64,000 bases of DNA from Pseudonocardia sulfidoxydans NBRC 16205 (GTDB lineage Bacteria; Actinomycetota; Actinomycetes; Mycobacteriales; Pseudonocardiaceae): positions 1 to 64,000 of the forward strand of contig NZ_BJVJ01000025.1 in the NCBI RefSeq assembly GCF_007989085.1, given 5' to 3'. Below the pieces are notes generated by a model, which was given only the letters and a program-made list of their open reading frames with translations, had not been told where the DNA came from and made no database searches. Made by a program: the position numbers and the translations under genes. Shown here piece after piece: positions 1 through 64,000 of the stretch (positions are counted from its first letter, which is position 1; each line of letters starts with the position of its first letter).

Positions 1-26
1 TTGTTCAGCGCGCTCCTAGACAGCGC

Positions 27-620
27 TCAGGCGACGCCGACGTAGGAGAGGACGCCGTCGAGTGCGCGCTCGAGGTGCACGAAGTCGCCGGTCGCCTGGT
101 AGATCGACGCCCCGCCCTGCACCGCGGCCAGCACGACCGACGCGGCGGCCTCCGGCTCGACGTGGCGGCAGCCGCCGCCGGCTGCCTGCAGCCTGCCGAC
201 CGCCTGCGTCATCAGCGTGTGCCAGCGCGACTGCATGTCGAGGACGATGCCCTCGGCCTCGGGGCCCGTCCGGGACAGTTCGACGACCAGCGCGTTGACC
301 GGGCAGTAGCGGCCGATCTCGACGTAGCGCGCGATCACCGCGGCCCGCCAGGCGCGCCACGACTCCGCTGTGGACAGATCCTCGATGTGCGGCTGCTGGT
401 CGGAGATGACCCGGTCGGCCTCGAAACGGGCGATCGCGCAGAACAGCTCGGCGCGGCCGTCGGGGAAGTAGTGGAACAGCTGGCTCTTGCTCGACCCGGT
501 GGTCTGGCAGATGAGTTCGAGGCTCACGCCCGCGGTGCCGTTGCGGCGGAGCAGCTCGGCGGCGCCCTCGAGGATCCGCCGGCGTGTCGCTGCTCCCTTG
601 GCCGTCAGCACGCGTGCCAT
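27..620 (-). CDS. TetR/AcrR family transcriptional regulator
   Basis: One-component DNA-binding repressor of 197 residues. The N-terminal helix-turn-helix spans about residues 10-55 (TRRRILEGAAELLRRNG, then TTGSSKSQLFHYFPDG), with the recognition-helix FHYF signature typical of TetR proteins. The C-terminal half is an all-helical ligand/dimer domain, as usual for the family. The ATG start gives a normal family N-terminus and length. The gene is complete although it lies at the edge of the window. Its neighbour on the same strand is a luciferase-like monooxygenase 93 bases upstream in transcription order, a common pairing for TetR regulators of flavin monooxygenases, but the target and ligand cannot be told from sequence. 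The family call is secure; the role is inferred. Confidence 0.93.
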   Translation of the reverse strand: MARVLTAKGAATRRRILEGAAELLRRNGTAGVSLELICQTTGSSKSQLFHYFPDGRAELFCAIARFEADRVISDQQPHIEDLSTAESWRAWRAAVIARYVEIGRYCPVNALVVELSRTGPEAEGIVLDMQSRWHTLMTQAVGRLQAAGGGCRHVEPEAAASVVLAAVQGGASIYQATGDFVHLERALDGVLSYVGVA

Positions 621-713
621 GGAGGCATCGTACGGCCACGACAGATACGTCGGGAAAGGCCTAACGACTCTCCCTCGGACGGGGCCGGACGGATCGGCCG
701 TTCGCGCTGCGCC

Positions 714-1583
714 TCAGGGGCGCCCCGACGCGGGCGCGGCCGCCGTCGGTGCCGGTCGGCGGTCCGTCCGACGATCCGTGCGGCGTGCGCCGAGCGCCGG
801 GGCGACGACGTCGGCGACGGCGCGCATCGTCGCGACGTGCGTCGCAAGACCTCCCCCGCCGGGTTGGGTCTGCACGACGAGTTCGGTGGCCCAGCCGAGG
901 GCGGGATCGCGGCGCAGCCGGGCGACGACGTCGGCGGCGGGTTCGCCCGCGGACACGATGCGCGACACCGCGACCCGGGGTGCGCCGACGGCGCGGGACC
1001 AGTAACGCGCGAGGTCGGCGGCGACGGGGGAGCCGGGGACGTCGGCGGGCCGTCCGGTGATCAGGCCCATGCTCCGGGCCGCGGCGGCGTCGACGGCCGC
1101 CGTGGACCCGGTCGCCCACCACAGCCGTTGCGTCAGCCCGGCTGCGGCGGGGACGAGCCGGGGGCCGCGCAGGATCGTGCGCAGCGTGTCGACGAGCGCG
1201 ACGGTGTCGTCGTGGCGGTCGGCGTGGTCGCGGCCGAACGCCGCGGAGGCGGCCGCGTCGGCACCCGCGCCGACGCCCAGCTCGAGGCGGCCGCCGCTGA
1301 GCGCGTCGACGACGGCGGCGTCCTCGGCGAGGCGCATCGGGTCCTCCAGCGGCGCGGCGACGACGCCGGTGCCCAGCCGGATCCGGGTCGTCGCCGTGGC
1401 GGCCGCGGCGAGCAGGACGAGCGGGGACGGCAACAGGCCGCGGGCCTCGTCGGCGTGGTGCTGGGCGACCCAGAACGTGTCGAAGCCGTGTTCCTCGGCG
1501 GCGACGGCTGCGGCGACGGTGTCGCGGTAGGTGGCGGCGGGACCGGCGGGACCGGTGACGTGCGTGAGGTACCCGAGCCGCAT
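714..1583 (-). CDS. LLM class flavin (possibly F420)-dependent monooxygenase
   Basis: Bacterial-luciferase-like TIM-barrel oxidoreductase of 289 residues. It has the family opening MRLGYLTHV, the region [21 protein letters not shown] near residues 30-50 (the AQHH core of the LLM family), and [28 protein letters not shown] near residues 85-115. The open frame runs on upstream without family character. The ATG at 1583 is chosen because the barrel's first strand starts there; an in-frame ATG six codons earlier is possible. FMN and F420 use cannot be separated by eye. It is transcribed toward the TetR gene and divergently from the SAM riboswitch. Substrate unknown. Confidence 0.85.
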
Positions 1584-1684
1584 GCGCGGAACGTAGCGCA
1601 TCGGGCACGCAGGGTGCGCGACCTGGGCGGGGGTTGTGACGGGCGCTGCGCCGGCTTGACCCGTGTCCGAGCCGCCCGGTTCAC

Positions 1685-1791
1685 TGGTCGTGCCATCCAG
1701 AGCGGCCGAGAGACCTGGCTCGTCGACGCCGCAGCAACCACGTCCGGTTGACGGACGGGGTGCTTCCGCCGGGACCGATGGGAGAGGACCA
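1685..1791 (+). ncRNA. SAM-I (S-box) riboswitch
   Basis: The core matches the actinobacterial S-box pattern: P1 5' strand CCATC (1693-1697), then AGAGCGGCCGAGAGACCTGG with the P2 GCGGC/GCCGC pairing, the conserved GCAGCAACC (1731-1739), a P3 hairpin GTCCG-GTTGA-CGGAC, the P4 segment GGTGCTTCCGCC, and the P1 3' strand GATGG (1777-1781). An outer TGGTC/GACCA pairing (1685-1689 with 1787-1791) extends P1. The ribosome-binding site GGAGAGG (1781-1787) lies inside the P1 closing region, which suggests translational control: SAM binding would stabilise P1 and hide the site. Family-level recognition is by motif and pairing; no covariance-model search was run. Confidence 0.85.
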
Positions 1792-1795
1792 CACC

Positions 1796-2068
1796 GTGAG
1801 GCCGAGCACCGCCGACGCCGCCCATGCCGACAGCCGCACGGTGCGGCGGCTACAGATCGCCGACGACCTCCTCGACCGGTTGGAGGCGCTGGTCGACCGG
1901 CATCGGGCCCTCGCCCCTCACGAGCCGGGTCTGCACGACGCGCTGCACGCCGAGCTCGTCGCGGCCGAGGTCGCGCACGAGCTGGCGGTGGCACGCAGCG
2001 CGCTGCGTGCCATCCCGGAGTACGTCAGCCGGGCAGGTGCAGAATCCCCAGCCGCAGCGCGGCCGTGA
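1796..2068 (+). CDS. Small helical protein under SAM riboswitch control
   Basis: Unrecognised 90-residue protein. The GTG start at 1796 is chosen because GGAGAGG at 1781-1787 sits upstream at workable spacing and belongs to the SAM-I riboswitch P1 region. The sequence is predicted almost entirely helical and charged ([20 protein letters not shown], later [20 protein letters not shown]). There is no signal peptide, no membrane segment and no Cys. Its 3' end overlaps the convergent response-regulator gene by 44 bases. SAM-I switches usually control methionine, SAM or methyltransfer genes, but nothing in the protein shows such a role. The riboswitch is the best evidence that the frame is a gene. 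Confidence 0.6.
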
Positions 2069-2660
2069 CGGCGGCCGTCCGGTCGTCCACCTGGAGCTTC
2101 TCGAAGATCCGCAGCAGGTGGCTCTTCACCGTCGACTCGCCGATCCCGAGCGCGCGCCCGACCGCGGGATTCGACAGCCCCTGCGCCACGGCCCGCAGCA
2201 CCTCGGCCTCGCGCGGGGTGAGCGCGGGGACCGGCGGGGTGCGCACGGCCCGGGCGAGCCGGGCCGCGACCGGCGGCGCCAGCACCGTGTCGCCGCGGGC
2301 GGCGGCGCGTACCGCGGTGACCAGCTGCGCCTGCGGGGTGTCCTTGAGCAGGTAGCCGACCGCCCCCGCCTCGACCGCGCGCAGGATGTCGGCGTCGGAG
2401 TCGTAGGTGGTGAGGATCAGGACGCGCCCGGTGCCCGCGGCGACGATGTCCGCGGTGGCCTCGACCCCGCCTCGCCCGCCAGGCATCCGCAGGTCCATGA
2501 GCACGACGTCCGGGCGCAGCGCCGCGGCGGCGGCCACCGCCTCGTCGGCACCTGCCGCGTCCCCGACGACCTGAATGCCGTCCTCCGCCGCCAGCACGCT
2601 GCGCATGCCTTCCCGGACGATCGGGTGGTCGTCCACGAGCAGCACCCGGACGGTGCTCAT
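2025..2660 (-). CDS. NarL/FixJ-type response regulator
   Basis: Two-component response regulator of 211 residues. The receiver domain (about 1-120) shows the acidic pair in LLVDDHP, the phosphoacceptor Asp in DVVLMDLRMPG (around residue 56), the Thr in LILTTYDSD and the Lys in GYLLKDTP. A C-terminal LuxR-type HTH (about 145-205) has LTPREAEVLRAVAQGLSN and GESTVKSHLLRIFEKL. Its ATG overlaps the stop of the histidine-kinase gene by four bases (ATGA), so the pair is translationally coupled. It would bind DNA after phosphotransfer from that kinase; target genes are unknown. Confidence 0.96.
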   Translation of the reverse strand: MSTVRVLLVDDHPIVREGMRSVLAAEDGIQVVGDAAGADEAVAAAAALRPDVVLMDLRMPGGRGGVEATADIVAAGTGRVLILTTYDSDADILRAVEAGAVGYLLKDTPQAQLVTAVRAAARGDTVLAPPVAARLARAVRTPPVPALTPREAEVLRAVAQGLSNPAVGRALGIGESTVKSHLLRIFEKLQVDDRTAAVTAALRLGILHLPG

Positions 2661-3868
2661 GCCGCCTGCCGGGAGCGTGCCGGGAGGCGCACCTCGAGCC
2701 GGCAGCCCGCGCCCGGCGCACTGTCGACGGTGACTGTCCCGCCGAGCTCGGCGGCCCGCGAGCGCATGTTGTCGAGCCCGAACCCCGAGCGCGGCGAACC
2801 GGGGTCGAACCCGCGTCCGTCATCGGAGACCAGGAGTGTCTCCGCGGCGCCGTCCCGGGTCAGCCGGACCTCGAGCCGCGTCGCGCCGGCGTGCTTGCGG
2901 ACGTTCGCGATCGCCTCCTGGGTGAGCCGCAGCAGCGCGACGTCGTGGCCTCCCGGCAGCGGCCCGTCCGGCCCCTCCAGCGCGAACGACACGGCGATCC
3001 CGAGCTCGCCGCCGACGTCGTCGACGATGCGGCGCAGTGCCGCCGGGAGCGGAGCCTCCGCGAGCGGGGCGGGCGTCATCGCGCGGACGAGCGCGCGGGT
3101 CTCGGCGAGGTTGTCCCGGGCGGTCCGGCCCGCCAGGTCGAGGTGCCGGCGGGCGGCCTCGGGATCGCGGTCCAGCTCGTCGGACACCGCGCGGACCAGC
3201 AGGACGAGGCTCGTGAACCCCTGCGCGAGAGTGTCGTGGATGTCTCGGGCGAGCCGCTCCCGCTCCGCCAGCGCACCCGCCTCGCGGTTCGCCGCGGCGA
3301 GCTCGGCCCGGGTGCGGTCGAGCTCCTCCAGCAGGGCCGCGCGGCGGGCGCTCTGCGAGCTGATCGTGGTGATCCACAGCCCGAGCAGGACGGCGGCGAC
3401 CAGCGCCCCGCCGAACAGGGCGAGCAGGGCCGGGGTGTCGGCGGGGTCGGTGCCGCGGGCGAAGAGCCCGATCGCTCCGAGCGCCGCCATCGTGACAACG
3501 GTGGCCACCACGGCCGCGCGGGTCGGCAGCAGGCGCCATATCAGCGGGAACAGCACGAAGAGCATGACCGCGCCGACCGGGGCGAGGGTGAACAACGCGA
3601 GCGTCAGCGGCCCCGCGACCGCGAGATACGCCGCGCCGAGCTTGCCGCCGCGGTGCAACGCGGGCCCGCCCGCAGCCGCGTAGGCGGCGACGATCCCGCC
3701 CAGGAGCACGAAGGCGAGGACCGGATGGTCCGGGCGGCTCACGACCAGCAGAACCGCGGTGACGACCGCGAACCCGGCGAACCCGGCGTGCCACGCGGGG
3801 TCGAGCCGCTCCCAGACGTCCCGGTCCTCGACGTGGCTGCTCACCGGCGTGATACTGCCCGAACGCAC
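2657..3868 (-). CDS. Sensor histidine kinase (HisKA_3/NarX-like)
   Basis: Membrane sensor kinase of 403 residues. Several hydrophobic segments fill about residues 30-180 (for example VLAFVLLGGIVAAYA and TLALFTLAPVGAVMLFVLF) with almost no extracytoplasmic domain. A coiled coil follows, then the HisKA_3 box ARDIHDTLAQGFTSLV with the phosphoacceptor His. A C-terminal HATPase has VRKHAGATRLEVRL, the G1 box DDGRGFDPG and GFGLDNMRSRAAELGG. The GTG at 3868 is preferred because GGAGGAG lies seven bases upstream; an ATG at 3904 overlaps a perfect hairpin and lacks a good site. It is coupled by a 4-base overlap to its regulator. Confidence 0.93.
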   Translation of the reverse strand: MRSGSITPVSSHVEDRDVWERLDPAWHAGFAGFAVVTAVLLVVSRPDHPVLAFVLLGGIVAAYAAAGGPALHRGGKLGAAYLAVAGPLTLALFTLAPVGAVMLFVLFPLIWRLLPTRAAVVATVVTMAALGAIGLFARGTDPADTPALLALFGGALVAAVLLGLWITTISSQSARRAALLEELDRTRAELAAANREAGALAERERLARDIHDTLAQGFTSLVLLVRAVSDELDRDPEAARRHLDLAGRTARDNLAETRALVRAMTPAPLAEAPLPAALRRIVDDVGGELGIAVSFALEGPDGPLPGGHDVALLRLTQEAIANVRKHAGATRLEVRLTRDGAAETLLVSDDGRGFDPGSPRSGFGLDNMRSRAAELGGTVTVDSAPGAGCRLEVRLPARSRQAA

Positions 3869-3897
3869 GCCGGATCTCCTCCACCGGTCGATGGAGG

Positions 3898-3924
3898 GTG
3901 GCACCCGTCCGTCGTGGGTGCCAC
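3898..3924. promoter_or_regulatory. Perfect 9-bp inverted repeat in a divergent promoter region
   Basis: GTGGCACCC (3898-3906) and GGGTGCCAC (3916-3924) form a perfect dyad with a 9-base spacer. It lies between the kinase gene (minus strand, start 3868) and the small membrane-protein gene (plus strand, start 3955). This is the expected position for an operator serving either promoter, and autoregulation by the neighbouring NarL-type regulator is one possibility. No binding evidence is visible beyond symmetry and position. Confidence 0.45.
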
Positions 3925-3954
3925 GGCCGGCACGGGCGGGTCAGGCTCCGGTCC

Positions 3955-4152
3955 ATGACCGAGAACCGCATGACCGCAGGTGCCGTCGTGGTGTCGATGA
4001 TCTTCGGGATCGTGGTGGCGATCCTGGCCGTGACCGGAAGCGAGGCGCTGAGCCTCGTCGCGATCATCGGGGGTGCCGTGGTCGGGCTGACGTGGGTCGT
4101 GGTGGGCATGACGTCGGCGAGCCGCCGCCGCGGAACGCAGACCCGTTCCTAA
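3955..4152 (+). CDS. Small two-helix membrane protein
   Basis: A 65-residue protein with two clear membrane segments: AGAVVVSMIFGIVVAILAVTG (about 8-28) and LSLVAIIGGAVVGLTWVVVGM (about 32-52), ending in a basic tail SRRRGTQTR. ATG at 3955 fits the start of the first helix; longer in-frame starts upstream give low-quality basic sequence. It is divergent from the two-component system and its stop overlaps the stop of the convergent GAF/PucR gene. No family was recognised; a membrane accessory of the kinase is only a positional guess. Confidence 0.65.
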   Translation: MTENRMTAGAVVVSMIFGIVVAILAVTGSEALSLVAIIGGAVVGLTWVVVGMTSASRRRGTQTRS

Positions 4153-5972
4153 CGGGGACCCAGGAGGTCGAGGAACCCGAGCACGACCTGGGTCTGCAGC
4201 CCGCCCGCCGCCGAGCGCCAGTCGTCGTCGCCGAGGACGGTGTCGATGCGGGCGATGCGCTGGTAGACGGTGTTGACGTGGACCCCGAGGTCGCGTGCGG
4301 TCGCGGGCGGGTTGCGGTCGTGGGCGAAGTAGGCCCGCATGGTCGCGACGAGCGGGGTGCCGTGCTCGCGGTCGTAGTCGACGAGCGGGCCGACGCAGCG
4401 GTCGAGCAGCGTGGCGACCCGGTCGGGGGCGACGTCGGCCAGCAGCGAGCCGAGGACCCCCAGCTCGTCCACGGCGGCGCCCTGCCCGGTGCGGCCCAGG
4501 GTCGCGAGGAGCCGTGCACCGCGGGCGGCGCCGGGGTGCAGGTCGTGCACGTCGTGCAGGCACTCGGCACCGGTGCGCGGTCCGTCGGCGCCGGTGGTGA
4601 CGGGTGCGCCCGTGGCCGTGGTGAGCGCGGCGGCGACCCGGCGGGCGGCCGCGCCCGGGTCGGCGCCGGGGACGACGAGGACCGCGAGGCCGGCGTGCTC
4701 ACCGGCGATGCCGTCGTCGGGTTCGGCGAGGTCGGCGGCGGCCGCGAGCAGCGCCCGGCGGGGGACGGCGTCACACACCGCGACGACCACGCAGTGCAGC
4801 AGGTCGGGGGCCAGCACCCCGAGCCGGGCGGCGCGTCGTTCGAGCACGCCGGGGTCGGCGCCGGCGACGAGGTCGGTGACGAGCGCGGCGAGCTGTTCGC
4901 GGGCGACGGCCTCGGTGCGCCGCCGCGTCAGCAGCAGCAGCGCGGCGGTCTGCGCGGCCCGTTCGACGATGCGGGCGTCACCCTCGTCGAGCGGGGTGTC
5001 GCGGTGGACCCGCAGGACACCGAACGTCTCCGGCCCGGCGCGCACGGCGACCTCGCACCCCGGCGCGCCCGACGACGAGCCGGACGCCTCGGCGAGCACG
5101 GCCCCGTCCCCGGCGACGAGCGTGACGTGCGCGTCGAGGAGGGCGGCGACGGTCGTCGCGAACTCGTCGAGACCGGCCTGCCGCAGCGCCATCGGCATGA
5201 GCTGCTCGTGGGCGCGCCCGGCCCGTTCGAGGGTCTCGCGGTGCTCGCGGAGCCGGGCGTTGGCGGCGCGCAGGTCGGCGGAGTCGGCCTGGACGCGCTC
5301 GAACAGCCGCGCGTTCTCGATGACGATCGCGGCGTGCGCGGCCAGGGACGCGAGCAGCGCGATCTCGTCCTGGTCGAACGTGCGCCGGTGCCGGTCGGCG
5401 GCGAACAGGGCGCCGATGACGGTGCCGCCGGCGGCCATCGGCACCCCGGCGATGCTGACGACGTCGTCGGCGGCGACGGCGGAGGCCACGTCGGGGTCGT
5501 GGTGGATCCGCGGGTCGTGGAGGTAGTCCGACGTGGCGAGCGGCCTGCCGGTCTGGATGACGTACCCGCCGACGCCGAACCCCGGGGCCTGGCGCACCCG
5601 TTGCAGCGCCTCGGTCCGGGTGCCGGCGGTGACGCGCATGAACGCGTCGCCGGTCTCGGGGTCGACGAGCGCGATGTAGCTGGAGTCGCAGGCCAGCAGC
5701 GTGCGGGCGCGGTCGACGATCGCGGCGAGCACCTCGTCGCCGGGGCGCAGCGAGGTGAGGTCCTCGGCGGTCTCGTAGAGGGCCTGGCCCTCGTGCTCGC
5801 GGCGGGCGGTGCGGTCGAGCAGCTCCCGGACGCGCGCGGCGTCGGCAGCGGGGGAGCGGTGCGGCCCGGCGAGGTCGAGTACGGCCGCGAGCTCGGACGC
5901 GGGCGCCTCGTCGGCGAGCATCCGCAGCACCGTCGCGAGCGGGCCCGTGGCCTGCCCGGTGGTCGCGCCCAT
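4149..5972 (-). CDS. GAF domain PucR/CdaR-type transcriptional regulator (copy 2)
   Basis: Cytoplasmic regulator of 607 residues. An N-terminal linker is followed by a GAF domain (about 75-220: LLACDSSYIALVDPETGDAFMRV and VVSIAGVPMAAGGTVIGALFAAD). Then come a helical linker ENARLFERVQADSADLRAAN, a GGDEF-like CdaR region, and a C-terminal PucR HTH (about 555-600: HDRNPPATARDLGVHVNTVY). The HVNTVYQRIARID motif is the HTH_30 signature. ATG at 5972 is preceded by AGGGAG. It starts 11 bases after the stop of a closely related gene, so the two form an operon of paralogues. The long open frame continuing upstream is a shadow of that paralogue. Small-molecule sensing through GAF is likely; the ligand is unknown. 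Confidence 0.88.
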   Translation of the reverse strand: MGATTGQATGPLATVLRMLADEAPASELAAVLDLAGPHRSPAADAARVRELLDRTARREHEGQALYETAEDLTSLRPGDEVLAAIVDRARTLLACDSSYIALVDPETGDAFMRVTAGTRTEALQRVRQAPGFGVGGYVIQTGRPLATSDYLHDPRIHHDPDVASAVAADDVVSIAGVPMAAGGTVIGALFAADRHRRTFDQDEIALLASLAAHAAIVIENARLFERVQADSADLRAANARLREHRETLERAGRAHEQLMPMALRQAGLDEFATTVAALLDAHVTLVAGDGAVLAEASGSSSGAPGCEVAVRAGPETFGVLRVHRDTPLDEGDARIVERAAQTAALLLLTRRRTEAVAREQLAALVTDLVAGADPGVLERRAARLGVLAPDLLHCVVVAVCDAVPRRALLAAAADLAEPDDGIAGEHAGLAVLVVPGADPGAAARRVAAALTTATGAPVTTGADGPRTGAECLHDVHDLHPGAARGARLLATLGRTGQGAAVDELGVLGSLLADVAPDRVATLLDRCVGPLVDYDREHGTPLVATMRAYFAHDRNPPATARDLGVHVNTVYQRIARIDTVLGDDDWRSAAGGLQTQVVLGFLDLLGPR

Positions 5973-5983
5973 CTGCCGCTCCC

Positions 5984-7945
5984 TCACGTCCCCGGCGCCG
6001 GGACGAGCTCCTCGAGCGGGATCTGGGTGGTGAGCCGGTGCAGCTGCAACCCGAGCTGCATCGTCACCCCGCCCTCGGTCTCGCGCCACCGCCGGTGCCC
6101 GAGGACGTGGTCGACGCGGTCGAGACGTTGGTAGACGGTGTTGGGGTGGACCTGCAGCCGACGCGCCGCGGCCCGCGGGTTGCGGCCGGCGGCGAAGTAG
6201 GCGTCGAGGGTGTCGAGCAGCAGCGCGTTGTGGTCGGCGTCGTAGCGGCGAAGGGGTTCCACGGTGCGGGCGAGCAGGGCCCGGACCTGGCGCTGGGTGG
6301 TGCCGTCGAGGATGACGCCGAGCATCCCGAGGTCGGTGGGGCAGGCGCCCTCGCCGTCGCGGCCGAGCGCGACGAGCAGCCGCAGGGTGCGCTGCGCCTC
6401 GCGGTGGCGGGCCCGGACGTCGGCGGCGGTGTCGGCGGGCCCGGCGACGCCCGCGGTGACCCTCCCACCGGTGAGCCGGCTCAGCTCGACGGCGATGGTG
6501 CGGGCGACGGCGTCGGGGTCGGGTCGGGGCAGGACCATGACGACGCGGCCGTCGTGCTCGGCGGCCAGGCCCCCACGGACGCCGACGTGCGTGGTCGCGG
6601 CCCGCAGCAGCGCGGCCCGGGTCACGCCGGTCGCGGTGGCGACGACGACGGTGTGCGCGACCCGCAGGTCGAGCGCCCCCGAGCTGCGGATCCGCCGGGT
6701 CAGCGCGGTCCAGTCGGGTTCGCGCTCGGCGAGCAGGTCCTCCAGCAGCTCCCCGCGGACCTGGTGCTCGGCGGCGCCGACCTGCTGGTCGATCAGCAGC
6801 ATCAGGGCCGCGGTCTGCGCGGCCCGTTCGAAGGTGCGGACGTCGGCGTCGGAGGGCACCTCGTCGGTGACCAGGACGAGATGGCCGAACGACGTGTCGC
6901 CGGCCCGGACGGGGACCGTCCAACAGGTCGGGACGCCGCCGGGCAGTGCGACGTGCGCGTCGTCGGGCGGTTCGGGCAGCGGGGACGGGAGGTCGCCGTC
7001 GCCGCTGGTCACGAGCACGGACCCGTCGGTGCCGACGGCGGCGACCGTTCCGCCCAGCATCACGGCGACGGTGTCGACGAGCTCGCCGAGGTCGGCGCGG
7101 CGCAGCGCGAGCGGCATCATCTGCTCGTGCGCGGCGCCGGCCCGTTCCAGGGCACGTTGGCGTTCGGCGAGCTCCTCGTTGGCCGCGCGCAGCTCGGCGG
7201 CGGTGCGCTCGGCGCGCTCGAACAGCTCGGCGTTGCCGATGACGATCGACGCGTGGTCGGCCAGTGAGCACAGCAGGTCCATCTCGGCGGTGTCGAAGGC
7301 CCGTGAGTACCGGTTGGCGACGAACAGCACCCCGACGACCTCGTCGCCGCGCCGCATCGGGGCCCCGGCGATGCTGACGATGCCGTCCTCGACGACGGCG
7401 TCGGTGACGTCGGGGTCGCGGCGCAGCCGGGGGTCGGCGAGGTAGTCGGCGGTCGCGAACGGCACCGCGGTGGCGACGACCCGGCCACCGATCCCGCTGC
7501 CCACGGGCTGCCGGATCGTCTCGATCGCCCTGGTCAGGGTGCCCAGCGTGATCCGCATGTAGACGTCACCGCGGTCGGGGTCGCGCAGCGCGAGGTAGGT
7601 GGCGTCGGTGCGCAGCAGCTGGCGGGTGCGGCGCACGAGCGCGTCGAGGACCTCGTCGACGTCGTGCAGGGAGGCGAGGTCACGTGCCGACTCGACGAGC
7701 GCGAGCGCCGCCCGCTCCCGGCGGCGGCGGTGGGCGAGCAGGTCGCGGACGCGCCCGGCGCTGCCGAGGGCGAGGAACATCTCGTCGCGTCGCGGGCCGG
7801 GCGGGCTCGCCTCGACGGCAGCGGCGAGCGCCTCGAACTCGACGGCCGGTGCTTCGGTGGCGAGCAGGTGCAGCAGCCGCGCCGCCAGGTCCTCGGCCGT
7901 TCCCGGGGCGGAGCGGGCAGCCGTATCGGCGGTCGGGTCGAGCAT
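5984..7945 (-). CDS. GAF domain PucR/CdaR-type transcriptional regulator (copy 1)
   Basis: 653-residue paralogue of the downstream gene with the same order: a helical N-terminus, GAF (about 110-240, with LLRTDATYLALRDPDRGDVYMRI and IVSIAGAPMRRGDEVVGVLFVAN), coiled linker ERAERTAAELRAANEELAER, CdaR-like central region and C-terminal HTH_30 (AAGRNPRAAARRLQVHPNTV, then LDRVD). ATG at 7945 follows GGAGGTGAC. A perfect 11-bp inverted repeat with a possible -10 hexamer between its arms lies just upstream, pointing to autoregulation. Proteins of this build usually control a nearby catabolic operon, here plausibly the LLM/SDR run that starts at 8088, but that is inference. Confidence 0.88.
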   Translation of the reverse strand: MLDPTADTAARSAPGTAEDLAARLLHLLATEAPAVEFEALAAAVEASPPGPRRDEMFLALGSAGRVRDLLAHRRRRERAALALVESARDLASLHDVDEVLDALVRRTRQLLRTDATYLALRDPDRGDVYMRITLGTLTRAIETIRQPVGSGIGGRVVATAVPFATADYLADPRLRRDPDVTDAVVEDGIVSIAGAPMRRGDEVVGVLFVANRYSRAFDTAEMDLLCSLADHASIVIGNAELFERAERTAAELRAANEELAERQRALERAGAAHEQMMPLALRRADLGELVDTVAVMLGGTVAAVGTDGSVLVTSGDGDLPSPLPEPPDDAHVALPGGVPTCWTVPVRAGDTSFGHLVLVTDEVPSDADVRTFERAAQTAALMLLIDQQVGAAEHQVRGELLEDLLAEREPDWTALTRRIRSSGALDLRVAHTVVVATATGVTRAALLRAATTHVGVRGGLAAEHDGRVVMVLPRPDPDAVARTIAVELSRLTGGRVTAGVAGPADTAADVRARHREAQRTLRLLVALGRDGEGACPTDLGMLGVILDGTTQRQVRALLARTVEPLRRYDADHNALLLDTLDAYFAAGRNPRAAARRLQVHPNTVYQRLDRVDHVLGHRRWRETEGGVTMQLGLQLHRLTTQIPLEELVPAPGT

Positions 7946-7984
7946 CGCGTCACCTCCGTCGGTGTGTCACCGGGCCGTTCCCCA

Positions 7985-8027
7985 CGGCCGGACCGCCGCC
8001 GATCACGTTAGGGGGACGGTCCGGCCG
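7985..8027. promoter_or_regulatory. Perfect 11-bp inverted repeat with embedded -10, likely operator of the GAF/PucR operon
   Basis: CGGCCGGACCG (7985-7995) and CGGTCCGGCCG (8017-8027) are exact reverse complements separated by 21 bases, so the arm centres are 32 bp apart, about three helical turns. Read on the minus strand, the spacer contains TAACGT, a TANNNT-type -10, pointing toward the ATG at 7945. Spacing and symmetry fit a dimeric or tetrameric regulator straddling its own promoter. Confidence 0.6.
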
Positions 8028-8087
8028 AGGGGCAGCGGCTGATCAGGCGGCGTCCGGCGGGACACCGCGTTGTTCATCCCGCGCGGG

Positions 8088-9338
8088 TCACGCCGCGGGC
8101 AGCCCGGCGCCCTGCCCGAACTTCGCGGCGACGCGCTCCTGGCTGACCTTCGGCGTCCAGCGGTCCTCCTCCTCGCCCCACACGTCGCGCAGCTTGGGGA
8201 TGACGTCGCGGCCGAACAGCTCGTTGTTGCGCCGGGCGACCTCCTCGGGCAGGTCGCCGACGTGCATGCACGTGATGAGCTGGCCGATCCGCAGGTCGGT
8301 GGCCAGCTCGCGGACGCGCTGCTCCACCCGCTCGGGGGTGCCGGCGATGATGTAGCCGAGCTCGTCGTACTCCCAGAACGACAGCTCACCGCGGGCGGCC
8401 TTCATCCGCTCCTCGGCCGACTGGGTGCGGGCCCGTTCCAGGTTGGCGCGGATCGAGGGCAGCGTGTTGTAGCCGGGCGGTGTCGCGAACTCCAGGCCGG
8501 TCGGGTTCTGCCGGTAGAAGTACTTCACGGCGTCGGCGTACTGCGCCTCCGCCTCCTTCTCCGAGTCGGCGCAGCAGATGATCTGCGTGAACGCCATCCG
8601 GTTCGGGTTCATGTTCGCGTTCTGGCTCTCGGTGTAGTCCCAGAACCCGCCGACGATCGGCGCCGCGCTCTGCTTGCCGGAGAACGACAGGTAGCCGTAG
8701 CAGTAGTCGAGCGCGTTGACGACGTCCCACGTCTCCGGGCTGCCGGAGCCGGGGATCCAGACGGGCAGCTCGTCCTGGATCGGCCGCGGCCACGTGTTGA
8801 CGTAGCGCAGTTGCGTGTACTTGCCGTTGAACGCGAACGGCTCCTTCGCCTCCCAGGCCCGCACGATCAGGTCGCGGGCCTCGTGGAACCGCTCGCGCAG
8901 CTCGATCGGCGGCACCCCGTAGGAGAACGCGGTGTCCATCGGGGTGCCGAACACGATGCCCGCGATGATCCGCCCGCCCGACAGGCAGTCGAGCATCGCG
9001 ATCTCCTCGGCGACGCGCACCGGCGGGTTGTAGAGGGCCAACGAGTTGCCGCACAACGCGATCGCGGCGTTCTCGGTGGTCGCGGCGAGCGCCGCGGCGA
9101 TCAGGTTGGGCGACGGGGTCATCGCCAGTGTCGTCTGGTGGTGCTCGTTGAGCAGCAACGAGTCCCACCCGAGGGTGTCGGCCTGCTGCATCAGCCGCAG
9201 GTAGAGGTGGTAGTCCTCGCCGACCTGCTGCGGGTCGGCCACCGAGATCGGTGGCGTCACCCACGAGCTGTGGACGGTGTCGCCGAAGTCGGCGGGAAGT
9301 TTCGTGTAGTACTGCTGGGCGAACCAGTGGAACTTCAC
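8088..9338 (-). CDS. LLM class flavin-dependent oxidoreductase
   Basis: Luciferase-like monooxygenase of 416 residues, longer than the 290-350 typical of single-domain LLM proteins and closer to alkanal-monooxygenase-like members. Family landmarks are MKFHWFAQQYYTKLPADFGD at the start, WDSLLLNEHHQTTLAMTPSP near residue 60, VRVAEEIAMLDCLSGGRIIA near 115-135, and a C-terminal GTPERVEQRVRELATDLRIG. GTG at 9338 has a GGAG upstream. It is the last gene of a minus-strand run (SDR 33 bases before it, hydrolase, MFS, SDR, ADH), which suggests oxygenative breakdown of an imported ketone, ester or terpenoid-like compound. The true substrate cannot be read from the sequence. Confidence 0.9.
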   Translation of the reverse strand: MKFHWFAQQYYTKLPADFGDTVHSSWVTPPISVADPQQVGEDYHLYLRLMQQADTLGWDSLLLNEHHQTTLAMTPSPNLIAAALAATTENAAIALCGNSLALYNPPVRVAEEIAMLDCLSGGRIIAGIVFGTPMDTAFSYGVPPIELRERFHEARDLIVRAWEAKEPFAFNGKYTQLRYVNTWPRPIQDELPVWIPGSGSPETWDVVNALDYCYGYLSFSGKQSAAPIVGGFWDYTESQNANMNPNRMAFTQIICCADSEKEAEAQYADAVKYFYRQNPTGLEFATPPGYNTLPSIRANLERARTQSAEERMKAARGELSFWEYDELGYIIAGTPERVEQRVRELATDLRIGQLITCMHVGDLPEEVARRNNELFGRDVIPKLRDVWGEEEDRWTPKVSQERVAAKFGQGAGLPAA

Positions 9339-9371
9339 CTGTGGTGCTCCTGCTCTCGAAAGAAGGGGGCG

Positions 9372-10133
9372 TCAGCCGGCCGTCATCCCGCCGCCGTCGA
9401 CGCGGTAGACCTCGCCGTTGACGAACTCCGAGTCGTCCGAGGCCAGGAACGCGACCATGTTGGCGATGTCCGAGGGCTCGCCCACGCGCGGCGACGCGAC
9501 GCCGGCCAGCGCCTGGGCGGGCAGGTCGGGCACCGCGTCGAGCAGCTGCTGGGTGCGGATGACACCGGGGGCGATCGCGTTGCAGCGCACGCCCTGACGG
9601 CCGTGCTGGGCGGCGACGTAGCGGGTCAGCCCGATCACCGCGGCCTTCGACGACCCGTACGCCGTGAGCGCGGGGGAGCCGCGCAGCCCGGCGACCGAGG
9701 CCATGTTGACGATCGATCCCTTTCCTGCGGCGGCCATGTGCGGCAACACGTTCTTGCACATGACGAAGATGCTGCGGACGTTCGTGGCGAACGCGCGGTC
9801 CCACATCTCGATCGTGGTGTCGACGACCGAGCCGTCGGTGTACCAGGCGTCCGGTCCGACGAGCGCCGCGTTGTTGTGGACGACGTCGATCCGCCCGTGG
9901 CGCCCGACCACTTCGGTGACCAGCGCCTCGATCGACGCGGCGTCGGTGGCGTCGAAGTGCAGGGCCGACGCGGCGGCCCCGATCTCGTCGGCGACCTGCT
10001 TCGCGCGGTCGAGGTCGATGTCGGCGATCACGACCTCGGCGCCCTCCCGGGCCAGCGTCCGGGCGGTCTCCCGGCCGATGCCCGCGGCACCGCCCGTGAC
10101 CAGGGCGAGCTTGCCCTCGACCCGGCCGGTCAC
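9372..10133 (-). CDS. Short-chain dehydrogenase/reductase (SDR)
   Basis: Classical NAD(P)-dependent SDR of 253 residues. The Rossmann glycine motif is VTGGAAGIGRETA (about 11-24), an acidic Asp closes strand two (VVIADIDLD, suggesting NAD preference), then HNNAALVG, catalytic Ser in NMASVAG, and catalytic YGSSK. A C-terminal NGEVYRVDGGGMTAG completes the fold. GTG at 10133 overlaps the hydrolase stop as GTGA, showing translational coupling. It probably oxidises an alcohol intermediate of the pathway encoded by the surrounding genes. Confidence 0.93.
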   Translation of the reverse strand: MTGRVEGKLALVTGGAAGIGRETARTLAREGAEVVIADIDLDRAKQVADEIGAAASALHFDATDAASIEALVTEVVGRHGRIDVVHNNAALVGPDAWYTDGSVVDTTIEMWDRAFATNVRSIFVMCKNVLPHMAAAGKGSIVNMASVAGLRGSPALTAYGSSKAAVIGLTRYVAAQHGRQGVRCNAIAPGVIRTQQLLDAVPDLPAQALAGVASPRVGEPSDIANMVAFLASDDSEFVNGEVYRVDGGGMTAG

Positions 10134-10915
10134 GACCCGCTCCCCGCGGCGAGGAACTCACTGACGACCGACACGAACGCGTCCTCCTGCTCGACCTGCG
10201 GGTAGTGGCCGGCCTCCGGGAGCACGGCGAGCCGGGCGTCGGGGATCAGGCGGGTGAACTCCGCGGCGTAGGAGACGGGCAGCAGCCCGTCGGAGGCGCC
10301 GTGCACGACGAGTGTCGGCGCGTCGACCAGCGGCAGCCGCCTGCGCAGGCCGCGATCGGCGATGGGCCACATGAACTTCGTGGCCGAGCCGAGGTTGCGG
10401 GCGCTGAACAGGACCGCGCCGTGCGGGTCGCCCGGGTCGGGGACGAAGTTGGTCGGCTCCTGCGCGGGGGGCTCGCCGTGCCACTTCGCGGCGGCCACCT
10501 CGTCGGCCGGGCCGAACGGGTCGAGGGCGGGTTCGTCGTCGAGCCAGAGCCCGAAGGCGTCGACGAGCACCAGCCGGCGGACCAGCTGCGGCGCGAGGAC
10601 GGCGAGCTCCGCGGCGAACATGCCGCCCAGGGAGTGCCCGACGACGTCGATGCGGTCGATGCCCCACGACTCGACGAGCTCGCGGTGGAACAGCGCCACG
10701 TCGTGGATGTCGACGAACGCCTCCACGCCGGTGGAGCGGCCGTAGCCGGGCTGCTCGGGGGCGAGCACGCGACGGTCGGCGGCCAGCCGGGTCAGGAAAC
10801 CCGCCCCGCCGGGGTGGCGTTCGTATCCGTGCAGGTAGAGCAGCGGTTCGCCGCTTCCCTGCTCCCAGACGTCGACGTCGAACGTGCCGACGTGCGGGAT
10901 CTCGAGGGTGGTCAC
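10130..10915 (-). CDS. Alpha/beta hydrolase
   Basis: Cytoplasmic alpha/beta hydrolase of 261 residues. It has the oxyanion region LLYLHGYERHPGG (about 23-35), nucleophile elbow VVGHSLGGMFAAE (Ser in GHSLG), acid region LVVHGASDGLLP and catalytic His in PEAGHYPQVEQ. GTG at 10915 is chosen because GGAAGGAGAACC lies directly upstream; the open frame continues 5' without meaning. Likely an esterase, lactonase or C-C hydrolase acting next to the LLM and SDR enzymes in the same operon. No signal peptide. Confidence 0.9.
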   Translation of the reverse strand: MTTLEIPHVGTFDVDVWEQGSGEPLLYLHGYERHPGGAGFLTRLAADRRVLAPEQPGYGRSTGVEAFVDIHDVALFHRELVESWGIDRIDVVGHSLGGMFAAELAVLAPQLVRRLVLVDAFGLWLDDEPALDPFGPADEVAAAKWHGEPPAQEPTNFVPDPGDPHGAVLFSARNLGSATKFMWPIADRGLRRRLPLVDAPTLVVHGASDGLLPVSYAAEFTRLIPDARLAVLPEAGHYPQVEQEDAFVSVVSEFLAAGSGS

Positions 10916-11031
10916 ACGGTTCTCCTTCCGGCACGGGCGTGGCGGCCGGGGGCCGCCCGTGCCCGTGCTGCGAGTCTGTGGCTGACGGGCCGGGGCGGAC
11001 AACGGGACGATGTCCACCCCGGCCCGGGTCG

Positions 11032-12390
11032 TCATGTGCGGACGTCCATGTCCCCGGCGGCCAGGGACGGCTCCGCCATGGGCTCGCTCGTGGCGGCGAC
11101 GGCCTGGTGGACGCGCACCTCGCGGGACAGCAGCACCGGGATGATCGCGAGCGCGAAGATCACCGCGCCGACGATCCACACCGTGTTGAGCTGCGAGCGT
11201 CCCTCGGCGGCGGTGTTGATCCACTTGCCGCTCTGGTCGGTGATGATCCAGCCGACGGCGACCTGCATGGCCGCGGAGGCGCCGTTGAGGGTGCCGGTCA
11301 CCTCGGGGCGCGCGATGCCCGACCAGTAGCTGTTGACGGTGCCCCAGAACATCGGGTCGCACAGGAACGCGAACGCCCCGATGAAGAAGCCCCACAGCAC
11401 CCAGGTCGAGTTGTCGAGCAGCACACCCATCAGGAAGCCGAGCGCGCCGCACGCGGGTCCGGCCACGAGCCACGGCCGGGTCCGCCCGCCGAAGAACTTC
11501 GCGACGAGGGAGCCGTTGAACAGCCCGAACACCACGGGGACGGCCGCGATGAGCGGGCTGACCCAGGCGACGGTGTCGGGGTTGACCTTGTCGAGGGTGA
11601 TCAGGCCGTAGGGCAGCCACGGCCCGGACAGCCAGGTCGGGGTGGTGGCGAAGGCGGTCGCGATGATCATCGTGAAGACGCTGCGGCTGCGCAGGGCCCG
11701 GCCGAGCTCGCGGAACGTCAGCTTCTCGCGGACGGTCGCGCCGCGGTGCTCCTCCTGGATGGATGCGATCTCGGCGGCTCCGATGCCGCGCAGCTTCTCC
11801 GGCTTGTTCGAGGTGAACAGCAGCAGCAGGACCAGCGCCGGGACCCCGAGCGCCGCGACGATCAGGAACGCGTCACGCCACGACAGGTGGTTGGCCAACG
11901 GCAGCGCGATCGCCGGCGCGATCACGCCCGCGACCAGGCACGAGCTCATCCACGTCGACGTCGCCCGCGCGTTGAGCGCACCCGGGAACCACACCGACAG
12001 CAACCGTTGCGACGGTGCCCAGAGGAACCCGAAGAAGATGCCGAACAGGAAGTTGCGCCACCACATCTCCTCGTAGGTCTGGACGAACGCCATCGTCGCC
12101 GACAGCACGGTCACGCCGCAGATGCAGATGACGAGCATCAGTTTCGCGCCGATGCGGTCGGCCATGATCCCGGCGAGCAGCAGCAGGGGGAAGTAGCCCA
12201 GCAGGTAGCTCGCGGTGACGCTGGAGATCTGGGCCGTCGTCAGATGGAGGTCGACCGACCAGAACGGGTTGAGCAGGCTGAACTTCGCGCTGTCGAGCCA
12301 GACGACGAAGTTGAGGAAGAGGATGCTCGCGAGCATCAGACCGCGTTTGCCCGCGAACAGGCGTGGGGCTGCGGTCGCGGTGATCGACAT
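11032..12390 (-). CDS. MFS transporter (anion/cation symporter-like)
   Basis: Major facilitator permease of 452 residues with about twelve hydrophobic segments. The first is LMLASILFLNFVVWLD. The loop 2-3 motif reads AGIMADRIGAKLMLV, the usual G-x-x-x-D-R-x-G pattern. The sequence resembles the anion:cation symporter group that imports carboxylates and sugar acids, for example WWRNFLFGIFFGFLWAPSQR in the helix 4 region. ATG at 12390 follows GGAGGTC. Its place inside the SDR/hydrolase/LLM run suggests uptake of that pathway's substrate. Confidence 0.9.
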   Translation of the reverse strand: MSITATAAPRLFAGKRGLMLASILFLNFVVWLDSAKFSLLNPFWSVDLHLTTAQISSVTASYLLGYFPLLLLAGIMADRIGAKLMLVICICGVTVLSATMAFVQTYEEMWWRNFLFGIFFGFLWAPSQRLLSVWFPGALNARATSTWMSSCLVAGVIAPAIALPLANHLSWRDAFLIVAALGVPALVLLLLFTSNKPEKLRGIGAAEIASIQEEHRGATVREKLTFRELGRALRSRSVFTMIIATAFATTPTWLSGPWLPYGLITLDKVNPDTVAWVSPLIAAVPVVFGLFNGSLVAKFFGGRTRPWLVAGPACGALGFLMGVLLDNSTWVLWGFFIGAFAFLCDPMFWGTVNSYWSGIARPEVTGTLNGASAAMQVAVGWIITDQSGKWINTAAEGRSQLNTVWIVGAVIFALAIIPVLLSREVRVHQAVAATSEPMAEPSLAAGDMDVRT

Positions 12391-12680
12391 GGATGACCTC
12401 CGGTCGGCCGGCGACGGTGCCGGCGCGGATCGGCCCGGACACGGCGGGCGGGGCGCCCACGACCCGGCGGGGCCCGCGCAGGGCTCCCGCCGGTTGTCGT
12501 CCGGGGTGGTGCGTCCTCGAGGGACCGAGGGGCGCGCGCGATGGCGGCGCCCGGTTCACGACGTGGGGGTTCGTGACGTGCTGACCGGTTCACTGTGACC
12601 GCGCTCGCACCGCGTCACAACGGAAGGGCGACCAGGCCGGCTCGGCGCCGGATGGTCGGATGCACATTGCGCGGGCGCGG
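12391..12680. other. 290-base leader between two minus-strand catabolic genes
   Basis: This gap separates the upstream SDR (stop at 12681) from the MFS start at 12390. It carries no convincing reading frame. The right half holds several TTCAC/GTGA-type short inverted repeats near 12554-12600, and GGAGGTC precedes the MFS start. It may contain a separate promoter for the MFS-hydrolase-SDR-LLM part of the cluster. No strong terminator was seen. Confidence 0.4.
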
Positions 12681-13475
12681 TCAGCCCGTGAACTGGCCAC
12701 CCGCCGGGTGCAGCATCTGCCCGGTCACGAACGACGATTCGTCGGTCGCCAGGAACAGGCACGCCGCGGCGATCTCCTCCGGGCGCCCGAGCCGGTTCAT
12801 CGGGGTGATGCTCATCGCCGACGCGAACGCCGCCGGCTGCTCCTCGATACCGTCGATCATCGGCGTGGCGGTGTAGCCGGGGCCGACCGCGTTGACCCGC
12901 ACCCCGGTCGTCGCCAGCTCCAGGCCGAGGACCTTGGTGAGCATCCAGACGCCCGCCTTGGAGACGCAGTAGGGCGCCGCACCGGCCAGCGGGATCCGGG
13001 CCGCGCTCGAGGCGATGTTCACGATCGAACCGCTGCCCTGCGCGACCATCCGCCGTGCCAGCGCCCGGTCGGTCTGCATCACCCCGATCACGTTGACGTC
13101 GAGCACCCGCTCGAACGTCTCCGTCGCCAGGTTGACGACGTGCGTGGCGTTCTCCACGTCGGCCGTGCGGGTCTGGACGTTGCTGGGCCCCGCGGCCGTT
13201 GCGATGCCCGCCGACGCGACGCCGACGTCGACGCGGCCGAACCGGTCGACGGCCAGCGCGACGAGCGCCTCGCAGTCGTCCTCGCGGGTGGTGTCGGTGC
13301 GCAGGTACGCGGCGCGGCCGCCGGCCTTCTCGACCTCGGCGACCGCGTCGTCGCCGGGCGCGAGGTCGCCGATGACGACGTCGGCACCCTCGGCCGCGAA
13401 CCGGACGGCGGTGGCGCGACCGATGCCGCTGGCCCCACCGGTGATCACGGCGACCTTGCCGTCGAGCGCTCCCAT
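12681..13475 (-). CDS. Short-chain dehydrogenase/reductase (SDR)
   Basis: SDR of 264 residues: VITGGASGIGRATA nucleotide motif, Asp after strand two (VVIGDLAPGDD), catalytic Ser in NIASSAARIPL, catalytic YCVSK, and C-terminal VTGQMLHPAGGQFTG. Between strands four and five there is an insert (ATAAGPSNVQTRTADVENAT) instead of the usual short NNAG loop, and the common NNAG reads VASAG. ATG at 13475 has GGAAGGAG upstream. It sits 23 bases after the Zn-alcohol dehydrogenase, so both are probably co-transcribed and act on the same alcohol/ketone pool. Confidence 0.91.
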   Translation of the reverse strand: MGALDGKVAVITGGASGIGRATAVRFAAEGADVVIGDLAPGDDAVAEVEKAGGRAAYLRTDTTREDDCEALVALAVDRFGRVDVGVASAGIATAAGPSNVQTRTADVENATHVVNLATETFERVLDVNVIGVMQTDRALARRMVAQGSGSIVNIASSAARIPLAGAAPYCVSKAGVWMLTKVLGLELATTGVRVNAVGPGYTATPMIDGIEEQPAAFASAMSITPMNRLGRPEEIAAACLFLATDESSFVTGQMLHPAGGQFTG

Positions 13476-13498
13476 GCGGGCTCCTTCCGTTGCAGGGT

Positions 13499-14548
13499 TC
13501 AGGGACGGTCGGGCAGCACGACGACCTTGACCGAGCCGTCGGTGGCGTGCTGGGCGGCGAAGGCCTCGTCGACCCGCGACAGCGGGATCCGGTGCGTGAC
13601 CAGGGGTGCGACGTCGACCGCGCCGCTCTCCAGCAGGCGGAAGGCCTCGGTGGCGTCGTCACCGGTGTAGGCGAACGTGCCGCGCAGCCGCAGCTCCTTC
13701 TGCACGACGGTGTCGAGGTCGACGCCCGGCCGGTGCCCCGACAGCCCGGTCAGCGCGACGGTGCCGCCCGCCCGGGTCACCGCCGTCGCGGCGTTGATCA
13801 TCGGCTGGGCGCCGGAGCACTCGAAGAACGCGGCGACGTTGCCGCTGCCCGGCTGGTACGGCGAGTCCGAGGTGCCCCAGCGGTCCAGGAGGCCCGCGAC
13901 GACGTCGCCCTCGCGGGCGTCGAGCACGTCGACCCCGGTCGCGGCGGCGACCCGCAGCCGCGGCGTCGAGACGTCGATGCCGACGACGTCGGAGGCGCCG
14001 TAGGCGCGCAGCACCCGCACGACGCACTGCCCGATCGACCCCAGCCCGGCCACGACGACCGGCGCGGCGAGATCGGGGTCGGCGCAGCGCACCGCCCGGA
14101 CCGCCACCGACAACGGCTCCAGGAACGCGCCCTCCTCGAACGACATCGTGTCGGGAAGCCGGAACAGCCGCGCACCCGACTCCGCGTGCGCCACCAGCAC
14201 CTGGTCGCCCAGCCCGCCGAAGGAGCTGTGCGCCGGGTTCGCACACAGGTTCGAGGAGCCGCCCGCGCACTGCCCGCACGATCCGCAGGGGCCCATCGGG
14301 TTGACGGCGACCCGGTCGCCCACGGCGAACGTCGACACCTGCGGGCCGACTGCGCTCACGGTGCCCGCGAACTCGTGTCCCATCGGGTCGCCCGCGGAGA
14401 TCCAGGCGCCCTCGGCGAACGCGTGCACGTCGGACCCGCAGATGCCGCACGCCTCGACGTCGAGCACCACGTCGTGGGGCCCCGCCTGCGGCGCTGCGGT
14501 GTCGACGAGGCCGACCGAACCGATCGCCTGCCATCGCGTGGATCTCAC
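13499..14548 (-). CDS. Zinc-dependent alcohol dehydrogenase (MDR family)
   Basis: Medium-chain dehydrogenase of about 349 residues. The catalytic zinc site is ACGICGSDVHAF and GHEFAG; the structural zinc site is a four-Cys loop GPCGSCGQCAGGSSNLC around residues 90-105. The Rossmann core is VVAGLGSIGQCVVRVLRAYG, followed by Asp in VVGIDVS (NAD preference likely). GTG at 14548 has GAGGAG eight bases upstream; GTG codons at 14554 and 14557 are weaker alternatives. It is first in the minus-strand catabolic run and is divergent from a hydrolase-RibB-nitroreductase operon. Closest in type to threonine/sorbitol-dehydrogenase-like MDR enzymes. Confidence 0.92.
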   Translation of the reverse strand: MRSTRWQAIGSVGLVDTAAPQAGPHDVVLDVEACGICGSDVHAFAEGAWISAGDPMGHEFAGTVSAVGPQVSTFAVGDRVAVNPMGPCGSCGQCAGGSSNLCANPAHSSFGGLGDQVLVAHAESGARLFRLPDTMSFEEGAFLEPLSVAVRAVRCADPDLAAPVVVAGLGSIGQCVVRVLRAYGASDVVGIDVSTPRLRVAAATGVDVLDAREGDVVAGLLDRWGTSDSPYQPGSGNVAAFFECSGAQPMINAATAVTRAGGTVALTGLSGHRPGVDLDTVVQKELRLRGTFAYTGDDATEAFRLLESGAVDVAPLVTHRIPLSRVDEAFAAQHATDGSVKVVVLPDRP

Positions 14549-14739
14549 CGGCACCACTCCTCGACGTCGTCGTCGGTGGGAATCGGACAGCTCCGATGCT
14601 AGGAACCGGCCTCGCCGCGGCGCGATGTGAAGGTCTCCACGAAATCCGTGCCCGGAGTGGTCGGCGATCCGTTGCCGCCCATCAGGTGCCGACCGACGAT
14701 GAGCGCGCAGGCACGACGGTCGACGAGCAAGGGGTGCCC

Positions 14740-15531
14740 ATGGCCGAGTCAGTCGTGAACGGGGTGCGGCTGCACCACGAGACCGTCGGGTCCGGGCCGC
14801 CGCTGCTGCTCGTCGCGGGCCTCGGGTCGAGCTCGGCGGCCTGGGCGGGCGCCGTCCCCGTGCTGGCCGAGCGGTTCAGCGTGACCACCGTCGACAACCG
14901 GGGGACCGGACGCAGCGACGTCCCGCCCGGCCCGTACGCGATCGACGAGATGGCCGACGACGTCGCCGCGCTCGTCGACCGCCTGGGCATCGGCCCGGTG
15001 CCGGTCGTCGGCTGGTCGATGGGCGGCTCGATCACCCAGTCGCTGCTGGTCAGGCACCCCGAGACGCTGTCGCGGGCGGTGCTGCTCAGCGCCTTCCCCT
15101 CCTACACCCGGGTGCAGGACGCGTGGCTCGACGCCGGCCTGACGCTGCGCCGGGCCGGGCTCGACGCCGTGGCGGTCGGGGTCGACTCGATGCCGTGGGT
15201 CTACACGCCGCGGCTGCTCGCCGACCACGACGCGGCCATGACGCTGGCCGAGCTGGCCCGCAAGGACCCGTACCCGACGTCGCTCGCCGGGTTCGAGGCC
15301 CAGGCCGCGGGACTGCGCGGCTACGACTCGCGCCCGCAGCTGCCGACGGTCACGACCCCGACGCTCGTGCTCGTCGGTGCCGAGGACGTCCTCACCCCTG
15401 TCGCGCAGTCCGCCGAGATCGCCGCGCTCGTCCCCTCGGCGCGGCTGCAGGTCCTGCCGCGCGGTGGGCACGCCATGCTCGTCGAGTACCCCGACGACAC
15501 GCTCGCCGCGATCACGGCGTTCCTCTCGTGA
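14740..15531 (+). CDS. Alpha/beta hydrolase
   Basis: 263-residue hydrolase. Oxyanion region LLLVAGLGSSSAAWAG, nucleophile elbow VVGWSMGGSI (Ser in GWSMG), acid region LVLVGAEDVLTP and catalytic His in PRGGHAMLVEYP. The start at 14740 (MAESVVNGVRLHH) has AAGGGG upstream and fits the family; longer upstream starts add unrelated residues. The stop overlaps the GTG of ribB, so the two are coupled. It resembles 3-oxoadipate enol-lactonase-like and aromatic esterase-like hydrolases, but the substrate is unknown. Confidence 0.92.
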   Translation: MAESVVNGVRLHHETVGSGPPLLLVAGLGSSSAAWAGAVPVLAERFSVTTVDNRGTGRSDVPPGPYAIDEMADDVAALVDRLGIGPVPVVGWSMGGSITQSLLVRHPETLSRAVLLSAFPSYTRVQDAWLDAGLTLRRAGLDAVAVGVDSMPWVYTPRLLADHDAAMTLAELARKDPYPTSLAGFEAQAAGLRGYDSRPQLPTVTTPTLVLVGAEDVLTPVAQSAEIAALVPSARLQVLPRGGHAMLVEYPDDTLAAITAFLS

Positions 15532-16166
15532 ACGCGCCCGCCCTCGACGGTCTGGGCTCCGGCCGGCCCCTCGTGCTGCTCGACGACGCCGGACCGGGCC
15601 CCGCCACCGGCGTCCTCGTCTCAGCCGCCGGGGCCGTCGACCCGGCGGCGATGGCGTTCGTCGTGCGCGCGAGCAGCGGCGTCGTCGGCGTCGCGCTGCC
15701 CGGCGACCGGCTCGACGCCCTCCGGCTCCCGCCGCAGGTGACGGGCGGGCGTGGCCCGGCGTTCGCCGTCTCCGTCGACCTGCGTCGCGGCGTCACGACG
15801 GGCATCTCCGCCCGCGACCGCGCCGCCACCGTCCGCGCCCTCGCCGACCCCGACCTGCATCCCGACGACCTCGTCCGGCCCGGCCACGTGCTCCCCGTCC
15901 GGGCCCGCGACGGTGGGCTGGCCGAGCGGGCCCGCCCGGCCGAGGCGGCCCTGGCCCTCTGCACGGCCGCGGGACTGGCTCCGGCCGCGGTGCTCGCGAC
16001 GCTCGTCGCGCCCGACGGTGACGTCGCCGGTCCCGCGGCCGCCGCCGCCTTCGCCGACGAGCACGGGCTCGCCGCCGTCACCGTCACCGACCTCGTCCGC
16101 ACCGACCTCGGCGTCGTCGCACCGACCGCCCTGACGCTCCCCGACCCGCTCGCCGACGCGGGCTGA
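15528..16166 (+). CDS. ribB: Stand-alone 3,4-dihydroxy-2-butanone 4-phosphate synthase (RibB-like)
   Basis: 212 residues, the size of a single-domain DHBP synthase, which makes the four-carbon riboflavin precursor from ribulose 5-phosphate. Recognisable parts are the N-terminal AMAFVVRASSGVVGVALPGDRLDALRLP region, the hallmark TGISARDRAATVRALADP, then RPGHVLPVRARDGGLAERAR and EAALALCTAAGLAPAAVLATLV. The acidic EDE(R/N)E substrate-binding loop near the N-terminus of typical enzymes is hard to see (LLDDAGPGP occupies the site), so activity is not certain. No other riboflavin genes are nearby. Coupling to a hydrolase and a flavin-binding nitroreductase suggests local flavin supply or a repurposed fold. 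Confidence 0.8.
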   Translation: MNAPALDGLGSGRPLVLLDDAGPGPATGVLVSAAGAVDPAAMAFVVRASSGVVGVALPGDRLDALRLPPQVTGGRGPAFAVSVDLRRGVTTGISARDRAATVRALADPDLHPDDLVRPGHVLPVRARDGGLAERARPAEAALALCTAAGLAPAAVLATLVAPDGDVAGPAAAAAFADEHGLAAVTVTDLVRTDLGVVAPTALTLPDPLADAG

Positions 16167-16181
16167 CCAACGGAGACCTTC

Positions 16182-16850
16182 GTGACCGACCCTGCCGACC
16201 TGCCCCTCCTCGAAGCGCTGCACTCCACACCGGCGCGGCGCTACCTCGCCACCGACCCCGTCCCCGACGAGATCCTCTGGGAGCTGCTCGACGCCGCCGT
16301 CCGCGGCCCGTCGGGCGGCAACTCCCAGGGCTGGGGCTGGGTCGTCGTCACCGATCCGGACGTCAAGAAACGCATCGCCGGCTGGTACCGCGACAACTGG
16401 GACCGCGCCTACGGCCGCAGGCGCGACGAGATCCTCGCCCAGCCGCCGGGTGCACCGGGCCTGAGCCGCAACGGGTTCCTCGGCGCCGAACACCTCGCCG
16501 AACACCTCGAGGACGCGCCCGTCTGGGTCTTCCCCGTGCTGCGCGGAGCCGCCGCCGCCACCGACCCCATGACCGGCGCCTCCGTCTACGGAGCCGTGCA
16601 GAACCTGTGCCTCGCCGCCCGCGCCCACGGCCTCGGCACCTCGCTCACCACCCTCTACCGCGGCCACGAGGACGAGCTGCGCGAGCTCCTCGGCCTCCCC
16701 GACGACGCGCTCACCATGGCGCTGATCCCCATCGGACGGCCCGCCCGCGGCCGCTGGGCCCAGCCGCGGCGCCGGCCCGTCGAGGAGGTCGTGCACTGGG
16801 ACCGCTGGGGCGCCACCCGCACCCGCGACACGGGCGCCGCCGACGCCTGA
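16182..16850 (+). CDS. Nitroreductase family FMN-binding protein
   Basis: 222-residue nitroreductase-fold protein. FMN contacts appear in TPARRYLATDPVPDEIL and AVRGPSGGNSQGWGWVVV. A central SVYGAVQNLCLAARAHGLGTSL gives the dimer/FMN helix, and a C-terminal LIPIGRPARGRW the last FMN loop. GTG start at 16182 lies 15 bases after ribB, with GGAGA upstream. Members reduce nitro groups, quinones or enones, or dehydrogenate; which applies here is not visible. Adjacency to ribB suggests a need for flavin in this operon. Confidence 0.9.
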   Translation: MTDPADLPLLEALHSTPARRYLATDPVPDEILWELLDAAVRGPSGGNSQGWGWVVVTDPDVKKRIAGWYRDNWDRAYGRRRDEILAQPPGAPGLSRNGFLGAEHLAEHLEDAPVWVFPVLRGAAAATDPMTGASVYGAVQNLCLAARAHGLGTSLTTLYRGHEDELRELLGLPDDALTMALIPIGRPARGRWAQPRRRPVEEVVHWDRWGATRTRDTGAADA

Positions 16851-16950
16851 CACCCGGGCCGGCAGCGACGGGCGAGCGGCAGCACCAACCGGACCCACCG
16901 GACACCACGGCATACTCGGGTCGACCGTGATCGTCGTGTGGGGAGTGCGC

Positions 16951-18255
16951 GTGCTCGAGGTTCGCAAGGGTTCCAAGACCGACCTGACCGGTGGCCGCTA
17001 CGACGTGACGGTGACGGTGCCCGACCGGCCCGATCTCGTCGACGTCGCCGTCGCGCTCCTCGGCGCCGACGGCCGCGTCCGCACCGACGACGACTTCGTG
17101 TTCTTCAACAACCCGCACGGCCCGGGCGTCACGCTGACCTCGACGACGACCGTCGCGATCGACCTGGACGCCGTCCCCGGCGACGTCGACCGCGTCCTCG
17201 TCACCGCCAGCACCGAGGCCCAGGGCGCCCGGTTCGGCGACGCCTCCGGCGCCGTCGCCGACCTCACCGGTGCCGACGCGCTGCGCCTCGACCTCGGCGG
17301 CCTCACGACCGAGACCGTCGTGCAGGTCGTCGCGCTCTACCGGCGCGGCACCGGCTGGCGCCTCGACGCCATCGCCCAGGGCTACGCCGCGGGCCTCGCC
17401 GCGCTGGCGAAGGAGCTGGGGATCGACGTCGCGGAGGACCCGCCCGCTGCGGTGCCGCCGCCCGTCCCGGCTTCTGCGGCCCCGCCCGCAGCCCCTGCGG
17501 GCTCCCCGATCTCGTTCGAGAAGGTCCGCGTCTCGCTGGCCAAGGACGCCCCCGACAAGACCGCCCGCATCGACCTGCGCAAGAGCGGCGGCGACCCCGG
17601 CTGGGTGCTCACCGTCGGCCTCGAATGGGACGGGCGCGGCGCCAGGTACGGCCGCGACGGCACCGTCAAGAAGTTCGGCACCGGCGACCTCGACGTGTAC
17701 TTCTTCTGCCGCAACGAGATCACCGGCGAGTACGTGGTGATCAGCGGCGAGCACCAGCACCGCGGCAGCCTCGACGTGTGGCCCTACGTCCACCACGACG
17801 GCGACAGCCTCGGACCCGGCGGCAACGGCCGGCCCGCCACCGAGCAGGTGCGCATGACCCCCACCGAGAACGGCGACATCCTCGTCAACGTCTACCAGAG
17901 CGTCGACAACGGGGCCGGGGCCATCGACACCTTCGGCCGGCCCCGCGTCGCCGTCCGCTACGGCCGCGCCGGCGCCGACGGCCTCCCCGGGCCCGACGCC
18001 GACGAGATCATCGTCGAGGTCGGCAACGGCAAGAACTCCTACTGGGCCACGGTCGCCCACATCGACGTCGAGGGCGGCGTCCTCACCGTCGACGGCGAGA
18101 CCCGCTACAGCGCCTTCGGCAGCGAACGCATGCCCGGCCTCGACACCGCCGGCAACTGGGTGCGCAAGCCCGCGGACGGGCCGGTCGGGCGGAGCAAACA
18201 GCGCAACAACGGCATCGGGCTCACCCGCTACTCGGGGACCTGCCAGCCGGGCTGA
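16951..18255 (+). CDS. TerD family protein with two TerD-like regions
   Basis: 434-residue cytoplasmic protein. The first region (about 1-170) has the TerD pattern VLEVRKGSKTDL, DDDFVFFNNPHGPGVTL and IDLDAVPGDVDRVLVTAS. After a Pro/Ala-rich linker (DPPAAVPPPVPASAAPPAAP), a second region (about 190-434) shows VGLEWDGRG, LDVYFFCRN and HHDGDSLGPGGNG, which resembles the calcium-binding GDxxTGxGxG loop of TerD in altered form. GTG at 16951 is chosen for the GGGGAG five bases upstream; GTG at 16927 is the alternative. Tellurite-resistance-like TerD proteins act in stress responses and calcium-linked signalling. No other ter genes are nearby. Confidence 0.8.
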   Translation: MLEVRKGSKTDLTGGRYDVTVTVPDRPDLVDVAVALLGADGRVRTDDDFVFFNNPHGPGVTLTSTTTVAIDLDAVPGDVDRVLVTASTEAQGARFGDASGAVADLTGADALRLDLGGLTTETVVQVVALYRRGTGWRLDAIAQGYAAGLAALAKELGIDVAEDPPAAVPPPVPASAAPPAAPAGSPISFEKVRVSLAKDAPDKTARIDLRKSGGDPGWVLTVGLEWDGRGARYGRDGTVKKFGTGDLDVYFFCRNEITGEYVVISGEHQHRGSLDVWPYVHHDGDSLGPGGNGRPATEQVRMTPTENGDILVNVYQSVDNGAGAIDTFGRPRVAVRYGRAGADGLPGPDADEIIVEVGNGKNSYWATVAHIDVEGGVLTVDGETRYSAFGSERMPGLDTAGNWVRKPADGPVGRSKQRNNGIGLTRYSGTCQPG

Positions 18256-18378
18256 CCTTCCTGCACACGCAGGGCACTCGCGCCACACCGCTCGGCGATC
18301 GCGGCGCGGGCCGCGGGGTGGCAGCCTGCTCACCGGCGCCGTGCCACATCGCTGCGGGGCGTCGGAAGGTGGTGCGCG

Positions 18379-19476
18379 ATGACGGTCGATCGGATGCCCG
18401 GTGGGGCACCGTCGAAGGCCTCGGTGCGGCGGTGGCGGCGGATGCTGGCCGACGAGCGGGCGGAGTCGCGGCTCTACCGCGACCTCGCCAGGCGCCGCAC
18501 CGGTGAGGACCGCGAGATCCTCCTGGGCCTGGCCCAGGCCGAGGAACGTCATGCGGCGCACTGGGAACGCATGCTCGGCCCGGACGTCGGACGGATCCCG
18601 CGGCCCGGCCTGCGCAGCCGCGTCCTCGCCGTCCTGGCCCGGCGGTTCGGGTCGGTGTTCGTGCTGGCACTGGCCCAGCGCGCGGAGAGCCGCTCGCCGT
18701 ACGCGACCGACCCCGAGGCGACGGCGACGATGGCCGCCGACGAACGCATCCACGAGGAGGTCCTGCGCGGGCTCGCGGCCCGCGGCCGGGCGCGGGTCTC
18801 GGGGACGTTCCGCGCCGCGGTGTTCGGGGCCAACGACGGGCTCGTCAGCAACCTCGCGCTCGTCCTGGGCGTGTCCGGTGGCGGCGCGACCGCGCGGACC
18901 GTCCTGCTGACGGGCATCGCCGGGCTGCTGGCGGGCGCGCTGTCGATGGGCGCGGGGGAGTACGTGTCGGTGCGCTCGCAGCGGGAGCTGCTGGAGGTGT
19001 CGGCGCCGGAGCTGTCCGACGCGCCGCAGGTGCTGCCCCACCTCGACATCGACGAGAACGAGCTCGCGCTGGTGATGCGGGCGCGCGGGCTGTCGGAGGA
19101 GGAGGCCGTCGTCCGGTCGCGGGAGATGCTGCGGACCTTCGACCCGGCGGTCGGGCTGCGCGGCGGCGCGGCCGGGTCCGACGACGCGCACGAGACCGTC
19201 GGGACCGCGCTGGCCGCGGCGTCGTCGAGCTTCGCGTTCTTCGCCTCCGGTGCGGCGATCCCGATCCTGCCGTTCGTGTTCGGGGGCTCGGGGGCGATCG
19301 CCTACGTCGTCTCCGCGGTCCTCGTGGGGCTGGCGCTGATGGCGACGGGCGCGACGGTCGGGCTGCTCTCGGGCGGCCCGCCGCTGCGCCGCGGGCTGCG
19401 CCAGCTGCTGATCGGCGCCGTCGCCGCGGGCGTCACCTACGGCCTGGGGCTGCTGTTCGGCACGGTCCTCGGATAG
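18379..19476 (+). CDS. Ferritin-like domain VIT1/CCC1-type metal transporter (MbfA-like)
   Basis: Membrane protein of 365 residues in two parts. Residues about 20-145 form a ferritin-like/rubrerythrin helical bundle with metal ligands in DERAESRLYRDLA, LAQAEERHAAHWERML and DERIHEEVLRGLA. Residues about 150-365 form the VIT1 transporter: FGANDGLVSNLALVLGVSGG, GALSMGAGEYVSVRSQRELL and three C-terminal hydrophobic segments (SSFAFFASGAAIPILPFVFG onward). This is the build of the iron/manganese exporter MbfA. It ends base-to-base against the convergent Clp gene. Probable role: export of excess iron or manganese under oxidative stress. Confidence 0.92.
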   Translation: MTVDRMPGGAPSKASVRRWRRMLADERAESRLYRDLARRRTGEDREILLGLAQAEERHAAHWERMLGPDVGRIPRPGLRSRVLAVLARRFGSVFVLALAQRAESRSPYATDPEATATMAADERIHEEVLRGLAARGRARVSGTFRAAVFGANDGLVSNLALVLGVSGGGATARTVLLTGIAGLLAGALSMGAGEYVSVRSQRELLEVSAPELSDAPQVLPHLDIDENELALVMRARGLSEEEAVVRSREMLRTFDPAVGLRGGAAGSDDAHETVGTALAAASSSFAFFASGAAIPILPFVFGGSGAIAYVVSAVLVGLALMATGATVGLLSGGPPLRRGLRQLLIGAVAAGVTYGLGLLFGTVLG

Positions 19477-21567
19477 TCAGCCGGCGTCGAAGGTGAGTGC
19501 CGCCGCGTCGGGGTCGGGTGCATCGACTCGGACCCGGCCGCCCGGCGCGACGTCGCCCGCGATGACCATGCGGGCCAGCCGCCGCTCCAGCTCGCGGACG
19601 ATGGTGCGCCGCAACGGCCGCGCCCCCAGACCCGGCTCGTGGCCGCGCCGCGCCAGCCACGCCAGGGCACCGTCGGCCACGTCGAGCGTGATGTGCTGCG
19701 CGGCGAGCCGGGTGGTCGTCTCGGCGAGCAGCAGCCCGGTGATGGTCGCCAGCTCGGCCTCGCCCAGCGCGTGGAAGGGCACGACGTCGTCGACACGGTT
19801 GAGGAACTCCGGCCGGAAGTGCATCCGGGCCGCGGCGAGCAGCGTCTCGCGCGTCGGGTCCCCGACCCCGGGCAGGATCGGCGCCCCCAGGTTGCTGGTC
19901 ATGATGACGACGGCACGCGTGAAGTCGACGGTGCGGCCGTGGGAGTCGGTGAGCCGGCCGGCGTCGAGCACCTGCAGCAGCGTCGCCACGACCTCGGCGT
20001 GCGCCTTCTCGATCTCGTCGAACAGCACCACCGCGTACGGGGTGCGACGCACCGCCTCGGTCAGCTGGCCGGGCTCGTCGAAACCGGCGTGCCCGGGCGG
20101 CGCCCCGACGAGCCGGTAGGCCCCGGCGCGGTCGGAGTACTCGCTCATGTCGAAGCGCAGCAACGCGTTCTCGCTGCCGAACAGTGCATCGGCGAGCGCG
20201 CGGGCCAGCTCGGTCTTGCCGACGCCCGTCGGACCCAGGAACAGGAACGAGCCCACCGGCCGCCCCGGGTGCGCGAGCCCCGCCCGGCCCGACCGGACCG
20301 CATCGGCGACCGCGGACACCGCCTCGTCCTGGCCGACGATCCGCCGGTGCAGCACGTCCTCCAGGTCGAGCAGGCGTCGCCGGTCGTCGGCGGTGAGCCG
20401 GGCGACGGGGATGCCGGTGCTCTCGGCGAGCACCGCGGCAACGTCGTCGGCGGTCACGGTGAGCGGATCGGGCCCGGCGCCCGTCCCCGTCCCCGTCCCC
20501 GTCCCTGTCCCTGTCGCCTCCTCGATCTCTCGGGTGAGCAGCAGCGCCCGCTCGTAGTCCTCGGCGTCGACGGCGACGTCGCGGGCCCGGCGCAGCCCCT
20601 CGACGTGCGCGGGGTCGGTCCCGGACGGGCGCGATGCACGGATGCGGGCCCGGGCCCCGGCGCGGTCGACCAGGTCGATCGCCTTGTCGGGCAGGAACCG
20701 GTCGGTGAGGTGACGGTCGGACAGCTCGGCGGCCGCGACGAGCGCGCCGTCGTCGATCGTGACCTCGTGGTGGGCCTCGTAGCGGGCGCACAGGCCCCGC
20801 AGGATCGTGACCGTCTCCGCGACCGTGGGCTCACCGACCCGCACCGGCGCGAGCCGGCGTTCCAGCGCGGCGTCGCGCTCGATGTGGCGGCGGTAGTCGG
20901 CGACGGTCGTCGCCCCCACCAGCTGCAGCTCGCCGCGGGCCAGCGCGGGCTTGATGATCGTGGCCGCGTCCATCGCGCCGCCCTCGGCGGCCCCGGCGCC
21001 GACGACGGCGTGCAGCTCGTCGACGAACAGCACGATCCCGCGCTTCGCCGCGACGACCTCGTCGATGACGCGGGTGAGCCGCTGCTCGAAGTCGCCGCGG
21101 TAGCGGGTGCCCGAGACCAGGCCCGCCAGGTCGAGCGACACCACCCGCACCCCGGCCAGCGCGGGCGGGACGTCGCCGTCGACGATGCGCTGCGCGATGC
21201 CCTCCACGACCGCCGTCTTGCCGACGCCCGGGTCCCCGACGAGCACCGGGTTGTTCTTGGTGCGCCGCGCCAGCACCTCCAGGACCTGCGCGATCTCGTC
21301 GTCGCGGCCGATCACGGGGTCGAGCTCGCCCGCGGCGGCTGCGGCGGTGAGGTCACGACCGAACCGGTCGAGCCGCGGGGTGCGGGCACCGGGGCGGGCC
21401 TGGGCCCGGGTCCCGGACGGGCGCTGCGCGGGGCGGTCCTGGGCCGTGCGGTCCTGCGCATCGTCGCGGGGTTCACCGAAGCCGGTGCCCAACGTCGAGC
21501 CGAGGTTGTCGATCAGGCGCTCGACGATGTCGTCGAACGGGCCGAAGTCGGGACGGTCGGATGCCAC
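19477..21567 (-). CDS. Clp/HSP100 AAA+ ATPase lacking the N-domain
   Basis: 696-residue double-AAA unfoldase. A short disordered N-terminus ([20 protein letters not shown]) replaces the usual Clp N-domain. AAA-1 has Walker [10 protein letters not shown] and Walker [10 protein letters not shown]. The middle segment is short and ClpC-like ([20 protein letters not shown]), followed by a low-complexity (TG)n linker coded by hexamer repeats. AAA-2 has [18 protein letters not shown] and MTSNLG. A ClpP-docking LGF/IGF loop was not found, which argues against proteolysis. GTG at 21567 fits the family; the frame extends far upstream without homology. It is divergent from ArsR across 90 bases. Confidence 0.88.
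20481..20516. repeat. Hexanucleotide tandem repeat inside the Clp gene
   Basis: Six consecutive units: CCGTCC four times, then CTGTCC and CTGTCG variants. On the coding strand they encode alternating Thr-Gly in the linker between the middle domain and the second AAA module. The units are in frame (6 bp = 2 codons), so slippage would change linker length without breaking the gene. Confidence 0.8.
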
Positions 21568-21615
21568 GTCTCCAGAGTGCTCCGATCCGGGCGATTCGGC
21601 ACGCCACCGGAGAAT

Positions 21616-21650
21616 GTGACATGTCGACAGATGTCGACGGGTGCTAGCCT
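21616..21650 (+). promoter_or_regulatory. ArsR promoter/operator (leaderless start)
   Basis: Two copies of ATGTCGAC (21621-21628 and 21631-21638) lie upstream of a TAGCCT -10 hexamer (21645-21650). The GTG start of the ArsR gene begins 8 bases after the hexamer, so the mRNA is probably leaderless. Each copy contains the palindrome GTCGAC, so the block reads as both direct and inverted repeat, a usual form for ArsR operators. The site also lies upstream of the divergent Clp gene. Confidence 0.6.
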
Positions 21651-21657
21651 GGGGCCC

Positions 21658-21996
21658 GTGACCTCGGCCAACGAGAACCTCGCCTTCGACGCCCTGTCCG
21701 ACCGGGTGCGCCGGCGGATCCTGTCGATCCTCGGCGAGGGCGAGTTCACCGTCACCGAGATCGCCGACCGTGTCGGCGTCGTCGGCCGCACCACCGTCTC
21801 CAGCCACCTGCGGGTGCTGCGGACCTCGGGGATCGTCACCGAACGCCGCGACGGCCGGCTGCGCTACTACTCGCTCGACGCCGAGGGCTCGGTCCGCGAC
21901 GCCTTCAACTTCCTCCAGTCGCTGCTGGAGAGCAGCGTCCGGGTCGCCGACCGTGAACAGGACCGGCCCGACGCGGCCAGGCGCGAAGCCGGCTGA
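21658..21996 (+). CDS. ArsR family winged-helix regulator
   Basis: 112-residue regulator. The winged helix spans about residues 8-85: FDALSDRVRRRILSILGEGE, then the recognition helix VVGRTTVSSHLRVLRTSGIV and wing RRDGRLRYYSLD. No metal-binding Cys pair (CVC) is present, so it belongs to the non-metal ArsR type often paired with SRPBCC proteins. GTG start at 21658 appears leaderless. Six bases after its stop lies a gene whose N-terminus is SRPBCC-like and whose body is a ligand-binding-protein fold, suggesting a sensor-regulator pair. Confidence 0.92.
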   Translation: MTSANENLAFDALSDRVRRRILSILGEGEFTVTEIADRVGVVGRTTVSSHLRVLRTSGIVTERRDGRLRYYSLDAEGSVRDAFNFLQSLLESSVRVADREQDRPDAARREAG

Positions 21997-22002
21997 CCCG
22001 CC

Positions 22003-23445
22003 GTGGACTCGACCGCCACGCTGAGCGCCGAGTCCGTCGTCGACCTCCCGGTCGCCGACACCTTCGCCCTGTTCGGGAGCGGCCGTTCCGAAGCGTGGCT
22101 GTTCGACGCCCGCTGCGAACGCGTCGCGGCGGGCAGCGTCGTCAGCATGCGGCTCCCGATCGACGGCGACGACCGCCGCTGCGGCCGCCACGGCGTCGAA
22201 CTGCTCGGGCGCATCTCCGCGGTCCGCGCCAACTCGCGCATCGTCGTCGAGCACGACCAGCCGTGGCGCGGCCGGATCCGGCTCGCCTTCGACGCCGACG
22301 GCGCTCACCGCACCCGCATCCGCGTCCGCGCCGACGTCACCGCGTCCGGCATCGACTGGCTCATCCGCCGCGGCGGCGTCGCCCTCCCCGATCCCGCACC
22401 CACCGGTGCCCTGCGCATCGGGCTGCTCACCACCAAGTCCGGGCCCGGCGCGGTGTACGCGTCGGCGACGCAGTACCTCGCCGAGCTGGCCGTCGCCGAG
22501 GTCGAGGCGCTCGGCGGCGTCGGCGGCCGGCGCCTGGAGCTGCTCGTCGCCGACGACGCGACCGACCCCGCGCTCGCCGCCGCCGAAGGCGCCCGCCTGG
22601 TCCGCGCCGGGTGTCGCGCCATCTTCGCCTGCACCACCTCCAGCAGTTTCGACGCGCTGCGTTACGCCGTCCGCCACGACGACGTCCTGCTCGTGCACTC
22701 GGTCATCAACGAGGGCGGCGCCTCCGGCGGGGAGTCGGTCATCCGGTTCGGCGAGCGCCCCGGCGACCAGGTCGCCGCGCTCGCCCGGCCGCTCATGCGG
22801 GCCGCCGGCGGCCGCCGGTGGTTCCTCGTCGGGCAGCGCTACAGCTGGTCGTTCGGGGCGCACCACGCCGCGCGCCGCGTCCTCGGCGGAGCCGGCGGCA
22901 CCGTCGTCGGTGAGGCCTGCGTCCCGCTGGGCACCACCGACTTCGCGGGCGTCGTCGACCGCGTCGCCGCATCCGGGGCCGACATCGTGATGTCCTCGCT
23001 CGTCGGCGCCGACGAGGTCGCGTTCCAACGCCAGTGCGCCGCCGCCGGACTCCGGGCGTCGACGAAGGCGCTGTCGCTGGTCATGGACGAGTCGACGTGG
23101 GAGCACGTCGGCGCCGCCGCGGCCGACGGCGTCGTCACCGCGCTCGGCTACTTCCAGGACGACCCCGCTGCCGGCAACGCCGACCTGCTCCGCCGCTACC
23201 GCGACCGGTTCGGGCCGTGGGCGCCGCCGATCTCGTCGCTGTCGGAGACCGTCTACGAGGCGGTCCTGCGCTACGCCCGCGCCGTCCGCCACGACCCCGA
23301 CGCCGATGCGGCACACCAGGGTCGCGCGCTGCTGCGACCCGCCGGCGCCGGCTCCGCGATCGGGGAACGCGACCTGCTCGGGCGCCACCTCTACCTCGCC
23401 GAGGCCGGACCCGAGGGCCTGCGCGTCGTCGACGAGGCGGGCTGA
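22003..23445 (+). CDS. Fusion: SRPBCC-like N-terminus + amide/urea-type periplasmic-binding-protein fold, no signal peptide
   Basis: 480-residue protein. Residues about 1-120 look SRPBCC-like (SAESVVDLPVADTFALFGSG, later RIVVEHDQPWRGRIRLAFD). From about residue 135 a type I substrate-binding fold of the AmiC/FmdD/UrtA kind follows: GALRIGLLTTKSGPGAVYAS, YLAELAVAEVEALGGVGGRR, then FACTTSSSFDALRYAV and a C-terminal lobe with ISSLSETVYEAVLRYARAV. No signal peptide, lipobox or permease gene is seen, so it should be cytoplasmic. GTG at 22003 is 6 bases after the ArsR stop. By analogy with AmiC, which senses amides for AmiR, it may sense a small molecule for the ArsR partner. Confidence 0.75.
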   Translation: MDSTATLSAESVVDLPVADTFALFGSGRSEAWLFDARCERVAAGSVVSMRLPIDGDDRRCGRHGVELLGRISAVRANSRIVVEHDQPWRGRIRLAFDADGAHRTRIRVRADVTASGIDWLIRRGGVALPDPAPTGALRIGLLTTKSGPGAVYASATQYLAELAVAEVEALGGVGGRRLELLVADDATDPALAAAEGARLVRAGCRAIFACTTSSSFDALRYAVRHDDVLLVHSVINEGGASGGESVIRFGERPGDQVAALARPLMRAAGGRRWFLVGQRYSWSFGAHHAARRVLGGAGGTVVGEACVPLGTTDFAGVVDRVAASGADIVMSSLVGADEVAFQRQCAAAGLRASTKALSLVMDESTWEHVGAAAADGVVTALGYFQDDPAAGNADLLRRYRDRFGPWAPPISSLSETVYEAVLRYARAVRHDPDADAAHQGRALLRPAGAGSAIGERDLLGRHLYLAEAGPEGLRVVDEAG

Positions 23446-23493
23446 GCCGGCTCCCGGGTCGCCGGTCGCGGCGCGCAGTGGTGTCCTGGAGGC

Positions 23494-24324
23494 ATGCTGG
23501 ATCGCATGGACCATCCCACCGACCACGGCCTGTTCGGGCCCACCTCGGTGACGTGGCGGGTGCACCTCGAGCCGATCATGTGGATCGCCGGGATGCGGGC
23601 GCTGCTGCTGCAGTCGCTCCAACCCGACGTCATGCGCGCGACCTGGCAGAACTCCGCCCTGTTCGACCCCAAGAAGGCCTACGCGCGGTTCCAGCGGACC
23701 GTCGAGTTCGTCGGCACCCGCACCTTCGGCAGCCTCGCCGAGGTCGAGGCCGCCGCGTCCCGGGTGCGCAGGCTGCACTCGTCGCTCACCGGGTACGACC
23801 CCGACACCGGCCGCCGCTTCCGTGTCGACGCGCCCGCGGGCCTGCTCTGGGTGCACTGCGCCGAGATCGACTCCTACGTCGACATCGCCCGCCGCTCCGG
23901 GATGCTCGACGCCGCCGAGGCCGACACCTACGTCGCCGAGAGCGTCCGCGCCGCCGAGGTGATCGGCATCGACCCGGCTCTCGCACCGCGCTCACGCGCC
24001 GAGCTCGCCGACTACTTCACCTCCGTGCGCCCGACGTTGCGCCTCACCGAGGAGGCCACGCGCGGTGTCGCGAACCTGCTGGCCCCGCGCGGGGAGGCGC
24101 CCCGGTGGACCAAAGCCGCGATCTCGACGGTGTCGACGCTCGCCGTCGCCACCCTGCCCCGCTGGGCCCGGCGGCTCTACGGCCTGCCGGGTCTGCCGAC
24201 CACCGACCTCGCGACGGCCGCGACCCTGCGCACCGTCCGCACCGCGACCCGACTGCTCCCCGACGTCCCGGCGCCGCCGGAGATCCGGGAAGCGCGCCGC
24301 CTGGTCGCGGCCGCAGACGGCTGA
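23494..24324 (+). CDS. DUF2236 (MpaB/Lcp-type) oxygenase-family protein
   Basis: 276-residue helical protein of the DUF2236 family, which includes latex-clearing protein Lcp and the mycophenolate oxygenase MpaB. Landmarks are DHGLFGPTSVTWRVHLEPIM, the AFxNP-like FDPKKAYARFQRTVEFVGTR, and LLWVHCAEIDSYVDIARRSG with the conserved W-V-H segment. No signal peptide. ATG at 23494 or the in-frame ATG at 23506 could serve. It is followed after 13 bases by the palindromic 3' element. The family often binds heme or acts as an oxygenase; substrate unknown. Confidence 0.87.
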   Translation: MLDRMDHPTDHGLFGPTSVTWRVHLEPIMWIAGMRALLLQSLQPDVMRATWQNSALFDPKKAYARFQRTVEFVGTRTFGSLAEVEAAASRVRRLHSSLTGYDPDTGRRFRVDAPAGLLWVHCAEIDSYVDIARRSGMLDAAEADTYVAESVRAAEVIGIDPALAPRSRAELADYFTSVRPTLRLTEEATRGVANLLAPRGEAPRWTKAAISTVSTLAVATLPRWARRLYGLPGLPTTDLATAATLRTVRTATRLLPDVPAPPEIREARRLVAAADG

Positions 24325-24337
24325 GCCCCATACCCCT

Positions 24338-24377
24338 GTGAGTGGCAATAGTCGCTATCGCGACTATTGCCACTCAC
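24338..24377. repeat. 40-bp palindrome, copy 1 (putative terminator)
   Basis: An 18-bp arm GTGAGTGGCAATAGTCGC, a 4-base loop TATC, and the exact reverse-complement arm. It begins 13 bases after the stop of the DUF2236 gene; the next gene is on the same strand. Two further copies occur at 40565 and 59889. It lacks a T-tract but would form a very stable RNA hairpin. Confidence 0.9.
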
Positions 24378-24475
24378 GAGGTCGTGGGGTGGCGCGGTTC
24401 GTAGCCTCGACGTGGACGACCCTGAGCAGTCCGGAGATCATGGTCCTCCGTGGAGCGCCGACGAGAACGGACACG

Positions 24476-24694
24476 ATGATGACGGAGCCGGTCAAGGGAC
24501 CTGCCAGCTACTTCCCGTCGATCGAGAAGAAGTACGGGCGCCCGATCGCGGAGTGGAAGGACCTGATCCGCGCCTCGGGCGTCACCGGGCACATGAAGAT
24601 CGTGAACTGGCTCAAGAACGAGCACGACATGGGCCACGGCCACGCCAACGCCCTCGTCGCCCACACCCTCGCCGAGAGCCCCCGACCACGATGA
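24476..24694 (+). CDS. DUF4287 domain protein
   Basis: 72-residue protein with the DUF4287 core: YFPSIEKKYGRPIAEWKDLI, then RASGVTGHMKIVNWLKNEHD and GHGHANALVAHTL. Two adjacent ATG codons (24476, 24479) can start it. The family is small, soluble and widespread in actinomycetes, often alone or attached to DUF5655; its function is unknown. It follows the palindrome by about 100 bases and has no obvious operon partner. Confidence 0.88.
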   Translation: MMTEPVKGPASYFPSIEKKYGRPIAEWKDLIRASGVTGHMKIVNWLKNEHDMGHGHANALVAHTLAESPRPR

Positions 24695-25012
24695 TCATCA
24701 CTCGTGGTGCCTGAGCGACGTGTATGGCGCTCACGCACCGAGTTTGGCGATCACAGCGCCTGGGAGCAGCGCGCGGGCTGGGCGCCGGCGCTGTGGCTGC
24801 CCGCCCCGGGTGATCGCTGATAGCGGTGCTTCAGCGTCGTGTGCGTCGTTCATCCACCGCGAACAGCGATCAGGGCAACGGGCCGGTCGGGCGGACCGCG
24901 GGGACGTGGTCGCGTTGATGACGGTGCGGGGCGGGTCGGAGCGCCTGCACCAGTACGGCCGGACGTCGGCCGTGCGGCCGGGCGGGCCGTGCCGTGGGGC
25001 GGGGTGTGCCCG
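24695..25012. other. 318-base gap with small dyads, no gene seen
   Basis: No supported reading frame. It contains short inverted repeats, GGCGCT/AGCGCC (24726-24731 with 24755-24760) and CGCTGA/TCAGCG (24815-24820 with 24831-24836). It may include decayed 5' sequence of the AraC remnant that follows, but no matching N-terminal domain was found in any frame. Confidence 0.4.
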
Positions 25013-25348
25013 ATGAGCTGTGGCACTGAGGAGGGCGTCGGCACACAGACGCTGTTCATGCCGCGCGACAGGCTGCGCACGCTGTTCCCGCGCCCCGAGC
25101 GGCTGTTCGCGGACACGGGCGAGACCCCGGCGGGCTACCTGCGCCGCCGCCGGCTCGAGCGGGCCCGCGACCTGATGCGGACCCGCCCCTCGCCGGCCGT
25201 GCACGAGGTGGGGGAGCGGTGCGGGTTCGCCAGCCCGTCGGCGTTCAGCCGCGCCTTCCGGGCCAGGTTCGGCGAGACACCCCGCGAGGCGCGCGCCGCT
25301 CAGGTCGTCCCGGCCGACCCGGCGTCGCCCGCGGTGCTGGGGCGCTGA
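25013..25348 (+). pseudogene. Remnant of an AraC-family regulator (C-terminal HTH only)
   Basis: A 111-codon frame whose last two thirds match the second HTH of AraC proteins: FADTGETPAGYLRRRRLERA, HEVGERCGFASPSAFSRAFR and ARFGETPREARAAQ. The first HTH normally just before it, and any sensor domain, are missing. The first 35 residues (SCGTEEGVGTQTLFMPRDRL) are unrelated. It overlaps the convergent MaoC gene by 49 bases. A single HTH should not bind DNA well, so a decayed gene is the best reading; a small functional protein cannot be excluded. Confidence 0.65.
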
Positions 25349-25809
25349 CCCTTCTTGTAGACCATCACGGTCCGCTGGAACGTCATGATCGTCGTGCCGT
25401 CCTGGTTGAACCCCTCGGTGCGGACGGTGAGCAGGCCCGCGTGCGGCCGTGACTTCGACTCCCGCTTGTCGATGATCTCCGTCCGCGAGTAGACGGTGTC
25501 GCCCTCGAACACCGGGTTGGGGATCTTCACGTCGTCCCAGCCGAGGTTGGCGATGACGTTGTGCGAGATGTCGCGGACGCTCTGGCCGTTGACCAGCGCG
25601 AACGTGAGCGTCGAGTTGACCAGCGGCTTGCCGAACTCGGTCTGCGCGGCGAAGTGGTGGTCGAGGTGCGCGGCGGCGGTGTTCTGGGTGAGCAGGGTGA
25701 ACCAGATGTTGTCGGTCGTCGTGATGGTGCGGCCGACGCCGTGCTCGTAGACGTCGCCCTTCACGAAGTCCTCGAAGAAGTGGCCGGTCGAGGTGTGGTG
25801 CACGGTCAC
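25300..25809 (-). CDS. MaoC-like hydratase (itaconyl/mesaconyl-CoA hydratase candidate)
   Basis: 169-residue single hot-dog protein. FFEDFVKGDVYEHGVGRTIT opens the fold. The MaoC-type catalytic stretch is DNIWFTLLTQNTAAAHLDHH (His and Asp near residues 48-51) followed by FAAQTEFGKPLVNSTLTFAL. VFEGDTVYSRTEIIDKRESK completes it. It is the last gene of the CitE-PrpD-CoA transferase-acyl-CoA dehydrogenase operon. In known itaconate pathways a MaoC-type hydratase turns itaconyl-CoA into citramalyl-CoA, which the CitE-type lyase then splits, so that role is proposed here. GTG start at 25809. Confidence 0.85.
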   Translation of the reverse strand: MTVHHTSTGHFFEDFVKGDVYEHGVGRTITTTDNIWFTLLTQNTAAAHLDHHFAAQTEFGKPLVNSTLTFALVNGQSVRDISHNVIANLGWDDVKIPNPVFEGDTVYSRTEIIDKRESKSRPHAGLLTVRTEGFNQDGTTIMTFQRTVMVYKKGQRPSTAGDAGSAGTT

Positions 25810-25825
25810 GGGAAGCGCCCTCCTG

Positions 25826-25869
25826 GACGGGTCGGGGAACGGGGACGGGTCGGGGAACGGGAACGGGTC
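25826..25869. repeat. 18-bp tandem repeat between MaoC and acyl-CoA dehydrogenase genes
   Basis: The unit GACGGGTCGGGGAACGGG occurs at 25826-25843 and 25844-25861, with a partial third copy running into the stop codon of the acyl-CoA dehydrogenase. It lies where the ribosome would move from one gene to the next and may be a slippage product. Confidence 0.75.
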
Positions 25870-27040
25870 AGAACGAGCGCGGCATGCCCAGCACGTGCTG
25901 GCCGACGTGGGCGAGGATGAGGTTCGTCGAGATCGGCGCGATCTGGTACAGCCGGGTCTCGCGGAACTTGCGCTCGATGTCGTACTCGGTGGCCATGCCG
26001 AACCCGCCGTGGGTCTGCAGCGCGGCGTTGGCGGCCTCCCATGACGCGTCGGCGCCCAGCAGTTTCGCCATGTTGGCCTCGGCGCCGCAGGGCTGACCGG
26101 CGTCGAACAGGTCGGCGGCCTTCCATCGCATCAGGTCGGCGGCCTCGACGTGGACGTGGGCGCGGGCGATCGGGAACTGGATGCCCTGGTTCTGCCCGAT
26201 GGGCCGGTCGAACACGACGCGCTCGGTGGCGTACGTCGAGGCGCGTTCGACGAACCAGCGGCCGTCGCCGATGCACTCCGCGGCGATCAGGATCCGCTCG
26301 GCGTTCATGCCGTCGAGGATGTAGCGGAAGCCCTTGCCCTCCTCGCCGACGAGCGAGCTCGCCGGGATGCGGGCGTCGTCGAAGAACACCTCGTTGGTCT
26401 CGTGGTTGACCATGGCGCGGATGGGCTTGACGGTGATGCCTTCGACCTCGCGCATGTCGATCAGGAACATCGACATGCCGTCGGACTTCTTGGCCACCTG
26501 GTCGAGGGGGGTGGTGCGGGCGAGCAGCAGCATCAGGTCGGAGTGCTGGACCCGCGACGTCCACACCTTCTGCCCGTTGACGACGTAGGAGTCGCCGTCG
26601 CGGCGTGCGAAGGTCCGGATCTTGGTGGTGTCGGTGCCGGCCCCGGGCTCGGTGACACCGAAGGCCTGCAGCCGGACGGAGCCGTTCGCGATGCCCGGCA
26701 GGTACTTCTCGCGTTGTTCGCGGCTGCCGTGCCGCAGGACGGCGCCCATCGTGTAGAGCTGGGCGTGCACGGCGGCGGAGTTGCCGCCGTTGCGGTTGAT
26801 CTGTTCGACGATGACGGTCGCGTCGCCCAGGCCGAGCCCGAGGCCGCCGTACTCCTCGGGGATGAGCGCGCCGAGCACCCCGGTGCCGGTCAGGGCGTCG
26901 ACGAACGCCTCCGGGTAGGAGTGGGTCTCCTCCAGTTCGCGCCAGTAGGCGTCGGGGTGGTCGCGGCAGACCCGGTCGATGAGCTCGCGCAGGTCGCGGC
27001 GGACCTCGCTCTCGGTGAAGCGGGTGTCGGTGGAGGTCAT
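25868..27040 (-). CDS. Acyl-CoA dehydrogenase
   Basis: FAD enzyme of 390 residues, the usual family length. Middle-domain signatures are LQAFGVTEPGAGTDTTKIRT and YVVNGQKVWTSRVQHSDLML. C-terminal helices hold RVVFDRPIGQNQGIQFPIAR and LQTHGGFGMATEYDIERKFR. The catalytic base region (YDIERKFRETRLYQIAPIST) lacks a clear Glu in the position typical of short-chain enzymes, so the base residue is uncertain. ATG at 27040. In the itaconate clusters known from Pseudomonas a homologue of unclear role sits next to the hydratase gene, as here. Confidence 0.92.
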   Translation of the reverse strand: MTSTDTRFTESEVRRDLRELIDRVCRDHPDAYWRELEETHSYPEAFVDALTGTGVLGALIPEEYGGLGLGLGDATVIVEQINRNGGNSAAVHAQLYTMGAVLRHGSREQREKYLPGIANGSVRLQAFGVTEPGAGTDTTKIRTFARRDGDSYVVNGQKVWTSRVQHSDLMLLLARTTPLDQVAKKSDGMSMFLIDMREVEGITVKPIRAMVNHETNEVFFDDARIPASSLVGEEGKGFRYILDGMNAERILIAAECIGDGRWFVERASTYATERVVFDRPIGQNQGIQFPIARAHVHVEAADLMRWKAADLFDAGQPCGAEANMAKLLGADASWEAANAALQTHGGFGMATEYDIERKFRETRLYQIAPISTNLILAHVGQHVLGMPRSF

Positions 27041-27069
27041 GGCGGTCGGGTTCCCTTCCGGTGGGATCG

Positions 27070-28260
27070 TCAGACGATGCCGCGGTCGCGCAGGGCCGCG
27101 ATCTCGTCGGGGGTGCGGCCCAGGCGGGCGAGCACGGTGTCGGTGTGCTCGCCGAGGGCGGGGACGGTGCCGAGGTCGGGGCGCTCGTCGGTGCGGCCGG
27201 GCAGCCCCGGCGGGAACAGCGTGCGGGCCGGCCCGGTGGGGGTGTCGGTGTCGATCCAGCGGTTGCGTTCGACGAGCTGCGGGTGGGTCGGCAGGTCGGC
27301 GAGGTCGTTGAGCCGCGACTGCGCGATGCCGGCCTTGTCGAGCAACGCCTGGGCGTCGGCGGTGGGCAGCGCGGCGAACCGGGCGCCGATGAGGGCGTCG
27401 AGCTCGGAGCGGTTGCCGATGCGGTCGTGGTTGCTGGCGAAGCGTGGGTCGTCGGCGACGGCGGGGTCGCCGAGCACGATGTCGCACAGTCGTCGCCACT
27501 CCCGGTCGTTCTGCACCGCGACCAGCACGGGGGTGCCGTCGGCGGTGGGGAAGGCGCCGTAGGGGGCGATCGTCGGGTGGGTGGTGCCCATCCGCGGCGG
27601 CGTCGTCCCGCCGTACATCGCGTAGTACAGGGGATAGGCGAGCCATTCCGAGAGCGAGTCGAACAGCGCGACGTCGACGGGCAGCGCCTCGCCGGTGCGG
27701 TCGCGGTGCACGAGCGCGGCGAGGATGCCGGAGTAGGCGTACATGCCCGCGGAGATGTCGGCGATCGAGATGCCCACCTTGGCCATCTGGTCGGGGGCGC
27801 CGTTGATCGAGATCATCCCGGTCTCGCCCTGGACGAGCAGGTCGTAGGCCTTGGCGTCGCGCATCGGGCCGCCGGTGCCGTAGCCGGAGAGCCCGCAGGC
27901 GATCACGTCGCGGTGCCGCGCCTGCACGGCGGCGGTGTCGAGCCCGGCTCGTTGCGCTGCAGCGGGTGCGAGGTTCTGGACGAACACGTCGGCCTCGGCG
28001 AGCAGCCGTTCGAGGATGTCCTGGCCCTCGGCCGTCTTCAGGTCGAGCGTCAGCGACTCCTTGCCCCGGTTGAGCCACAGGAACACGCTCGACGTGCCGC
28101 CCACGGTGCGGTCGTAGGCGCGGGCGAAGTCGCCGCTGCCAGGCCGCTCGATCTTGACGACGCGGGCGCCCAGGTCGGCGAGCTGCCGGGTCGCGAACGG
28201 TGCCGCGACGGCCTGCTCCACCGTGACGACGGTGACCCCGGCGAGCGGGCGGGCCGTCAT
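27070..28260 (-). CDS. CaiB/BaiF family III CoA-transferase (itaconate CoA-transferase candidate)
   Basis: 396-residue formyl-CoA-transferase-type enzyme. N-terminal GVTVVTVEQAVAAPFATRQL, ARVVKIERPGSGDFARAYD and NRGKESLTLDLKTAEGQDIL are typical. The catalytic Asp lies in KAYDLLVQGETGMISINGAP (the family's YD-x-x-x-QAxxG segment). ATG at 28260 overlaps the PrpD gene stop by four bases. Family III enzymes of this subgroup move CoA from succinyl-CoA to itaconate, mesaconate, citramalate or similar acids. The neighbouring MaoC and CitE genes favour itaconate. Confidence 0.9.
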   Translation of the reverse strand: MTARPLAGVTVVTVEQAVAAPFATRQLADLGARVVKIERPGSGDFARAYDRTVGGTSSVFLWLNRGKESLTLDLKTAEGQDILERLLAEADVFVQNLAPAAAQRAGLDTAAVQARHRDVIACGLSGYGTGGPMRDAKAYDLLVQGETGMISINGAPDQMAKVGISIADISAGMYAYSGILAALVHRDRTGEALPVDVALFDSLSEWLAYPLYYAMYGGTTPPRMGTTHPTIAPYGAFPTADGTPVLVAVQNDREWRRLCDIVLGDPAVADDPRFASNHDRIGNRSELDALIGARFAALPTADAQALLDKAGIAQSRLNDLADLPTHPQLVERNRWIDTDTPTGPARTLFPPGLPGRTDERPDLGTVPALGEHTDTVLARLGRTPDEIAALRDRGIV

Positions 28261-29594
28261 CGCAGTCCCGTCCGGGCGAGGTCGGACAGGTTGTCCCACA
28301 CCGTGTCCGCGTCGGCGGCGTGCCCGCCGCGGGCGAGGCAGTCGTCGAACTTGGCGCGGATCGCGTCGGTCCCCGCGGGTCGGGTGGCGTGGCCGCGCGG
28401 GGCGGGGCAGCGCGCGGTGTGCGACGCGCCGTCCCGGGTACGGACGGTGACCTCCGCGCTGAACTCCAGCCCGTCGCCGGAACCGCTGGGCGGCAACGAC
28501 TCGTCCGAGGTGACGCGGGCGGCCAGCGACGCGACGGCGGGGCGGGTGACGGCCTCGTCGGTGAACGACGACAGCCGCAGCTCCCCGTCGGACAGGCACG
28601 CGGCGACGACGTAGCCCATCGAGAACTTGCCCTCCAGCTCCGTCGTCGGCGCCCGCGTGATGAGCGGACGCAGCCCGCCCGGGGGGACCCGCACCGCGAC
28701 GGACTCGACGTCGTCCGCGCGGATCCCTTGCGCCGCAAGGTCGAGCGCGGCGTCGGCGGGGGCGTGGGTGGCGTAGCAGCAGGCGTGCAGCTTGACGTTG
28801 ACGGCGGCGGCGCCCGGATCGTCCACGACGGCGAGCGCGCGATCTGCGGCGGCAGGGAGGTCCGTCACGTCGGAGAACAGGGCGAGGTAGCCGAGCTGGC
28901 TGTCGAGCTGGTCGGCGTCGGCGGTGAACCCGGCCGCCGCGAGCCGGGCCGCGAACACTCCGTCGGCCGCGGCGGCGCCGGCGTGCAGCGGCTTGGTCAT
29001 CGACCCGAAGTTGCGACGGCTGCCCGCCGCCCGCGACGCCGCGATCCCGAGGGCGTGCCGTGTCGTGGCCGCGTCGAGGCCCAGCAGCACCGCGGCGACC
29101 GCGGCCGCGCCGGGAACCCCGAGCGTGGCGGTCGAGTGCCAGCCGCGCGCGTAGTGCGGACCGATGCCCAGGCCGGCCGCGAGCGCCCGCTCCACGACGA
29201 GACCCCGCCAGTAGGCCTCGACGACGTCCGGGCCCGCCGCGCCCACCGACTCCGCGACCGCCAGCAGCGCCGGGACCAGCACCGTGCTGGGGTGGCCGGT
29301 GAGCGCGTCGTCGACGTCGTCGAAGTCGAGCGCGTGCCCGGCGGTGCCGTTGACCAGCGCGGCCGTGCGCTCGTCGGTGCGGGTGTCCTTCGCGCCCAGC
29401 ACCCGGCAGGGACCGTCGGGCAGCGGGCCGAGCGCGTCGTGCAGCCGCGTGACCGCGGGTTCCGACGTCGCCGCCAGCGCGCACCCGACGGTGTCCAGCA
29501 CCGCCGACGTGGTGAGCGCGGCGATCTCGTCGGTCGCGTGCCGCGCGGGGTCGGCGACGAACTCGGCCAGCGCGGGCGTCAGCCGGGCGTTCAC
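28257..29594 (-). CDS. MmgE/PrpD family protein
   Basis: 445-residue member of the 2-methylcitrate dehydratase/cis-aconitate decarboxylase family. The helical lid domain contains NGTAGHALDFDDVDDALTGH (the H-x-x-D-x-D-D substrate-site motif), PSTVLVPALLAVAES and GIAASRAAGSRRNFGSMTKP. GTG start at 29594 overlaps the lyase gene stop by four bases. PrpD relatives are encoded in known itaconate clusters, and cis-aconitate decarboxylase, which makes itaconate, is itself a family member. Whether this copy makes, isomerises or detoxifies a C5/C6 acid is open. Confidence 0.9.
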   Translation of the reverse strand: MNARLTPALAEFVADPARHATDEIAALTTSAVLDTVGCALAATSEPAVTRLHDALGPLPDGPCRVLGAKDTRTDERTAALVNGTAGHALDFDDVDDALTGHPSTVLVPALLAVAESVGAAGPDVVEAYWRGLVVERALAAGLGIGPHYARGWHSTATLGVPGAAAVAAVLLGLDAATTRHALGIAASRAAGSRRNFGSMTKPLHAGAAAADGVFAARLAAAGFTADADQLDSQLGYLALFSDVTDLPAAADRALAVVDDPGAAAVNVKLHACCYATHAPADAALDLAAQGIRADDVESVAVRVPPGGLRPLITRAPTTELEGKFSMGYVVAACLSDGELRLSSFTDEAVTRPAVASLAARVTSDESLPPSGSGDGLEFSAEVTVRTRDGASHTARCPAPRGHATRPAGTDAIRAKFDDCLARGGHAADADTVWDNLSDLARTGLR

Positions 29595-30451
29595 GAGCCC
29601 GCCCCCGCCAGCAGCGCCCGGGCCCGGCGGGTGATCGGCTCGTCGACGAACGTGCCGTCGGCCAGCCGCGCGACACCCGATCCGGTGGCCGCGGCCGCCT
29701 CCGCCGCGGCGACGACCTCACGTGCCCAGTCGAGGGTGGCCTCGTCGGGTGCGAACTCGGCGTGGACCGCGCCCAGCTGCGCCGGATGGATCGCGGCCTT
29801 CCCGCCGAAGCCCAGCGTCCGCGCCACCCGCACGGACCGGACCAGCCCGGCCGCGTCGTCGACGTTGAGGTACGGGCCGTCGATGGGCGCCAGGAGGCCC
29901 GCCGCGGCCGACGCCAGCACCAGGTGCGCGCGGGCGTGCGCCAGCTCGGCGCCCTCGGCGGTGACGGTGACGCCGAGCTCCGCGGACAGGTCGGCCGGGC
30001 CGAACAGCATCTGCGTCACCCGCGGCGAGGCGGCGGCGGTCCCGCGGGCGTCGAGGATGCCCGCGGCGGTCTCCGCGATCGCGACGATCGCCAGGTCGTC
30101 GGGGGCGTCGTGCTCGGCGAGCAGCCGGTGCAGCTCGGCGACACCGGCGGGGGAGGACATGGGCAGGACCAGCGCGTCGAGCGATCCGAACGCGGGCGCG
30201 AGCGCGGCGACGTCGTCGGCGATGTACGGGGTTCCCGCGGCGTTGACCCGGACCATGACCCGGCCGTCGACGCGGCCCGCGACCAGCAGCTCCGCCAGCG
30301 ACGTGCGGGCGCCGGCCTTCGAGTCGGGGGCGACGGCGTCCTCCAGGTCGGCGACGATCGCGTCGGCACCGCGGGACGGGGCGGACAGCACGCGGTCGGT
30401 GCGGTCCGCGGGGACGAACAGGACGCTCCGGTAGCTCTGGCGGAGGGCCAC
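29591..30451 (-). CDS. HpcH/HpaI (CitE-like) lyase, (S)-citramalyl-CoA lyase candidate
   Basis: 286-residue CitE-type beta-hydroxyacyl-CoA lyase. Signatures are RSVLFVPADRTDRVLSAPSR, ADAIVADLEDAVAPDSKAGA (metal-site Glu/Asp), VMVRVNAAGTPY, LDALVLPMSSPAGVAELHRL, MLFGPADLSAELG and GKAAIHPAQLGAVHAEF. GTG at 30451 has GGAAGGGG upstream. It is first in the five-gene operon and divergent from IclR. Such lyases split citramalyl-CoA to acetyl-CoA and pyruvate, or malyl-CoA to acetyl-CoA and glyoxylate; the context favours citramalyl-CoA. Confidence 0.9.
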   Translation of the reverse strand: MALRQSYRSVLFVPADRTDRVLSAPSRGADAIVADLEDAVAPDSKAGARTSLAELLVAGRVDGRVMVRVNAAGTPYIADDVAALAPAFGSLDALVLPMSSPAGVAELHRLLAEHDAPDDLAIVAIAETAAGILDARGTAAASPRVTQMLFGPADLSAELGVTVTAEGAELAHARAHLVLASAAAGLLAPIDGPYLNVDDAAGLVRSVRVARTLGFGGKAAIHPAQLGAVHAEFAPDEATLDWAREVVAAAEAAAATGSGVARLADGTFVDEPITRRARALLAGAGS

Positions 30452-30464
30452 GATGCCCCTTCCT

Positions 30465-30507
30465 GTCGTTCCGATGGTTGGAACGACGTATCGACTGTGC
30501 GTACGAT
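30465..30507. promoter_or_regulatory. IclR/lyase divergent promoter with perfect 8-bp operator dyad
   Basis: GTCGTTCC (30465-30472) and GGAACGAC (30480-30487) form a perfect inverted repeat with a 7-base spacer. A plus-strand promoter TTGGAA (30478-30483) - 18 bases - TACGAT (30502-30507) overlaps the right arm and points at the iclR gene. The dyad is placed to block or activate both iclR and the five-gene operon, as is usual for IclR regulators. Confidence 0.6.
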
Positions 30508-30548
30508 TCTCGGCACGACGCCCGAGAGGCGTCAAGGCGGGAGGGTTC

Positions 30549-31313
30549 ATGTCACGTGCGGGGGAGACGGGCGTCCAGAGCGCGCTGAGCACGCTGCGCA
30601 TCCTCGAGGAGGTCGCGCGGCGCCAACCCGTCGGCGTCTCCGAGCTGGCCCGCATCGCCGACATGCCCAAGAGCTCCGTCCAGCGCTACCTCGCCACCCT
30701 GCAACAAGCCGGCTGGCTGCGCATCGTGGACACCGAACGCGCACGCTGGGGGCTCACCGCCAAACCCATCGGCATCGGCCTGCGCGCCGCGGGGGAGGGC
30801 GGGCTGCGGGAAGCTGCGCTGCCGGCCATGCGGGCGCTGTCCCGCGAGATCAACGAGACCGTCCACCTGGCCATGCGCGACGAGAACTCACTCGTCATCG
30901 TCGCCCGCCGCGACGGCACCCAGACCGTGCGCACCTACGTCGAGCTGGGCACCATCGCGCCCATCCACGGCACCGCCAGCGGGCTGTCGATCCTCGCGCG
31001 GCTGCCCGACGCCGAGGTCGACGCGGTCATCGCCGCCGGGCTCGCCGCCCACACCGGCACCACGATCGTCGACGCCGACACCCTGCGCGCCGAGGTCGCG
31101 GCCACCCGCGAGCGAGGTTACGCGATCAACGCCGCCAGCTGGTGGCGCCCGCACGTCGCCGCCATCGGCGCCGCGATCACCGACCGCACCGGCCGCCCCC
31201 TCGCCGCGTTCGCGCTGTCCATCCCGACGGTCCGCTTCGACCCCGCCGACGCCCCCCGTCTCGGCGCCCTCGCCGTCGCCGCCGCCGACCAGGTCTCCGA
31301 CCTGCTGGACTGA
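30549..31313 (+). CDS. IclR family transcriptional regulator
   Basis: 254-residue regulator. The N-terminal winged helix (about 8-70) has GVQSALSTLRILEEVARRQP, VGVSELARIADMPKSSVQRY and LATLQQAGWLRIVD. The C-terminal IclR effector domain (about 85-250) has ETVHLAMRDENSLVIVARRD, IAPIHGTASGLSILARLP, RERGYAINAASWWRPHVAAI and RPLAAFALSIPTVRF. ATG at 30549 is chosen because the family N-terminus begins there. It is divergent from the CitE-PrpD-CoA transferase-ACAD-MaoC operon, which it most likely controls; the ligand is probably one of the pathway acids. Confidence 0.93.
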   Translation: MSRAGETGVQSALSTLRILEEVARRQPVGVSELARIADMPKSSVQRYLATLQQAGWLRIVDTERARWGLTAKPIGIGLRAAGEGGLREAALPAMRALSREINETVHLAMRDENSLVIVARRDGTQTVRTYVELGTIAPIHGTASGLSILARLPDAEVDAVIAAGLAAHTGTTIVDADTLRAEVAATRERGYAINAASWWRPHVAAIGAAITDRTGRPLAAFALSIPTVRFDPADAPRLGALAVAAADQVSDLLD

Positions 31314-31349
31314 GCGTTCCGCCGACACCTCTCGCGGGATCGCGCCACG

Positions 31350-31396
31350 CCGCGATCGGGAGTCCGGCCGCGGCACCGCGATCGGGAGTCCGGCCG
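31350..31396. repeat. 21-bp direct repeat in the intergenic region after iclR
   Basis: CCGCGATCGGGAGTCCGGCCG occurs at 31350-31370 and again at 31376-31396 with a 5-base spacer, so the period is 26. The unit starts with the CGATCG palindrome. It lies 36 bases after the iclR stop. No gene covers it; function unknown. Confidence 0.75.
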
Positions 31397-31525
31397 GGGT
31401 CGGCGACGAGCGGTCAGGGCGCCCGGACCGTCATCCGGTCGAGCATCTGCGGCCGTTCGGCGCACTGTCCGTGGCGCAGGAGGTGCGCTTCGGCCGAAAC
31501 CCCACCAGGAACGGTGTCCACCCCG

Positions 31526-31546
31526 TAATCTCTCACTCACTGAGAG
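31526..31546 (+). promoter_or_regulatory. -10 hexamer and 6-bp dyad before the AhpD-like gene
   Basis: TAATCT (31526-31531) is a TANNNT-type -10. It runs into the dyad CTCTCA-CTCAC-TGAGAG (31530-31546), which would sit at the transcription start. AAGGAG follows before the ATG at 31560. This looks like a repressor-controlled promoter, but no regulator gene is adjacent and no clear -35 was seen. Confidence 0.45.
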
Positions 31547-31559
31547 CAAGGAGTCGACC

Positions 31560-32171
31560 ATGGGCGGCCGTGCGGTCGACCGGACCGTCACCGGTCTGCT
31601 CCAGTGGGGATGCCGGCAGATGTGGGGCTTCGCCCCGCGGATGATCCCGCACATCGTCGAGCGCAAGGGCGCGGGGGGCGCGCTGCGCTGGTTCGCCGCG
31701 AACATGCCCCGATATCTCACGACGATGCAGGTGCTCGGCCCGGCGCGGACGCACCTGGCGGCGATGGTCGTGTCGCTGCACAACGGCTGCATCTACTGCG
31801 CGTACGGGAACGCCTACGCGCTCGAGCTGATTCACCTGCGCGAGCACGACAGGCTGTTCCCGCTCGACTCGCGCGCCCTGCACGGCTGGCTGGGTCTCGA
31901 GCCGAGGGAGCTGGCCGACCGGTTGCGCGGCGTCCTGCACGAGGCAGGCATGCACGCCGAGATGCTGTGGGTCGACAGGACGCTGGAGATCCTGCGCGGC
32001 CAGCAGCCCGTCGACGCGGCGGAGGCGCGGCTCGCGCACGTCGTGACGATGGTGTCGGAGATGAACTCCATCGCCACGACGGCGGGTGTCGAGCCCGACG
32101 AGGCGCAGAACCCCGTCAACAAGGACGGCGCCCTCAAGTCCCGGCACGCCGCCCTGCGAGCAGGGGTCTGA
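31560..32171 (+). CDS. AhpD/carboxymuconolactone-decarboxylase-like protein with CxxC
   Basis: 203-residue helical protein. The AhpD-type redox motif is VVSLHNGCIYCAYGNAYALE (Cys-x-x-Cys with a following helix) near residues 72-90. It is longer than typical AhpD domains and has a leading segment LLQWGCRQMWGFAPRMIPHI. ATG at 31560 has AAGGAG nine bases upstream. It stops exactly where the convergent catalase gene stops. Peroxidase or alkylhydroperoxidase-type disulfide chemistry is likely. Family level is good; the partner reductant is unknown. Confidence 0.8.
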   Translation: MGGRAVDRTVTGLLQWGCRQMWGFAPRMIPHIVERKGAGGALRWFAANMPRYLTTMQVLGPARTHLAAMVVSLHNGCIYCAYGNAYALELIHLREHDRLFPLDSRALHGWLGLEPRELADRLRGVLHEAGMHAEMLWVDRTLEILRGQQPVDAAEARLAHVVTMVSEMNSIATTAGVEPDEAQNPVNKDGALKSRHAALRAGV

Positions 32172-33698
32172 TCAGGCCTTCGCCTGCATCGAGCTGCGGG
32201 CGGGGTTGGCCTGGTCGTCGGCCTTGGGGTCCTTCTCGCCGGCCTTCGCCCGGACACCGGCCTCGACCTTGTCGCCGAGGTCCCCGTCGACGTTGCGCCA
32301 GTACTCGAAGGCGCGTTGCAGGACCGGCTCGCTCACGCCGTTGAGCAGGTGCCCCACGATGTTGTCGACGAGCCGTTCGCGCTGGTCGTCGTCGAGGACC
32401 TCGCGCACGAGCGTCCCGGGCTGGCCCCAGTCGTCGTCCTCGGCGTGGTCGACGTAGGCGCTGCGCATGATCGCGCCGTCGGCCTGCCAGCTCGGGACGT
32501 GCTGGGTCGTGTCGGCGGCGGGGCCGCCGTAGGAGTTCGGCGCATACACCGGGTCGGACACCTTCTGTATCCGCATCGCGCCGTCCTTGGAGTAGGAGCG
32601 CACGGGGCAGACGGGCGTGTTCACCGGGATCTGGGTGTAGTTGGCGCCGAGGCGGTGGCGGTGGGCGTCGGCGTAGGAGAACAGCCGGGCCAGCAGCATC
32701 CGGTCGGGGCTCGGGCCGATGCCGGGCACGAGGTTGTTGGGCTGGAACGCGAGCTGCTCGATCTCGGCGTGGTTGTCGGTGGGGTTGCGGTCGAGCGTCA
32801 TCCGCCCGACCTCCTGAAGCGGGTAGTCGCCGTGCGGCCAGACCTTCGTCAGGTCGAACGGGTTGAAGCGGTAGGACTCGGCGTCGGCGTAGGGCATGAC
32901 CTGCACGTGCAGCGTCCAGCTGGGGTGGTCGCCGTCGCGGATGTGCTCGAACAGGTCGCGGGTGTGGTAGTCGGTGTCGGCCGCGGCCATCTGGTCGGCC
33001 TCGTGCTGGGTGAAGAACTCGACGCCCTGGTCGGTCTTGAAGTGGTATTTCACCCAGAACTGTTTGCCCGCGGCATTGATCCACATGTAGGTGTGGGACG
33101 TGTAGCCGTTCATGTGCCGCCAGGTGCGCGGAATTCCGCGGTCGCCCATCAGCCAGGTCACCTGGTGGGCCGACTCGGGGGACAACGTCCAGAAGTCCCA
33201 TTGCATGTCGTGGTCGCGCAGGTTGTTGTCGGCCCGCCGTTTCTGGGAACGGATGAAGTGCTGGAACTTCATCGGGTCCTTCACGAAGAAGACCGGCGTG
33301 TTGTTGCCGACCATGTCGTAGTTGCCCTCGGGCGTGTAGAACTTGACCGCGAATCCGCGGGGGTCGCGCCAGGTGTCGGGGCTGCCACGCTCACCGGCCA
33401 CCGTGGAGAAGCGCACCGCGAGGTCGGTGGTGGCGCCCGGCTGGAACGGCGCGGCCTTGGTGTACTGCGAGACGTCGGCGGTGACCTCGAACCGCCCGAA
33501 GGCGCCGCTGCCCTTCGCGTGCGGCTGCCGCTCGGGGATCCGCTCCCGGTTGAACTGGGCCATCTGCTCGATGAGATAGCTGTCCTGCAGCAGGATCGGG
33601 CCGCCGGCACCGACCGTCAGCGAGTGTTCGTCGCTCTCGACGGGGATGCCGGCATCGGTGGTCGTCGGGGGGACCCGCTGGTCGGTCACGTGCGTCAT
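32172..33698 (-). CDS. katA: Monofunctional heme catalase (small-subunit clade)
   Basis: 508-residue catalase. The active-site His is in [20 protein letters not shown], the catalytic Asn in [14 protein letters not shown], and the proximal heme Tyr in [34 protein letters not shown] is the classical signature. The length fits clade 3 enzymes. ATG at 33698 is only three bases from GAGG; GTG at 33689 has better spacing and may be the true start. It decomposes hydrogen peroxide in the cytoplasm. The stop abuts the AhpD-like gene stop (TGATCA junction). No regulator such as FurA or OxyR is adjacent. Confidence 0.97.
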
Positions 33699-33971
33699 CT
33701 CCTCGTGGTGTGCACTGCGCGCAAGCGTCCGGGCCCGGGGCGAAACCCGCGGGCATGACCCGGGGTCACCGTTTCGCGCGCGTTCAAACCCCGGCCGCCG
33801 TGCCGGTTTCCTGAGTTGAGTTGTTCGCGGCCTTTCGGGTGACGAGCACCGGGCGTCCGCGCCCGGGGGCTACGACGAACGGTGTGAAAACGGTTGCGCA
33901 GGTTTGGTGGATCCCCCGGCGGCACACTCTCGATCAAGTTCGTCCCGGCCCCCAGAGAGGAAGTGGGAAGA

Positions 33972-34127
33972 ATGATCATCCTCGGACTCATTCTCCTGGT
34001 CATCGGTCTCATCGTCGGAATCCCGGTGCTGTACTACATCGGCGGAATCCTGCTGTTGATCGGAATCGTGTTGCTCGTGCTCGGCAGCGTCGGCCGCCCG
34101 GTCGGTGGACGAAAAGTGTGGTTCTGA
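33972..34127 (+). CDS. DUF6131-type small membrane protein
   Basis: 51-residue, almost wholly hydrophobic protein with two helices (MIILGLILLVIGLIVGIPVL, then YYIGGILLLIGIVLLVLGSV) and the conserved tail GRPVGGRK. This matches the small DUF6131 proteins common in actinomycetes, whose function is unknown. ATG at 33972 is chosen over an in-frame GTG nine bases earlier because the family starts with MIILG. It is divergent from catalase and followed by two hairpins. Confidence 0.85.
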   Translation: MIILGLILLVIGLIVGIPVLYYIGGILLLIGIVLLVLGSVGRPVGGRKVWF

Positions 34128-34143
34128 CGCCCTCGACGGCGTC
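34126..34143 (+). terminator. Short hairpin at the DUF6131 stop codon
   Basis: GACGCC (34126-34131), loop CTCGAC, GGCGTC (34138-34143). It overlaps the stop codon and precedes the larger hairpin 13 bases further on. Confidence 0.45.
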
Positions 34144-34155
34144 ATGTGAGCGGTG

Positions 34156-34190
34156 ACGACGGCCGGCCCCGATCAGGGGTCGGCCGTCGT
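34156..34190 (+). terminator. Strong 15-bp hairpin terminator after DUF6131
   Basis: ACGACGGCCGGCCCC (34156-34170) pairs with GGGGTCGGCCGTCGT (34176-34190) around a GATCA loop, with one G-T wobble. No long T-tract follows, as is common in GC-rich actinomycetes. It ends transcription before the old-yellow-enzyme gene. Confidence 0.75.
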
Positions 34191-34304
34191 CGTTGTGCGG
34201 GCGATGTTCGGCACTCCGGCGACATCGGGTGACCGCGGCCTGATATCACCGACGTGCGGCAGCACCGGGGCGGCCGCGTGTGCCGTACTGGAGGAGCAGG
34301 CTCG

Positions 34305-35387
34305 ATGCCGTCGCTGTTCGACCAGGTCGCCCTGCGGGGGCTGACCGTCCGCAACCGGATCTGGCTGGCGCCGATGTGCCAGTACGCCGTCGACGCGCAG
34401 GACGGCGTCCCCACCGACTGGCACCTCGTGCATCTCGGTGCGCGCGCGACCGGCGGCTTCGGCCTCGTGTTCACCGAGGCGTCGGCCGTCGTGCCCGAGG
34501 GTCGGATCAGCCCGCAGGACGTCGGGGTCTGGAACGACACCCAGGCCGACGCGTGGGCGCGGATCGCCGGGTTCCTGCACGACCGCGGCGCCGCGGCGGG
34601 TGTCCAGCTCGCCCACGCGGGCCGCAAGGCGTCGGTGGCGGCGCCCTGGCGGGGCAGCACCCCCGTCGCACCGGCCGACGGCGGCTGGACGGCGGTCGCG
34701 CCGTCCGCGGCGGCGTTCGACGACTTCGTCGAGCCGCAGGCCCTCGACCTCGCGGGGATCCGCGAGATCGTCGACGCCTTCGCGGCCGCGGCCGTACGCG
34801 CCGACGCCGCCGGGTTCGACACCGTCGAGCTGCACGGCGCCCACGGATACCTCGTCCACCAGTTCCTGTCGCCGCTATCGAACCTGCGCGAGGACTCCTA
34901 CGGCGGTTCCTTCGAGAACCGGACGCGGCTGCTGCTCGAGATCGTCGACGCCGTCCGGAAGGTGTGGCCGGAGCGCAAGCCGGTGTGCGTGCGGCTGTCG
35001 GCGACCGACTGGGTCGAGGGCGGCTGGACGCTCGAGGAGACCTGCGAGGTGTCGCAGCTGCTGGCCGGGCAGGGCGTCGATCTCGTCGACGTCAGCTCCG
35101 GCGGGCTCGACCCCCGCCAGCAGATCGAGATCGGCCCCGGCTACCAGGTGCCGTTCGCCCGCGCCGTGCGGGAGAAGGCCGGGGTCACGACGGCCGCCGT
35201 CGGCCTCATCACCGACCCGGCGCAGGCCCAGCGGGTCCTCGACGACGGCGACGCCGACGTCGTCCTGCTCGCCAGGGCCGCGCTGCGGGAGCCTGCCTGG
35301 CCGTGGCGGGCCGCGCACGAGCTCGGCGTCCCGGCCGAGAACGCGTCGTACCCGCCGAACTACGCCCGGGGCGCCTGGCGCTCCTGA
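34305..35387 (+). CDS. NADH:flavin oxidoreductase, old yellow enzyme (YqjM-type)
   Basis: 360-residue FMN barrel. YqjM-class marks are NRIWLAPMCQYAVDAQDGVP (the Cys that tunes FMN), WHLVHLGARATGGFGLVFTE, GVQLAHAGRKASV, and the substrate His pair region VELHGAHGYLVHQFLSPLSN with LREDSYGGSFENRTRLLLEI. C-terminal VVLLARAALREPAWPWRAAH ends the barrel. ATG at 34305 has GGAGGAG upstream. It reduces activated C=C bonds with NAD(P)H. The next gene downstream is an acyl-CoA synthetase-like protein, perhaps acting on the same enoate. Confidence 0.95.
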   Translation: MPSLFDQVALRGLTVRNRIWLAPMCQYAVDAQDGVPTDWHLVHLGARATGGFGLVFTEASAVVPEGRISPQDVGVWNDTQADAWARIAGFLHDRGAAAGVQLAHAGRKASVAAPWRGSTPVAPADGGWTAVAPSAAAFDDFVEPQALDLAGIREIVDAFAAAAVRADAAGFDTVELHGAHGYLVHQFLSPLSNLREDSYGGSFENRTRLLLEIVDAVRKVWPERKPVCVRLSATDWVEGGWTLEETCEVSQLLAGQGVDLVDVSSGGLDPRQQIEIGPGYQVPFARAVREKAGVTTAAVGLITDPAQAQRVLDDGDADVVLLARAALREPAWPWRAAHELGVPAENASYPPNYARGAWRS

Positions 35388-35395
35388 GCCCTGCC

Positions 35396-35417
35396 GCTAC
35401 CGGGGTCCGCCGGTAGC
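35396..35417 (+). terminator. Perfect 8-bp hairpin between OYE and acyl-CoA synthetase genes
   Basis: GCTACCGG (35396-35403), loop GGTCCG, CCGGTAGC (35410-35417). It fills most of the 40-base gap. It could attenuate read-through or act as an operator for the downstream GTG start at 35428. Confidence 0.5.
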
Positions 35418-35427
35418 GTCGGGGACC

Positions 35428-37119
35428 GTGGCCGAAGATCCCCGCGACGACGCGGCGCCCGTGGTCCCACATCCCGTTGCGGCACATCGTGGCCCGAGCG
35501 GGCCGGCACCGGCGGACCTGCCGTCGCTGCTCGGCGACCTCGCGCGTCGCGACCCCGCCGCGACGGTCGTGCTCGACCACACGGAGGGCGGTGCGACGCT
35601 CGCCGTGACCCGCGGTGAGCTGTGGGCGCGGACCTGCCGGCTCGCCGCCGAGCTCGCCGCCCGCGGCGTCGGGCCGGGGGACTGCGTCGCGATCTGGCTG
35701 CCCACCTGGTCCGACGTCCTCGCCTGGAAGTTCGCGGCCGCGGCGCGGGGCGCGCACGTCGTCGGCATCAACACCCGCTACAACGTCGATGAGGTCGCCC
35801 ACGTGCTGGAACGTGCGCGGCCGGTGCTCGTCGTCGTGGCCCACGGCTTCCACGGACTCGACCTGCTGGGCCGGCTGCGCGCCGCCCTCGCCGCTGTCGC
35901 CGCGGCCGACGTCCCGGTGCCGGTGGTTGCGCTGGTCGCCGGTCCGGGGCAGCCGCCACCCGACCCCGGTCCCGCCGACGTCGGCGCCGGCTCGTGGACC
36001 CCGGCGGCCGACGGCCCCGCACCCGATCCGGCGCCCTCGGACCCCGCGGCGCTCGCCGTCGCATTCACCACGTCCGGCTCCACCGGCATGCCCAAGCTCG
36101 CCGCCCACAGCGGCCGCGCAGTGCTCGACCACGCGGTCGCGGACGCCGCCGCGATCGGCCTGCGCGACACCGACGTGATGCTCTGCGCGCTGCCGCTGTC
36201 GGGCGTCTACGGCTTCAACGCCACCACCGCTGCGCTGGCCGCCGGCGGGGTGTGCCTGTTCGTGCCGGTGTTCGACGCGGACGTCGTCGTCGACCTGATG
36301 GCCGCGCACGGCGTCACCCACGTCGCCGCGGGGGACGACATGGTCCTGCGGCTGCGCGCCGCCCACGACGCCCGCCCGCGCGACCTGTCGGCCTGGTGCT
36401 GGTGGGGCGCCGCGGATTTCCAGGGCCGGCTGCGCGAGCTCGCCGAGTGGGCCGCGGACCTGGGCGTCGTCACGTCCGGGGTCTACGGCGCGTCCGAGCT
36501 GTTCGCGCTGCTGTCCATGTGGCCCGACGCCGAACCGGTGCCCGGCCGCTGGCGCGCGGGCGGGCGCGTCGCGCACCCGGGGATCGAGGTCCGCGTCGCC
36601 GACCCCGCGACCGGCGAGCCCGTCCCCGACGGGACCGAGGGGGAGCTGCAGTTCCGCGGCTCGTGCGTCGTCGACGCCTACCTGGGCGACCCGGGCCGTG
36701 CCGCCGCCGTGGTCACCCCCGACGGCTGGTTCGGCTCCGGAGACCTCGGCGTCCTCGTGGACGAGGGCGCCTTCGTCTACGTGTGCCGGATGGGGGACGC
36801 GCTGCGGCTGCGCGGGTTCCTCGTCGATCCCGCCGAGATCGAGGTCCGGCTCGCCGCGCACGCGGGCGTCGACACCGCGAAGGTCGTGGGCGTCACCGCC
36901 GACGACGGCGCCACGGTCGCGATCGGCTTCGTCACCGCCGCCCCGGGCGCAATACCGGACCCGGCGGAGCTGCGGGACTGGTGCGCGGAAGGGTTGGCGC
37001 ACTTCAAGATCCCGGAGACGGTGCACGTCGTCGACGAGATGCCGACGACGTCGGGCACCAACGGCACGAAGATTCGCGCGGCCGTGCTGCGGGAGTGGGC
37101 GCTGGAGCGCCGCGGCTAG
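35428..37119 (+). CDS. AMP-binding acyl-CoA synthetase/ligase
   Basis: 563-residue ANL-superfamily enzyme. Core motifs are A3 AFTTSGSTGMPKLAAHSGRA, A5-like TSGVYGASELFALLSM, A7 GWFGSGDLGVLVDEGAFVYV and A8 MGDALRLRGFLVDPAEIE. The catalytic Lys is in TSGTNGTKIRAAVL. The N-terminal domain holds LAAELAARGVGPGDCVAIWL. GTG start at 35428 is short of strong Shine-Dalgarno support. It activates a carboxylate as acyl-AMP, then CoA thioester; the substrate is not identifiable. Its order after OYE suggests an enoic-acid degradation unit. Confidence 0.9.
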   Translation: MAEDPRDDAAPVVPHPVAAHRGPSGPAPADLPSLLGDLARRDPAATVVLDHTEGGATLAVTRGELWARTCRLAAELAARGVGPGDCVAIWLPTWSDVLAWKFAAAARGAHVVGINTRYNVDEVAHVLERARPVLVVVAHGFHGLDLLGRLRAALAAVAAADVPVPVVALVAGPGQPPPDPGPADVGAGSWTPAADGPAPDPAPSDPAALAVAFTTSGSTGMPKLAAHSGRAVLDHAVADAAAIGLRDTDVMLCALPLSGVYGFNATTAALAAGGVCLFVPVFDADVVVDLMAAHGVTHVAAGDDMVLRLRAAHDARPRDLSAWCWWGAADFQGRLRELAEWAADLGVVTSGVYGASELFALLSMWPDAEPVPGRWRAGGRVAHPGIEVRVADPATGEPVPDGTEGELQFRGSCVVDAYLGDPGRAAAVVTPDGWFGSGDLGVLVDEGAFVYVCRMGDALRLRGFLVDPAEIEVRLAAHAGVDTAKVVGVTADDGATVAIGFVTAAPGAIPDPAELRDWCAEGLAHFKIPETVHVVDEMPTTSGTNGTKIRAAVLREWALERRG

Positions 37120-37126
37120 CACCCTC

Positions 37127-37777
37127 CTAAGCCCTGCGGAACAGCCGTGCGGGTTTGCCGACACCGCCGCGGCTGAGCGCCCCCGTCTCGTCGAGGCCGC
37201 CGATCATGATGCGCCGGAACGTGTCCTTCTGGAACTCGGTGCCGGCGACGGCCTCGTGGAGCCGCTGCAGTTCGAGCAGGGTGAACTCCGCGCCCAGCAG
37301 GCCGCGGGGGTCGGGGTCGAGGCGATGCAGGTCGCGGGCCCACCGCACGGCCCGGGCGACGATCTCGTCGTGGTCGAACGGGAGGGACGCGTCGGCGAGC
37401 TCGGTGACCGGGGCCAGGCGCAGGCCGTCGCCGCCGGTGAGCAGCGTCTCCGCGGGGACGAGGTCGACGTGGGCGACGCTGAGCACCCGGCCGCGGCTGT
37501 CGCGGTCGACCCGGTCGAGGACGCCGAGCTGGTCGGGCCGGTGCCCGGTGACGCCCGCCTTGTCGCGCAGGGCGCGCAGCGCCGCCTCGGCGAGGGTCTC
37601 GTCGACGTGCAGGAACGTGCCGGGCAGGGCCCAGCGGCCGGTCTCGTGCTCGCCCGTCCGCTCGTGCAGCAGGACGGCGAGGCCGTCGTCGACGACGGTC
37701 AGCAGGGCGACGTCGACGGCGACCGACGGGCGGTCGTAGTCGGCGAGGGTCCGGCCGGAGTGGTCGCGCCACATCAT
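37127..37777 (-). CDS. nrtR: NrtR-type Nudix transcriptional regulator
   Basis: 216-residue regulator with an N-terminal Nudix fold and C-terminal winged helix. The Nudix box reads GTFLHVDETLAEAALRALRD followed by KAGV. The usual R-E and E-E catalytic residues are changed to R-A and D-K, as in NrtR sensors that bind ADP-ribose without hydrolysing it. The C-terminus (LLGAEFTLLELQRLHEAVAG, then FQKDTFRRIMI) is the NrtR HTH. NrtR proteins repress NAD metabolism genes and let go when ADP-ribose rises. The divergent neighbour is an ADP-ribosylglycohydrolase, which supports that reading. A 46-bp nested dyad lies between them. Confidence 0.88.
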   Translation of the reverse strand: MMWRDHSGRTLADYDRPSVAVDVALLTVVDDGLAVLLHERTGEHETGRWALPGTFLHVDETLAEAALRALRDKAGVTGHRPDQLGVLDRVDRDSRGRVLSVAHVDLVPAETLLTGGDGLRLAPVTELADASLPFDHDEIVARAVRWARDLHRLDPDPRGLLGAEFTLLELQRLHEAVAGTEFQKDTFRRIMIGGLDETGALSRGGVGKPARLFRRA

Positions 37778-37786
37778 GCTGGACAG

Positions 37787-37832
37787 GTTAGCGCAGATGT
37801 GCTCTTATTAATTAGAGCAACAACGCGCTAAC
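37787..37832. promoter_or_regulatory. 46-bp nested dyad between nrtR and the ADP-ribosylglycohydrolase gene
   Basis: Outer arms GTTAGCGC (37787-37794) and GCGCTAAC (37825-37832), and inner arms TGCTCT (37800-37805) and AGAGCA (37814-37819), share exactly the same centre. The core TATTAATT is strikingly AT-rich for this genome. This is the natural NrtR operator controlling both divergent genes. Confidence 0.75.
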
Positions 37833-37846
37833 TTCTCGGAGGTGTC

Positions 37847-39286
37847 ATGCCCACCCTCGACCGGGCCGCCGGCGTCCTGCTCGGCGGTGCCGCCGGCGAC
37901 GCGCTCGGCGTCCCCTACGAGTACGGCAGCCGCCCGCTGCCCGGCCCCGGCGAACACCCGCAGATGCTCGGCGGCGGGCTCGGCGGCTTCGCGCCGGGGG
38001 AGTGGAGCGACGACACCGCGATGGCCTGCGCCATCGCCGAGGTCGCCGCGCAGGGAGCCGACCTGCGCTCCGACGCCCTCGACCGGGTCTCCGCCGGCTT
38101 CCAGCGCTGGTACGACTCCGGGCCCACCGACGTCGGAGTGCAGACCCGCCGCGTGCTCGGCGGCGTCCTCGCCCCCGGCGCCGCGCCCATGCGCGCCATG
38201 GCCGCCGAGCTGCACGCCCGCACCGGACGTACCGCAGGCAACGGCTCGCTGATGCGCACCGGGCCCGTCGCGCTCGCCCACCTCGGCGACACCGACGCGA
38301 TCGTCGCCGCCGCCCGCGCCGTCAGCGCGCTGACCCACCACGACCCGCAGGCCGGCGACGGCTGCGTGCTCTGGTGCCTGGCGATCGACCGGGCCGTCCG
38401 CACCGGCGAGCTCGACCTGCGCGCCGGGATCGGGCATGTCGACCCCGCGTGGGAGGCCTGGATCGACGAGGCGGAAGCATTGCAGCCCAATGCCTTCGCC
38501 GCCCGCAACGGCTGGGTGGTCGCCGCGCTGCAGGGCGCCTGGTCGGCCGTCGTGCGTGCCGAGGGGCTCGTCGACGGCATCGAGCGAGCCGTCCTCGGTG
38601 GCGGCGACACCGACACCGTCGCCGCCATCGCCGGTGCGCTGCTCGGCGCTACGTTCGGCGGGAGCGCCGTCCCAGCCCGGTGGCGCCGGGCGCTGCACGG
38701 CTGGCCCGGGCTGCGCGCGGCCGACCTCACCCGGCTCGCCGTCCTCGCCGCCCGCGGCGGGCGCACCGACCCCGAGGGCTGGCCGCTCGCCGCGGCCATC
38801 CCCTCCTACCGCGGGGCGTGGTCGGGGACCGTCGCCCACCCCGACGACCCGGGCGTCCTGCTCGGCGCCGTCGGATCGCGCCGGCCCGGGGTGGCCGACG
38901 CCGTCGTCTCCCTGTGCCGGCTCGGCGCCGCGCAGACGAGCGTCGACGGGATCGCGCCGCGCGACACCGTCGAGGTCTGGCTCGTCGATGCCGACGACGC
39001 CAACCTCGACGTCCCAGGGGTCCTGGCCGACGCCGCCTCCACGGTCGCCGACCTGCGCCGCGAGGGGAGGACGGTGCTGCTGCACTGCGTGCACGCGCAG
39101 AGCCCCACCCCGGTCGTGGCCGCCGCCTACGGCGCGCTGGTCACCGGCGACGCTCCCGCTGACGCGCTGGCCCGCGTCGTCGCCGCCCTGCCCGCGGCCC
39201 GGCCGCGGGCCTCACTCGTCGCGGGTCTGGACGCGGCAGTCGACCGGCTGCGGTCGGAGACGGGTGAGCGTGCCGGCCACGACTGA
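37847..39286 (+). CDS. ADP-ribosylglycohydrolase with C-terminal degenerate phosphatase domain
   Basis: 479-residue protein. Residues about 1-290 are an ADP-ribosylglycohydrolase (DraG/ARH): AAGVLLGGAAGDALGVPYEY, the metal-site GEWSDDTAMACAIAEVA, GNGSLMRTGPVALAHLGD and GGGDTDTVAAIAGALLGA. Residues about 330-479 resemble a dual-specificity phosphatase attached in many actinobacterial homologues. Its P-loop reads LLHCVHAQSPTPVVAA: Cys is kept, but the invariant Arg of C-x5-R is Pro (codon CCC). ATG at 37847 has GGAGG. It removes ADP-ribose from proteins or related substrates and is divergent from NrtR. Confidence 0.9.
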   Translation: MPTLDRAAGVLLGGAAGDALGVPYEYGSRPLPGPGEHPQMLGGGLGGFAPGEWSDDTAMACAIAEVAAQGADLRSDALDRVSAGFQRWYDSGPTDVGVQTRRVLGGVLAPGAAPMRAMAAELHARTGRTAGNGSLMRTGPVALAHLGDTDAIVAAARAVSALTHHDPQAGDGCVLWCLAIDRAVRTGELDLRAGIGHVDPAWEAWIDEAEALQPNAFAARNGWVVAALQGAWSAVVRAEGLVDGIERAVLGGGDTDTVAAIAGALLGATFGGSAVPARWRRALHGWPGLRAADLTRLAVLAARGGRTDPEGWPLAAAIPSYRGAWSGTVAHPDDPGVLLGAVGSRRPGVADAVVSLCRLGAAQTSVDGIAPRDTVEVWLVDADDANLDVPGVLADAASTVADLRREGRTVLLHCVHAQSPTPVVAAAYGALVTGDAPADALARVVAALPAARPRASLVAGLDAAVDRLRSETGERAGHD

Positions 39287-39384
39287 CCGTCCTCAAGCGT
39301 CCTCGGGGACGACGAACACGTGCGACGGCACGGACCCTCCGATCGGTCGGCATCACACGGTGCGGTCGCCGACGGTGGTGATCG

Positions 39385-39410
39385 GTTTCGGTGCTCGCGC
39401 GACCGGGCAT
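39385..39410 (+). promoter_or_regulatory. SigB/SigF-type stress promoter before the KGG-type protein
   Basis: GTTT (39385-39388), 16 bases, GGGCAT (39405-39410). This follows the actinobacterial general-stress sigma pattern GTTT-N14-16-GGGTAT with one change. The start codon at 39445 lies 34 bases downstream. Confidence 0.5.
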
Positions 39411-39444
39411 GCAAGGTCCGAGAACCTCGTTGGAAGGAGCTGTC

Positions 39445-39702
39445 GTGCCGAATTCGAGCATCAAGGACGAGAAGACCTACGAGGAGATCCGCAAGAAGGG
39501 TGGGTCGAAGGAGAAGGCGGCGCGGATCGCGAACGCGTCGGCGGCCGAGGGGAAGAAGAAGGTCTCCGCCCGCGGGGGCAAGGCCGGTAGCTACGACGAC
39601 ATGACCAAGGACGAGCTCTACGACCGGGCCAAGAAGATCGGTATCGACGGCCGGTCGTCGATGAGCAAGTCCGAGCTGGAGAAGGCGCTGCGCGACCACT
39701 GA
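39445..39702 (+). CDS. KGG/DUF7218-type stress protein with Rho-N-like tail
   Basis: 85-residue charged protein. The first half has SIKDEKTYEEIRKKGGSKEK and AARIANASAAEG, a pattern of small stress-associated KGG-type proteins. The second half SYDDMTKDELYDRAKKIGID and SSMSKSELEKALRDH is a short SAP/Rho N-terminal-like helical motif that can bind nucleic acid. GTG at 39445 has AAGGAG upstream. A sigma-B-like promoter precedes it. Probable general stress role; direct function unknown. Confidence 0.8.
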   Translation: MPNSSIKDEKTYEEIRKKGGSKEKAARIANASAAEGKKKVSARGGKAGSYDDMTKDELYDRAKKIGIDGRSSMSKSELEKALRDH

Positions 39703-39781
39703 TCCCCGGAGTTCCGCTCGGCACGCTCCTCGGAGATCCGCGACGATCGTCGTGACCTCACGACGAACGGAGCGGACAACG

Positions 39782-40555
39782 ATGACGTCACCACAGGAGA
39801 GCCCGGATGCGCTGCGCGACAAGGTCGCCGTCGTCACCGGCGCGGCGGGCGGGCTGGGCCGGGCGATCTCGCGACGGCTGCACGCCGCCGGTGCCCGGCT
39901 CGCGCTGGTCGACCGCGACGAGGCCGGGCTGGCCGACGCGGCGGCCGAGTTCGGTGACGACGCCGCGACGTTCGCCGTCGACCTGACCGACGACGCCCGC
40001 ACCGAGGCGCTGCCCGGCGAGGTGCGCGACCGCCTCGGCACCCTCGACATCCTGGTCAACAACGCGGGGGTGCGGCAGATCGCGTCGATACTCGACCTGA
40101 CGCCCGACGAGTGGCGCCACACCCTCGACGTCGACCTGACGGCCCCGTTCGTGCTCTCGCGCGCGGCGATCCCGGGGATGATCGAGCAGGGCCGCGGCAA
40201 GATCGTGAACATCGCGTCGATCACCGGGGAGCTGGCCTTCGCCGACCGGTCGGCGTACTGCGTCGCGAAGGCCGGGATCATCATGCTCACCAAGACGATC
40301 ACGCTGGAGTTCGCGGCTCGCGGGATCTGGTGCAACGCGATCGGTCCCGGCGTGGTGGAGACGCCGATGACCAGCGAGTACTTCCGGTCGGGGCCGATGC
40401 GGGAGTCGATCGAGCGCAACGCCCCGATGAAGCGCTGGGCGCAGCCCGAGGAGATCGCGGGCCCGGTGGCGTTCCTGTGCGGGCCCGAGTCCGACTACGT
40501 CAACGGCACGACGCTGTTCGTCGACGGCGGCTGGAACAGCGCGAAGACGTACTGA
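39782..40555 (+). CDS. Short-chain dehydrogenase/reductase (SDR)
   Basis: 257-residue SDR: VVTGAAGGLGRAISRRLHAA, ALVDRDEAG (Asp for NAD), ILVNNAGVRQIASILDLTPD, catalytic Ser in NIASITGELAF, YCVAK, and C-terminal VNGTTLFVDGGWNSAKTY. ATG at 39782 is the family-like start. It stands alone on the plus strand after the stress-protein gene. It ends 9 bases before the second palindromic 3' element, which separates it from a convergent membrane-protein gene. Confidence 0.93.
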   Translation: MTSPQESPDALRDKVAVVTGAAGGLGRAISRRLHAAGARLALVDRDEAGLADAAAEFGDDAATFAVDLTDDARTEALPGEVRDRLGTLDILVNNAGVRQIASILDLTPDEWRHTLDVDLTAPFVLSRAAIPGMIEQGRGKIVNIASITGELAFADRSAYCVAKAGIIMLTKTITLEFAARGIWCNAIGPGVVETPMTSEYFRSGPMRESIERNAPMKRWAQPEEIAGPVAFLCGPESDYVNGTTLFVDGGWNSAKTY

Positions 40556-40564
40556 GCACACCTC

Positions 40565-40604
40565 GTGAGTGGCAATAGTCGCTATAGCGACTATTGCCAC
40601 TCAC
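40565..40604. repeat. 40-bp palindrome, copy 2 (perfect, between convergent genes)
   Basis: A perfect 20+20 palindrome with the same 18-base arm GTGAGTGGCAATAGTCGC as copy 1 and centre TATA. It starts 9 bases after the SDR stop and ends 4 bases before the stop of the convergent membrane-protein gene, so it can end transcription from both sides. Confidence 0.92.
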
Positions 40605-40608
40605 AGGG

Positions 40609-40917
40609 TCAGTGTTTGCCGCGGACCTTCGCGAGGCGCGCCCGGCAGCCGACGAAGATGCCGAGGCAGATCAGGGCAACGACACCGAAGATGATCGCCG
40701 GGGTGATCGTGCCGAGGTGGATGAAGATCCACGTGACGAACAGGCACAGGACCACGGCCATGATCGAGATGCCGGCGTGGAGCTTCAGGGTGCTCTGCCC
40801 GTCGTGGCTGTTCACGGCCCAGCCGGGGCCGCCGACGGCGTCACGTCCGGTTCGGGTCGTGGTGGTGCCGTCCGTCACCGGTGTCGGGGTCGGCTCCGCG
40901 GCGTTCGATGTGGACAT
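40609..40917 (-). CDS. Small membrane protein with two helices
   Basis: 102-residue protein. A polar N-terminus rich in Thr/Pro (about 1-45) precedes two membrane segments: ISIMAVVLCLFVTWIFIHLG and PAIIFGVVALICLGIFVGCR, followed by a basic tail ARLAKVRGKH. No family was recognised. ATG at 40917. It is monocistronic, shares the palindromic terminator with the convergent SDR gene, and could be a tail-in membrane anchor or stress-related small protein; no function can be given. Confidence 0.7.
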   Translation of the reverse strand: MSTSNAAEPTPTPVTDGTTTTRTGRDAVGGPGWAVNSHDGQSTLKLHAGISIMAVVLCLFVTWIFIHLGTITPAIIFGVVALICLGIFVGCRARLAKVRGKH

Positions 40918-41036
40918 AGGACAGGGTACCCACGACCCGGGGCCGTGACGCCAGTGTCTCGGGCGAGAGTCACCTCAACCGTTACGGCGCGCAGGGCCGC
41001 CCGGGAAGGTGAGAACCCTCGTGCGCGGCGCCGTGA

Positions 41037-41102
41037 TCAGCCGATGGTGACGACGGCCGTCGGGCCGTCGACGCGGTAGCGGACGTCCTCGACATCCGTC
41101 AC
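41037..41102 (-). pseudogene. 21-residue stump of an enoyl-CoA hydratase/isomerase gene
   Basis: GTG at 41102 overlaps the TetR stop as GTGA. The 21 codons read VTDVEDVRYRVDGPTAVVTI plus G and then stop. The end VDGPTAVVTI is the typical first strand of crotonase proteins, normally followed by NRPEKRNAL. After the stop no crotonase sequence was found in any frame down to 40918. It therefore looks like a gene cut off by deletion, with its coupled start still intact behind the TetR gene. Confidence 0.65.
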
Positions 41103-41749
41103 GGGCGGGTGCCCTTCTGCGAGGTGGGGGTGAGGGCCGGGCGCACGAGCGTCGCGACCTGGTCGGCGACGAACCGTTCGACGCCGTAGCCCTCCGCGAA
41201 GTGCCAGTGCTTGAGCGCCCACACCTGGGCGAGCACCGTGAGGTCGAAGACGAGCATCTCGGGGGAGACGCCGTCGGCGAGCAACCCGGCGTCGGCGGCC
41301 TCGCGCACGACGGCGGTGAGCGGCGCGAACGTCTCGCGCTCGGCCTGCTTGAGCCGTTCGCGGGCGGCCGCGCCGAGCTCGGCGGACTGCCGGTAGGTGA
41401 GCAGCCCGGCGTTGCGGTGGGCGTCCATCGCGACGCAGTACCCGCCGAACCCGGCCGCGAGCCGGTCGACGGGGTCGTCACCCGCGGCGGCGATGCGGGT
41501 GTCGACCTCGCGGCGGATCTGCTCGGCCAGGTCGGCCACCACCGCGACGACGACGTCCTCCTTGCCGCCGAAGTAGCTGTAGATCAGCCCGACGCTGATC
41601 TGCGCCTCCTTGGCCAGCGCCTGCATCGACATGCCGTGCAGCCCACCGGTGTTGATCAGCCGGACGGCGGCGTCGAGGACCTGCCGGGTGCGCCACCGGG
41701 CCCGCACGTCGCGGATGTCGCGGCGGACCTGTTCCTCGGCGTCCGGCAC
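41099..41749 (-). CDS. TetR/AcrR family transcriptional regulator
   Basis: 216-residue TetR protein. The HTH spans about residues 20-65: RTRQVLDAAVRLINTGGLHG, MSMQALAKEAQISVGLIYSY and FGGKEDVVVAVVADLAEQIR. The ligand domain follows. ATG at 41749. It is divergent from an LLM-SDR pair and upstream of a truncated enoyl-CoA hydratase stump; TetR plus crotonase arrangements are common in acyl-CoA and sterol-type catabolism. A 7-bp dyad ATGAACG/CGTTCAT lies in the divergent region and is a likely operator. Confidence 0.93.
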   Translation of the reverse strand: MPDAEEQVRRDIRDVRARWRTRQVLDAAVRLINTGGLHGMSMQALAKEAQISVGLIYSYFGGKEDVVVAVVADLAEQIRREVDTRIAAAGDDPVDRLAAGFGGYCVAMDAHRNAGLLTYRQSAELGAAARERLKQAERETFAPLTAVVREAADAGLLADGVSPEMLVFDLTVLAQVWALKHWHFAEGYGVERFVADQVATLVRPALTPTSQKGTRP

Positions 41750-41761
41750 CGCGGCCTCCCG

Positions 41762-41799
41762 ATGAACGCTCCTTCTCTTGACACTGAAGCTACGTTCAT
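41762..41799. promoter_or_regulatory. TetR-LLM divergent region with ATGAACG dyad
   Basis: ATGAACG (41762-41768) and CGTTCAT (41793-41799) are exact inverted copies 24 bases apart. A second, imperfect dyad TGAA-N6-TTCA (41785-41798) overlaps the right arm. TTGACA (41778-41783) lies between them as a -35 for the LLM gene. The layout fits a TetR operator controlling both directions. Confidence 0.5.
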
Positions 41800-41850
41800 T
41801 TCGACGCGGTCGTCAACGGAGGCGGCCGGTGGCGACGCCGGGAGGTGCTG

Positions 41851-42789
41851 GTGGTCCAGCCGTCGGACGCGGGCTTCGGGGTGATGCTGCCGACCTTCGA
41901 CCCCTTCCGCAGGGGACGGACGCCGGTGGTCGAGGGGGCCGTGCTCGCCGAGGAGCTGGGGTTCGACTCCGGCTGGGTCGGCGACCACCTGAGCTTCCAC
42001 CCACCGCTTCTCGACGCGCTGACCGCGCTCACCGCCGCCGCGGTCCGCACCGAACGGCTCGTCCTCGGGACGGGCGTGCTGCTGCTGCCGATGCGCAACG
42101 CCGTGTGGACGGCCAAGCAGCTCGCCTCGATCGACTCCCTCGCCCCCGGCCGGCTGCTGTTCGGGGTCGGTGTCGGCGGGGAGAACCCGGCCGAGTGGGA
42201 GGCCGCCGGGGTGTCGACGGCCGGGCGCGGCGCCCGCCTCGACGAGGGTCTCGACATCGTGACCGCCCTGCTGCGCGGCGAGGCCGTCGACCATCCGGGA
42301 CCGTTGCTGCCGACGCGCTCGCCCGCCCTCGAACCGGCGCCGGCGACGCCGCCCCCGCTGGTCGTCGGCGGCCGGTCGGAGGCCGCGCTGCGCCGGGCCG
42401 CCCGCCGCGGCGACGGCTGGCTCGGCGTGTGGATGTCGGCCAACCGCGTCGCCGCGGTCCGCGCCCAGCTCGACGGGTTCGCCGCCGAGTACGGCCGACC
42501 CTCGCCGACACCCCTGCTGATGGTGTTCGTGCACGTCACCGACGGCCGGAGCGGGCTGGAGACGGGCCGCGCCGAGGTCGCAGGCTTCGTGAAGGGGCAG
42601 TACGGGCTGCCGGTCGAGCGGCTGGAGCGCTGGGTGCTCGTCGGCGACACCGACCACGTCGCGAAGGGCCTCGACGAGCTCGTCGAGGCCGGTGTGCGGG
42701 GGTTCGTGCTGATGCCCGCGGCGTCGGATCCACTGGAGCAGTTCCGCAGGCTGGCCGGAGTGCGGGAGCGTATGACGAGCTCGCTGTGA
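41851..42789 (+). CDS. LLM class monooxygenase (F420-dependent type likely)
   Basis: 312-residue LLM protein: GVMLPTFDPFRRGRTPVVEG, AEELGFDSGWVGDHLSFHPP (DH core), RLVLGTGVLLLPMRNAVWTA, LASIDSLAPGRLLFGVGVGG, and C-terminal WVLVGDTDHVAKGLDELVEA. GTG at 41851 has GGGAGG five bases upstream; GTG at 41845 overlaps that site. It is followed by an SDR 63 bases later and divergent from TetR. It resembles F420-dependent TIGR-type LLM oxidoreductases more than FMN monooxygenases, but this is a judgement by eye. Confidence 0.88.
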   Translation: MVQPSDAGFGVMLPTFDPFRRGRTPVVEGAVLAEELGFDSGWVGDHLSFHPPLLDALTALTAAAVRTERLVLGTGVLLLPMRNAVWTAKQLASIDSLAPGRLLFGVGVGGENPAEWEAAGVSTAGRGARLDEGLDIVTALLRGEAVDHPGPLLPTRSPALEPAPATPPPLVVGGRSEAALRRAARRGDGWLGVWMSANRVAAVRAQLDGFAAEYGRPSPTPLLMVFVHVTDGRSGLETGRAEVAGFVKGQYGLPVERLERWVLVGDTDHVAKGLDELVEAGVRGFVLMPAASDPLEQFRRLAGVRERMTSSL

Positions 42790-42852
42790 GCGGGATCGGA
42801 CCCGAGGACGGGAGTCGACGATGACGCCGGCCGCCTGCCAGGAGGAGAGCGC

Positions 42853-43584
42853 ATGACGGACAGGATCGCGGTCGTCACGGGGGCCGCGTCGGGGATCGGC
42901 CGGGCCGTCGCGCTCGGACTGGCCCGCACCGGGGCGCGCGTCGTCGCCGCCGACCTCGACCTCGACGGCGCCACGGCGCTGTCGCGCGAGGCCGAGGGCA
43001 TCACGCCGCTGGCCGTCGACGTCGCCGACCCCGACTCGGTCACCGCGCTCGCCGGTCAGGTCGCCGCCGACATCGGGACCGCGAACGTCCTGGTCAACTG
43101 CGCGGGCTGGGACCGGACCGGCAAGTTCCTCGACTCGACGCCCGACTTCGCGGACAAGATCGTCGCCATCAACTACCTCGGCCAGGTGCACATGTGCCGG
43201 GCGTTCCTGCCGGGCATGGTCGAGGCCGGGGACGGCGGGAAGGTCGTCAACGTCGCGAGCGACGCGGGCCGCGTCGGCAGCTCGGGGGAGACGATCTACG
43301 CGGGGGCCAAGGGCGGCGTCATCGCGATGAGCAAGTCCCTCGCGCGGGAGATGGCCCGCCACGGCATCAACGTCAACGTCGTGTGCCCCGGACCGACCGA
43401 CACACCGCTGTTCGCCGCCCAGGACGAGCGGCTCAAGGAGGCGCTGGTCCGGGCGATCCCGTTCCGCCGGCTCGCGAAGCCGGAGGAGGTCGCCGACGCG
43501 GTGCTGTTCTTCGCCTCCGACGCCGCGTCCTACGTCACCGGCCAGGTGCTCAGCGTCAGCGGCGGGCTGACCATGGCCGGCTGA
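42853..43584 (+). CDS. SDR, 2-hydroxycyclohexanecarboxyl-CoA dehydrogenase-like
   Basis: 243-residue SDR: AVVTGAASGIGRAVALGLAR, VVAADLDLDGATA (Asp), VLVNCAGWDRTGKFLDSTPD, catalytic Ser in NVASDAGRVGSSGETI, YAGAK, and VTGQVLSVSGGLTMAG. The WDRTGKF stretch after the NCAG loop is typical of BadH-like dehydrogenases acting on cyclic hydroxyacyl-CoA. ATG at 42853 has GGAGGAG. It pairs with the upstream LLM gene. Confidence 0.92.
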   Translation: MTDRIAVVTGAASGIGRAVALGLARTGARVVAADLDLDGATALSREAEGITPLAVDVADPDSVTALAGQVAADIGTANVLVNCAGWDRTGKFLDSTPDFADKIVAINYLGQVHMCRAFLPGMVEAGDGGKVVNVASDAGRVGSSGETIYAGAKGGVIAMSKSLAREMARHGINVNVVCPGPTDTPLFAAQDERLKEALVRAIPFRRLAKPEEVADAVLFFASDAASYVTGQVLSVSGGLTMAG

Positions 43585-43643
43585 GCGCCGGGGCGGACGG
43601 GGACCACGCGCGGGGTGGCGGCCCCGTTCCGCCCGGTCGGCCG

Positions 43644-44126
43644 TCAGGAGACGGCGGACGCGATCTTGTCGAGGGTGGCGTTGAGGTCCTTCTCGCTGAC
43701 GACGGGGAACATCGCGAGGAACTGCTCGTCGTGCACGCTCATCCACTCGTAGGTCTGGGTGACGCGGGTGCCCTCGTCGGTCTCGGCCAGGTCGTAGGTG
43801 AAGGTGTGGCCGCTCACGTTCATGTCGCCGATCTTCGACGCGAGATCACACGACGGGTCGATGGCCGGCGCCCAGCCGATCCGGCTGCCGGGCTGGTACG
43901 CGGTGACCGTGTTGACCATGCGGTAGTCGCCGAGGGCGTCCTGGTGCATGTTCATCGTGAAGACCTGACCGATGCCGCCGATGGGCGGCGCGTCGCCCTC
44001 CGGGCCGCGGACCATCCCGGCGTCGTCGAGGTCGACGTGCCGTTTCGGGTCCGACAGCAGCGCGAAGATCGTGTCCGCGGGCGCCTCGATGACCTTGCTC
44101 GCCTGCAGTTTTCTGCTGGTGTCCAC
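43644..44126 (-). CDS. SRPBCC (polyketide cyclase/START-like) protein
   Basis: 160-residue SRPBCC fold: KVIEAPADTIFALLSDPKRH, VFTMNMHQDALGDYRMVNTV, GWAPAIDPS, FTYDLAETDEGTRVTQTYEW and a C-terminal helix EKDLNATLDKIASAV. GTG at 44126 has GAGGAG six bases upstream; longer frames add unrelated sequence. The cavity fold binds hydrophobic ligands. It is convergent with the LLM-SDR pair on one side and divergent from a second LLM-SDR pair on the other, so it may serve that chemistry. Confidence 0.88.
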   Translation of the reverse strand: MDTSRKLQASKVIEAPADTIFALLSDPKRHVDLDDAGMVRGPEGDAPPIGGIGQVFTMNMHQDALGDYRMVNTVTAYQPGSRIGWAPAIDPSCDLASKIGDMNVSGHTFTYDLAETDEGTRVTQTYEWMSVHDEQFLAMFPVVSEKDLNATLDKIASAVS

Positions 44127-44245
44127 CGGTGCTCCTCTACGACGTACGGGTACGGCCACAGGGCCGTTCGGGCGACACGGGCTACCCGCCTTCCGGAGTC
44201 CGGAAACGCGGTGCCGCCGCTGACGCCCGTGGGTCGCGCGAGCGT

Positions 44246-44309
44246 GTCGCACACCTTCCGTACCTGCCGCACCCCGTGCAGCCTGTGCGACGAGCACGCA
44301 AGGTGTGCG
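44246..44309. promoter_or_regulatory. Paired dyads in the SRPBCC-LLM divergent region
   Basis: CGCACACCTT (44248-44257) pairs exactly with AAGGTGTGCG (44300-44309). Inside it, GTCGCACA (44246-44253) also pairs with TGTGCGAC (44284-44291). So three TGTGCG-type half-sites lie in the 284-base divergent region between 44126 and 44411. They may be operator sites for a regulator not encoded nearby. Confidence 0.5.
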
Positions 44310-44410
44310 GCGGCCTGCACCGGACGCGCCTCGGCCTTGCGCCACCACCGAGGGACGTCTAGAACGGGTGATCGGCTCTTTAAGGCGGATGCCTCAGCGG
44401 GGAGGTCGGC

Positions 44411-45520
44411 GTGCACGTCGGTATCGGAGTGTTCTTCCAAGGGCTCGAACCGGGCCGCGACGACCACGCCGTCATGAGGGACCAGCTCGCGCTGGCCGAC
44501 GCCGCGGAGCCGACGGGGTTCGACTCGGTGTGGACGGCCGAGCACCACTTCACGCGCTACCAGATGATGCCCAACCCGGCGCAGTTCCTGACGTGGATGG
44601 CGGGCCGCACGAGCCGGGTGCGGCTGGGGACGATGGTCATGGTGCTGCCCTGGCACGACCCGGTGCGGGTGGCGGAGGAGATCGCCTGGCTGGACTCGGT
44701 GTCGGAGGGCCGGGTCGTGCTGGGGCTCGGGCGGGGGCTGGGCTCGGTGGAGTTCGACGGGTTCCGGCTGGAGATGGGGGAGTCGCGGCGACGGTTCGTC
44801 GAGTACGCGACCGCCGTCTCCGGGGCGCTGGAGTCGGGGGCGATCCAGTTCGACGGTGAGCTGCTGCACCAGCCGCGGGCGGAGCTGCACCCGCCGGCGT
44901 TCACGTCGTTCCGCGGGCGGACGTACGCGTCGGCGGTGTCGCCGGAGTCGGCGAAGATCATGGCGACGCTCGGGTTCGGGCTGATGCTGATCGCGCAGAA
45001 GCCGTGGGAGACGACGTTGCGGGAGACCGCCGAGTACCGGGAGCTGTACCGGTCGATCCACAACGCGGAGCCGCCGGCGCCGGTGCTGGTCAACTTCACG
45101 ACGACCGACGTCGATCCCGGCCGGGCCCGCGAGATGCACGAGCGGTTCGCGGTCGGCTACGCCCGTTCGACGATCGACCACTACGAGTTCACCAACGAGC
45201 GGCTCGAACACGTCGAGGGCTACGAGTACTACGCGGGTCTGCGTCGCAACATCGAGAAGCACGGGCTGGCGAGGTTCAACAGGTTCCTGGCCGACCTGCA
45301 GATCGGCGGCACGCCGGACGAGGTCGTCGAGCAGACGGTGGAGCGGGTGCGGGCGCTCGGGGCGGGCGGGGTCGTCAACGTCCTCGGGTTCGGCGGGATG
45401 ACCGGCGAGGAGTCGCGGCGCTGCTTCGACACCTACGCTCAGCACGTGCTGCCGCGGCTGGCGGCCGTCGACACCCACCGTGACATCGGTGCACCTCTTC
45501 CTGAAGGGCAGGCCGCGTGA
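44411..45520 (+). CDS. LLM class flavin-dependent monooxygenase
   Basis: 369-residue LLM: MHVGIGVFFQGLEPGRDDHA, EPTGFDSVWTAEHHFTRYQM (EHH core), RVRLGTMVMVLPWHDPVRVA, EEIAWLDSVSEGRVVLGLGR, and C-terminal IGGTPDEVVEQTVERVRALG. The sequence is close in layout to alkane/ketone-type luciferase-like monooxygenases with an N-terminal EHH. GTG at 44411 has GGGGAGG upstream. Its stop overlaps the next SDR gene as GTGA, so the two are coupled and probably act in sequence. Confidence 0.92.
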   Translation: MHVGIGVFFQGLEPGRDDHAVMRDQLALADAAEPTGFDSVWTAEHHFTRYQMMPNPAQFLTWMAGRTSRVRLGTMVMVLPWHDPVRVAEEIAWLDSVSEGRVVLGLGRGLGSVEFDGFRLEMGESRRRFVEYATAVSGALESGAIQFDGELLHQPRAELHPPAFTSFRGRTYASAVSPESAKIMATLGFGLMLIAQKPWETTLRETAEYRELYRSIHNAEPPAPVLVNFTTTDVDPGRAREMHERFAVGYARSTIDHYEFTNERLEHVEGYEYYAGLRRNIEKHGLARFNRFLADLQIGGTPDEVVEQTVERVRALGAGGVVNVLGFGGMTGEESRRCFDTYAQHVLPRLAAVDTHRDIGAPLPEGQAA

Positions 45521-46383
45521 GCGACCAGAACGGGCCGGTTGCAGTCGTCACCGGCGGCGGCAGCGGGATCGGCCGGGCGACGGTGCTGCGGCTGCTCGAC
45601 GCCGGTTTCCGCGTCGTCGTCGCGGACGTGAACGCCGAGACGGCGGCCGCGACGGTGGAACTGGCGGCGGCGCCGGACCGCGTGGCGGTGGCGGCCGTCG
45701 ACGTCCGCGACGAGGACGCGGTGGCCGCGGCACTGGCGTTGGCCGTCGACCGGTTCGGCGGGCTGAGCGCCGTGGTGAACAACGCCGGCGTCGGCGGGGC
45801 GTTCGGGGCGATCACCGAGATCGAGAGCGCGGACTGGGACTACACGTTCGAGGTGCTGGTCCGTGGCGTGTTCTACGGGGTCAAGCACGCGGCCCGGATC
45901 ATGCAGGCGCAGGGGAGCGGGGGCAGCATCGTCAACGTCGCGTCGGTGGCCGGGCTGTCGGGTGGGCTCGGGCCCGTGCCGTACTCGGCGGCGAAGGCGG
46001 CCGTCGTCAACTTCACGAAGGCGGTGTCGATCGAGCTGGCCGCCGACCGCATCCGGGTGAACGCCGTGCTGCCGGGAGCGATCTCGACGCCGCTGGTGCA
46101 CCACGGCCGGCCCGAACGCGCCGAGGACAAGCTCGCCGCGACCCAGCCGTGGCCGGCGGCGGGCCGCCCGGAGCACATCGCGTCGGCGATCGCGTTCCTC
46201 GCTGGCGGCGAGTCGGAGTTCGTGACGGGGGAGGCCCTCGTCGTCGACGGCGGGCTCACCGCGGCGGGCCCGGGTCCGGCGTTCGCGGAGCGGTTGGGCA
46301 ACGACCCGCGGCTGCGCGGCATGGCCGGGGTCAACCACGGGACGACGGGCGTCGCGTCGGTGGTGCGCACCCGGCCCGAGTGA
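45517..46383 (+). CDS. Short-chain dehydrogenase/reductase (SDR)
   Basis: 288-residue SDR: AVVTGGGSGIGRATVLRLLD, VVVADVNAETAAATVEL (Asp), VVNNAGVGGAFGAITEIESA, catalytic Ser in NVASVAGLSGGLGPV, YSAAK, and VTGEALVVDGGLTAAGPGPA. A roughly 30-residue C-terminal extension goes beyond the usual end. GTG at 45517 is coupled to the LLM gene. It likely oxidises or reduces the LLM product. Confidence 0.93.
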   Translation: MSDQNGPVAVVTGGGSGIGRATVLRLLDAGFRVVVADVNAETAAATVELAAAPDRVAVAAVDVRDEDAVAAALALAVDRFGGLSAVVNNAGVGGAFGAITEIESADWDYTFEVLVRGVFYGVKHAARIMQAQGSGGSIVNVASVAGLSGGLGPVPYSAAKAAVVNFTKAVSIELAADRIRVNAVLPGAISTPLVHHGRPERAEDKLAATQPWPAAGRPEHIASAIAFLAGGESEFVTGEALVVDGGLTAAGPGPAFAERLGNDPRLRGMAGVNHGTTGVASVVRTRPE

Positions 46384-46387
46384 GCCC

Positions 46388-46804
46388 TCAGCCCAGTCCG
46401 TGCTCGCGGCGGCGTCGCTCGGCGGAGCGCTGGTCGTCGCGCACCGCCGCCGCGTAGCCGACCGGGTAGCCGGCCTTCACCGCCCGGTGCTCGTTCGTCT
46501 CATAGATGTAGACGCTCGACCAGAACAGTCCCATCAGCGCGCCCATCCCGACCGCGCCCGCCCGCACCCACAGCGGGCCCGGGATGAAAATGATCAGCAG
46601 GACGGCGAACGGCACGATCTGCACGACGGTCCGCGCCGCGTGCCGCAGCATCCAGGTGCGGGTCGTGACGTCGTAGAGCACCCAGCCACGGTGGCGCCGC
46701 GGCAGCCCGGCACCGAAGGCGTAGAGCAGCCAGTGCCACGGGTCGGGCCGGTTGATCGGCTCGGCACCTTCGTCGAGCCAGCCGGTTTCTGTCCGGTCGG
46801 ACAT
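46388..46804 (-). CDS. DUF5313 membrane protein
   Basis: 138-residue protein with NRPDPWHWLLYAFGAGLPRR and HRGWVLYDVTTRTWMLRHAA, the DUF5313 signature. Two membrane segments follow: VVQIVPFAVLLIIFIPGPLW and AGAVGMGALMGLFWSSVYIY. The tail is charged (DDQRSAERRRREHG). ATG at 46804 has GGAGG nearby. The family is restricted to actinomycetes and has no known function. It stops 4 bases from the convergent SDR stop. Confidence 0.85.
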   Translation of the reverse strand: MSDRTETGWLDEGAEPINRPDPWHWLLYAFGAGLPRRHRGWVLYDVTTRTWMLRHAARTVVQIVPFAVLLIIFIPGPLWVRAGAVGMGALMGLFWSSVYIYETNEHRAVKAGYPVGYAAAVRDDQRSAERRRREHGLG

Positions 46805-46877
46805 CGCGACCTCCTGCGACGACGTCGGTACCGGGTACCCGGCCGCCCGCCGACGACACCCCGCCGTGGCGGATCCC

Positions 46878-47060
46878 TCAGATCTCGTGGGCGGCGTCGT
46901 AGCCCAGGTCGCCGTCCGGGTCGACCTCGCGCCGCGGCATCGGTACCGCCCCGCCGGCGCGACGGCCCGGCCGGTTCGTCGGCAGGTTGAGGACGGCCTT
47001 CATCTCGTGGGCAAGGTCGTAGGCGTAGTCGCCCGAGTACTCCGAATCCCCCGACACCAT
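46878..47060 (-). CDS. Small protein with two YDxAHE motifs
   Basis: A roughly 60-residue soluble protein: EYSGDYAYDLAHEMKAVLNL near the N-terminus and DPDGDLGYDAAHEI at the C-terminus. The repeated pattern D-x-x-Y-D-x-A-H-E is unusual and suggests a real, selected protein. The ATG at 47060 is close to AAGGAG; an in-frame GTG two codons later has better spacing and GTG codons 5' are possible. No family was recognised. It is separate from the DUF5313 gene and from the GGDEF-EAL gene. Confidence 0.55.
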   Translation of the reverse strand: MVSGDSEYSGDYAYDLAHEMKAVLNLPTNRPGRRAGGAVPMPRREVDPDGDLGYDAAHEI

Positions 47061-47283
47061 CGACTCCTTCACGCTCACAACCCCAACAGGCTCTGACGCT
47101 CCGTAACCGTGGCCATTCGGTCGGTGCACAAAAATCATCGCTCTACCGGGGCGCGTGAGCAATACGCGTCCACCGCATGGACGCGCTCTGTACTCGAAGA
47201 GGTGATCATCACCCGTACGAGTTGCGCAGGTGCGGGCAATCCGCCAAGGACCTCGGCGACCCGCCGAGGACTTCGGCGATCCG

Positions 47284-49461
47284 TCAGGGACGCAGGCGGT
47301 CCAGCTCGGCGACGACCTTGTTCCAGGGCGCCGAGCGGGCGTAGAGCCAGCCCTGGGCGAGGTCGCAGCGCGCGGCGCGCAACTGGGCCGCCTGGGCCGT
47401 CGTCTCGACGCCCTCACCGGTCACGGTGAGCCCCAACGAGTGCGCGAGCGCGATGAGACTGGTGACGATCCGGCCGGCGCCCGCCGCGGGCCCGCGCAGA
47501 CCCTCGACGAGGACGCCGGCCAGCTTGAGGGAGTGCAGCGGCAGCCGGGGTAGGTAGCCCAGGTTGGAGTAGCCGGTGCCGAAGTCGTCGACGGCGATGT
47601 GGATGCCCAGCCCGGCAAGGGCGGAGATGGCGTCGACGGGCCGGCCGGCGGGGCCCAGCAGCGCGCTCTCGGTCAGCTCCAGCTGCAGCAGGCGGGCGGG
47701 CAGGCCGGTCTCGGCGAGAACGTCGGCCACGTCGGACACCAGGGCCGGGTCGTGGGCCTGGCGGACGGCGAGGTTGACGCTGACGAACAGGTCGGCCCCC
47801 GGGTGGGCGGCGTTCCACTCGGCGGCGCGGGCACACGCCTCGCGCAGGACATGGCGGCCGAGCGGGACGATCGCGCCCGTCTCCTCGGCGACCTCGATGA
47901 ACCGGTCGGGGCCGAGCCGGCCCAGCGTCGGATGGTTCCACCGCACGAGGGCCTCGACGCCGACGACGCCGCTGTCGGACAGCCGCACGATCGGCTGGTA
48001 CTCGACCTCGAACTCCTCGCGCTCGATCCCGGCCGCCAGCGTCGCGGAGAGGGTGTAGCGGGTCATGTCGCCCGCGGCGCGTTCCGGGTCGTAGCGGGCC
48101 CACCGGTTGCGGCCGTCCGCCTTGGCCCAGTAGAGGGTCACGTCGGCGGACTTGAGGACGTCGGCGGGGGTGGTGCCGGCGACGGAGGCCTCGACGACGC
48201 CGATGCTGGCGCTGACGACGAGGCGGTGCTCGTCGACGTCGAAGGGTGGGGCGAGGGCGGCGAGGACGCTGTCGGCGAGGTCGGCGACCTCCCCCTCGGG
48301 CGGGTCCTCGACGAGGATGACGAACTCGTCGCCACCCATGCGCCCCACCATGTGTCCGCGCCCGGAGACGGACGAGTGCAGCCGGCCCGACAGCGCGAGG
48401 AGGAGCTTGTCGCCGACGTCGTGGCCGAGCCGGTCGTTGACGACCTTGAAGTTGTCGACGTCGAGATAGCAGACGCCGATGCGGCCGTTCGGCCGGGCGA
48501 ACAGCTCGGCGAGCCGGTCGTTGACCATCGTGCGGTTGGGCAGGCCCGTCAGCGGGTCGTGCGTGGCCTGGTGGCGCAGCCGGTCCTGCATCTCCCGGCG
48601 CGTGCGGGCGTCCTCGGCCATGGCGACGGTGTAGAGCGGTGCCCCGTCGGGGCTGCGGATCAGCGACGCCGTCAGGTCGGTCAGCACCGAGGATCCGTCG
48701 CGGTGCCGGTAGCTCTTCTCGATGCGCACCGACTCGCGGTTGCCCGCGATGATGTCCGCGTAGAGCTCCCACATGCCCTGGACGTCGTCGGGGTGGACGA
48801 AGTCGGACACGTTGATGTGCAGGAACTCCTCGACGGTGTAGCCGAGCATCGACGCGAACGCCTCGTTGACGTCGACGATGCGGCCCGTCATGTCGGCGAT
48901 GCCGATGCCGACGCCGGAGTTCTCGAAGATGGCGCGGAAGCGGGCCTCGCTCGACAGCAACGCGTCCTGGGTCTGTTTACGGGCGGTGACCTCGGCCTGG
49001 CGCACCGTCTCCTGCTCGCTGAGGATGCGGTCGCGCATGCGGCCGACGTAGCCGGACACCACGGCGGACATGACGGCGCGGGCCGCGGTGACGTTGCGGG
49101 TCACGCCCAGGCCCGCGGCGACGTCCGGCAGGTGCGTGCAGAGGGCGGAGACGGTCAGCGGGAGAGCCTCACCGTCGAGGAGGTCGTTGTCGACGAGTGA
49201 GGCGCCGACCGATCGGGCCGTGCGGGTGTCGACGGGCTCCGCGGCGGTGGCCGCGGCCAGGCGCAGCGCCGCCCAGCGCACGAACCTGCGGAGCTCCACA
49301 CTGCTCATCGGGCGGTACACCGCGCGCGCGAGATCCGCCGTCCACGCCGACACCAGATCATCGACGTCCGGTGCCGGGGACGGCGGCCACGGCGTGGCCC
49401 GGTCCCCGCCGATCACCGGGGGAGCATACGGCGACACGGCGATCGGACCCGGCTGTGTCAT
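47284..49461 (-). CDS. PAS-GGDEF-EAL protein (c-di-GMP turnover)
   Basis: 725-residue cytoplasmic signalling protein. A helical N-terminus of unknown type (about 1-175) is followed by PAS (about 180-295: FRAIFENSGVGIGIADMTGR, FASMLGYTVEEFLHINVSDF), GGDEF (about 305-460) with intact GRMGGDEFVILVEDP, and EAL (about 475-725) with intact EVEYQPIVRLSDSGVVGVEA, LELTESALLG, VDDFGTGYSNLGYLP and TGEGVETTAQ. Both active sites look complete, so it could make and break c-di-GMP. ATG at 49461 is the plausible start. It is divergent from the DUF574 methyltransferase gene. Confidence 0.93.
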   Translation of the reverse strand: MTQPGPIAVSPYAPPVIGGDRATPWPPSPAPDVDDLVSAWTADLARAVYRPMSSVELRRFVRWAALRLAAATAAEPVDTRTARSVGASLVDNDLLDGEALPLTVSALCTHLPDVAAGLGVTRNVTAARAVMSAVVSGYVGRMRDRILSEQETVRQAEVTARKQTQDALLSSEARFRAIFENSGVGIGIADMTGRIVDVNEAFASMLGYTVEEFLHINVSDFVHPDDVQGMWELYADIIAGNRESVRIEKSYRHRDGSSVLTDLTASLIRSPDGAPLYTVAMAEDARTRREMQDRLRHQATHDPLTGLPNRTMVNDRLAELFARPNGRIGVCYLDVDNFKVVNDRLGHDVGDKLLLALSGRLHSSVSGRGHMVGRMGGDEFVILVEDPPEGEVADLADSVLAALAPPFDVDEHRLVVSASIGVVEASVAGTTPADVLKSADVTLYWAKADGRNRWARYDPERAAGDMTRYTLSATLAAGIEREEFEVEYQPIVRLSDSGVVGVEALVRWNHPTLGRLGPDRFIEVAEETGAIVPLGRHVLREACARAAEWNAAHPGADLFVSVNLAVRQAHDPALVSDVADVLAETGLPARLLQLELTESALLGPAGRPVDAISALAGLGIHIAVDDFGTGYSNLGYLPRLPLHSLKLAGVLVEGLRGPAAGAGRIVTSLIALAHSLGLTVTGEGVETTAQAAQLRAARCDLAQGWLYARSAPWNKVVAELDRLRP

Positions 49462-49539
49462 TCCGTCGGGTGACAAGTTCGGCCTACTCTCGTCGCGCAG
49501 CGTGCCGGACCGCACGCAGTACGTGGAGAGTGGGGGAAC

Positions 49540-50346
49540 ATGAGCCGGCCGTCGTGGGCACCGAAGGACATCGATCTCGACCGGCCGAGCGGGGCCAGGG
49601 TCTACGACTACTTCCTCGGCGGTGCGCACAACTTCGCCGTCGACCGCGAGCTCGCCGGGATGATCGCGTCGATGACCCCGGACATCGGCGACACCATGCG
49701 CGCCAACCGGTCGTTCCTGCGCCGGGTGGTGCGCCGCATCCTCGACGACGGGATCACGCAGTTCCTCGACATCGGGTCGGGCATCCCGACGGTCGGCAAC
49801 GTCCACGAGGTCGCGCAGAAGGCCGACCCGTCGTGTCGCGTCGTGTACGTCGACGTCGACCCGATCGCGGTGTCACACAGCCGGGCGATCCTCGACGGGA
49901 ACCCAGGGACCGTCGTCGTCCAGGCCGACGCGCGCGACGTCGAGTCGATCGTCGCCGATCCCGACGTGCGGGAGCTGCTCGACTTCGACCGCCCCATCGC
50001 CGTGCTCGTCCTCGGCGTCCTGCACTTCGTCCCCGACGCCGACGACCCCGCCGGGATCGTCGCCCGGCTGCGCGAGTCGGTGCCCGCCGGCAGCATGCTC
50101 GCGCTGGTCAACGTGACCCACGAGGACCAGCCGCCGGAGGTCATCGAGGCGCAGAAGCTGTCGTCGCGCACCGGCACACCGATCTTCCTGCGGTCCCGGG
50201 CCGAGCTGCTGGCCCAGTTCGACGGCTGGGACCTCGTCGAACCGGGGCTGGTGCACCTGCCGTTGTGGCACCCCGACGTCCCGTTGGCCGACGGCGAGCG
50301 CCCCGAACGGTTCGGGGCGCTCGCCGGGCTGGCGGTCAAGAGGTGA
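49540..50346 (+). CDS. DUF574-type SAM-dependent methyltransferase
   Basis: 268-residue actinobacterial methyltransferase. DLDRPSGARVYDYFLGGAHN is the family opening (PSxARVYDYxLGGxxNF). The SAM motif I region is FLDIGSGIPTVGNVHEVAQK, then VYVDVDPIAVSHSR and ADARDVESIV. LLDFDRPIAVLVLGVLHFVP follows. These proteins are numerous in streptomycetes and relatives; their methyl acceptor is unknown. ATG at 49540 is preceded by GGGGGAAC. It overlaps the convergent aldo/keto reductase gene by 11 bases. Confidence 0.92.
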   Translation: MSRPSWAPKDIDLDRPSGARVYDYFLGGAHNFAVDRELAGMIASMTPDIGDTMRANRSFLRRVVRRILDDGITQFLDIGSGIPTVGNVHEVAQKADPSCRVVYVDVDPIAVSHSRAILDGNPGTVVVQADARDVESIVADPDVRELLDFDRPIAVLVLGVLHFVPDADDPAGIVARLRESVPAGSMLALVNVTHEDQPPEVIEAQKLSSRTGTPIFLRSRAELLAQFDGWDLVEPGLVHLPLWHPDVPLADGERPERFGALAGLAVKR

Positions 50347-51313
50347 GGAACCCGGCGACGGCATGCGGGACGTAGGGCTGCTCCAGGCGCTCGACCTCGT
50401 CGTCGGAGAGGGTGACGTCGACGGCCGCGATCGCGTCCTGCAGGTGCTGCAGCTTCGTGGCGCCGACGATCGGTGCCGAGACGGCGGGCTTGCCCAGCAT
50501 CCAGGCCAGTCCGACCTGCGCCATCGGGATGCCGCGCGCCTGCGCGACCTCCTCGACGCGGGCGACGATCTCGGCGTCGGAGTCCTTGTAGAGGGTCTTG
50601 CCGAAGTTGTCGGTGCGGCTGCGCGCGCTCTCGCTGTCCCACGGCCGGGTCAGCCGCCCGCGCGCCAGCGGGCTCCACGGGATGACGCCGACGCCCTCCG
50701 CCTCGCACAGCGGCAGCATCTCGCGCTCCTCCTCGCGGTAGAGGAGGTTGTAGTGGTTCTGCATCGTCGAGAACCGGGTCCAGCCGTTGGCGTCGGAGAG
50801 GTAGAGGGCGCGGGCGAACTGCCACGCCCACATCGACGACGCCCCGATGTAGCGGGCCTTGCCCGCGCGGACGACGTCGTGCAGCGCCTCGAGCGTCTCC
50901 TCCAGCGGGACGTCCGGGTCGTAGCGGTGGATCTGGTAGAGGTCGACGTAGTCGGTGCCGAGCCGGCGCAAGCTGTGGTCGATCTCGGTCATGATCGCCT
51001 TGCGCGACAGGCCGCTGCCGTTGGGGCCGGGCCGCATGCGCCCGTTCACCTTGGTGGCCAGCACGATCTCGTCGCGGTCGGCCATGTCGGCCAGCGCGCG
51101 CCCGACGATCTCCTCGCTGGTGCCGTCGGAGTAGACGTTGGCGGTGTCGAAGAAGTTCACGCCCGCGTCCAGCGCAGCTTTGATCAGGGGGCGGGAGGCG
51201 TCCTCGTCGAGGGTCCACTCGTGGTTGCCGCGGCCGGGGATGCCGAAGCTCATGCAGCCCACGCAGACCGGCGAGACATCGAGTCCCGTCGATCCCAGTT
51301 TCACGTACCGCAT
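50336..51313 (-). CDS. Aldo/keto reductase (YajO/L-glyceraldehyde reductase-like)
   Basis: 325-residue NADPH-dependent AKR. Catalytic tetrad: Asp in GVNFFDTANVYSDGTSEEIV, Tyr in the same ANVYSD, Lys in IVLATKVNGRMRPGPN, and His in YVDLYQIHRYDPDVPLEETL. C-terminal PIVGATKLQHLQDAIAAVDV binds cofactor. ATG at 51313 has GGAAGG upstream; the longer frame is not family-like. It is a general aldehyde/ketone reductase with no operon partner. Confidence 0.95.
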   Translation of the reverse strand: MRYVKLGSTGLDVSPVCVGCMSFGIPGRGNHEWTLDEDASRPLIKAALDAGVNFFDTANVYSDGTSEEIVGRALADMADRDEIVLATKVNGRMRPGPNGSGLSRKAIMTEIDHSLRRLGTDYVDLYQIHRYDPDVPLEETLEALHDVVRAGKARYIGASSMWAWQFARALYLSDANGWTRFSTMQNHYNLLYREEEREMLPLCEAEGVGVIPWSPLARGRLTRPWDSESARSRTDNFGKTLYKDSDAEIVARVEEVAQARGIPMAQVGLAWMLGKPAVSAPIVGATKLQHLQDAIAAVDVTLSDDEVERLEQPYVPHAVAGFLTS

Positions 51314-51448
51314 CGGGTTCCTTCCCGTTCGGAGGTGATCACCCCGAGCCTGCACCCGCGCCGCCCGGCAGGCCACCCGGTCCGTGCCGGTTGTCCTGTG
51401 ACCTCGGGCGCGGGTCGGCCTGCCGCGTCCTGCCGGACGGCTCGCCGC

Positions 51449-51495
51449 GATGCACACCCACGCGTCCCGCGGCATCGACCGCGGCCAGGTGCATC
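51449..51495. repeat. 47-bp dyad element, copy A
   Basis: GATGCAC (51449-51455) and GTGCATC (51489-51495) are exact inverted copies. The right arm is part of CAGGTGCATCTCGGCG, which recurs in a similar element at 54315. It lies between the AKR start and the stop of the coiled-coil membrane-protein gene. No gene is supported here. Confidence 0.55.
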
Positions 51496-51515
51496 TCGGC
51501 GGCTGCTGGTCGTCG

Positions 51516-52700
51516 TCAGGAGACGGTCTTGAGGATCCGCTCGCTGCGACCCTCCGGCGGGGTGTCGATCAACCGGCGCGCGCGGGCCTGCAGCTCCGCG
51601 ACCGACTCCAGGTCGTCGGAGATGTCGGACAGATCGGCCGACGCGTTGCGCGCGGTGTCCGCGGCCTCGCGGGCCGCGTCGAGCTGGTCGGTGAACTCCG
51701 ACGCCCGGGTGTTGACGACGGTCGTCGCGGCCTTGCGCAGATCGCCCTGCAGCAGCCGCGTGGCGTCGCGGATCTGCTTGCTCATCGCGAGCTGGTACTC
51801 GTCGATCATCCCGCGCAGCGTGGACTTCGCGTCGCCACGGCGACGGTCGAGCTGGCGTTTGCGCTCACCCGACAGCGCCGCACCACCGAGACCGGCGGCG
51901 CCGACCACCGCGCACACCGCGATGACCCAGCCCGGCATGTTCAGGCCGAGGAACCGCGACAATACGATCGCCATCATGATGCCGCCGTAGGTGGGCATCA
52001 GGATGCCGAGCATGCGGGTGCCGGCGGGCGTGTTGCCGCCCCCGGACGACTGGCGCGCCTGAAGCTCCCCGACGAGCCGGTCGGGCGCGACGACGGGAAC
52101 CGACTCGATGCTCGGCGGCGGGGCGTCGAGCTGCTCACCGAGCTGCGCCGCCACACGCCTGCTGCGCTCGAGCAGCAGCGAGTACACGTCGTCGGCCTCG
52201 ACGGCGAGCCGGTGCCGCAACCACCCGTCGAAAGCCTCGCCGTTCTTCTTCGGGTCGTTGGCCTCGATCGACTCCTCGGCCTCGGCGATGACCTGCCGGG
52301 CCCGGGTGCGCAGCGCGAACTCGGCGTCGGAGCTCATCGCCGAGAACCCCTCGCCGAGCAGCTGCGGCCACTCCCGCGAGCGGGTCTGGAAGTCCTCGAA
52401 GTGGTTGCGGGCCCGGTCGAGCTCGGCGCGCAGCCGGGCGGCGCGGCCCGGGTCGGCCAGCGTGGTGCGCCGGGTCCGCAGGTCGATCTTCAGCGACTCG
52501 AGCGCGCGGATGCACTCCGACGCGGCGTCGCGGACCGTCGCCGGGCCGGGGTGGCGGGCCAGCGCCGTGCGGACGGTGGTGAGCTTGCGGATCAGGTCGT
52601 CGCGGTCGTTGGCCTCCGACCCCTGGATGCAGAGCTCGATGATCGCCCTGGCCTCCGCGACGGCCGCGTCCTTGCGAGGCTGCTGGGGGGTGGCGTCCAT
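51516..52700 (-). CDS. Coiled-coil membrane protein, unrecognised
   Basis: 394-residue protein. Residues about 1-190 are helical and charged (RAALRAELDRARNHFEDFQT-like stretches). Around 235-290 are hydrophobic segments GTRMLGILMPTYGGIMMAIV and GWVIAVCAVVGAAGLGGAAL. The C-terminal part (about 295-394) is again helical: KSTLRGMIDEYQLAMSKQIR, TRLLQGDLRKAATTVVNTRA, SEFTDQLDAAREAADTARNA. This helix-membrane-helix layout recalls the trunk of bacterial dynamin-like proteins, but no GTPase motif (GxxxxGKS) is present. ATG at 52700 fits the protein start. Function unknown. Confidence 0.7.
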   Translation of the reverse strand: MDATPQQPRKDAAVAEARAIIELCIQGSEANDRDDLIRKLTTVRTALARHPGPATVRDAASECIRALESLKIDLRTRRTTLADPGRAARLRAELDRARNHFEDFQTRSREWPQLLGEGFSAMSSDAEFALRTRARQVIAEAEESIEANDPKKNGEAFDGWLRHRLAVEADDVYSLLLERSRRVAAQLGEQLDAPPPSIESVPVVAPDRLVGELQARQSSGGGNTPAGTRMLGILMPTYGGIMMAIVLSRFLGLNMPGWVIAVCAVVGAAGLGGAALSGERKRQLDRRRGDAKSTLRGMIDEYQLAMSKQIRDATRLLQGDLRKAATTVVNTRASEFTDQLDAAREAADTARNASADLSDISDDLESVAELQARARRLIDTPPEGRSERILKTVS

Positions 52701-53052
52701 CCGTGCTCGTCCTCTCGCGCCGCCGGCGTGGGGCCGGTGGCCGTCATGGTGCGACTGCGACTGCGTCTCGCTGAACCGTTGTTCTCTGTTACTGCGACAT
52801 CGTGCGCGGTCGCGCCCACCCGGGACGATCGAGAGGTCCCTACACCCTCGGGGCGTTTCCCGACGCCGAGGGTAGGGCACACCCCAGCCGCTGAACAGAC
52901 GACGCGACGACCCGCCACAGCTACCCGGACACCGCGGCAGAAACGGTCACGAACAGCGGATTCGCGAGGCGCCGGTTGTTCCGTACGGTGTGGGGTCACG
53001 CGTGCCCGGCTCCCGAGCCGGGGGCCGCCGCAACGGCGCCGGGAGGCCCACT
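52701..53052. other. 352-base divergent intergenic region with hairpin
   Basis: Between the coiled-coil protein (minus) and the SRPBCC gene (plus). It holds a less GC-rich stretch near 52770-52800 that may be a promoter. A bulged hairpin at 52844-52873 pairs ACCCTCG-(GG)-GCGT with ACGC-CGAGGGT around TTCCCG. No gene is supported. Confidence 0.45.
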
Positions 53053-53514
53053 GTGACCACGACGTCCGAGCCGCTCGTCGTCGAGTTCCACGTCGCCGCG
53101 CCACCCGCGCACGCCTTCGAGGTGTGGACGACCCGCATCGCGACGTGGTGGCCGCAGTCGCACACGATCAGCGGCGACCCGGCGTCGATCACCATGGCGC
53201 CCGCGGTCGGCGGCCGCGTCGTCGAGACCACCCACGACGCCACCACCTACGACTGGGGCGAGGTCGCGACCTGGGCACCGCCCACGCGGCTCGGGCTGCG
53301 GCTGCGGCTGTTCATCGACCGCGACGAGACGTCCGAGGTCGACATCGGGTTCGCCGCCGACGACGCCGGCACCCGGATCCGGCTCGAACAGGCCGGCCTG
53401 GACCGGCTCGGCCCCGCCGGCACGCCGCGACGGGCCCGCGTCGGCGCCGCATGGGTGTCGATCACGACGCACTTCGTCGTCGCCTGCGAGGCCGGCTGGG
53501 CCGCCCAGACCTGA
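53053..53514 (+). CDS. SRPBCC/AHSA1-like protein
   Basis: 153-residue single-domain SRPBCC: VVEFHVAAPPAHAFEVWTTR, IATWWPQSHTISGDPASITM, GGRVVETTHDATTYDWGEVA, TWAPPTRLGLRLRLFID and a C-terminal helix AAWVSITTHFVVACEAG. GTG at 53053 has GGGAGG six bases upstream. AHSA1-type proteins are often paired with ArsR regulators; none is adjacent here. It is followed by a convergent hydrolase gene 10 bases away. Confidence 0.9.
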   Translation: MTTTSEPLVVEFHVAAPPAHAFEVWTTRIATWWPQSHTISGDPASITMAPAVGGRVVETTHDATTYDWGEVATWAPPTRLGLRLRLFIDRDETSEVDIGFAADDAGTRIRLEQAGLDRLGPAGTPRRARVGAAWVSITTHFVVACEAGWAAQT

Positions 53515-53524
53515 ACCCGGCCGC

Positions 53525-54265
53525 TCAGCCGTCCAGCGCTCCCGACAGGAACTCCAGCACCAGCGCGCTGACCAGCTCCGGAGCCTCCAACGGCAGGGAG
53601 TGCGTGCCGGGCAGCACCGCGAACCGGCCCGCGGGCAGTATGGCGGCGACGGCGCGCCCGTGCGGGACGGTCGCCTCGTCGCGGTCGCCCTGCAGGATCA
53701 GCGTCGGCGCGGTGACCCCGGCGAAGCGGCGCAGGTCGACGTCCGGCTCCCGGGCGAACAGGTCGAGCAGCTTGCCGACGACGACCCGGAAGTGCCCCGG
53801 CCCGTCCGGCGACGCGTGGGAGCTGCGCAGGTGGTCCAACGGCCCGTCGCGCAACGCCTCGAGCGAGGCCAGGAACCCGGGCCGCGCGACCCCGTCGGGC
53901 GAGTAGTACTGCCCGATCAGGACCTGCCGCGCCACCAGCTCCGGCGCCCGCATCGACACCAACGCCGCCACCACCGCCCCGTCGCTCCACCCCACCAGGT
54001 GCGCCGGCCCGCCCACCGCCGCACGCAGGAACCCCACCGTGTCGTCGGCCATCGCGTCGTAGGTGATCGGCCCCTCGACGTCCGGTGTCCCGCCGTGGCC
54101 CCGCCGGTCGGGGGTGAGCACCGTGTACCCGCCCGCCGCCAGCAGCTCGGGCCACGGACCCCACGAGTCCGACGCGACGATCCCGCCGTGCAGCAGCACC
54201 AGCGCGGGGCCGTCGCCGGTGGCCTCGAAATAGGTCGGGAGGCCCTCGATGTCGAGGATCGGCAC
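53525..54265 (-). CDS. Alpha/beta hydrolase
   Basis: 246-residue hydrolase: ALVLLHGGIVASDSWGPWPE (oxyanion), YTVLTPDRRGHGGTPD, nucleophile elbow LVGWSDGAVVAALVSMRAPE (GWSDG), acid region LILQGDRDEATVPHGRA and catalytic His in LPGTHSLPLEAPELV. GTG at 54265. The open frame runs 150 codons further upstream without homology. Probably an esterase or lactonase; monocistronic. Confidence 0.92.
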   Translation of the reverse strand: MPILDIEGLPTYFEATGDGPALVLLHGGIVASDSWGPWPELLAAGGYTVLTPDRRGHGGTPDVEGPITYDAMADDTVGFLRAAVGGPAHLVGWSDGAVVAALVSMRAPELVARQVLIGQYYSPDGVARPGFLASLEALRDGPLDHLRSSHASPDGPGHFRVVVGKLLDLFAREPDVDLRRFAGVTAPTLILQGDRDEATVPHGRAVAAILPAGRFAVLPGTHSLPLEAPELVSALVLEFLSGALDG

Positions 54266-54314
54266 GCGTCGACGGTAGCGCCGGCCCGCGTCCACGGCGC
54301 GGCGGACAGCCGCC

Positions 54315-54364
54315 GATGCACATGGCTGCGGTTGATCTTGCTCGGCGCGACGCTCAGGTGCATC
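54315..54364. repeat. 50-bp dyad element, copy B
   Basis: GATGCAC (54315-54321) and GTGCATC (54358-54364), with CAGGTGCATCTCGGCG around the right arm as in copy A at 51449. It lies upstream of the helicase gene, between it and the divergent hydrolase start. Confidence 0.55.
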
Positions 54365-54420
54365 TCGGCGAGCCGTCCGACAGGGCGCGGCTCGTATCAG
54401 CTGAGAGCTCGCCGATAGGT

Positions 54421-57400
54421 ATGGTGACGTATCGCGCCCGAACGATCGACGGTCAGGAGTCGCGTCATGAGCCGGCCGATGGCGATCACCCCGTGACGCA
54501 GCCGCTCCCCGAGGGCGTCTACGAGCAGTTGCGCACCGCCGGACTCGACGCAGTCCTCGCCGCCCTTCCTGATCTCGACCCGCACTTCCTCCCGGTCGAG
54601 GTTGCCGACCAGCCACAGGTGCTCGCACGGCACGTGGCCGCCGCATTCCAACGGGTTCTCGAATCCGAGCCTGATCCGAAGCGCCGCATTGAGCTGACCA
54701 ACGATCTGCTCGCGCGCCTCCCCGCACCTGGAGACGATCTCGGTGAGGCGATTCAGTACCTCGCTGTTCTCAGCCGCAAGATCGCGCCGGGCGTGCACCG
54801 GCTGATCCGGCCGAAGACGTCGCTGTCGGCGGCGGCGCTGATGACCAACACGCCCGGCGAGCCGTCGCTGTCGGCCGAGCTGAAGTCCGAGCTGGTCTCG
54901 GCCGACGCCGTGAACCTGTTGTGCGCCTTCATTCGCTGGCCGGGCCTGCGGCTGCTGCGGGACGAGCTTGCCGTGCTGAACGAGCGTGGTGTGCCGTTGC
55001 GCGTCATCACGACGACGTACATGGGCGCGACGGAGCAGCGGGCCGTCGATGAGCTCGTGACCCGCTTCGGCGCCGAGGTAAAGATCAACTATGCGTCGGC
55101 GACCACCCGGCTGCACGCCAAGGCCTGGCTCTTCCGACGCGACACGGGCTTTGACACCGCGTTCGTCGGCAGCAGCAACCTGTCGAAGTCGGCCCTGGTT
55201 GAAGGCCTGGAGTGGAACGTGCGGCTGTCGTCGGTGGCGACGCCCGACCTGATCCGCAAGTTCACCAGCACCTTCGACACCTACTGGGCCGACCCGAACT
55301 TCGTCCCGTACGACCCCCACAATCCCGACGACGTCGCCCGGCTCTCCGACGCTCTTGGGCGGGCCCGGGTGCCGTCCGCCGACCAGCTGCTCACCGGGCT
55401 CGAGGTGCGGCCGCTGCCGCATCAGGCCCAGATCCTCGAAGCCCTCGACACCGAGCGGGAAGTCCACGGCCGCCACCGCAACCTCGTGGTCGCCGCGACC
55501 GGAACAGGCAAGACAGTCGTCGCAGCGCTCGACTATGCGCGGCTGCGCCAGACCCTCCCGCGCGCCCGGCTGTTGTTCGTCGCGCACCGCAAGGAGATCC
55601 TCGACCAGTCCCGGCGGACCTACCGCGCCGTCCTCGCTGACGGGTCGTTCGGCGAGCTCTACGTCGGCGGGCAGCGCCCCGAACGCTGGAACCACGTCTT
55701 CGCCAGCATCCAGGGGCTCGCGGCCTACGGCGTCGACAACGTCCCGGCTGACCACTTCGACGTCGTCGTGGTCGACGAGTTCCACCACGCCGAGGCAGCG
55801 AGCTACCGGCGCCTGCTCGACCACCTGACACCCCGCGAGCTGCTCGGCCTGACCGCGACGCCGGAGCGCGCCGACGGCACCGACGTCCGCGACCAGTTCG
55901 AGGGTCGCAGCGCCGCCGAGCTGCGGCTGTGGGACGCGCTCGCCGACGACCTGCTGGTCCCGTTCCACTACTTCGGCATCGCCGACGACGTCGACCTCAC
56001 CGGTGTGCAGTGGAAGAAGGGTGGCTACGACACCGCGGCGCTCGACGCCGTCTACACCGGCAACGACGCCCGCGCGGCGAAGGTCGTCCGGGAGACGCGC
56101 GACAAGGTCACCGACGTGCTGGCCATGCGCGCCTTGGGCTTCTGCGTGTCGATCGCCCACGCGGAGTACATGGCGACGGTGTTCACCAAGGCTGGCATCC
56201 CTAGCCTCGCGGTGACCGGCGGCACGTCACCTGCCGACCGGGCCGCGGCGCTGCGCCAGCTCAGCGCGCGCGAGGTGAACTGCCTGTTCACCGTCGACCT
56301 GTTCAACGAGGGTCTCGACCTGCCGCAGGTCGACACGATCCTCATGCTGCGCCCAACGCAGAGCGCGACGATCTTCCTGCAGCAGCTGGGCCGTGGCCTG
56401 CGCCGCGCACCCGACAAGGCCGTCCTGACCGCGCTCGACTTCATCGGCCAGCAGCGCCGCGAGTTCCGGTTCGACGTCCGCTACCGGGCGTTGACGGGCT
56501 CCAGCCGTCGCGGCCTGGCCGACGACATCGAGCAGTCGTTCCCGTTCCTGCCGTCCGGATCAGCGCTGGTCCTCGACCGGGTCGCGCAGAAGATCGTGCT
56601 GGACAACGTCCGCCGGCAGCTGAAGTTCACGCGCAAGGACCTGATCGCCGACGTCCGTTCGCACGGCGATCTGCCGCTCGCCGGGTACCTGCGCGACGCT
56701 GACCGAGAGCTGGCCGACATCTACCGGGGCAAGGGCTCGTGGACTGCGCTACGGCGCGACGCAGGCCTGTCGACCCTCACCGGCGGCCCCGACGAGGAGG
56801 TGTTGCTGCGGCGGATGTCCAACCTCAGCCACGTCGACGATCCGGAGCGCGCGCTGGTCTATGCGCAGCTGGCCGCCCCCGCAGGCCCCAGCTACGGGGA
56901 CCTGACCGAGCGGGAGCAGCGCCTGGCCCGCATGTTGTTCTTCCAGCTCTGGCCCAAGCGCAACGGGTTCACCAGCTACGAGCAGGGCCTCGCGCACCTG
57001 CGCCGGCACCCCGCGGTGTGCGCGGAGATCGGCGAGCTCGTCGCGCACACCCTTGACACGGCACGGCACCTGCCCAAGTCGCTGGGGGAGGGGCTCACGC
57101 ACATCCCGCTGATGAGCCACGCGCACTACCGTCGAGAAGAGATCCTTGCCGCTCTCGACTGGGCCAGCATGGAGCGCAAGGCCTACGGCCATGCCACAGG
57201 GGTGGCCTGGGCTCCCGAGCAGTCCACGGACGTGTTGCTCGTGAACCTGCGCAAGACCGAGCGCGACTTCTCACCGACAACGATGTACCGGGACTTCGCG
57301 GTGAGCCCCGAGGTGTTCCACTGGGAGTCGCAGAACGCGACGTCGACCCAGTCCGAAACCGGGCAGCGCTACCTCAACCACCGCGAGCGTGGCACCCATG

Positions 57401-57579
57401 TCGTGCTGTTCACCCGCGACACCCCGTCGGACGATCTCGGCGACGGCGCACCGTTCCTCTGCCTGGGGCAGGTCGACATCGAGAGCCACCAGGGCGAGAA
57501 GCCGATCGCGATCACCTGGCGGTTGCGCCGGGCCATGCCGGCCGAGACGTTCCGAATCGCAGGCGTCGCCGCGTCCTGA
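54421..57579 (+). CDS. PLD-like nuclease + SF2 helicase + DUF3427 protein
   Basis: A roughly 1052-residue multidomain protein. A phospholipase-D-like domain (about 100-300) contains ATTRLHAKAWLFRRDTGFDT and the following SSNLSKSALVEGLEW (HxK...SxN). The SF2 helicase (about 325-690) has motif I NLVVAATGTGKTVVAALDYA, motif II VVVVDEFHHAEA (DEFH box), motif III LLGLTATPERADG, motif VI QQLGRGLRRAPDKAVLTALD. DUF3427 follows (about 700-1052). ATG at 54421 is used; GTG at 54493 (VTQPLPEGVYEQLRTAGL) is closer to the usual family start. Such proteins occur in bacterial defence and repair settings; no partner genes are adjacent. Confidence 0.88.
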   Translation: MVTYRARTIDGQESRHEPADGDHPVTQPLPEGVYEQLRTAGLDAVLAALPDLDPHFLPVEVADQPQVLARHVAAAFQRVLESEPDPKRRIELTNDLLARLPAPGDDLGEAIQYLAVLSRKIAPGVHRLIRPKTSLSAAALMTNTPGEPSLSAELKSELVSADAVNLLCAFIRWPGLRLLRDELAVLNERGVPLRVITTTYMGATEQRAVDELVTRFGAEVKINYASATTRLHAKAWLFRRDTGFDTAFVGSSNLSKSALVEGLEWNVRLSSVATPDLIRKFTSTFDTYWADPNFVPYDPHNPDDVARLSDALGRARVPSADQLLTGLEVRPLPHQAQILEALDTEREVHGRHRNLVVAATGTGKTVVAALDYARLRQTLPRARLLFVAHRKEILDQSRRTYRAVLADGSFGELYVGGQRPERWNHVFASIQGLAAYGVDNVPADHFDVVVVDEFHHAEAASYRRLLDHLTPRELLGLTATPERADGTDVRDQFEGRSAAELRLWDALADDLLVPFHYFGIADDVDLTGVQWKKGGYDTAALDAVYTGNDARAAKVVRETRDKVTDVLAMRALGFCVSIAHAEYMATVFTKAGIPSLAVTGGTSPADRAAALRQLSAREVNCLFTVDLFNEGLDLPQVDTILMLRPTQSATIFLQQLGRGLRRAPDKAVLTALDFIGQQRREFRFDVRYRALTGSSRRGLADDIEQSFPFLPSGSALVLDRVAQKIVLDNVRRQLKFTRKDLIADVRSHGDLPLAGYLRDADRELADIYRGKGSWTALRRDAGLSTLTGGPDEEVLLRRMSNLSHVDDPERALVYAQLAAPAGPSYGDLTEREQRLARMLFFQLWPKRNGFTSYEQGLAHLRRHPAVCAEIGELVAHTLDTARHLPKSLGEGLTHIPLMSHAHYRREEILAALDWASMERKAYGHATGVAWAPEQSTDVLLVNLRKTERDFSPTTMYRDFAVSPEVFHWESQNATSTQSETGQRYLNHRERGTHVVLFTRDTPSDDLGDGAPFLCLGQVDIESHQGEKPIAITWRLRRAMPAETFRIAGVAAS

Positions 57580-57614
57580 CGCACGGGCAACGGACACTCG
57601 GGCAGACTGCGGGC

Positions 57615-59879
57615 GTGCGGTCGCCGACGATCACCCCGCCGCCCCGTCCACTCGCGGTCGCCGCGGCCTGGCTGATCGTCGCCGCGGTGGCGGTGGTGGC
57701 CGTGCTGTCGGTGTCGCCGCCGTCGCCGAGGACCGATGTCCCGGCCGACGAGCCGTCAGCGGCTGCGGCGTTCGCGCACGTGGAGCGGATCGGGGCGCGC
57801 ACGCACGTTGCCGGGTCCGCGGCCAACGACGAGGTGCGGACCTACATTCTCGACACCTTGCGCGGCTTCGGCGTCGAGACGCGGGTGCAGGACGCGGTGG
57901 GTGTCAATGGCAGGCAGGCCGCCCGGGTGCGCAACGTCGTCGCGACGATCCCGGGGACCGCGCGCGAGGCCGAGCGTGGCCGGGTGTTCCTGGTGGCCCA
58001 CTACGACTCGGTGCAGGTCGGCCCCGGCGCGAACGACGACGGCGCGGGGGTGTCGACGTTGCTGGAGTCGGCCCGGGTGCTGCGGGCGACGCCGATGCGC
58101 AACGACGTGGTGTTGCTGTTCACCGACGCCGAGGAGGCGTGCCTGTGCGGGGCGGAGGCGTTCGTGGCCTCGGATCCCCTTGCGGCGCAGGGCGGTGTGG
58201 TGCTCAACGTCGAGGCGCGGGGCACCGGTGGGCCGGTGATCATGTTCGAGACGACGCGCGGGAACCGGAACCTGGTCGACGTGTACGCGGGTGCGGTGGG
58301 GCACCCGGTGGCGACGAGCTTCGCCGTCGAGGTCTACCGGATCCTGCCGAACGACACGGACTTCAGCCCATTCCGCGACGCCGGCCGGTTCACGGGGCTG
58401 AACTCGGCCTACATCGACGGGTCGGCGGCCTATCACTCGCCGGAGGACACCCCGGACCGGATGGACCGGGGCAGTCTGCAGGCGCACCTGGACTCGGCGG
58501 TGGCGCTGGCTCGGGCGTTCGGTGACGAGGACGTGCGGGTGTTGGCGGCGGCGCAGGACGCGACGTACTTCCCGGTGCTGGACGTGTTGGTGCACTACCC
58601 GGAGTCGGCGGTGTGGCCGTTGGCGGTCCTGGCGGCGGTCGCGGTGGTGGCGCTGGCGGTCGTCGCGCGGTGGCGGCGGGCGGCGAGCGTGCCGCGGATG
58701 CTGGGTGGGCTGGTCCTCGCGGTCGTGCCGCTGGTGGGGGCGCCGCTGCTGGCGCAGGGTGGCTGGCAGCTGCTGGTGGCGATCCGGCCCGAGTACGCGA
58801 GCGTGCGCGACGTGTGGGACCCGACCTGGTACCGGTGGGCGCTGGTGGTGCTCGTCGCGGCGGTGGTGCTGATCTGGTTCGCGTTGCTGCGCAAGGCGGT
58901 CGGCGCGGTGGCGCTGGTGGTGGGCGGGCTGGCGTGGCTCGCGGCGCTGGGCGTCGTGCTGGCGTCGTTCGCGCCGGGTGGCTCGTACCTGGCGGCGGTG
59001 CCGGCGTTGGCGGGCGCGGTGTGCACGCTGGTGGCGGTCGCGGTGGGGCGCACGGGGATCGGGATCGCCGCCGCGGTGGTGGCGGCGTTCGTCGGGGTGG
59101 TGGTCCTGGTGCCGACGGCGGTGCTGTTCTTCCCGGCGCTGGGGATGCCGGTGGCGGCGGTCCCGGCGTTCGTGCTGGTCCTGCTCACCCCGGTGCTGCT
59201 GCCGCTGATCGACCCGGTGTGGGGGAGGCGGGCGTGGTGGCCGGGGCCGGTGGCGCTGGTGGCGGCGGTCGTGCTCGGGGCGGTGGGGCTGTCGGCCGAC
59301 CGCTTCACGCCGGCGGATCCCGTTCCGGCGCAGCTGATGTACTCCCTGGACGCCGACACCGGGCAGGCCCGCTGGGTCACCGAGCAGGAACATCCGGACC
59401 CGTGGACGGCCGGCTACGTCGACCGGCGGCAGCTGGTGCCGGAGCTGCTGGGCATGTCGGGGTTCTTCTGGGCAGGCCCGGCGCCGGTCGCTGCGCTGCC
59501 GCCGGCGCGGGTGGACGTGGTGTCCGACGTCGTGGCGGGGGCGGGGCGGACGGTGACGGTGCGGATCGTGGCGCAGCGCCCGGTCCGGTTGCTCGCCGTG
59601 CAGACGGGCAACGGCCCGGCCGTGGAGAGGGCCACGGCGGCGGGGGCGCCGATCGACGTCCGGGACGGTCGTCTCGACCTGATCTTCCATGCCCCGCCCG
59701 CCGAGGGGGTCGAGCTGGCGCTGGAGCTGGCAGGCCCGGGACCGGTGGACCTGAGTGTCCTCGACGGCAGCGACGGCCTGTCGGAGCTGCCGGGGTTCAC
59801 CCCGCGCCCGCCGGACGTCGGCATCGCGGGCAGCCACACGAGCGAGCTGGTCGCCGTCACCCGCACCACCCGGATCTGA
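57615..59879 (+). CDS. Membrane-anchored M28 family zinc aminopeptidase
   Basis: 754-residue protein. One N-terminal helix (LAVAAAWLIVAAVAVVAVLS) is followed by an M28 peptidase domain (about 45-310) with zinc ligands in VFLVAHYDSVQVGPGANDDG (His, Asp), FTDAEEACLCGAEAF (Glu pair), LNVEARGTGG and AYHSPEDTPDRM (His). Then about eight membrane segments (about 335-570) and a C-terminal extracellular domain (about 580-754). This is the layout of Fxna/Ermp1-like peptidases. GTG at 57615. The peptidase domain should face outside. Palindrome copy 3 follows after 9 bases. Confidence 0.9.
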   Translation: MRSPTITPPPRPLAVAAAWLIVAAVAVVAVLSVSPPSPRTDVPADEPSAAAAFAHVERIGARTHVAGSAANDEVRTYILDTLRGFGVETRVQDAVGVNGRQAARVRNVVATIPGTAREAERGRVFLVAHYDSVQVGPGANDDGAGVSTLLESARVLRATPMRNDVVLLFTDAEEACLCGAEAFVASDPLAAQGGVVLNVEARGTGGPVIMFETTRGNRNLVDVYAGAVGHPVATSFAVEVYRILPNDTDFSPFRDAGRFTGLNSAYIDGSAAYHSPEDTPDRMDRGSLQAHLDSAVALARAFGDEDVRVLAAAQDATYFPVLDVLVHYPESAVWPLAVLAAVAVVALAVVARWRRAASVPRMLGGLVLAVVPLVGAPLLAQGGWQLLVAIRPEYASVRDVWDPTWYRWALVVLVAAVVLIWFALLRKAVGAVALVVGGLAWLAALGVVLASFAPGGSYLAAVPALAGAVCTLVAVAVGRTGIGIAAAVVAAFVGVVVLVPTAVLFFPALGMPVAAVPAFVLVLLTPVLLPLIDPVWGRRAWWPGPVALVAAVVLGAVGLSADRFTPADPVPAQLMYSLDADTGQARWVTEQEHPDPWTAGYVDRRQLVPELLGMSGFFWAGPAPVAALPPARVDVVSDVVAGAGRTVTVRIVAQRPVRLLAVQTGNGPAVERATAAGAPIDVRDGRLDLIFHAPPAEGVELALELAGPGPVDLSVLDGSDGLSELPGFTPRPPDVGIAGSHTSELVAVTRTTRI

Positions 59880-59888
59880 GAGCCGCTC

Positions 59889-59928
59889 GTGAGCGGCGAT
59901 AGTCGCGATAGCGACTATCGCCGCTCAC
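59889..59928. repeat. 40-bp palindrome, copy 3 (covarying arms)
   Basis: Arm GTGAGCGGCGATAGTCGC and its exact reverse complement around GATA. Compared with copies 1 and 2 it has T-to-C and A-to-G changes in the left arm, each matched in the right arm. It lies between the convergent M28 peptidase and deazaflavin-nitroreductase genes, 9 bases after the former stop and 8 before the latter. Confidence 0.92.
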
Positions 59929-59936
59929 AGGGGTGG

Positions 59937-60341
59937 TCAGCGCCGGGACAGCTCCACGACCGGAATCTCCCGCGACGTCTGCGCCTCGTGGTCGGCGAAG
60001 AACGGGTACGTCTGTTTCAGCAGAGCCCACGTCCGGGTGCGGTCGTCGCCGGTCAGGGTCGTTGCGCTGGCGTCGTAGGTCTCGTCGCCGATCTCGACGG
60101 TGACGTCCGGGTCGGCCGCGAGGTTGGCGTACCAGTCGGGGTGCTGCGCCGCGCCCATGTTCGACGCGATGACCAGCAGCCGGTCGCCGTCGCGGTGGAA
60201 CATCATCGGCGAGGTGTGGCTGCGGCCCGAGCGGCGGCCCGTCGTCGTCAGCAGGAGCAGCGCCTCGCGGTGCATCCCCTCGATCTCGCCCCCGGCCCGG
60301 AACTGCTCGACGACACGTCTGTTGATCGCGGCGACGTCCAT
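59937..60341 (-). CDS. Deazaflavin (F420)-dependent nitroreductase family protein
   Basis: 134-residue DDN/F420-dependent quinone-reductase-type split barrel: EALLLLTTTGRRSGRSHTSP and MMFHRDGDRLLVIASNMGAA, HPDWYANLAADPDVTVEIGD, and C-terminal EAQTSREIPVVELSRR. ATG at 60341 overlaps the upstream GH13 stop (TGATG), so it is coupled to it, an odd pairing. Such enzymes use reduced F420 for ene/nitro/quinone reduction, which fits an actinomycete with several LLM proteins. Confidence 0.92.
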   Translation of the reverse strand: MDVAAINRRVVEQFRAGGEIEGMHREALLLLTTTGRRSGRSHTSPMMFHRDGDRLLVIASNMGAAQHPDWYANLAADPDVTVEIGDETYDASATTLTGDDRTRTWALLKQTYPFFADHEAQTSREIPVVELSRR

Positions 60342-62584
60342 CAGGCGTCGTCCTCGGTGTCGACGACCACGGGGACCGTGACCAGCAGCGAGTGCCCCTG
60401 GTGCGGCTCGAGGTCGATCGTGAAGCCCAGCAGGTCGTCGACGACGCCGACCTCGCGGTCGGTGAACATGTCGGTGACGACCGAGCCGGGGACGAGCTGC
60501 GTGGACCGCACGGTGGCCGACACGTGCTCGTTGGCGAAGTTGAGCACGCTGACGTGCAGGCCGTGCTCCGGGGCGAGCCGGTGCACCATCACCAGCGTCC
60601 CGCGGTGTGAGACGTCGGGGACGTCGATCTGCTCGCTCGTCGCGATGCCGTGGCGGCTGCGGACGGCGAGGATGGCCTGCAGCTGGCGCGCGAAGCTGGT
60701 CTCGTCGGCCAGCTGGTCGGGCAGCGTGCCGTAGAGCGAGCGGCCGCGCGGCATGCCCGCGGTGCTGCGCGTGGCGGCCGGGTCGGCGCCCATGAGGTCG
60801 TGCGCGCCGCGGTTGATCCAGCGGGTGTCGCCGTGGTCGAGCAGCGTCGACACCTGCGACGGCGGCAGCGTGAGGATCCCGCACAGGTCCCAGCCCGAGA
60901 GCGCGAACACGCCGGGCTGCAGCGCGTTGAACATCGCGAGGAGCAGGTGCGCGCGCATGATCCGGGCCCGGACCGCGTCGTCGACGTCGTGGGAGAGGTC
61001 GTCGAGCGCCGGCACCCCGAGGATCGCCGCGATCGCCGACGTCGTCGTGCAGGCGATGCCGTTGGTCGTGAAGATCAGGTTGTAGGGGTGCTCGGGCCCG
61101 GTGAGGGCGGCGACGAGGTCGGCGCGGACGGCCTCGGCGATGTCCTCGCCCCGGGTGGGTGTCCCACGGAACGGGTACAGGTCGTCGCGGTGCCCGGTCG
61201 ACCAGTGCAGCAGCTCGTAGGTGAGCTCGTCGTGGTTCTGCATGGCGTGCACGAGCCCGGCCGGGTCGACGCCCAGCGCCAGCGACGTGCGCAGCGTCAG
61301 CCGCAGGAACTCGCTGTCGCCGGTGGCCAGCGCGTGGTGGTAGGCGGGCCGGTTGACGAAGTCGTAGGACAGGTCGGCCCCGGCCTCCGAGGTCTGCTTG
61401 ATGTCGTCGATCGTGAGGTTGAGCTCCTGGAACGTGAAGCCGCCCAGCTTGCGCACCATGCTGCCGATCAGGTGGTTCGCCGCCTGCGACAGCGGATGCC
61501 CCTCCGACCAGGCGGGAGAGCCCTCGGTCGACTTCTCGACGCCGAGGAACCCGTTGGCGTCCAGGCGCAGCGCACCGGAACCGAGGTCGGCCAGCGAGTG
61601 CAGCGCGTCGCCGATGACGAGCCGCATGCCGGCGAACGAGGGGTCGAGCCAGTTGATCGACGGCTGTCCGTCCTTGAAGTAGTGCAGGTAGACCCAGCGC
61701 CGCTCGATGCCGTCGACGCCGACGACGGGTGCGGTGACGCTCCAGTTGGTCTCCTTGACGCCCTCGGCGAAGAAGATGACGCGCTGCAGCCGGCCGATGA
61801 TGTAGCCGGCCTTCTCCAGCTGCTCCTCGGTGGCGACGTCGAGGTTCGCCGAGTCGCGGCCCGGTGCCACGTCGGGCAGCAGGTTCCAGTCCTCGGGCTC
61901 GATCTCCACCATGTGGTAGATGCCCGGGTAGTCGCCGTACTTCATCTCGGCGAGCCGGAAGTCCGCGCCCTTGCCCGTGTGGCCGGGGACGATGTCGTCG
62001 ATGATCGTGCCGCCGTGCCAGGTGGCCATGCCGCACATGGCCCGGAACTCGGCCTCGGTGCCGAAGGCGGGGTCGATCTCCGTGGCCATCCGGTCGAAGT
62101 GGCCGTCGACGCTCGGGGTGGTGTGCCAGCCGCGGAGACCGCCCGCGCGCTTCACCGGCCCGGTGTGGACGCCCTCGATCCCGATGTCGGAGAACGCTTT
62201 CCACAGGTCCTCGTCGGCCAGCGCGGCGAGGAACGACTCGTCGGGCCGCGTGATCAGCGACAGCGGGTAGGCGGTGAACCACACCGACGCCGTCTCGACG
62301 GCCTGCCGCGGGCCGGGGTTGGCGAACGGGTTCTGCCACATCGTCCCCGAGCCGGAGAACTGGCGGGAGATCTCGTTGGCGTCGGCCAGCATCGACTGCG
62401 ACAGCAGCCACGACACGTAGGCGGGGTTGGTGCCGGTGGGCTCGCCGTCCTGGGTGACGGAGCGGCGGGGGACCGGGGACTTGACGCGGGCCCGGTGGCG
62501 CAGGCTGCGCGGGCGGGCCGGATGGTAGTGCTCGGCGTAGGTGATCTCGCTGCGCTCGTGCTCGTGGGACTGCTCGTCTGACAT
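60341..62584 (-). CDS. GH13 alpha-amylase family protein (trehalose synthase-like)
   Basis: 747-residue GH13 protein. The catalytic triad is visible: nucleophile Asp in [18 protein letters not shown], acid Glu in [14 protein letters not shown], and transition-state Asp in [20 protein letters not shown]. The first conserved region is [21 protein letters not shown] long N-terminal segment and the sequence [20 protein letters not shown] resemble the trehalose-synthase/GH13 maltose-isomerase branch. ATG at 62584. It would act on maltose/trehalose or alpha-glucan in the cytoplasm (no signal peptide). No treY/treZ/glgE-type genes are near. Confidence 0.85.
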
Positions 62585-62746
62585 CAGGGGGACTCCGAAG
62601 ATCGCCGCGCCCGGCGGGCCGCCGCACCGGGCCCGTCGCCGGGTGAAAGGTACCGGTGCCGCCTGGGATCCGCGGGGTGGGCGGGCCCGCGTTTCGCCGT
62701 CGACGAGCGGTCGTGTGACGCGCGCCGCGGGGCGCTGCGACGACCG

Positions 62747-63976
62747 TCAGGCGACGGGTTCGACGCCGCTGCGGACCAGCTGGCGGTCACGCCCGGCGAG
62801 CCAGCCGGCGACGCCCTGCGGGATGTAGAGGACGAGCACCACGATCATGGGCACGGTCCAGCCGTCCGTGAGGTCGTGCAGGGCGCCGACGGCGAACGGA
62901 CCCACCGCGGCGACCGCGTACCCGACGCACTGCGCCATGCCCGACAGCTGCGCGGCGTGCGCGGCGTCGGGACTGCGCAGCCCCATGTAGATCAGCGCCA
63001 GGCCGAGCGCCGCGCCGAAGCTGACGCCCGCGAGGACGCACGCGACGATCTCCAGCCCGGGGACCAGCACCAGCCCGATGCCAACGGCCCCGAGCAGCGT
63101 GATGGCCAGCGACAACCGGCGCTGGTCGCGGGAGCGCGCCCCGAGCAGCGGCGCCCCGATGCCGCCGAGCAGGCCCGTGACGCTGACGACCGACACCAGC
63201 GCCCCCGCGGCGGTCGGTGACCAGCCACGGTCGATGAAGATCGACGCGAACCAGGCCGACGCCGAGTAGAAGCCCAGCGACTGCAGACCCATGTAGGCGG
63301 TGACCTGCCAGGCGAGCGCCTGCCGTGCGACGCCGCGGACCTTGGTTCCGGGGACCGCGGGCCGGGCGACCCGGCGCAGCTGCGGCAGCCAGCAGAGGAC
63401 ACCGAGGACGGCCCACGCCGCCCAGGCGCCGAGGGCGAGGCGCCACCCCAGGCCGGCCGCGTCGGCGAGCGGCACCGTGACGGCGGCGCCCAGGGCCCCG
63501 GAGAACGAGATCGCCGACGAGTACACGGCCGTCATCAGGCCGGTGCGGTGCGCGTAGTCGCGCTTGATCAGCGCCGGCAGCAGGACGTTTCCCGAGGCGA
63601 CGGCCGTTCCGATCATCACGGTGCCCAGGTAGAGGCCCGACACCGTCGGCACCATCCGGACCAGGCAGCCCGCGGTGAGCAGGACCAGGACGGCGAGCAG
63701 CGCGCGTTCGATACCGACCCGCCTGGCCATCCGCGGTGCGACGGGCGCGAGCAGACCGAAACACAACACGGGCAGCGCCGTGAGGATGCCGCCTGCGGTC
63801 GCCGACAGCGACTCGTCGACGCGGATCTCGGTGAGCAGCGGACCGACGCCGACGACGGAGGCGCGCAGGTTGAGCGCCACGACGACGATCGCCGCGGCGG
63901 TCCAGAACATGGCGCGGGGTGCGGGTCGCCGGCCCCCGGCCGCGGTGACGCCAGCGCCGGGGTCCACGGCGGTCAC
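62747..63976 (-). CDS. MFS transporter, CynX/NimT (cyanate/nitroimidazole permease) type
   Basis: 409-residue MFS permease with about twelve segments. The N-terminal helix AAIVVVALNLRASVVGVGPL and LNLRASVVGVGPLLTEI are typical of the CynX/NimT branch. The loop 2-3 motif is GLLAPVAPRMARRVGIERAL. GTG at 63976 begins the gene, which is complete inside the window. No cyanase or other cyn gene is adjacent. The substrate is unknown; small anions, heterocycles or drugs are typical for the branch. Confidence 0.9.
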   Translation of the reverse strand: MTAVDPGAGVTAAGGRRPAPRAMFWTAAAIVVVALNLRASVVGVGPLLTEIRVDESLSATAGGILTALPVLCFGLLAPVAPRMARRVGIERALLAVLVLLTAGCLVRMVPTVSGLYLGTVMIGTAVASGNVLLPALIKRDYAHRTGLMTAVYSSAISFSGALGAAVTVPLADAAGLGWRLALGAWAAWAVLGVLCWLPQLRRVARPAVPGTKVRGVARQALAWQVTAYMGLQSLGFYSASAWFASIFIDRGWSPTAAGALVSVVSVTGLLGGIGAPLLGARSRDQRRLSLAITLLGAVGIGLVLVPGLEIVACVLAGVSFGAALGLALIYMGLRSPDAAHAAQLSGMAQCVGYAVAAVGPFAVGALHDLTDGWTVPMIVVLVLYIPQGVAGWLAGRDRQLVRSGVEPVA

Positions 63977-64000
63977 GGTCGGCGCTCGATGATCGTGCGG

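Follow-up and report, generated by a model that had tools for sequence, protein, structure and literature searches.

SAM riboswitches are known, and cysteine leader peptides are known. Among the former, the SAM-I class (S-box, RF00162) is the closest relative of the switch described here. As for the latter, cysteine-responsive attenuation has been reported in M. smegmatis (Canestrari 2020, as cited in PMC13236596 and PMC9094748), and Cys leaders are described in front of cys operons, with a suggested role for Rho (PMC1262725), as far as the accessible portions of these sources go. The actinobacterial cysteine leaders (models NF042934, NF042933 and NF042936, and the mycobacterial polycysteine short ORFs) have the same motif as the leaders discussed below, with a Cys beside the stop. 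They differ in that here a SAM riboswitch stands in front, and in that the leader has been lost from the locus under study. Two further systems show partial likeness, judging from excerpts of the respective papers. In M. tuberculosis, ppe2 is preceded by a B12 riboswitch and a uORF, with reinitiation at an AUGA overlap (PMC11260477). There too the signal is relayed by a short ORF whose translation is under riboswitch control, but the ligand is another one, relay is by AUGA-overlap reinitiation and the excerpt describes no Cys leader motif. In S. meliloti, the metA SAM-II riboswitch sequesters a ribosome site, the gene start lying further on (PMC9373788). This is again a SAM switch acting on a ribosome site, but of the SAM-II class, with a single reading frame and, in the part of the source available, no Cys leader peptide. 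Among the top matches listed for the open-access literature, none reports a SAM riboswitch combined with a cysteine leader; one is reportedly on contiguous riboswitches (PMC12452182).

The DNA analysed is a 64,000-nucleotide stretch of Pseudonocardia sulfidoxydans NBRC 16205 (the window). The elements of its switch are as follows:

1656..1685, + strand: promoter-like TTGACC, 18 nt, TTCACT, identified by eye and conserved in the alignment with the relatives G040 and G044
1690..1784, + strand: SAM-I aptamer without P4 (RF00162, 51.4 bits against a cut-off of 44.4, E 6.7e-9)
1781..1788, + strand: ribosome-binding tract GGAGAGGA at the edge of P1, read from the sequence

A SAM-I aptamer is present in the window, as the earlier note had proposed from its core. 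The covariance-model match at 1690-1784 is the sole gathering-level Rfam 15 match within the 64 kb, and RF00162 is the best-scoring member of its clan for this aptamer. That note had also described pairings P1 to P4. P1 and P2 are indeed seen in the Rfam alignment, but the P4 hairpin expected between P3 and P1 is absent from it, 3 nt taking the place of 19 model positions. We have therefore filed the aptamer as a P4-less variant and not as a canonical SAM-I. By eye, the core of P1 pairs CCAUC (1693-1697) with GAUGG (1777-1781), while the Rfam P1 has 8 pairs, two of them non-standard, and extends to 1784. The ribosome site had been thought to be buried in P1. It does begin there but, with the Rfam P1 ending at 1784, GGAG is placed at the P1 edge and GAGG (1784-1787) mostly beyond it. 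Plain RNA folding of 1690-1805, without ligand or pseudoknot, did not return the SAM-I fold, and the folding stability of the window RNA was no better than that of shuffles (z 0.27). Folding being uninformative, the case for the aptamer is carried by the covariance model and by conservation.

The window aptamer thus shares with SAM-I the core and a score above the gathering cut-off, and differs from it by the missing P4 and by a supported 6-bp helix between the P2 loop and the nucleotides preceding P1 (in register, 79% of cells pair, versus 28-49% when slid). The third pair of this helix was C-G in 35, U-A in 30, U-G in 29 and G-C in 3 of 101 rows, some of which are misregistered. A further difference from SAM-I is that the relatives' switch controls a leader peptide. 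Assignment to the SAM-I/IV variant (RF01725) was considered and rejected: the P2 of this variant is described, in the accessible part of the source, as devoid of an internal loop (PMC2864571), whereas the window P2 keeps one (Rfam alignment, by eye), and RF00162 wins the clan.

Downstream of the aptamer and on either side of the unit, the following frames were found:

714..1583, - strand: divergent luciferase-like monooxygenase (PF00296, 130.8 bits), a neighbour that may lie outside the unit
1796..2068, + strand: fused ORF of 90 aa encoding a small helical protein, with a GTG start and a conserved core from 1829
1796..1819, + strand: remnant of a leader-peptide gene, namely its first 8 codons, with which the ORF now opens (23 of 24 bases identical to the leader start of G040:C16)
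2025..2660, - strand: convergent response regulator (PF00072 and PF00196)

The 90-residue ORF reported earlier, from GTG 1796 to the stop at 2068, was confirmed. It starts 11 nt after the aptamer and its end overlaps the response-regulator frame tail-to-tail by 44 nt. For the divergent monooxygenase, the nearest NCBIfam model was TIGR04027, at 174.9 bits and below its cut-off of 412.9. Elsewhere in the window, two related regulator-like frames lie on the minus strand (4149-7271 and 5984-7945); the ends of similar frames adjoin the small-protein units of G040 and G044 (by eye).

The promoter-like stretch and the aptamer recur in G040:C16 and G044:C4, where leader, stop, spacer and small protein come next, in this order. 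The window ORF begins VRPSTADA and then runs on at DSRT of the small protein. Only 33 nt separate its start codon from the core, against 246 nt in G040 and 230 nt in G044, which amounts to 213 nt, or 71 codons, fewer than in G040, in frame. The window ORF is therefore a deletion product in which the first codons of the leader are fused to the small helical protein, an origin that is invisible from the window sequence alone. A leader motif with Cys near the stop was not found after the window aptamer, where the first codons of the leader alone remain. It is a local deletion that would have put the small protein of the window under direct SAM control. The opposite loss was observed in G057 (locus L011, G057:C478), where promoter, leader and small protein are kept and the aptamer body is missing; this is a weaker case, since that assembly comprises 970 contigs and its contamination is estimated at 9%. 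An assembly error at the window junction might be suspected from a draft of 209 contigs, with the deletion seen in one genome only and its site 1.7-2.1 kb from the end of the contig. We think this very improbable, as two conserved parts meet in frame at the junction and the flanks align cleanly. Our preferred interpretation, which we hold to be reasonably probable, is that the locus derives, by deletion, from a two-input sulfur regulator composed of a SAM riboswitch and a leader on which ribosomes would stall when cysteine is low.

The core of the fused protein belongs to a small-protein family of the genus. Homologues were found in 52 of 60 genomes of the genus and in none of 40 other genomes of the order, the window protein being 77% identical to that of G040 and 65% to that of G044 (alignment A1, 34 sequences). 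The reading frame is kept, as judged by a dN/dS of 0.082 over the 59 codons of the core compared with G040 (12 synonymous and 3 replacement changes), and one replacement in the core is specific to the window. Outside the core, position 72 of the window protein is Ala, where nearly all members of the family have Arg. This last substitution, together with the replaced N-terminal tail, the C-terminus overlapping the neighbour gene and a diverged paralogue on C22 of this genome, could indicate a decaying remnant whose product no longer serves. On the other hand, the frame, the start and the ribosome tract are intact, and the core shows the low dN/dS and single specific replacement just mentioned, although a recent deletion would look alike. 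Decay consequently appears to us rather unlikely, and we retain the interpretation of a deletion derivative. The C22 paralogue lies between two Cys leaders; at L109 and L144 (G000:C22), the second of these Cys-type leaders is located between the paralogue and an ABC substrate-binding gene.

No known methionine gene had been recognized downstream of the switch, and this holds: the window protein gave no Pfam match over cut-off (Rnk_N at 15.4 and PolC_DP2_N at 11.5 bits are both below) and no NCBIfam match up to E 1. The helical nature foreseen for it is borne out by the AlphaFold2 model, a two-helix hairpin formed by residues 5-39 and 47-71 (mean pLDDT 80.4, pTM 0.63), for which a PDB fold search gave no match (best E 1.5). 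Gene neighbours were compared at 27 loci, one member of each kind being identified by Pfam and the others by BLAST cluster. The small-protein gene lies behind a PF03601 gene, which we take to be of a sulfate-exporter-like family, in 6 loci and behind a TauE gene, named sulfite exporter in Pfam, in 3; in 7 loci a gene for an FMN-dependent dehydrogenase comes after it. In G035 and G036 it is followed by a gene of OsmC type. A function in the scavenging or handling of sulfur is probable for the small protein, and its gene neighbours make this a fair lead.

A dedicated SAM control of this protein is a different matter. The earlier note had seen here a good lead for a new player of methyl or sulfur metabolism and had raised the question whether SAM-I switches stand in front of its homologues elsewhere. 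They do occur, 12 of 82 homologue matches, window included, lying at most 400 nt downstream of a short SAM-I match. However, in 11 of these 12 loci the switch is first followed by an ORF for a cysteine-type leader peptide, the window being the exception, and for 70 of the 82 matches no short SAM-I match is listed within 400 nt upstream. An Rfam scan (E 0.1) of 20 small-protein loci returned no RNA family. That the switch serves a dedicated methyl- or methionine-metabolism protein would accord with the conserved core and with the position of the small protein as first and only ORF between the switch and the convergent genes in the window. It seems improbable to us given the intervening leaders, the many homologues with no listed switch and the other genes that stand behind most leaders of the genus (see below). 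The sulfur part of the proposal is retained, the dedicated SAM control is not supported, and the switch of the window is best read as what a deletion has left. Two SAM-I matches on one strand, about 1.0-1.3 kb apart, were observed near a small-protein gene at L136-L139 (G030:C144 and G052:C11).

The arrangement from which the window departs is the normal one in the genus. This genome carries six RF00162 matches, all above cut-off. A short ORF bearing the motif H(V/L)D(L/F)xR...C begins 3-5 nt past the aptamer at three places (C3, C66 and C22); at C19, a short ORF lacking the motif begins 11 nt past it. The long match on C13 precedes a frame read as threonine synthase; a thrC-linked SAM riboswitch has been described in S. 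lividans (PMC8079986, in the portion available). We collected 73 RF00162 matches of at most 110 nt from 62 genus genomes, using strict filters by which weak matches may be missed; 16 of them score under the Rfam gathering cut-off. A leader-peptide ORF (HVDLxR...ALCR type, NF042934-like) follows 65 of the 73, starting 2-11 nt past the aptamer match in 64 cases and 40 nt past it in one. The leader finder gave 4 hits in 7300 Markov-shuffled sequences, 4 at 1420 random positions of the fetched loci and 0 at 30 long thrC-type matches with loci. Eight switches have no leader: that of the window, that on C19 of this genome, and a single one in each of G030, G052, G049, G047, G055 and G101. Several of them run directly into a luciferase-like or FAD-oxidoreductase frame (by eye). 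Thus, the aptamer-leader tandem is the rule in the genus and the window an exception.

A simple start rule assigned the first gene behind 53 of the 65 leaders, 12 being left out. It encodes the small protein in 10 of the 53 and a transporter or flavin oxidoreductase in 35 (by eye). Ten of these first genes identified by Pfam were DAO (2), DUF1684, luciferase-like (3), ABC ATPase, SBP_bac_5 and GNAT (2). The first genes of the genus are mostly transporters, luciferase-like and FAD enzymes, with a sulfur role that is only putative.

The leaders themselves were compared with models of cysteine leader peptides. Three of six leaders tested scored above the NF042934 cut-off (27 bits), two matched Cys-leader models below cut-off and one matched none. 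Among 64 distinct motif windows, Arg occurs two positions before His in all 64 and Cys at the eleventh position after it in 61, while His, Val and Asp belong to the search motif and their presence proves nothing. Since the Arg, His, Val and Asp codons vary at the third base, conservation here is at the level of the peptide. The last Cys codon behaves otherwise: it is UGU in 59 of 61 cases in the genus, in contrast to the Cys inside the motif, which is UGC in 30 of 30, and to the 123 UGC versus 10 UGU counted in 40 window genes. Outside the genus, UGU was found in 31 of 31 distinct leaders, not counting duplicates and frames of more than 22 codons. In this genome, 13 loci yielded 6 leaders, and all 6 have UGU as the last Cys codon. 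Slower G-U decoding or base pairing is a possible reason for this choice. In 28 of the 65 leaders there is just one Cys, short of the runs of regulatory codons that classical leaders have. Past the leader stop, C makes up 48% and G 29% of the next 60 nt. C exceeds G there in 62 of 62 genus rows, three of the 65 having been excluded for length or duplication, and outside the genus it does so in 29 of 29. Upstream of the aptamer and 600 nt downstream, C exceeds G in 19 and 31 of the 62 rows, respectively, rows that are too short being counted as no.

Cysteine sensing might be dispensable if SAM-controlled translation of the leader alone passed the signal on, by reinitiation or by exclusion of Rho. 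Such a relay has a published example in the riboswitch-controlled uORF of ppe2, with reinitiation (PMC11260477, as excerpted), and the C-rich RNA past the leader stop fits Rho. Nevertheless, conservation of the last Cys and of its UGU codon far exceeds chance, and leaders of the cysteine type also occur where there is no SAM switch, for example before a nitrite/sulfite reductase-like frame of this genome (by eye). For the scan of this genome with NF042934 at E 10, motif-bearing matches alone were used; at this E the model also matches in 10 of 14 control genomes, never above cut-off there. A relay responding to SAM only is in our view a minority possibility, and we favour a leader that would itself sense cysteine, in keeping with the two-input origin proposed above.

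The tandem extends beyond Pseudonocardia. A pattern combining the aptamer core, the P1 end and H(V/I/M)D(L/F) codons, run in a genome collection, matched at least 80 loci: at least 21 in Pseudonocardia, at least 39 others with aptamer and leader, and at least 20 devoid of a SAM core. Of the matches listed, 20 were set aside as chance, the SAM core being absent. As the pattern requires the leader motif, it gives no leader rate outside the genus, and the matches listed for 298 genomes of the order are mainly the strongest ones, of thrC length, which allow no count of the tandem. The other loci include Rhodococcus, Rhodococcoides, Kineococcus, Kineosporia, Quadrisphaera, Plantactinospora, Actinomycetospora, Segeticoccus, Streptomyces sp. 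NP160 and several MAGs, so that with Pseudonocardia the tandem spans at least five orders of actinomycetes. RF00162 was passed by 16 of the 18 loci scanned among these at least 39, L210 and L217 being the two that did not pass. Clear sulfur families were found for 5 of the 10 first genes tested at loci of other actinomycetes:

Sulfur-type: NIR_SIR; rhodanese/mercaptopyruvate sulfurtransferase type (two); O-acetylhomoserine sulfhydrylase type (Cys/Met PLP); SsuA type
Sulfur link only putative: OsmC; SBP families 3 and 5; NtaA/DmoA-type monooxygenase

Pfam matches of these genes pass their cut-offs, and the SsuA match alone passes its NCBIfam cut-off; the first gene of L254 had no NCBIfam match. 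At L224 of Quadrisphaera granulorum, a SAM-I and a SAM-IV riboswitch were observed in divergent orientation about 110 nt apart (2109-2197 on the minus strand, 2305-2414 on the plus strand).

Taken together, these results suggest how the full device could work. It would open with a P4-less SAM-I riboswitch whose end coincides with the ribosome-binding site for a short leader peptide. At low SAM, this site would be free and the leader translated; if cysteine were low too, the ribosome would stall at the UGU Cys codon just before the leader stop, and the operon would be expressed. Most likely, the stalled ribosome would shield the C-rich, G-poor spacer from Rho, or else open the next ribosome-binding site. 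High SAM would prevent leader translation and expose the spacer, and high cysteine would permit normal release, so that either condition would switch expression off. The E. coli tna leader TnaC, which senses tryptophan with no riboswitch in front, works in the same way in that a ribosome held at the leader end keeps Rho off. In the window, where leader and spacer are gone, the missing 213 nt or so would have removed the cysteine input and set the riboswitch directly on translation of the small protein, leaving a one-input switch answering to SAM alone.

Beyond this locus, we see about even chances that SAM-I aptamer and cysteine leader constitute a compact two-metabolite AND gate, distributed over at least five actinomycete orders, with UGU as a dedicated cysteine sensor and with inputs removable as modules (SAM alone in the window, leader alone in G057). 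The new part is the joining of the two known elements in one leader RNA. If they are so joined, sulfur-scavenging genes would be expressed only when SAM and cysteine are both short. Such a gate would give the annotated 'putative leader peptides' an upstream input and make two-metabolite logic in one RNA directly testable, with the window and G057 as natural single-input derivatives usable as controls.
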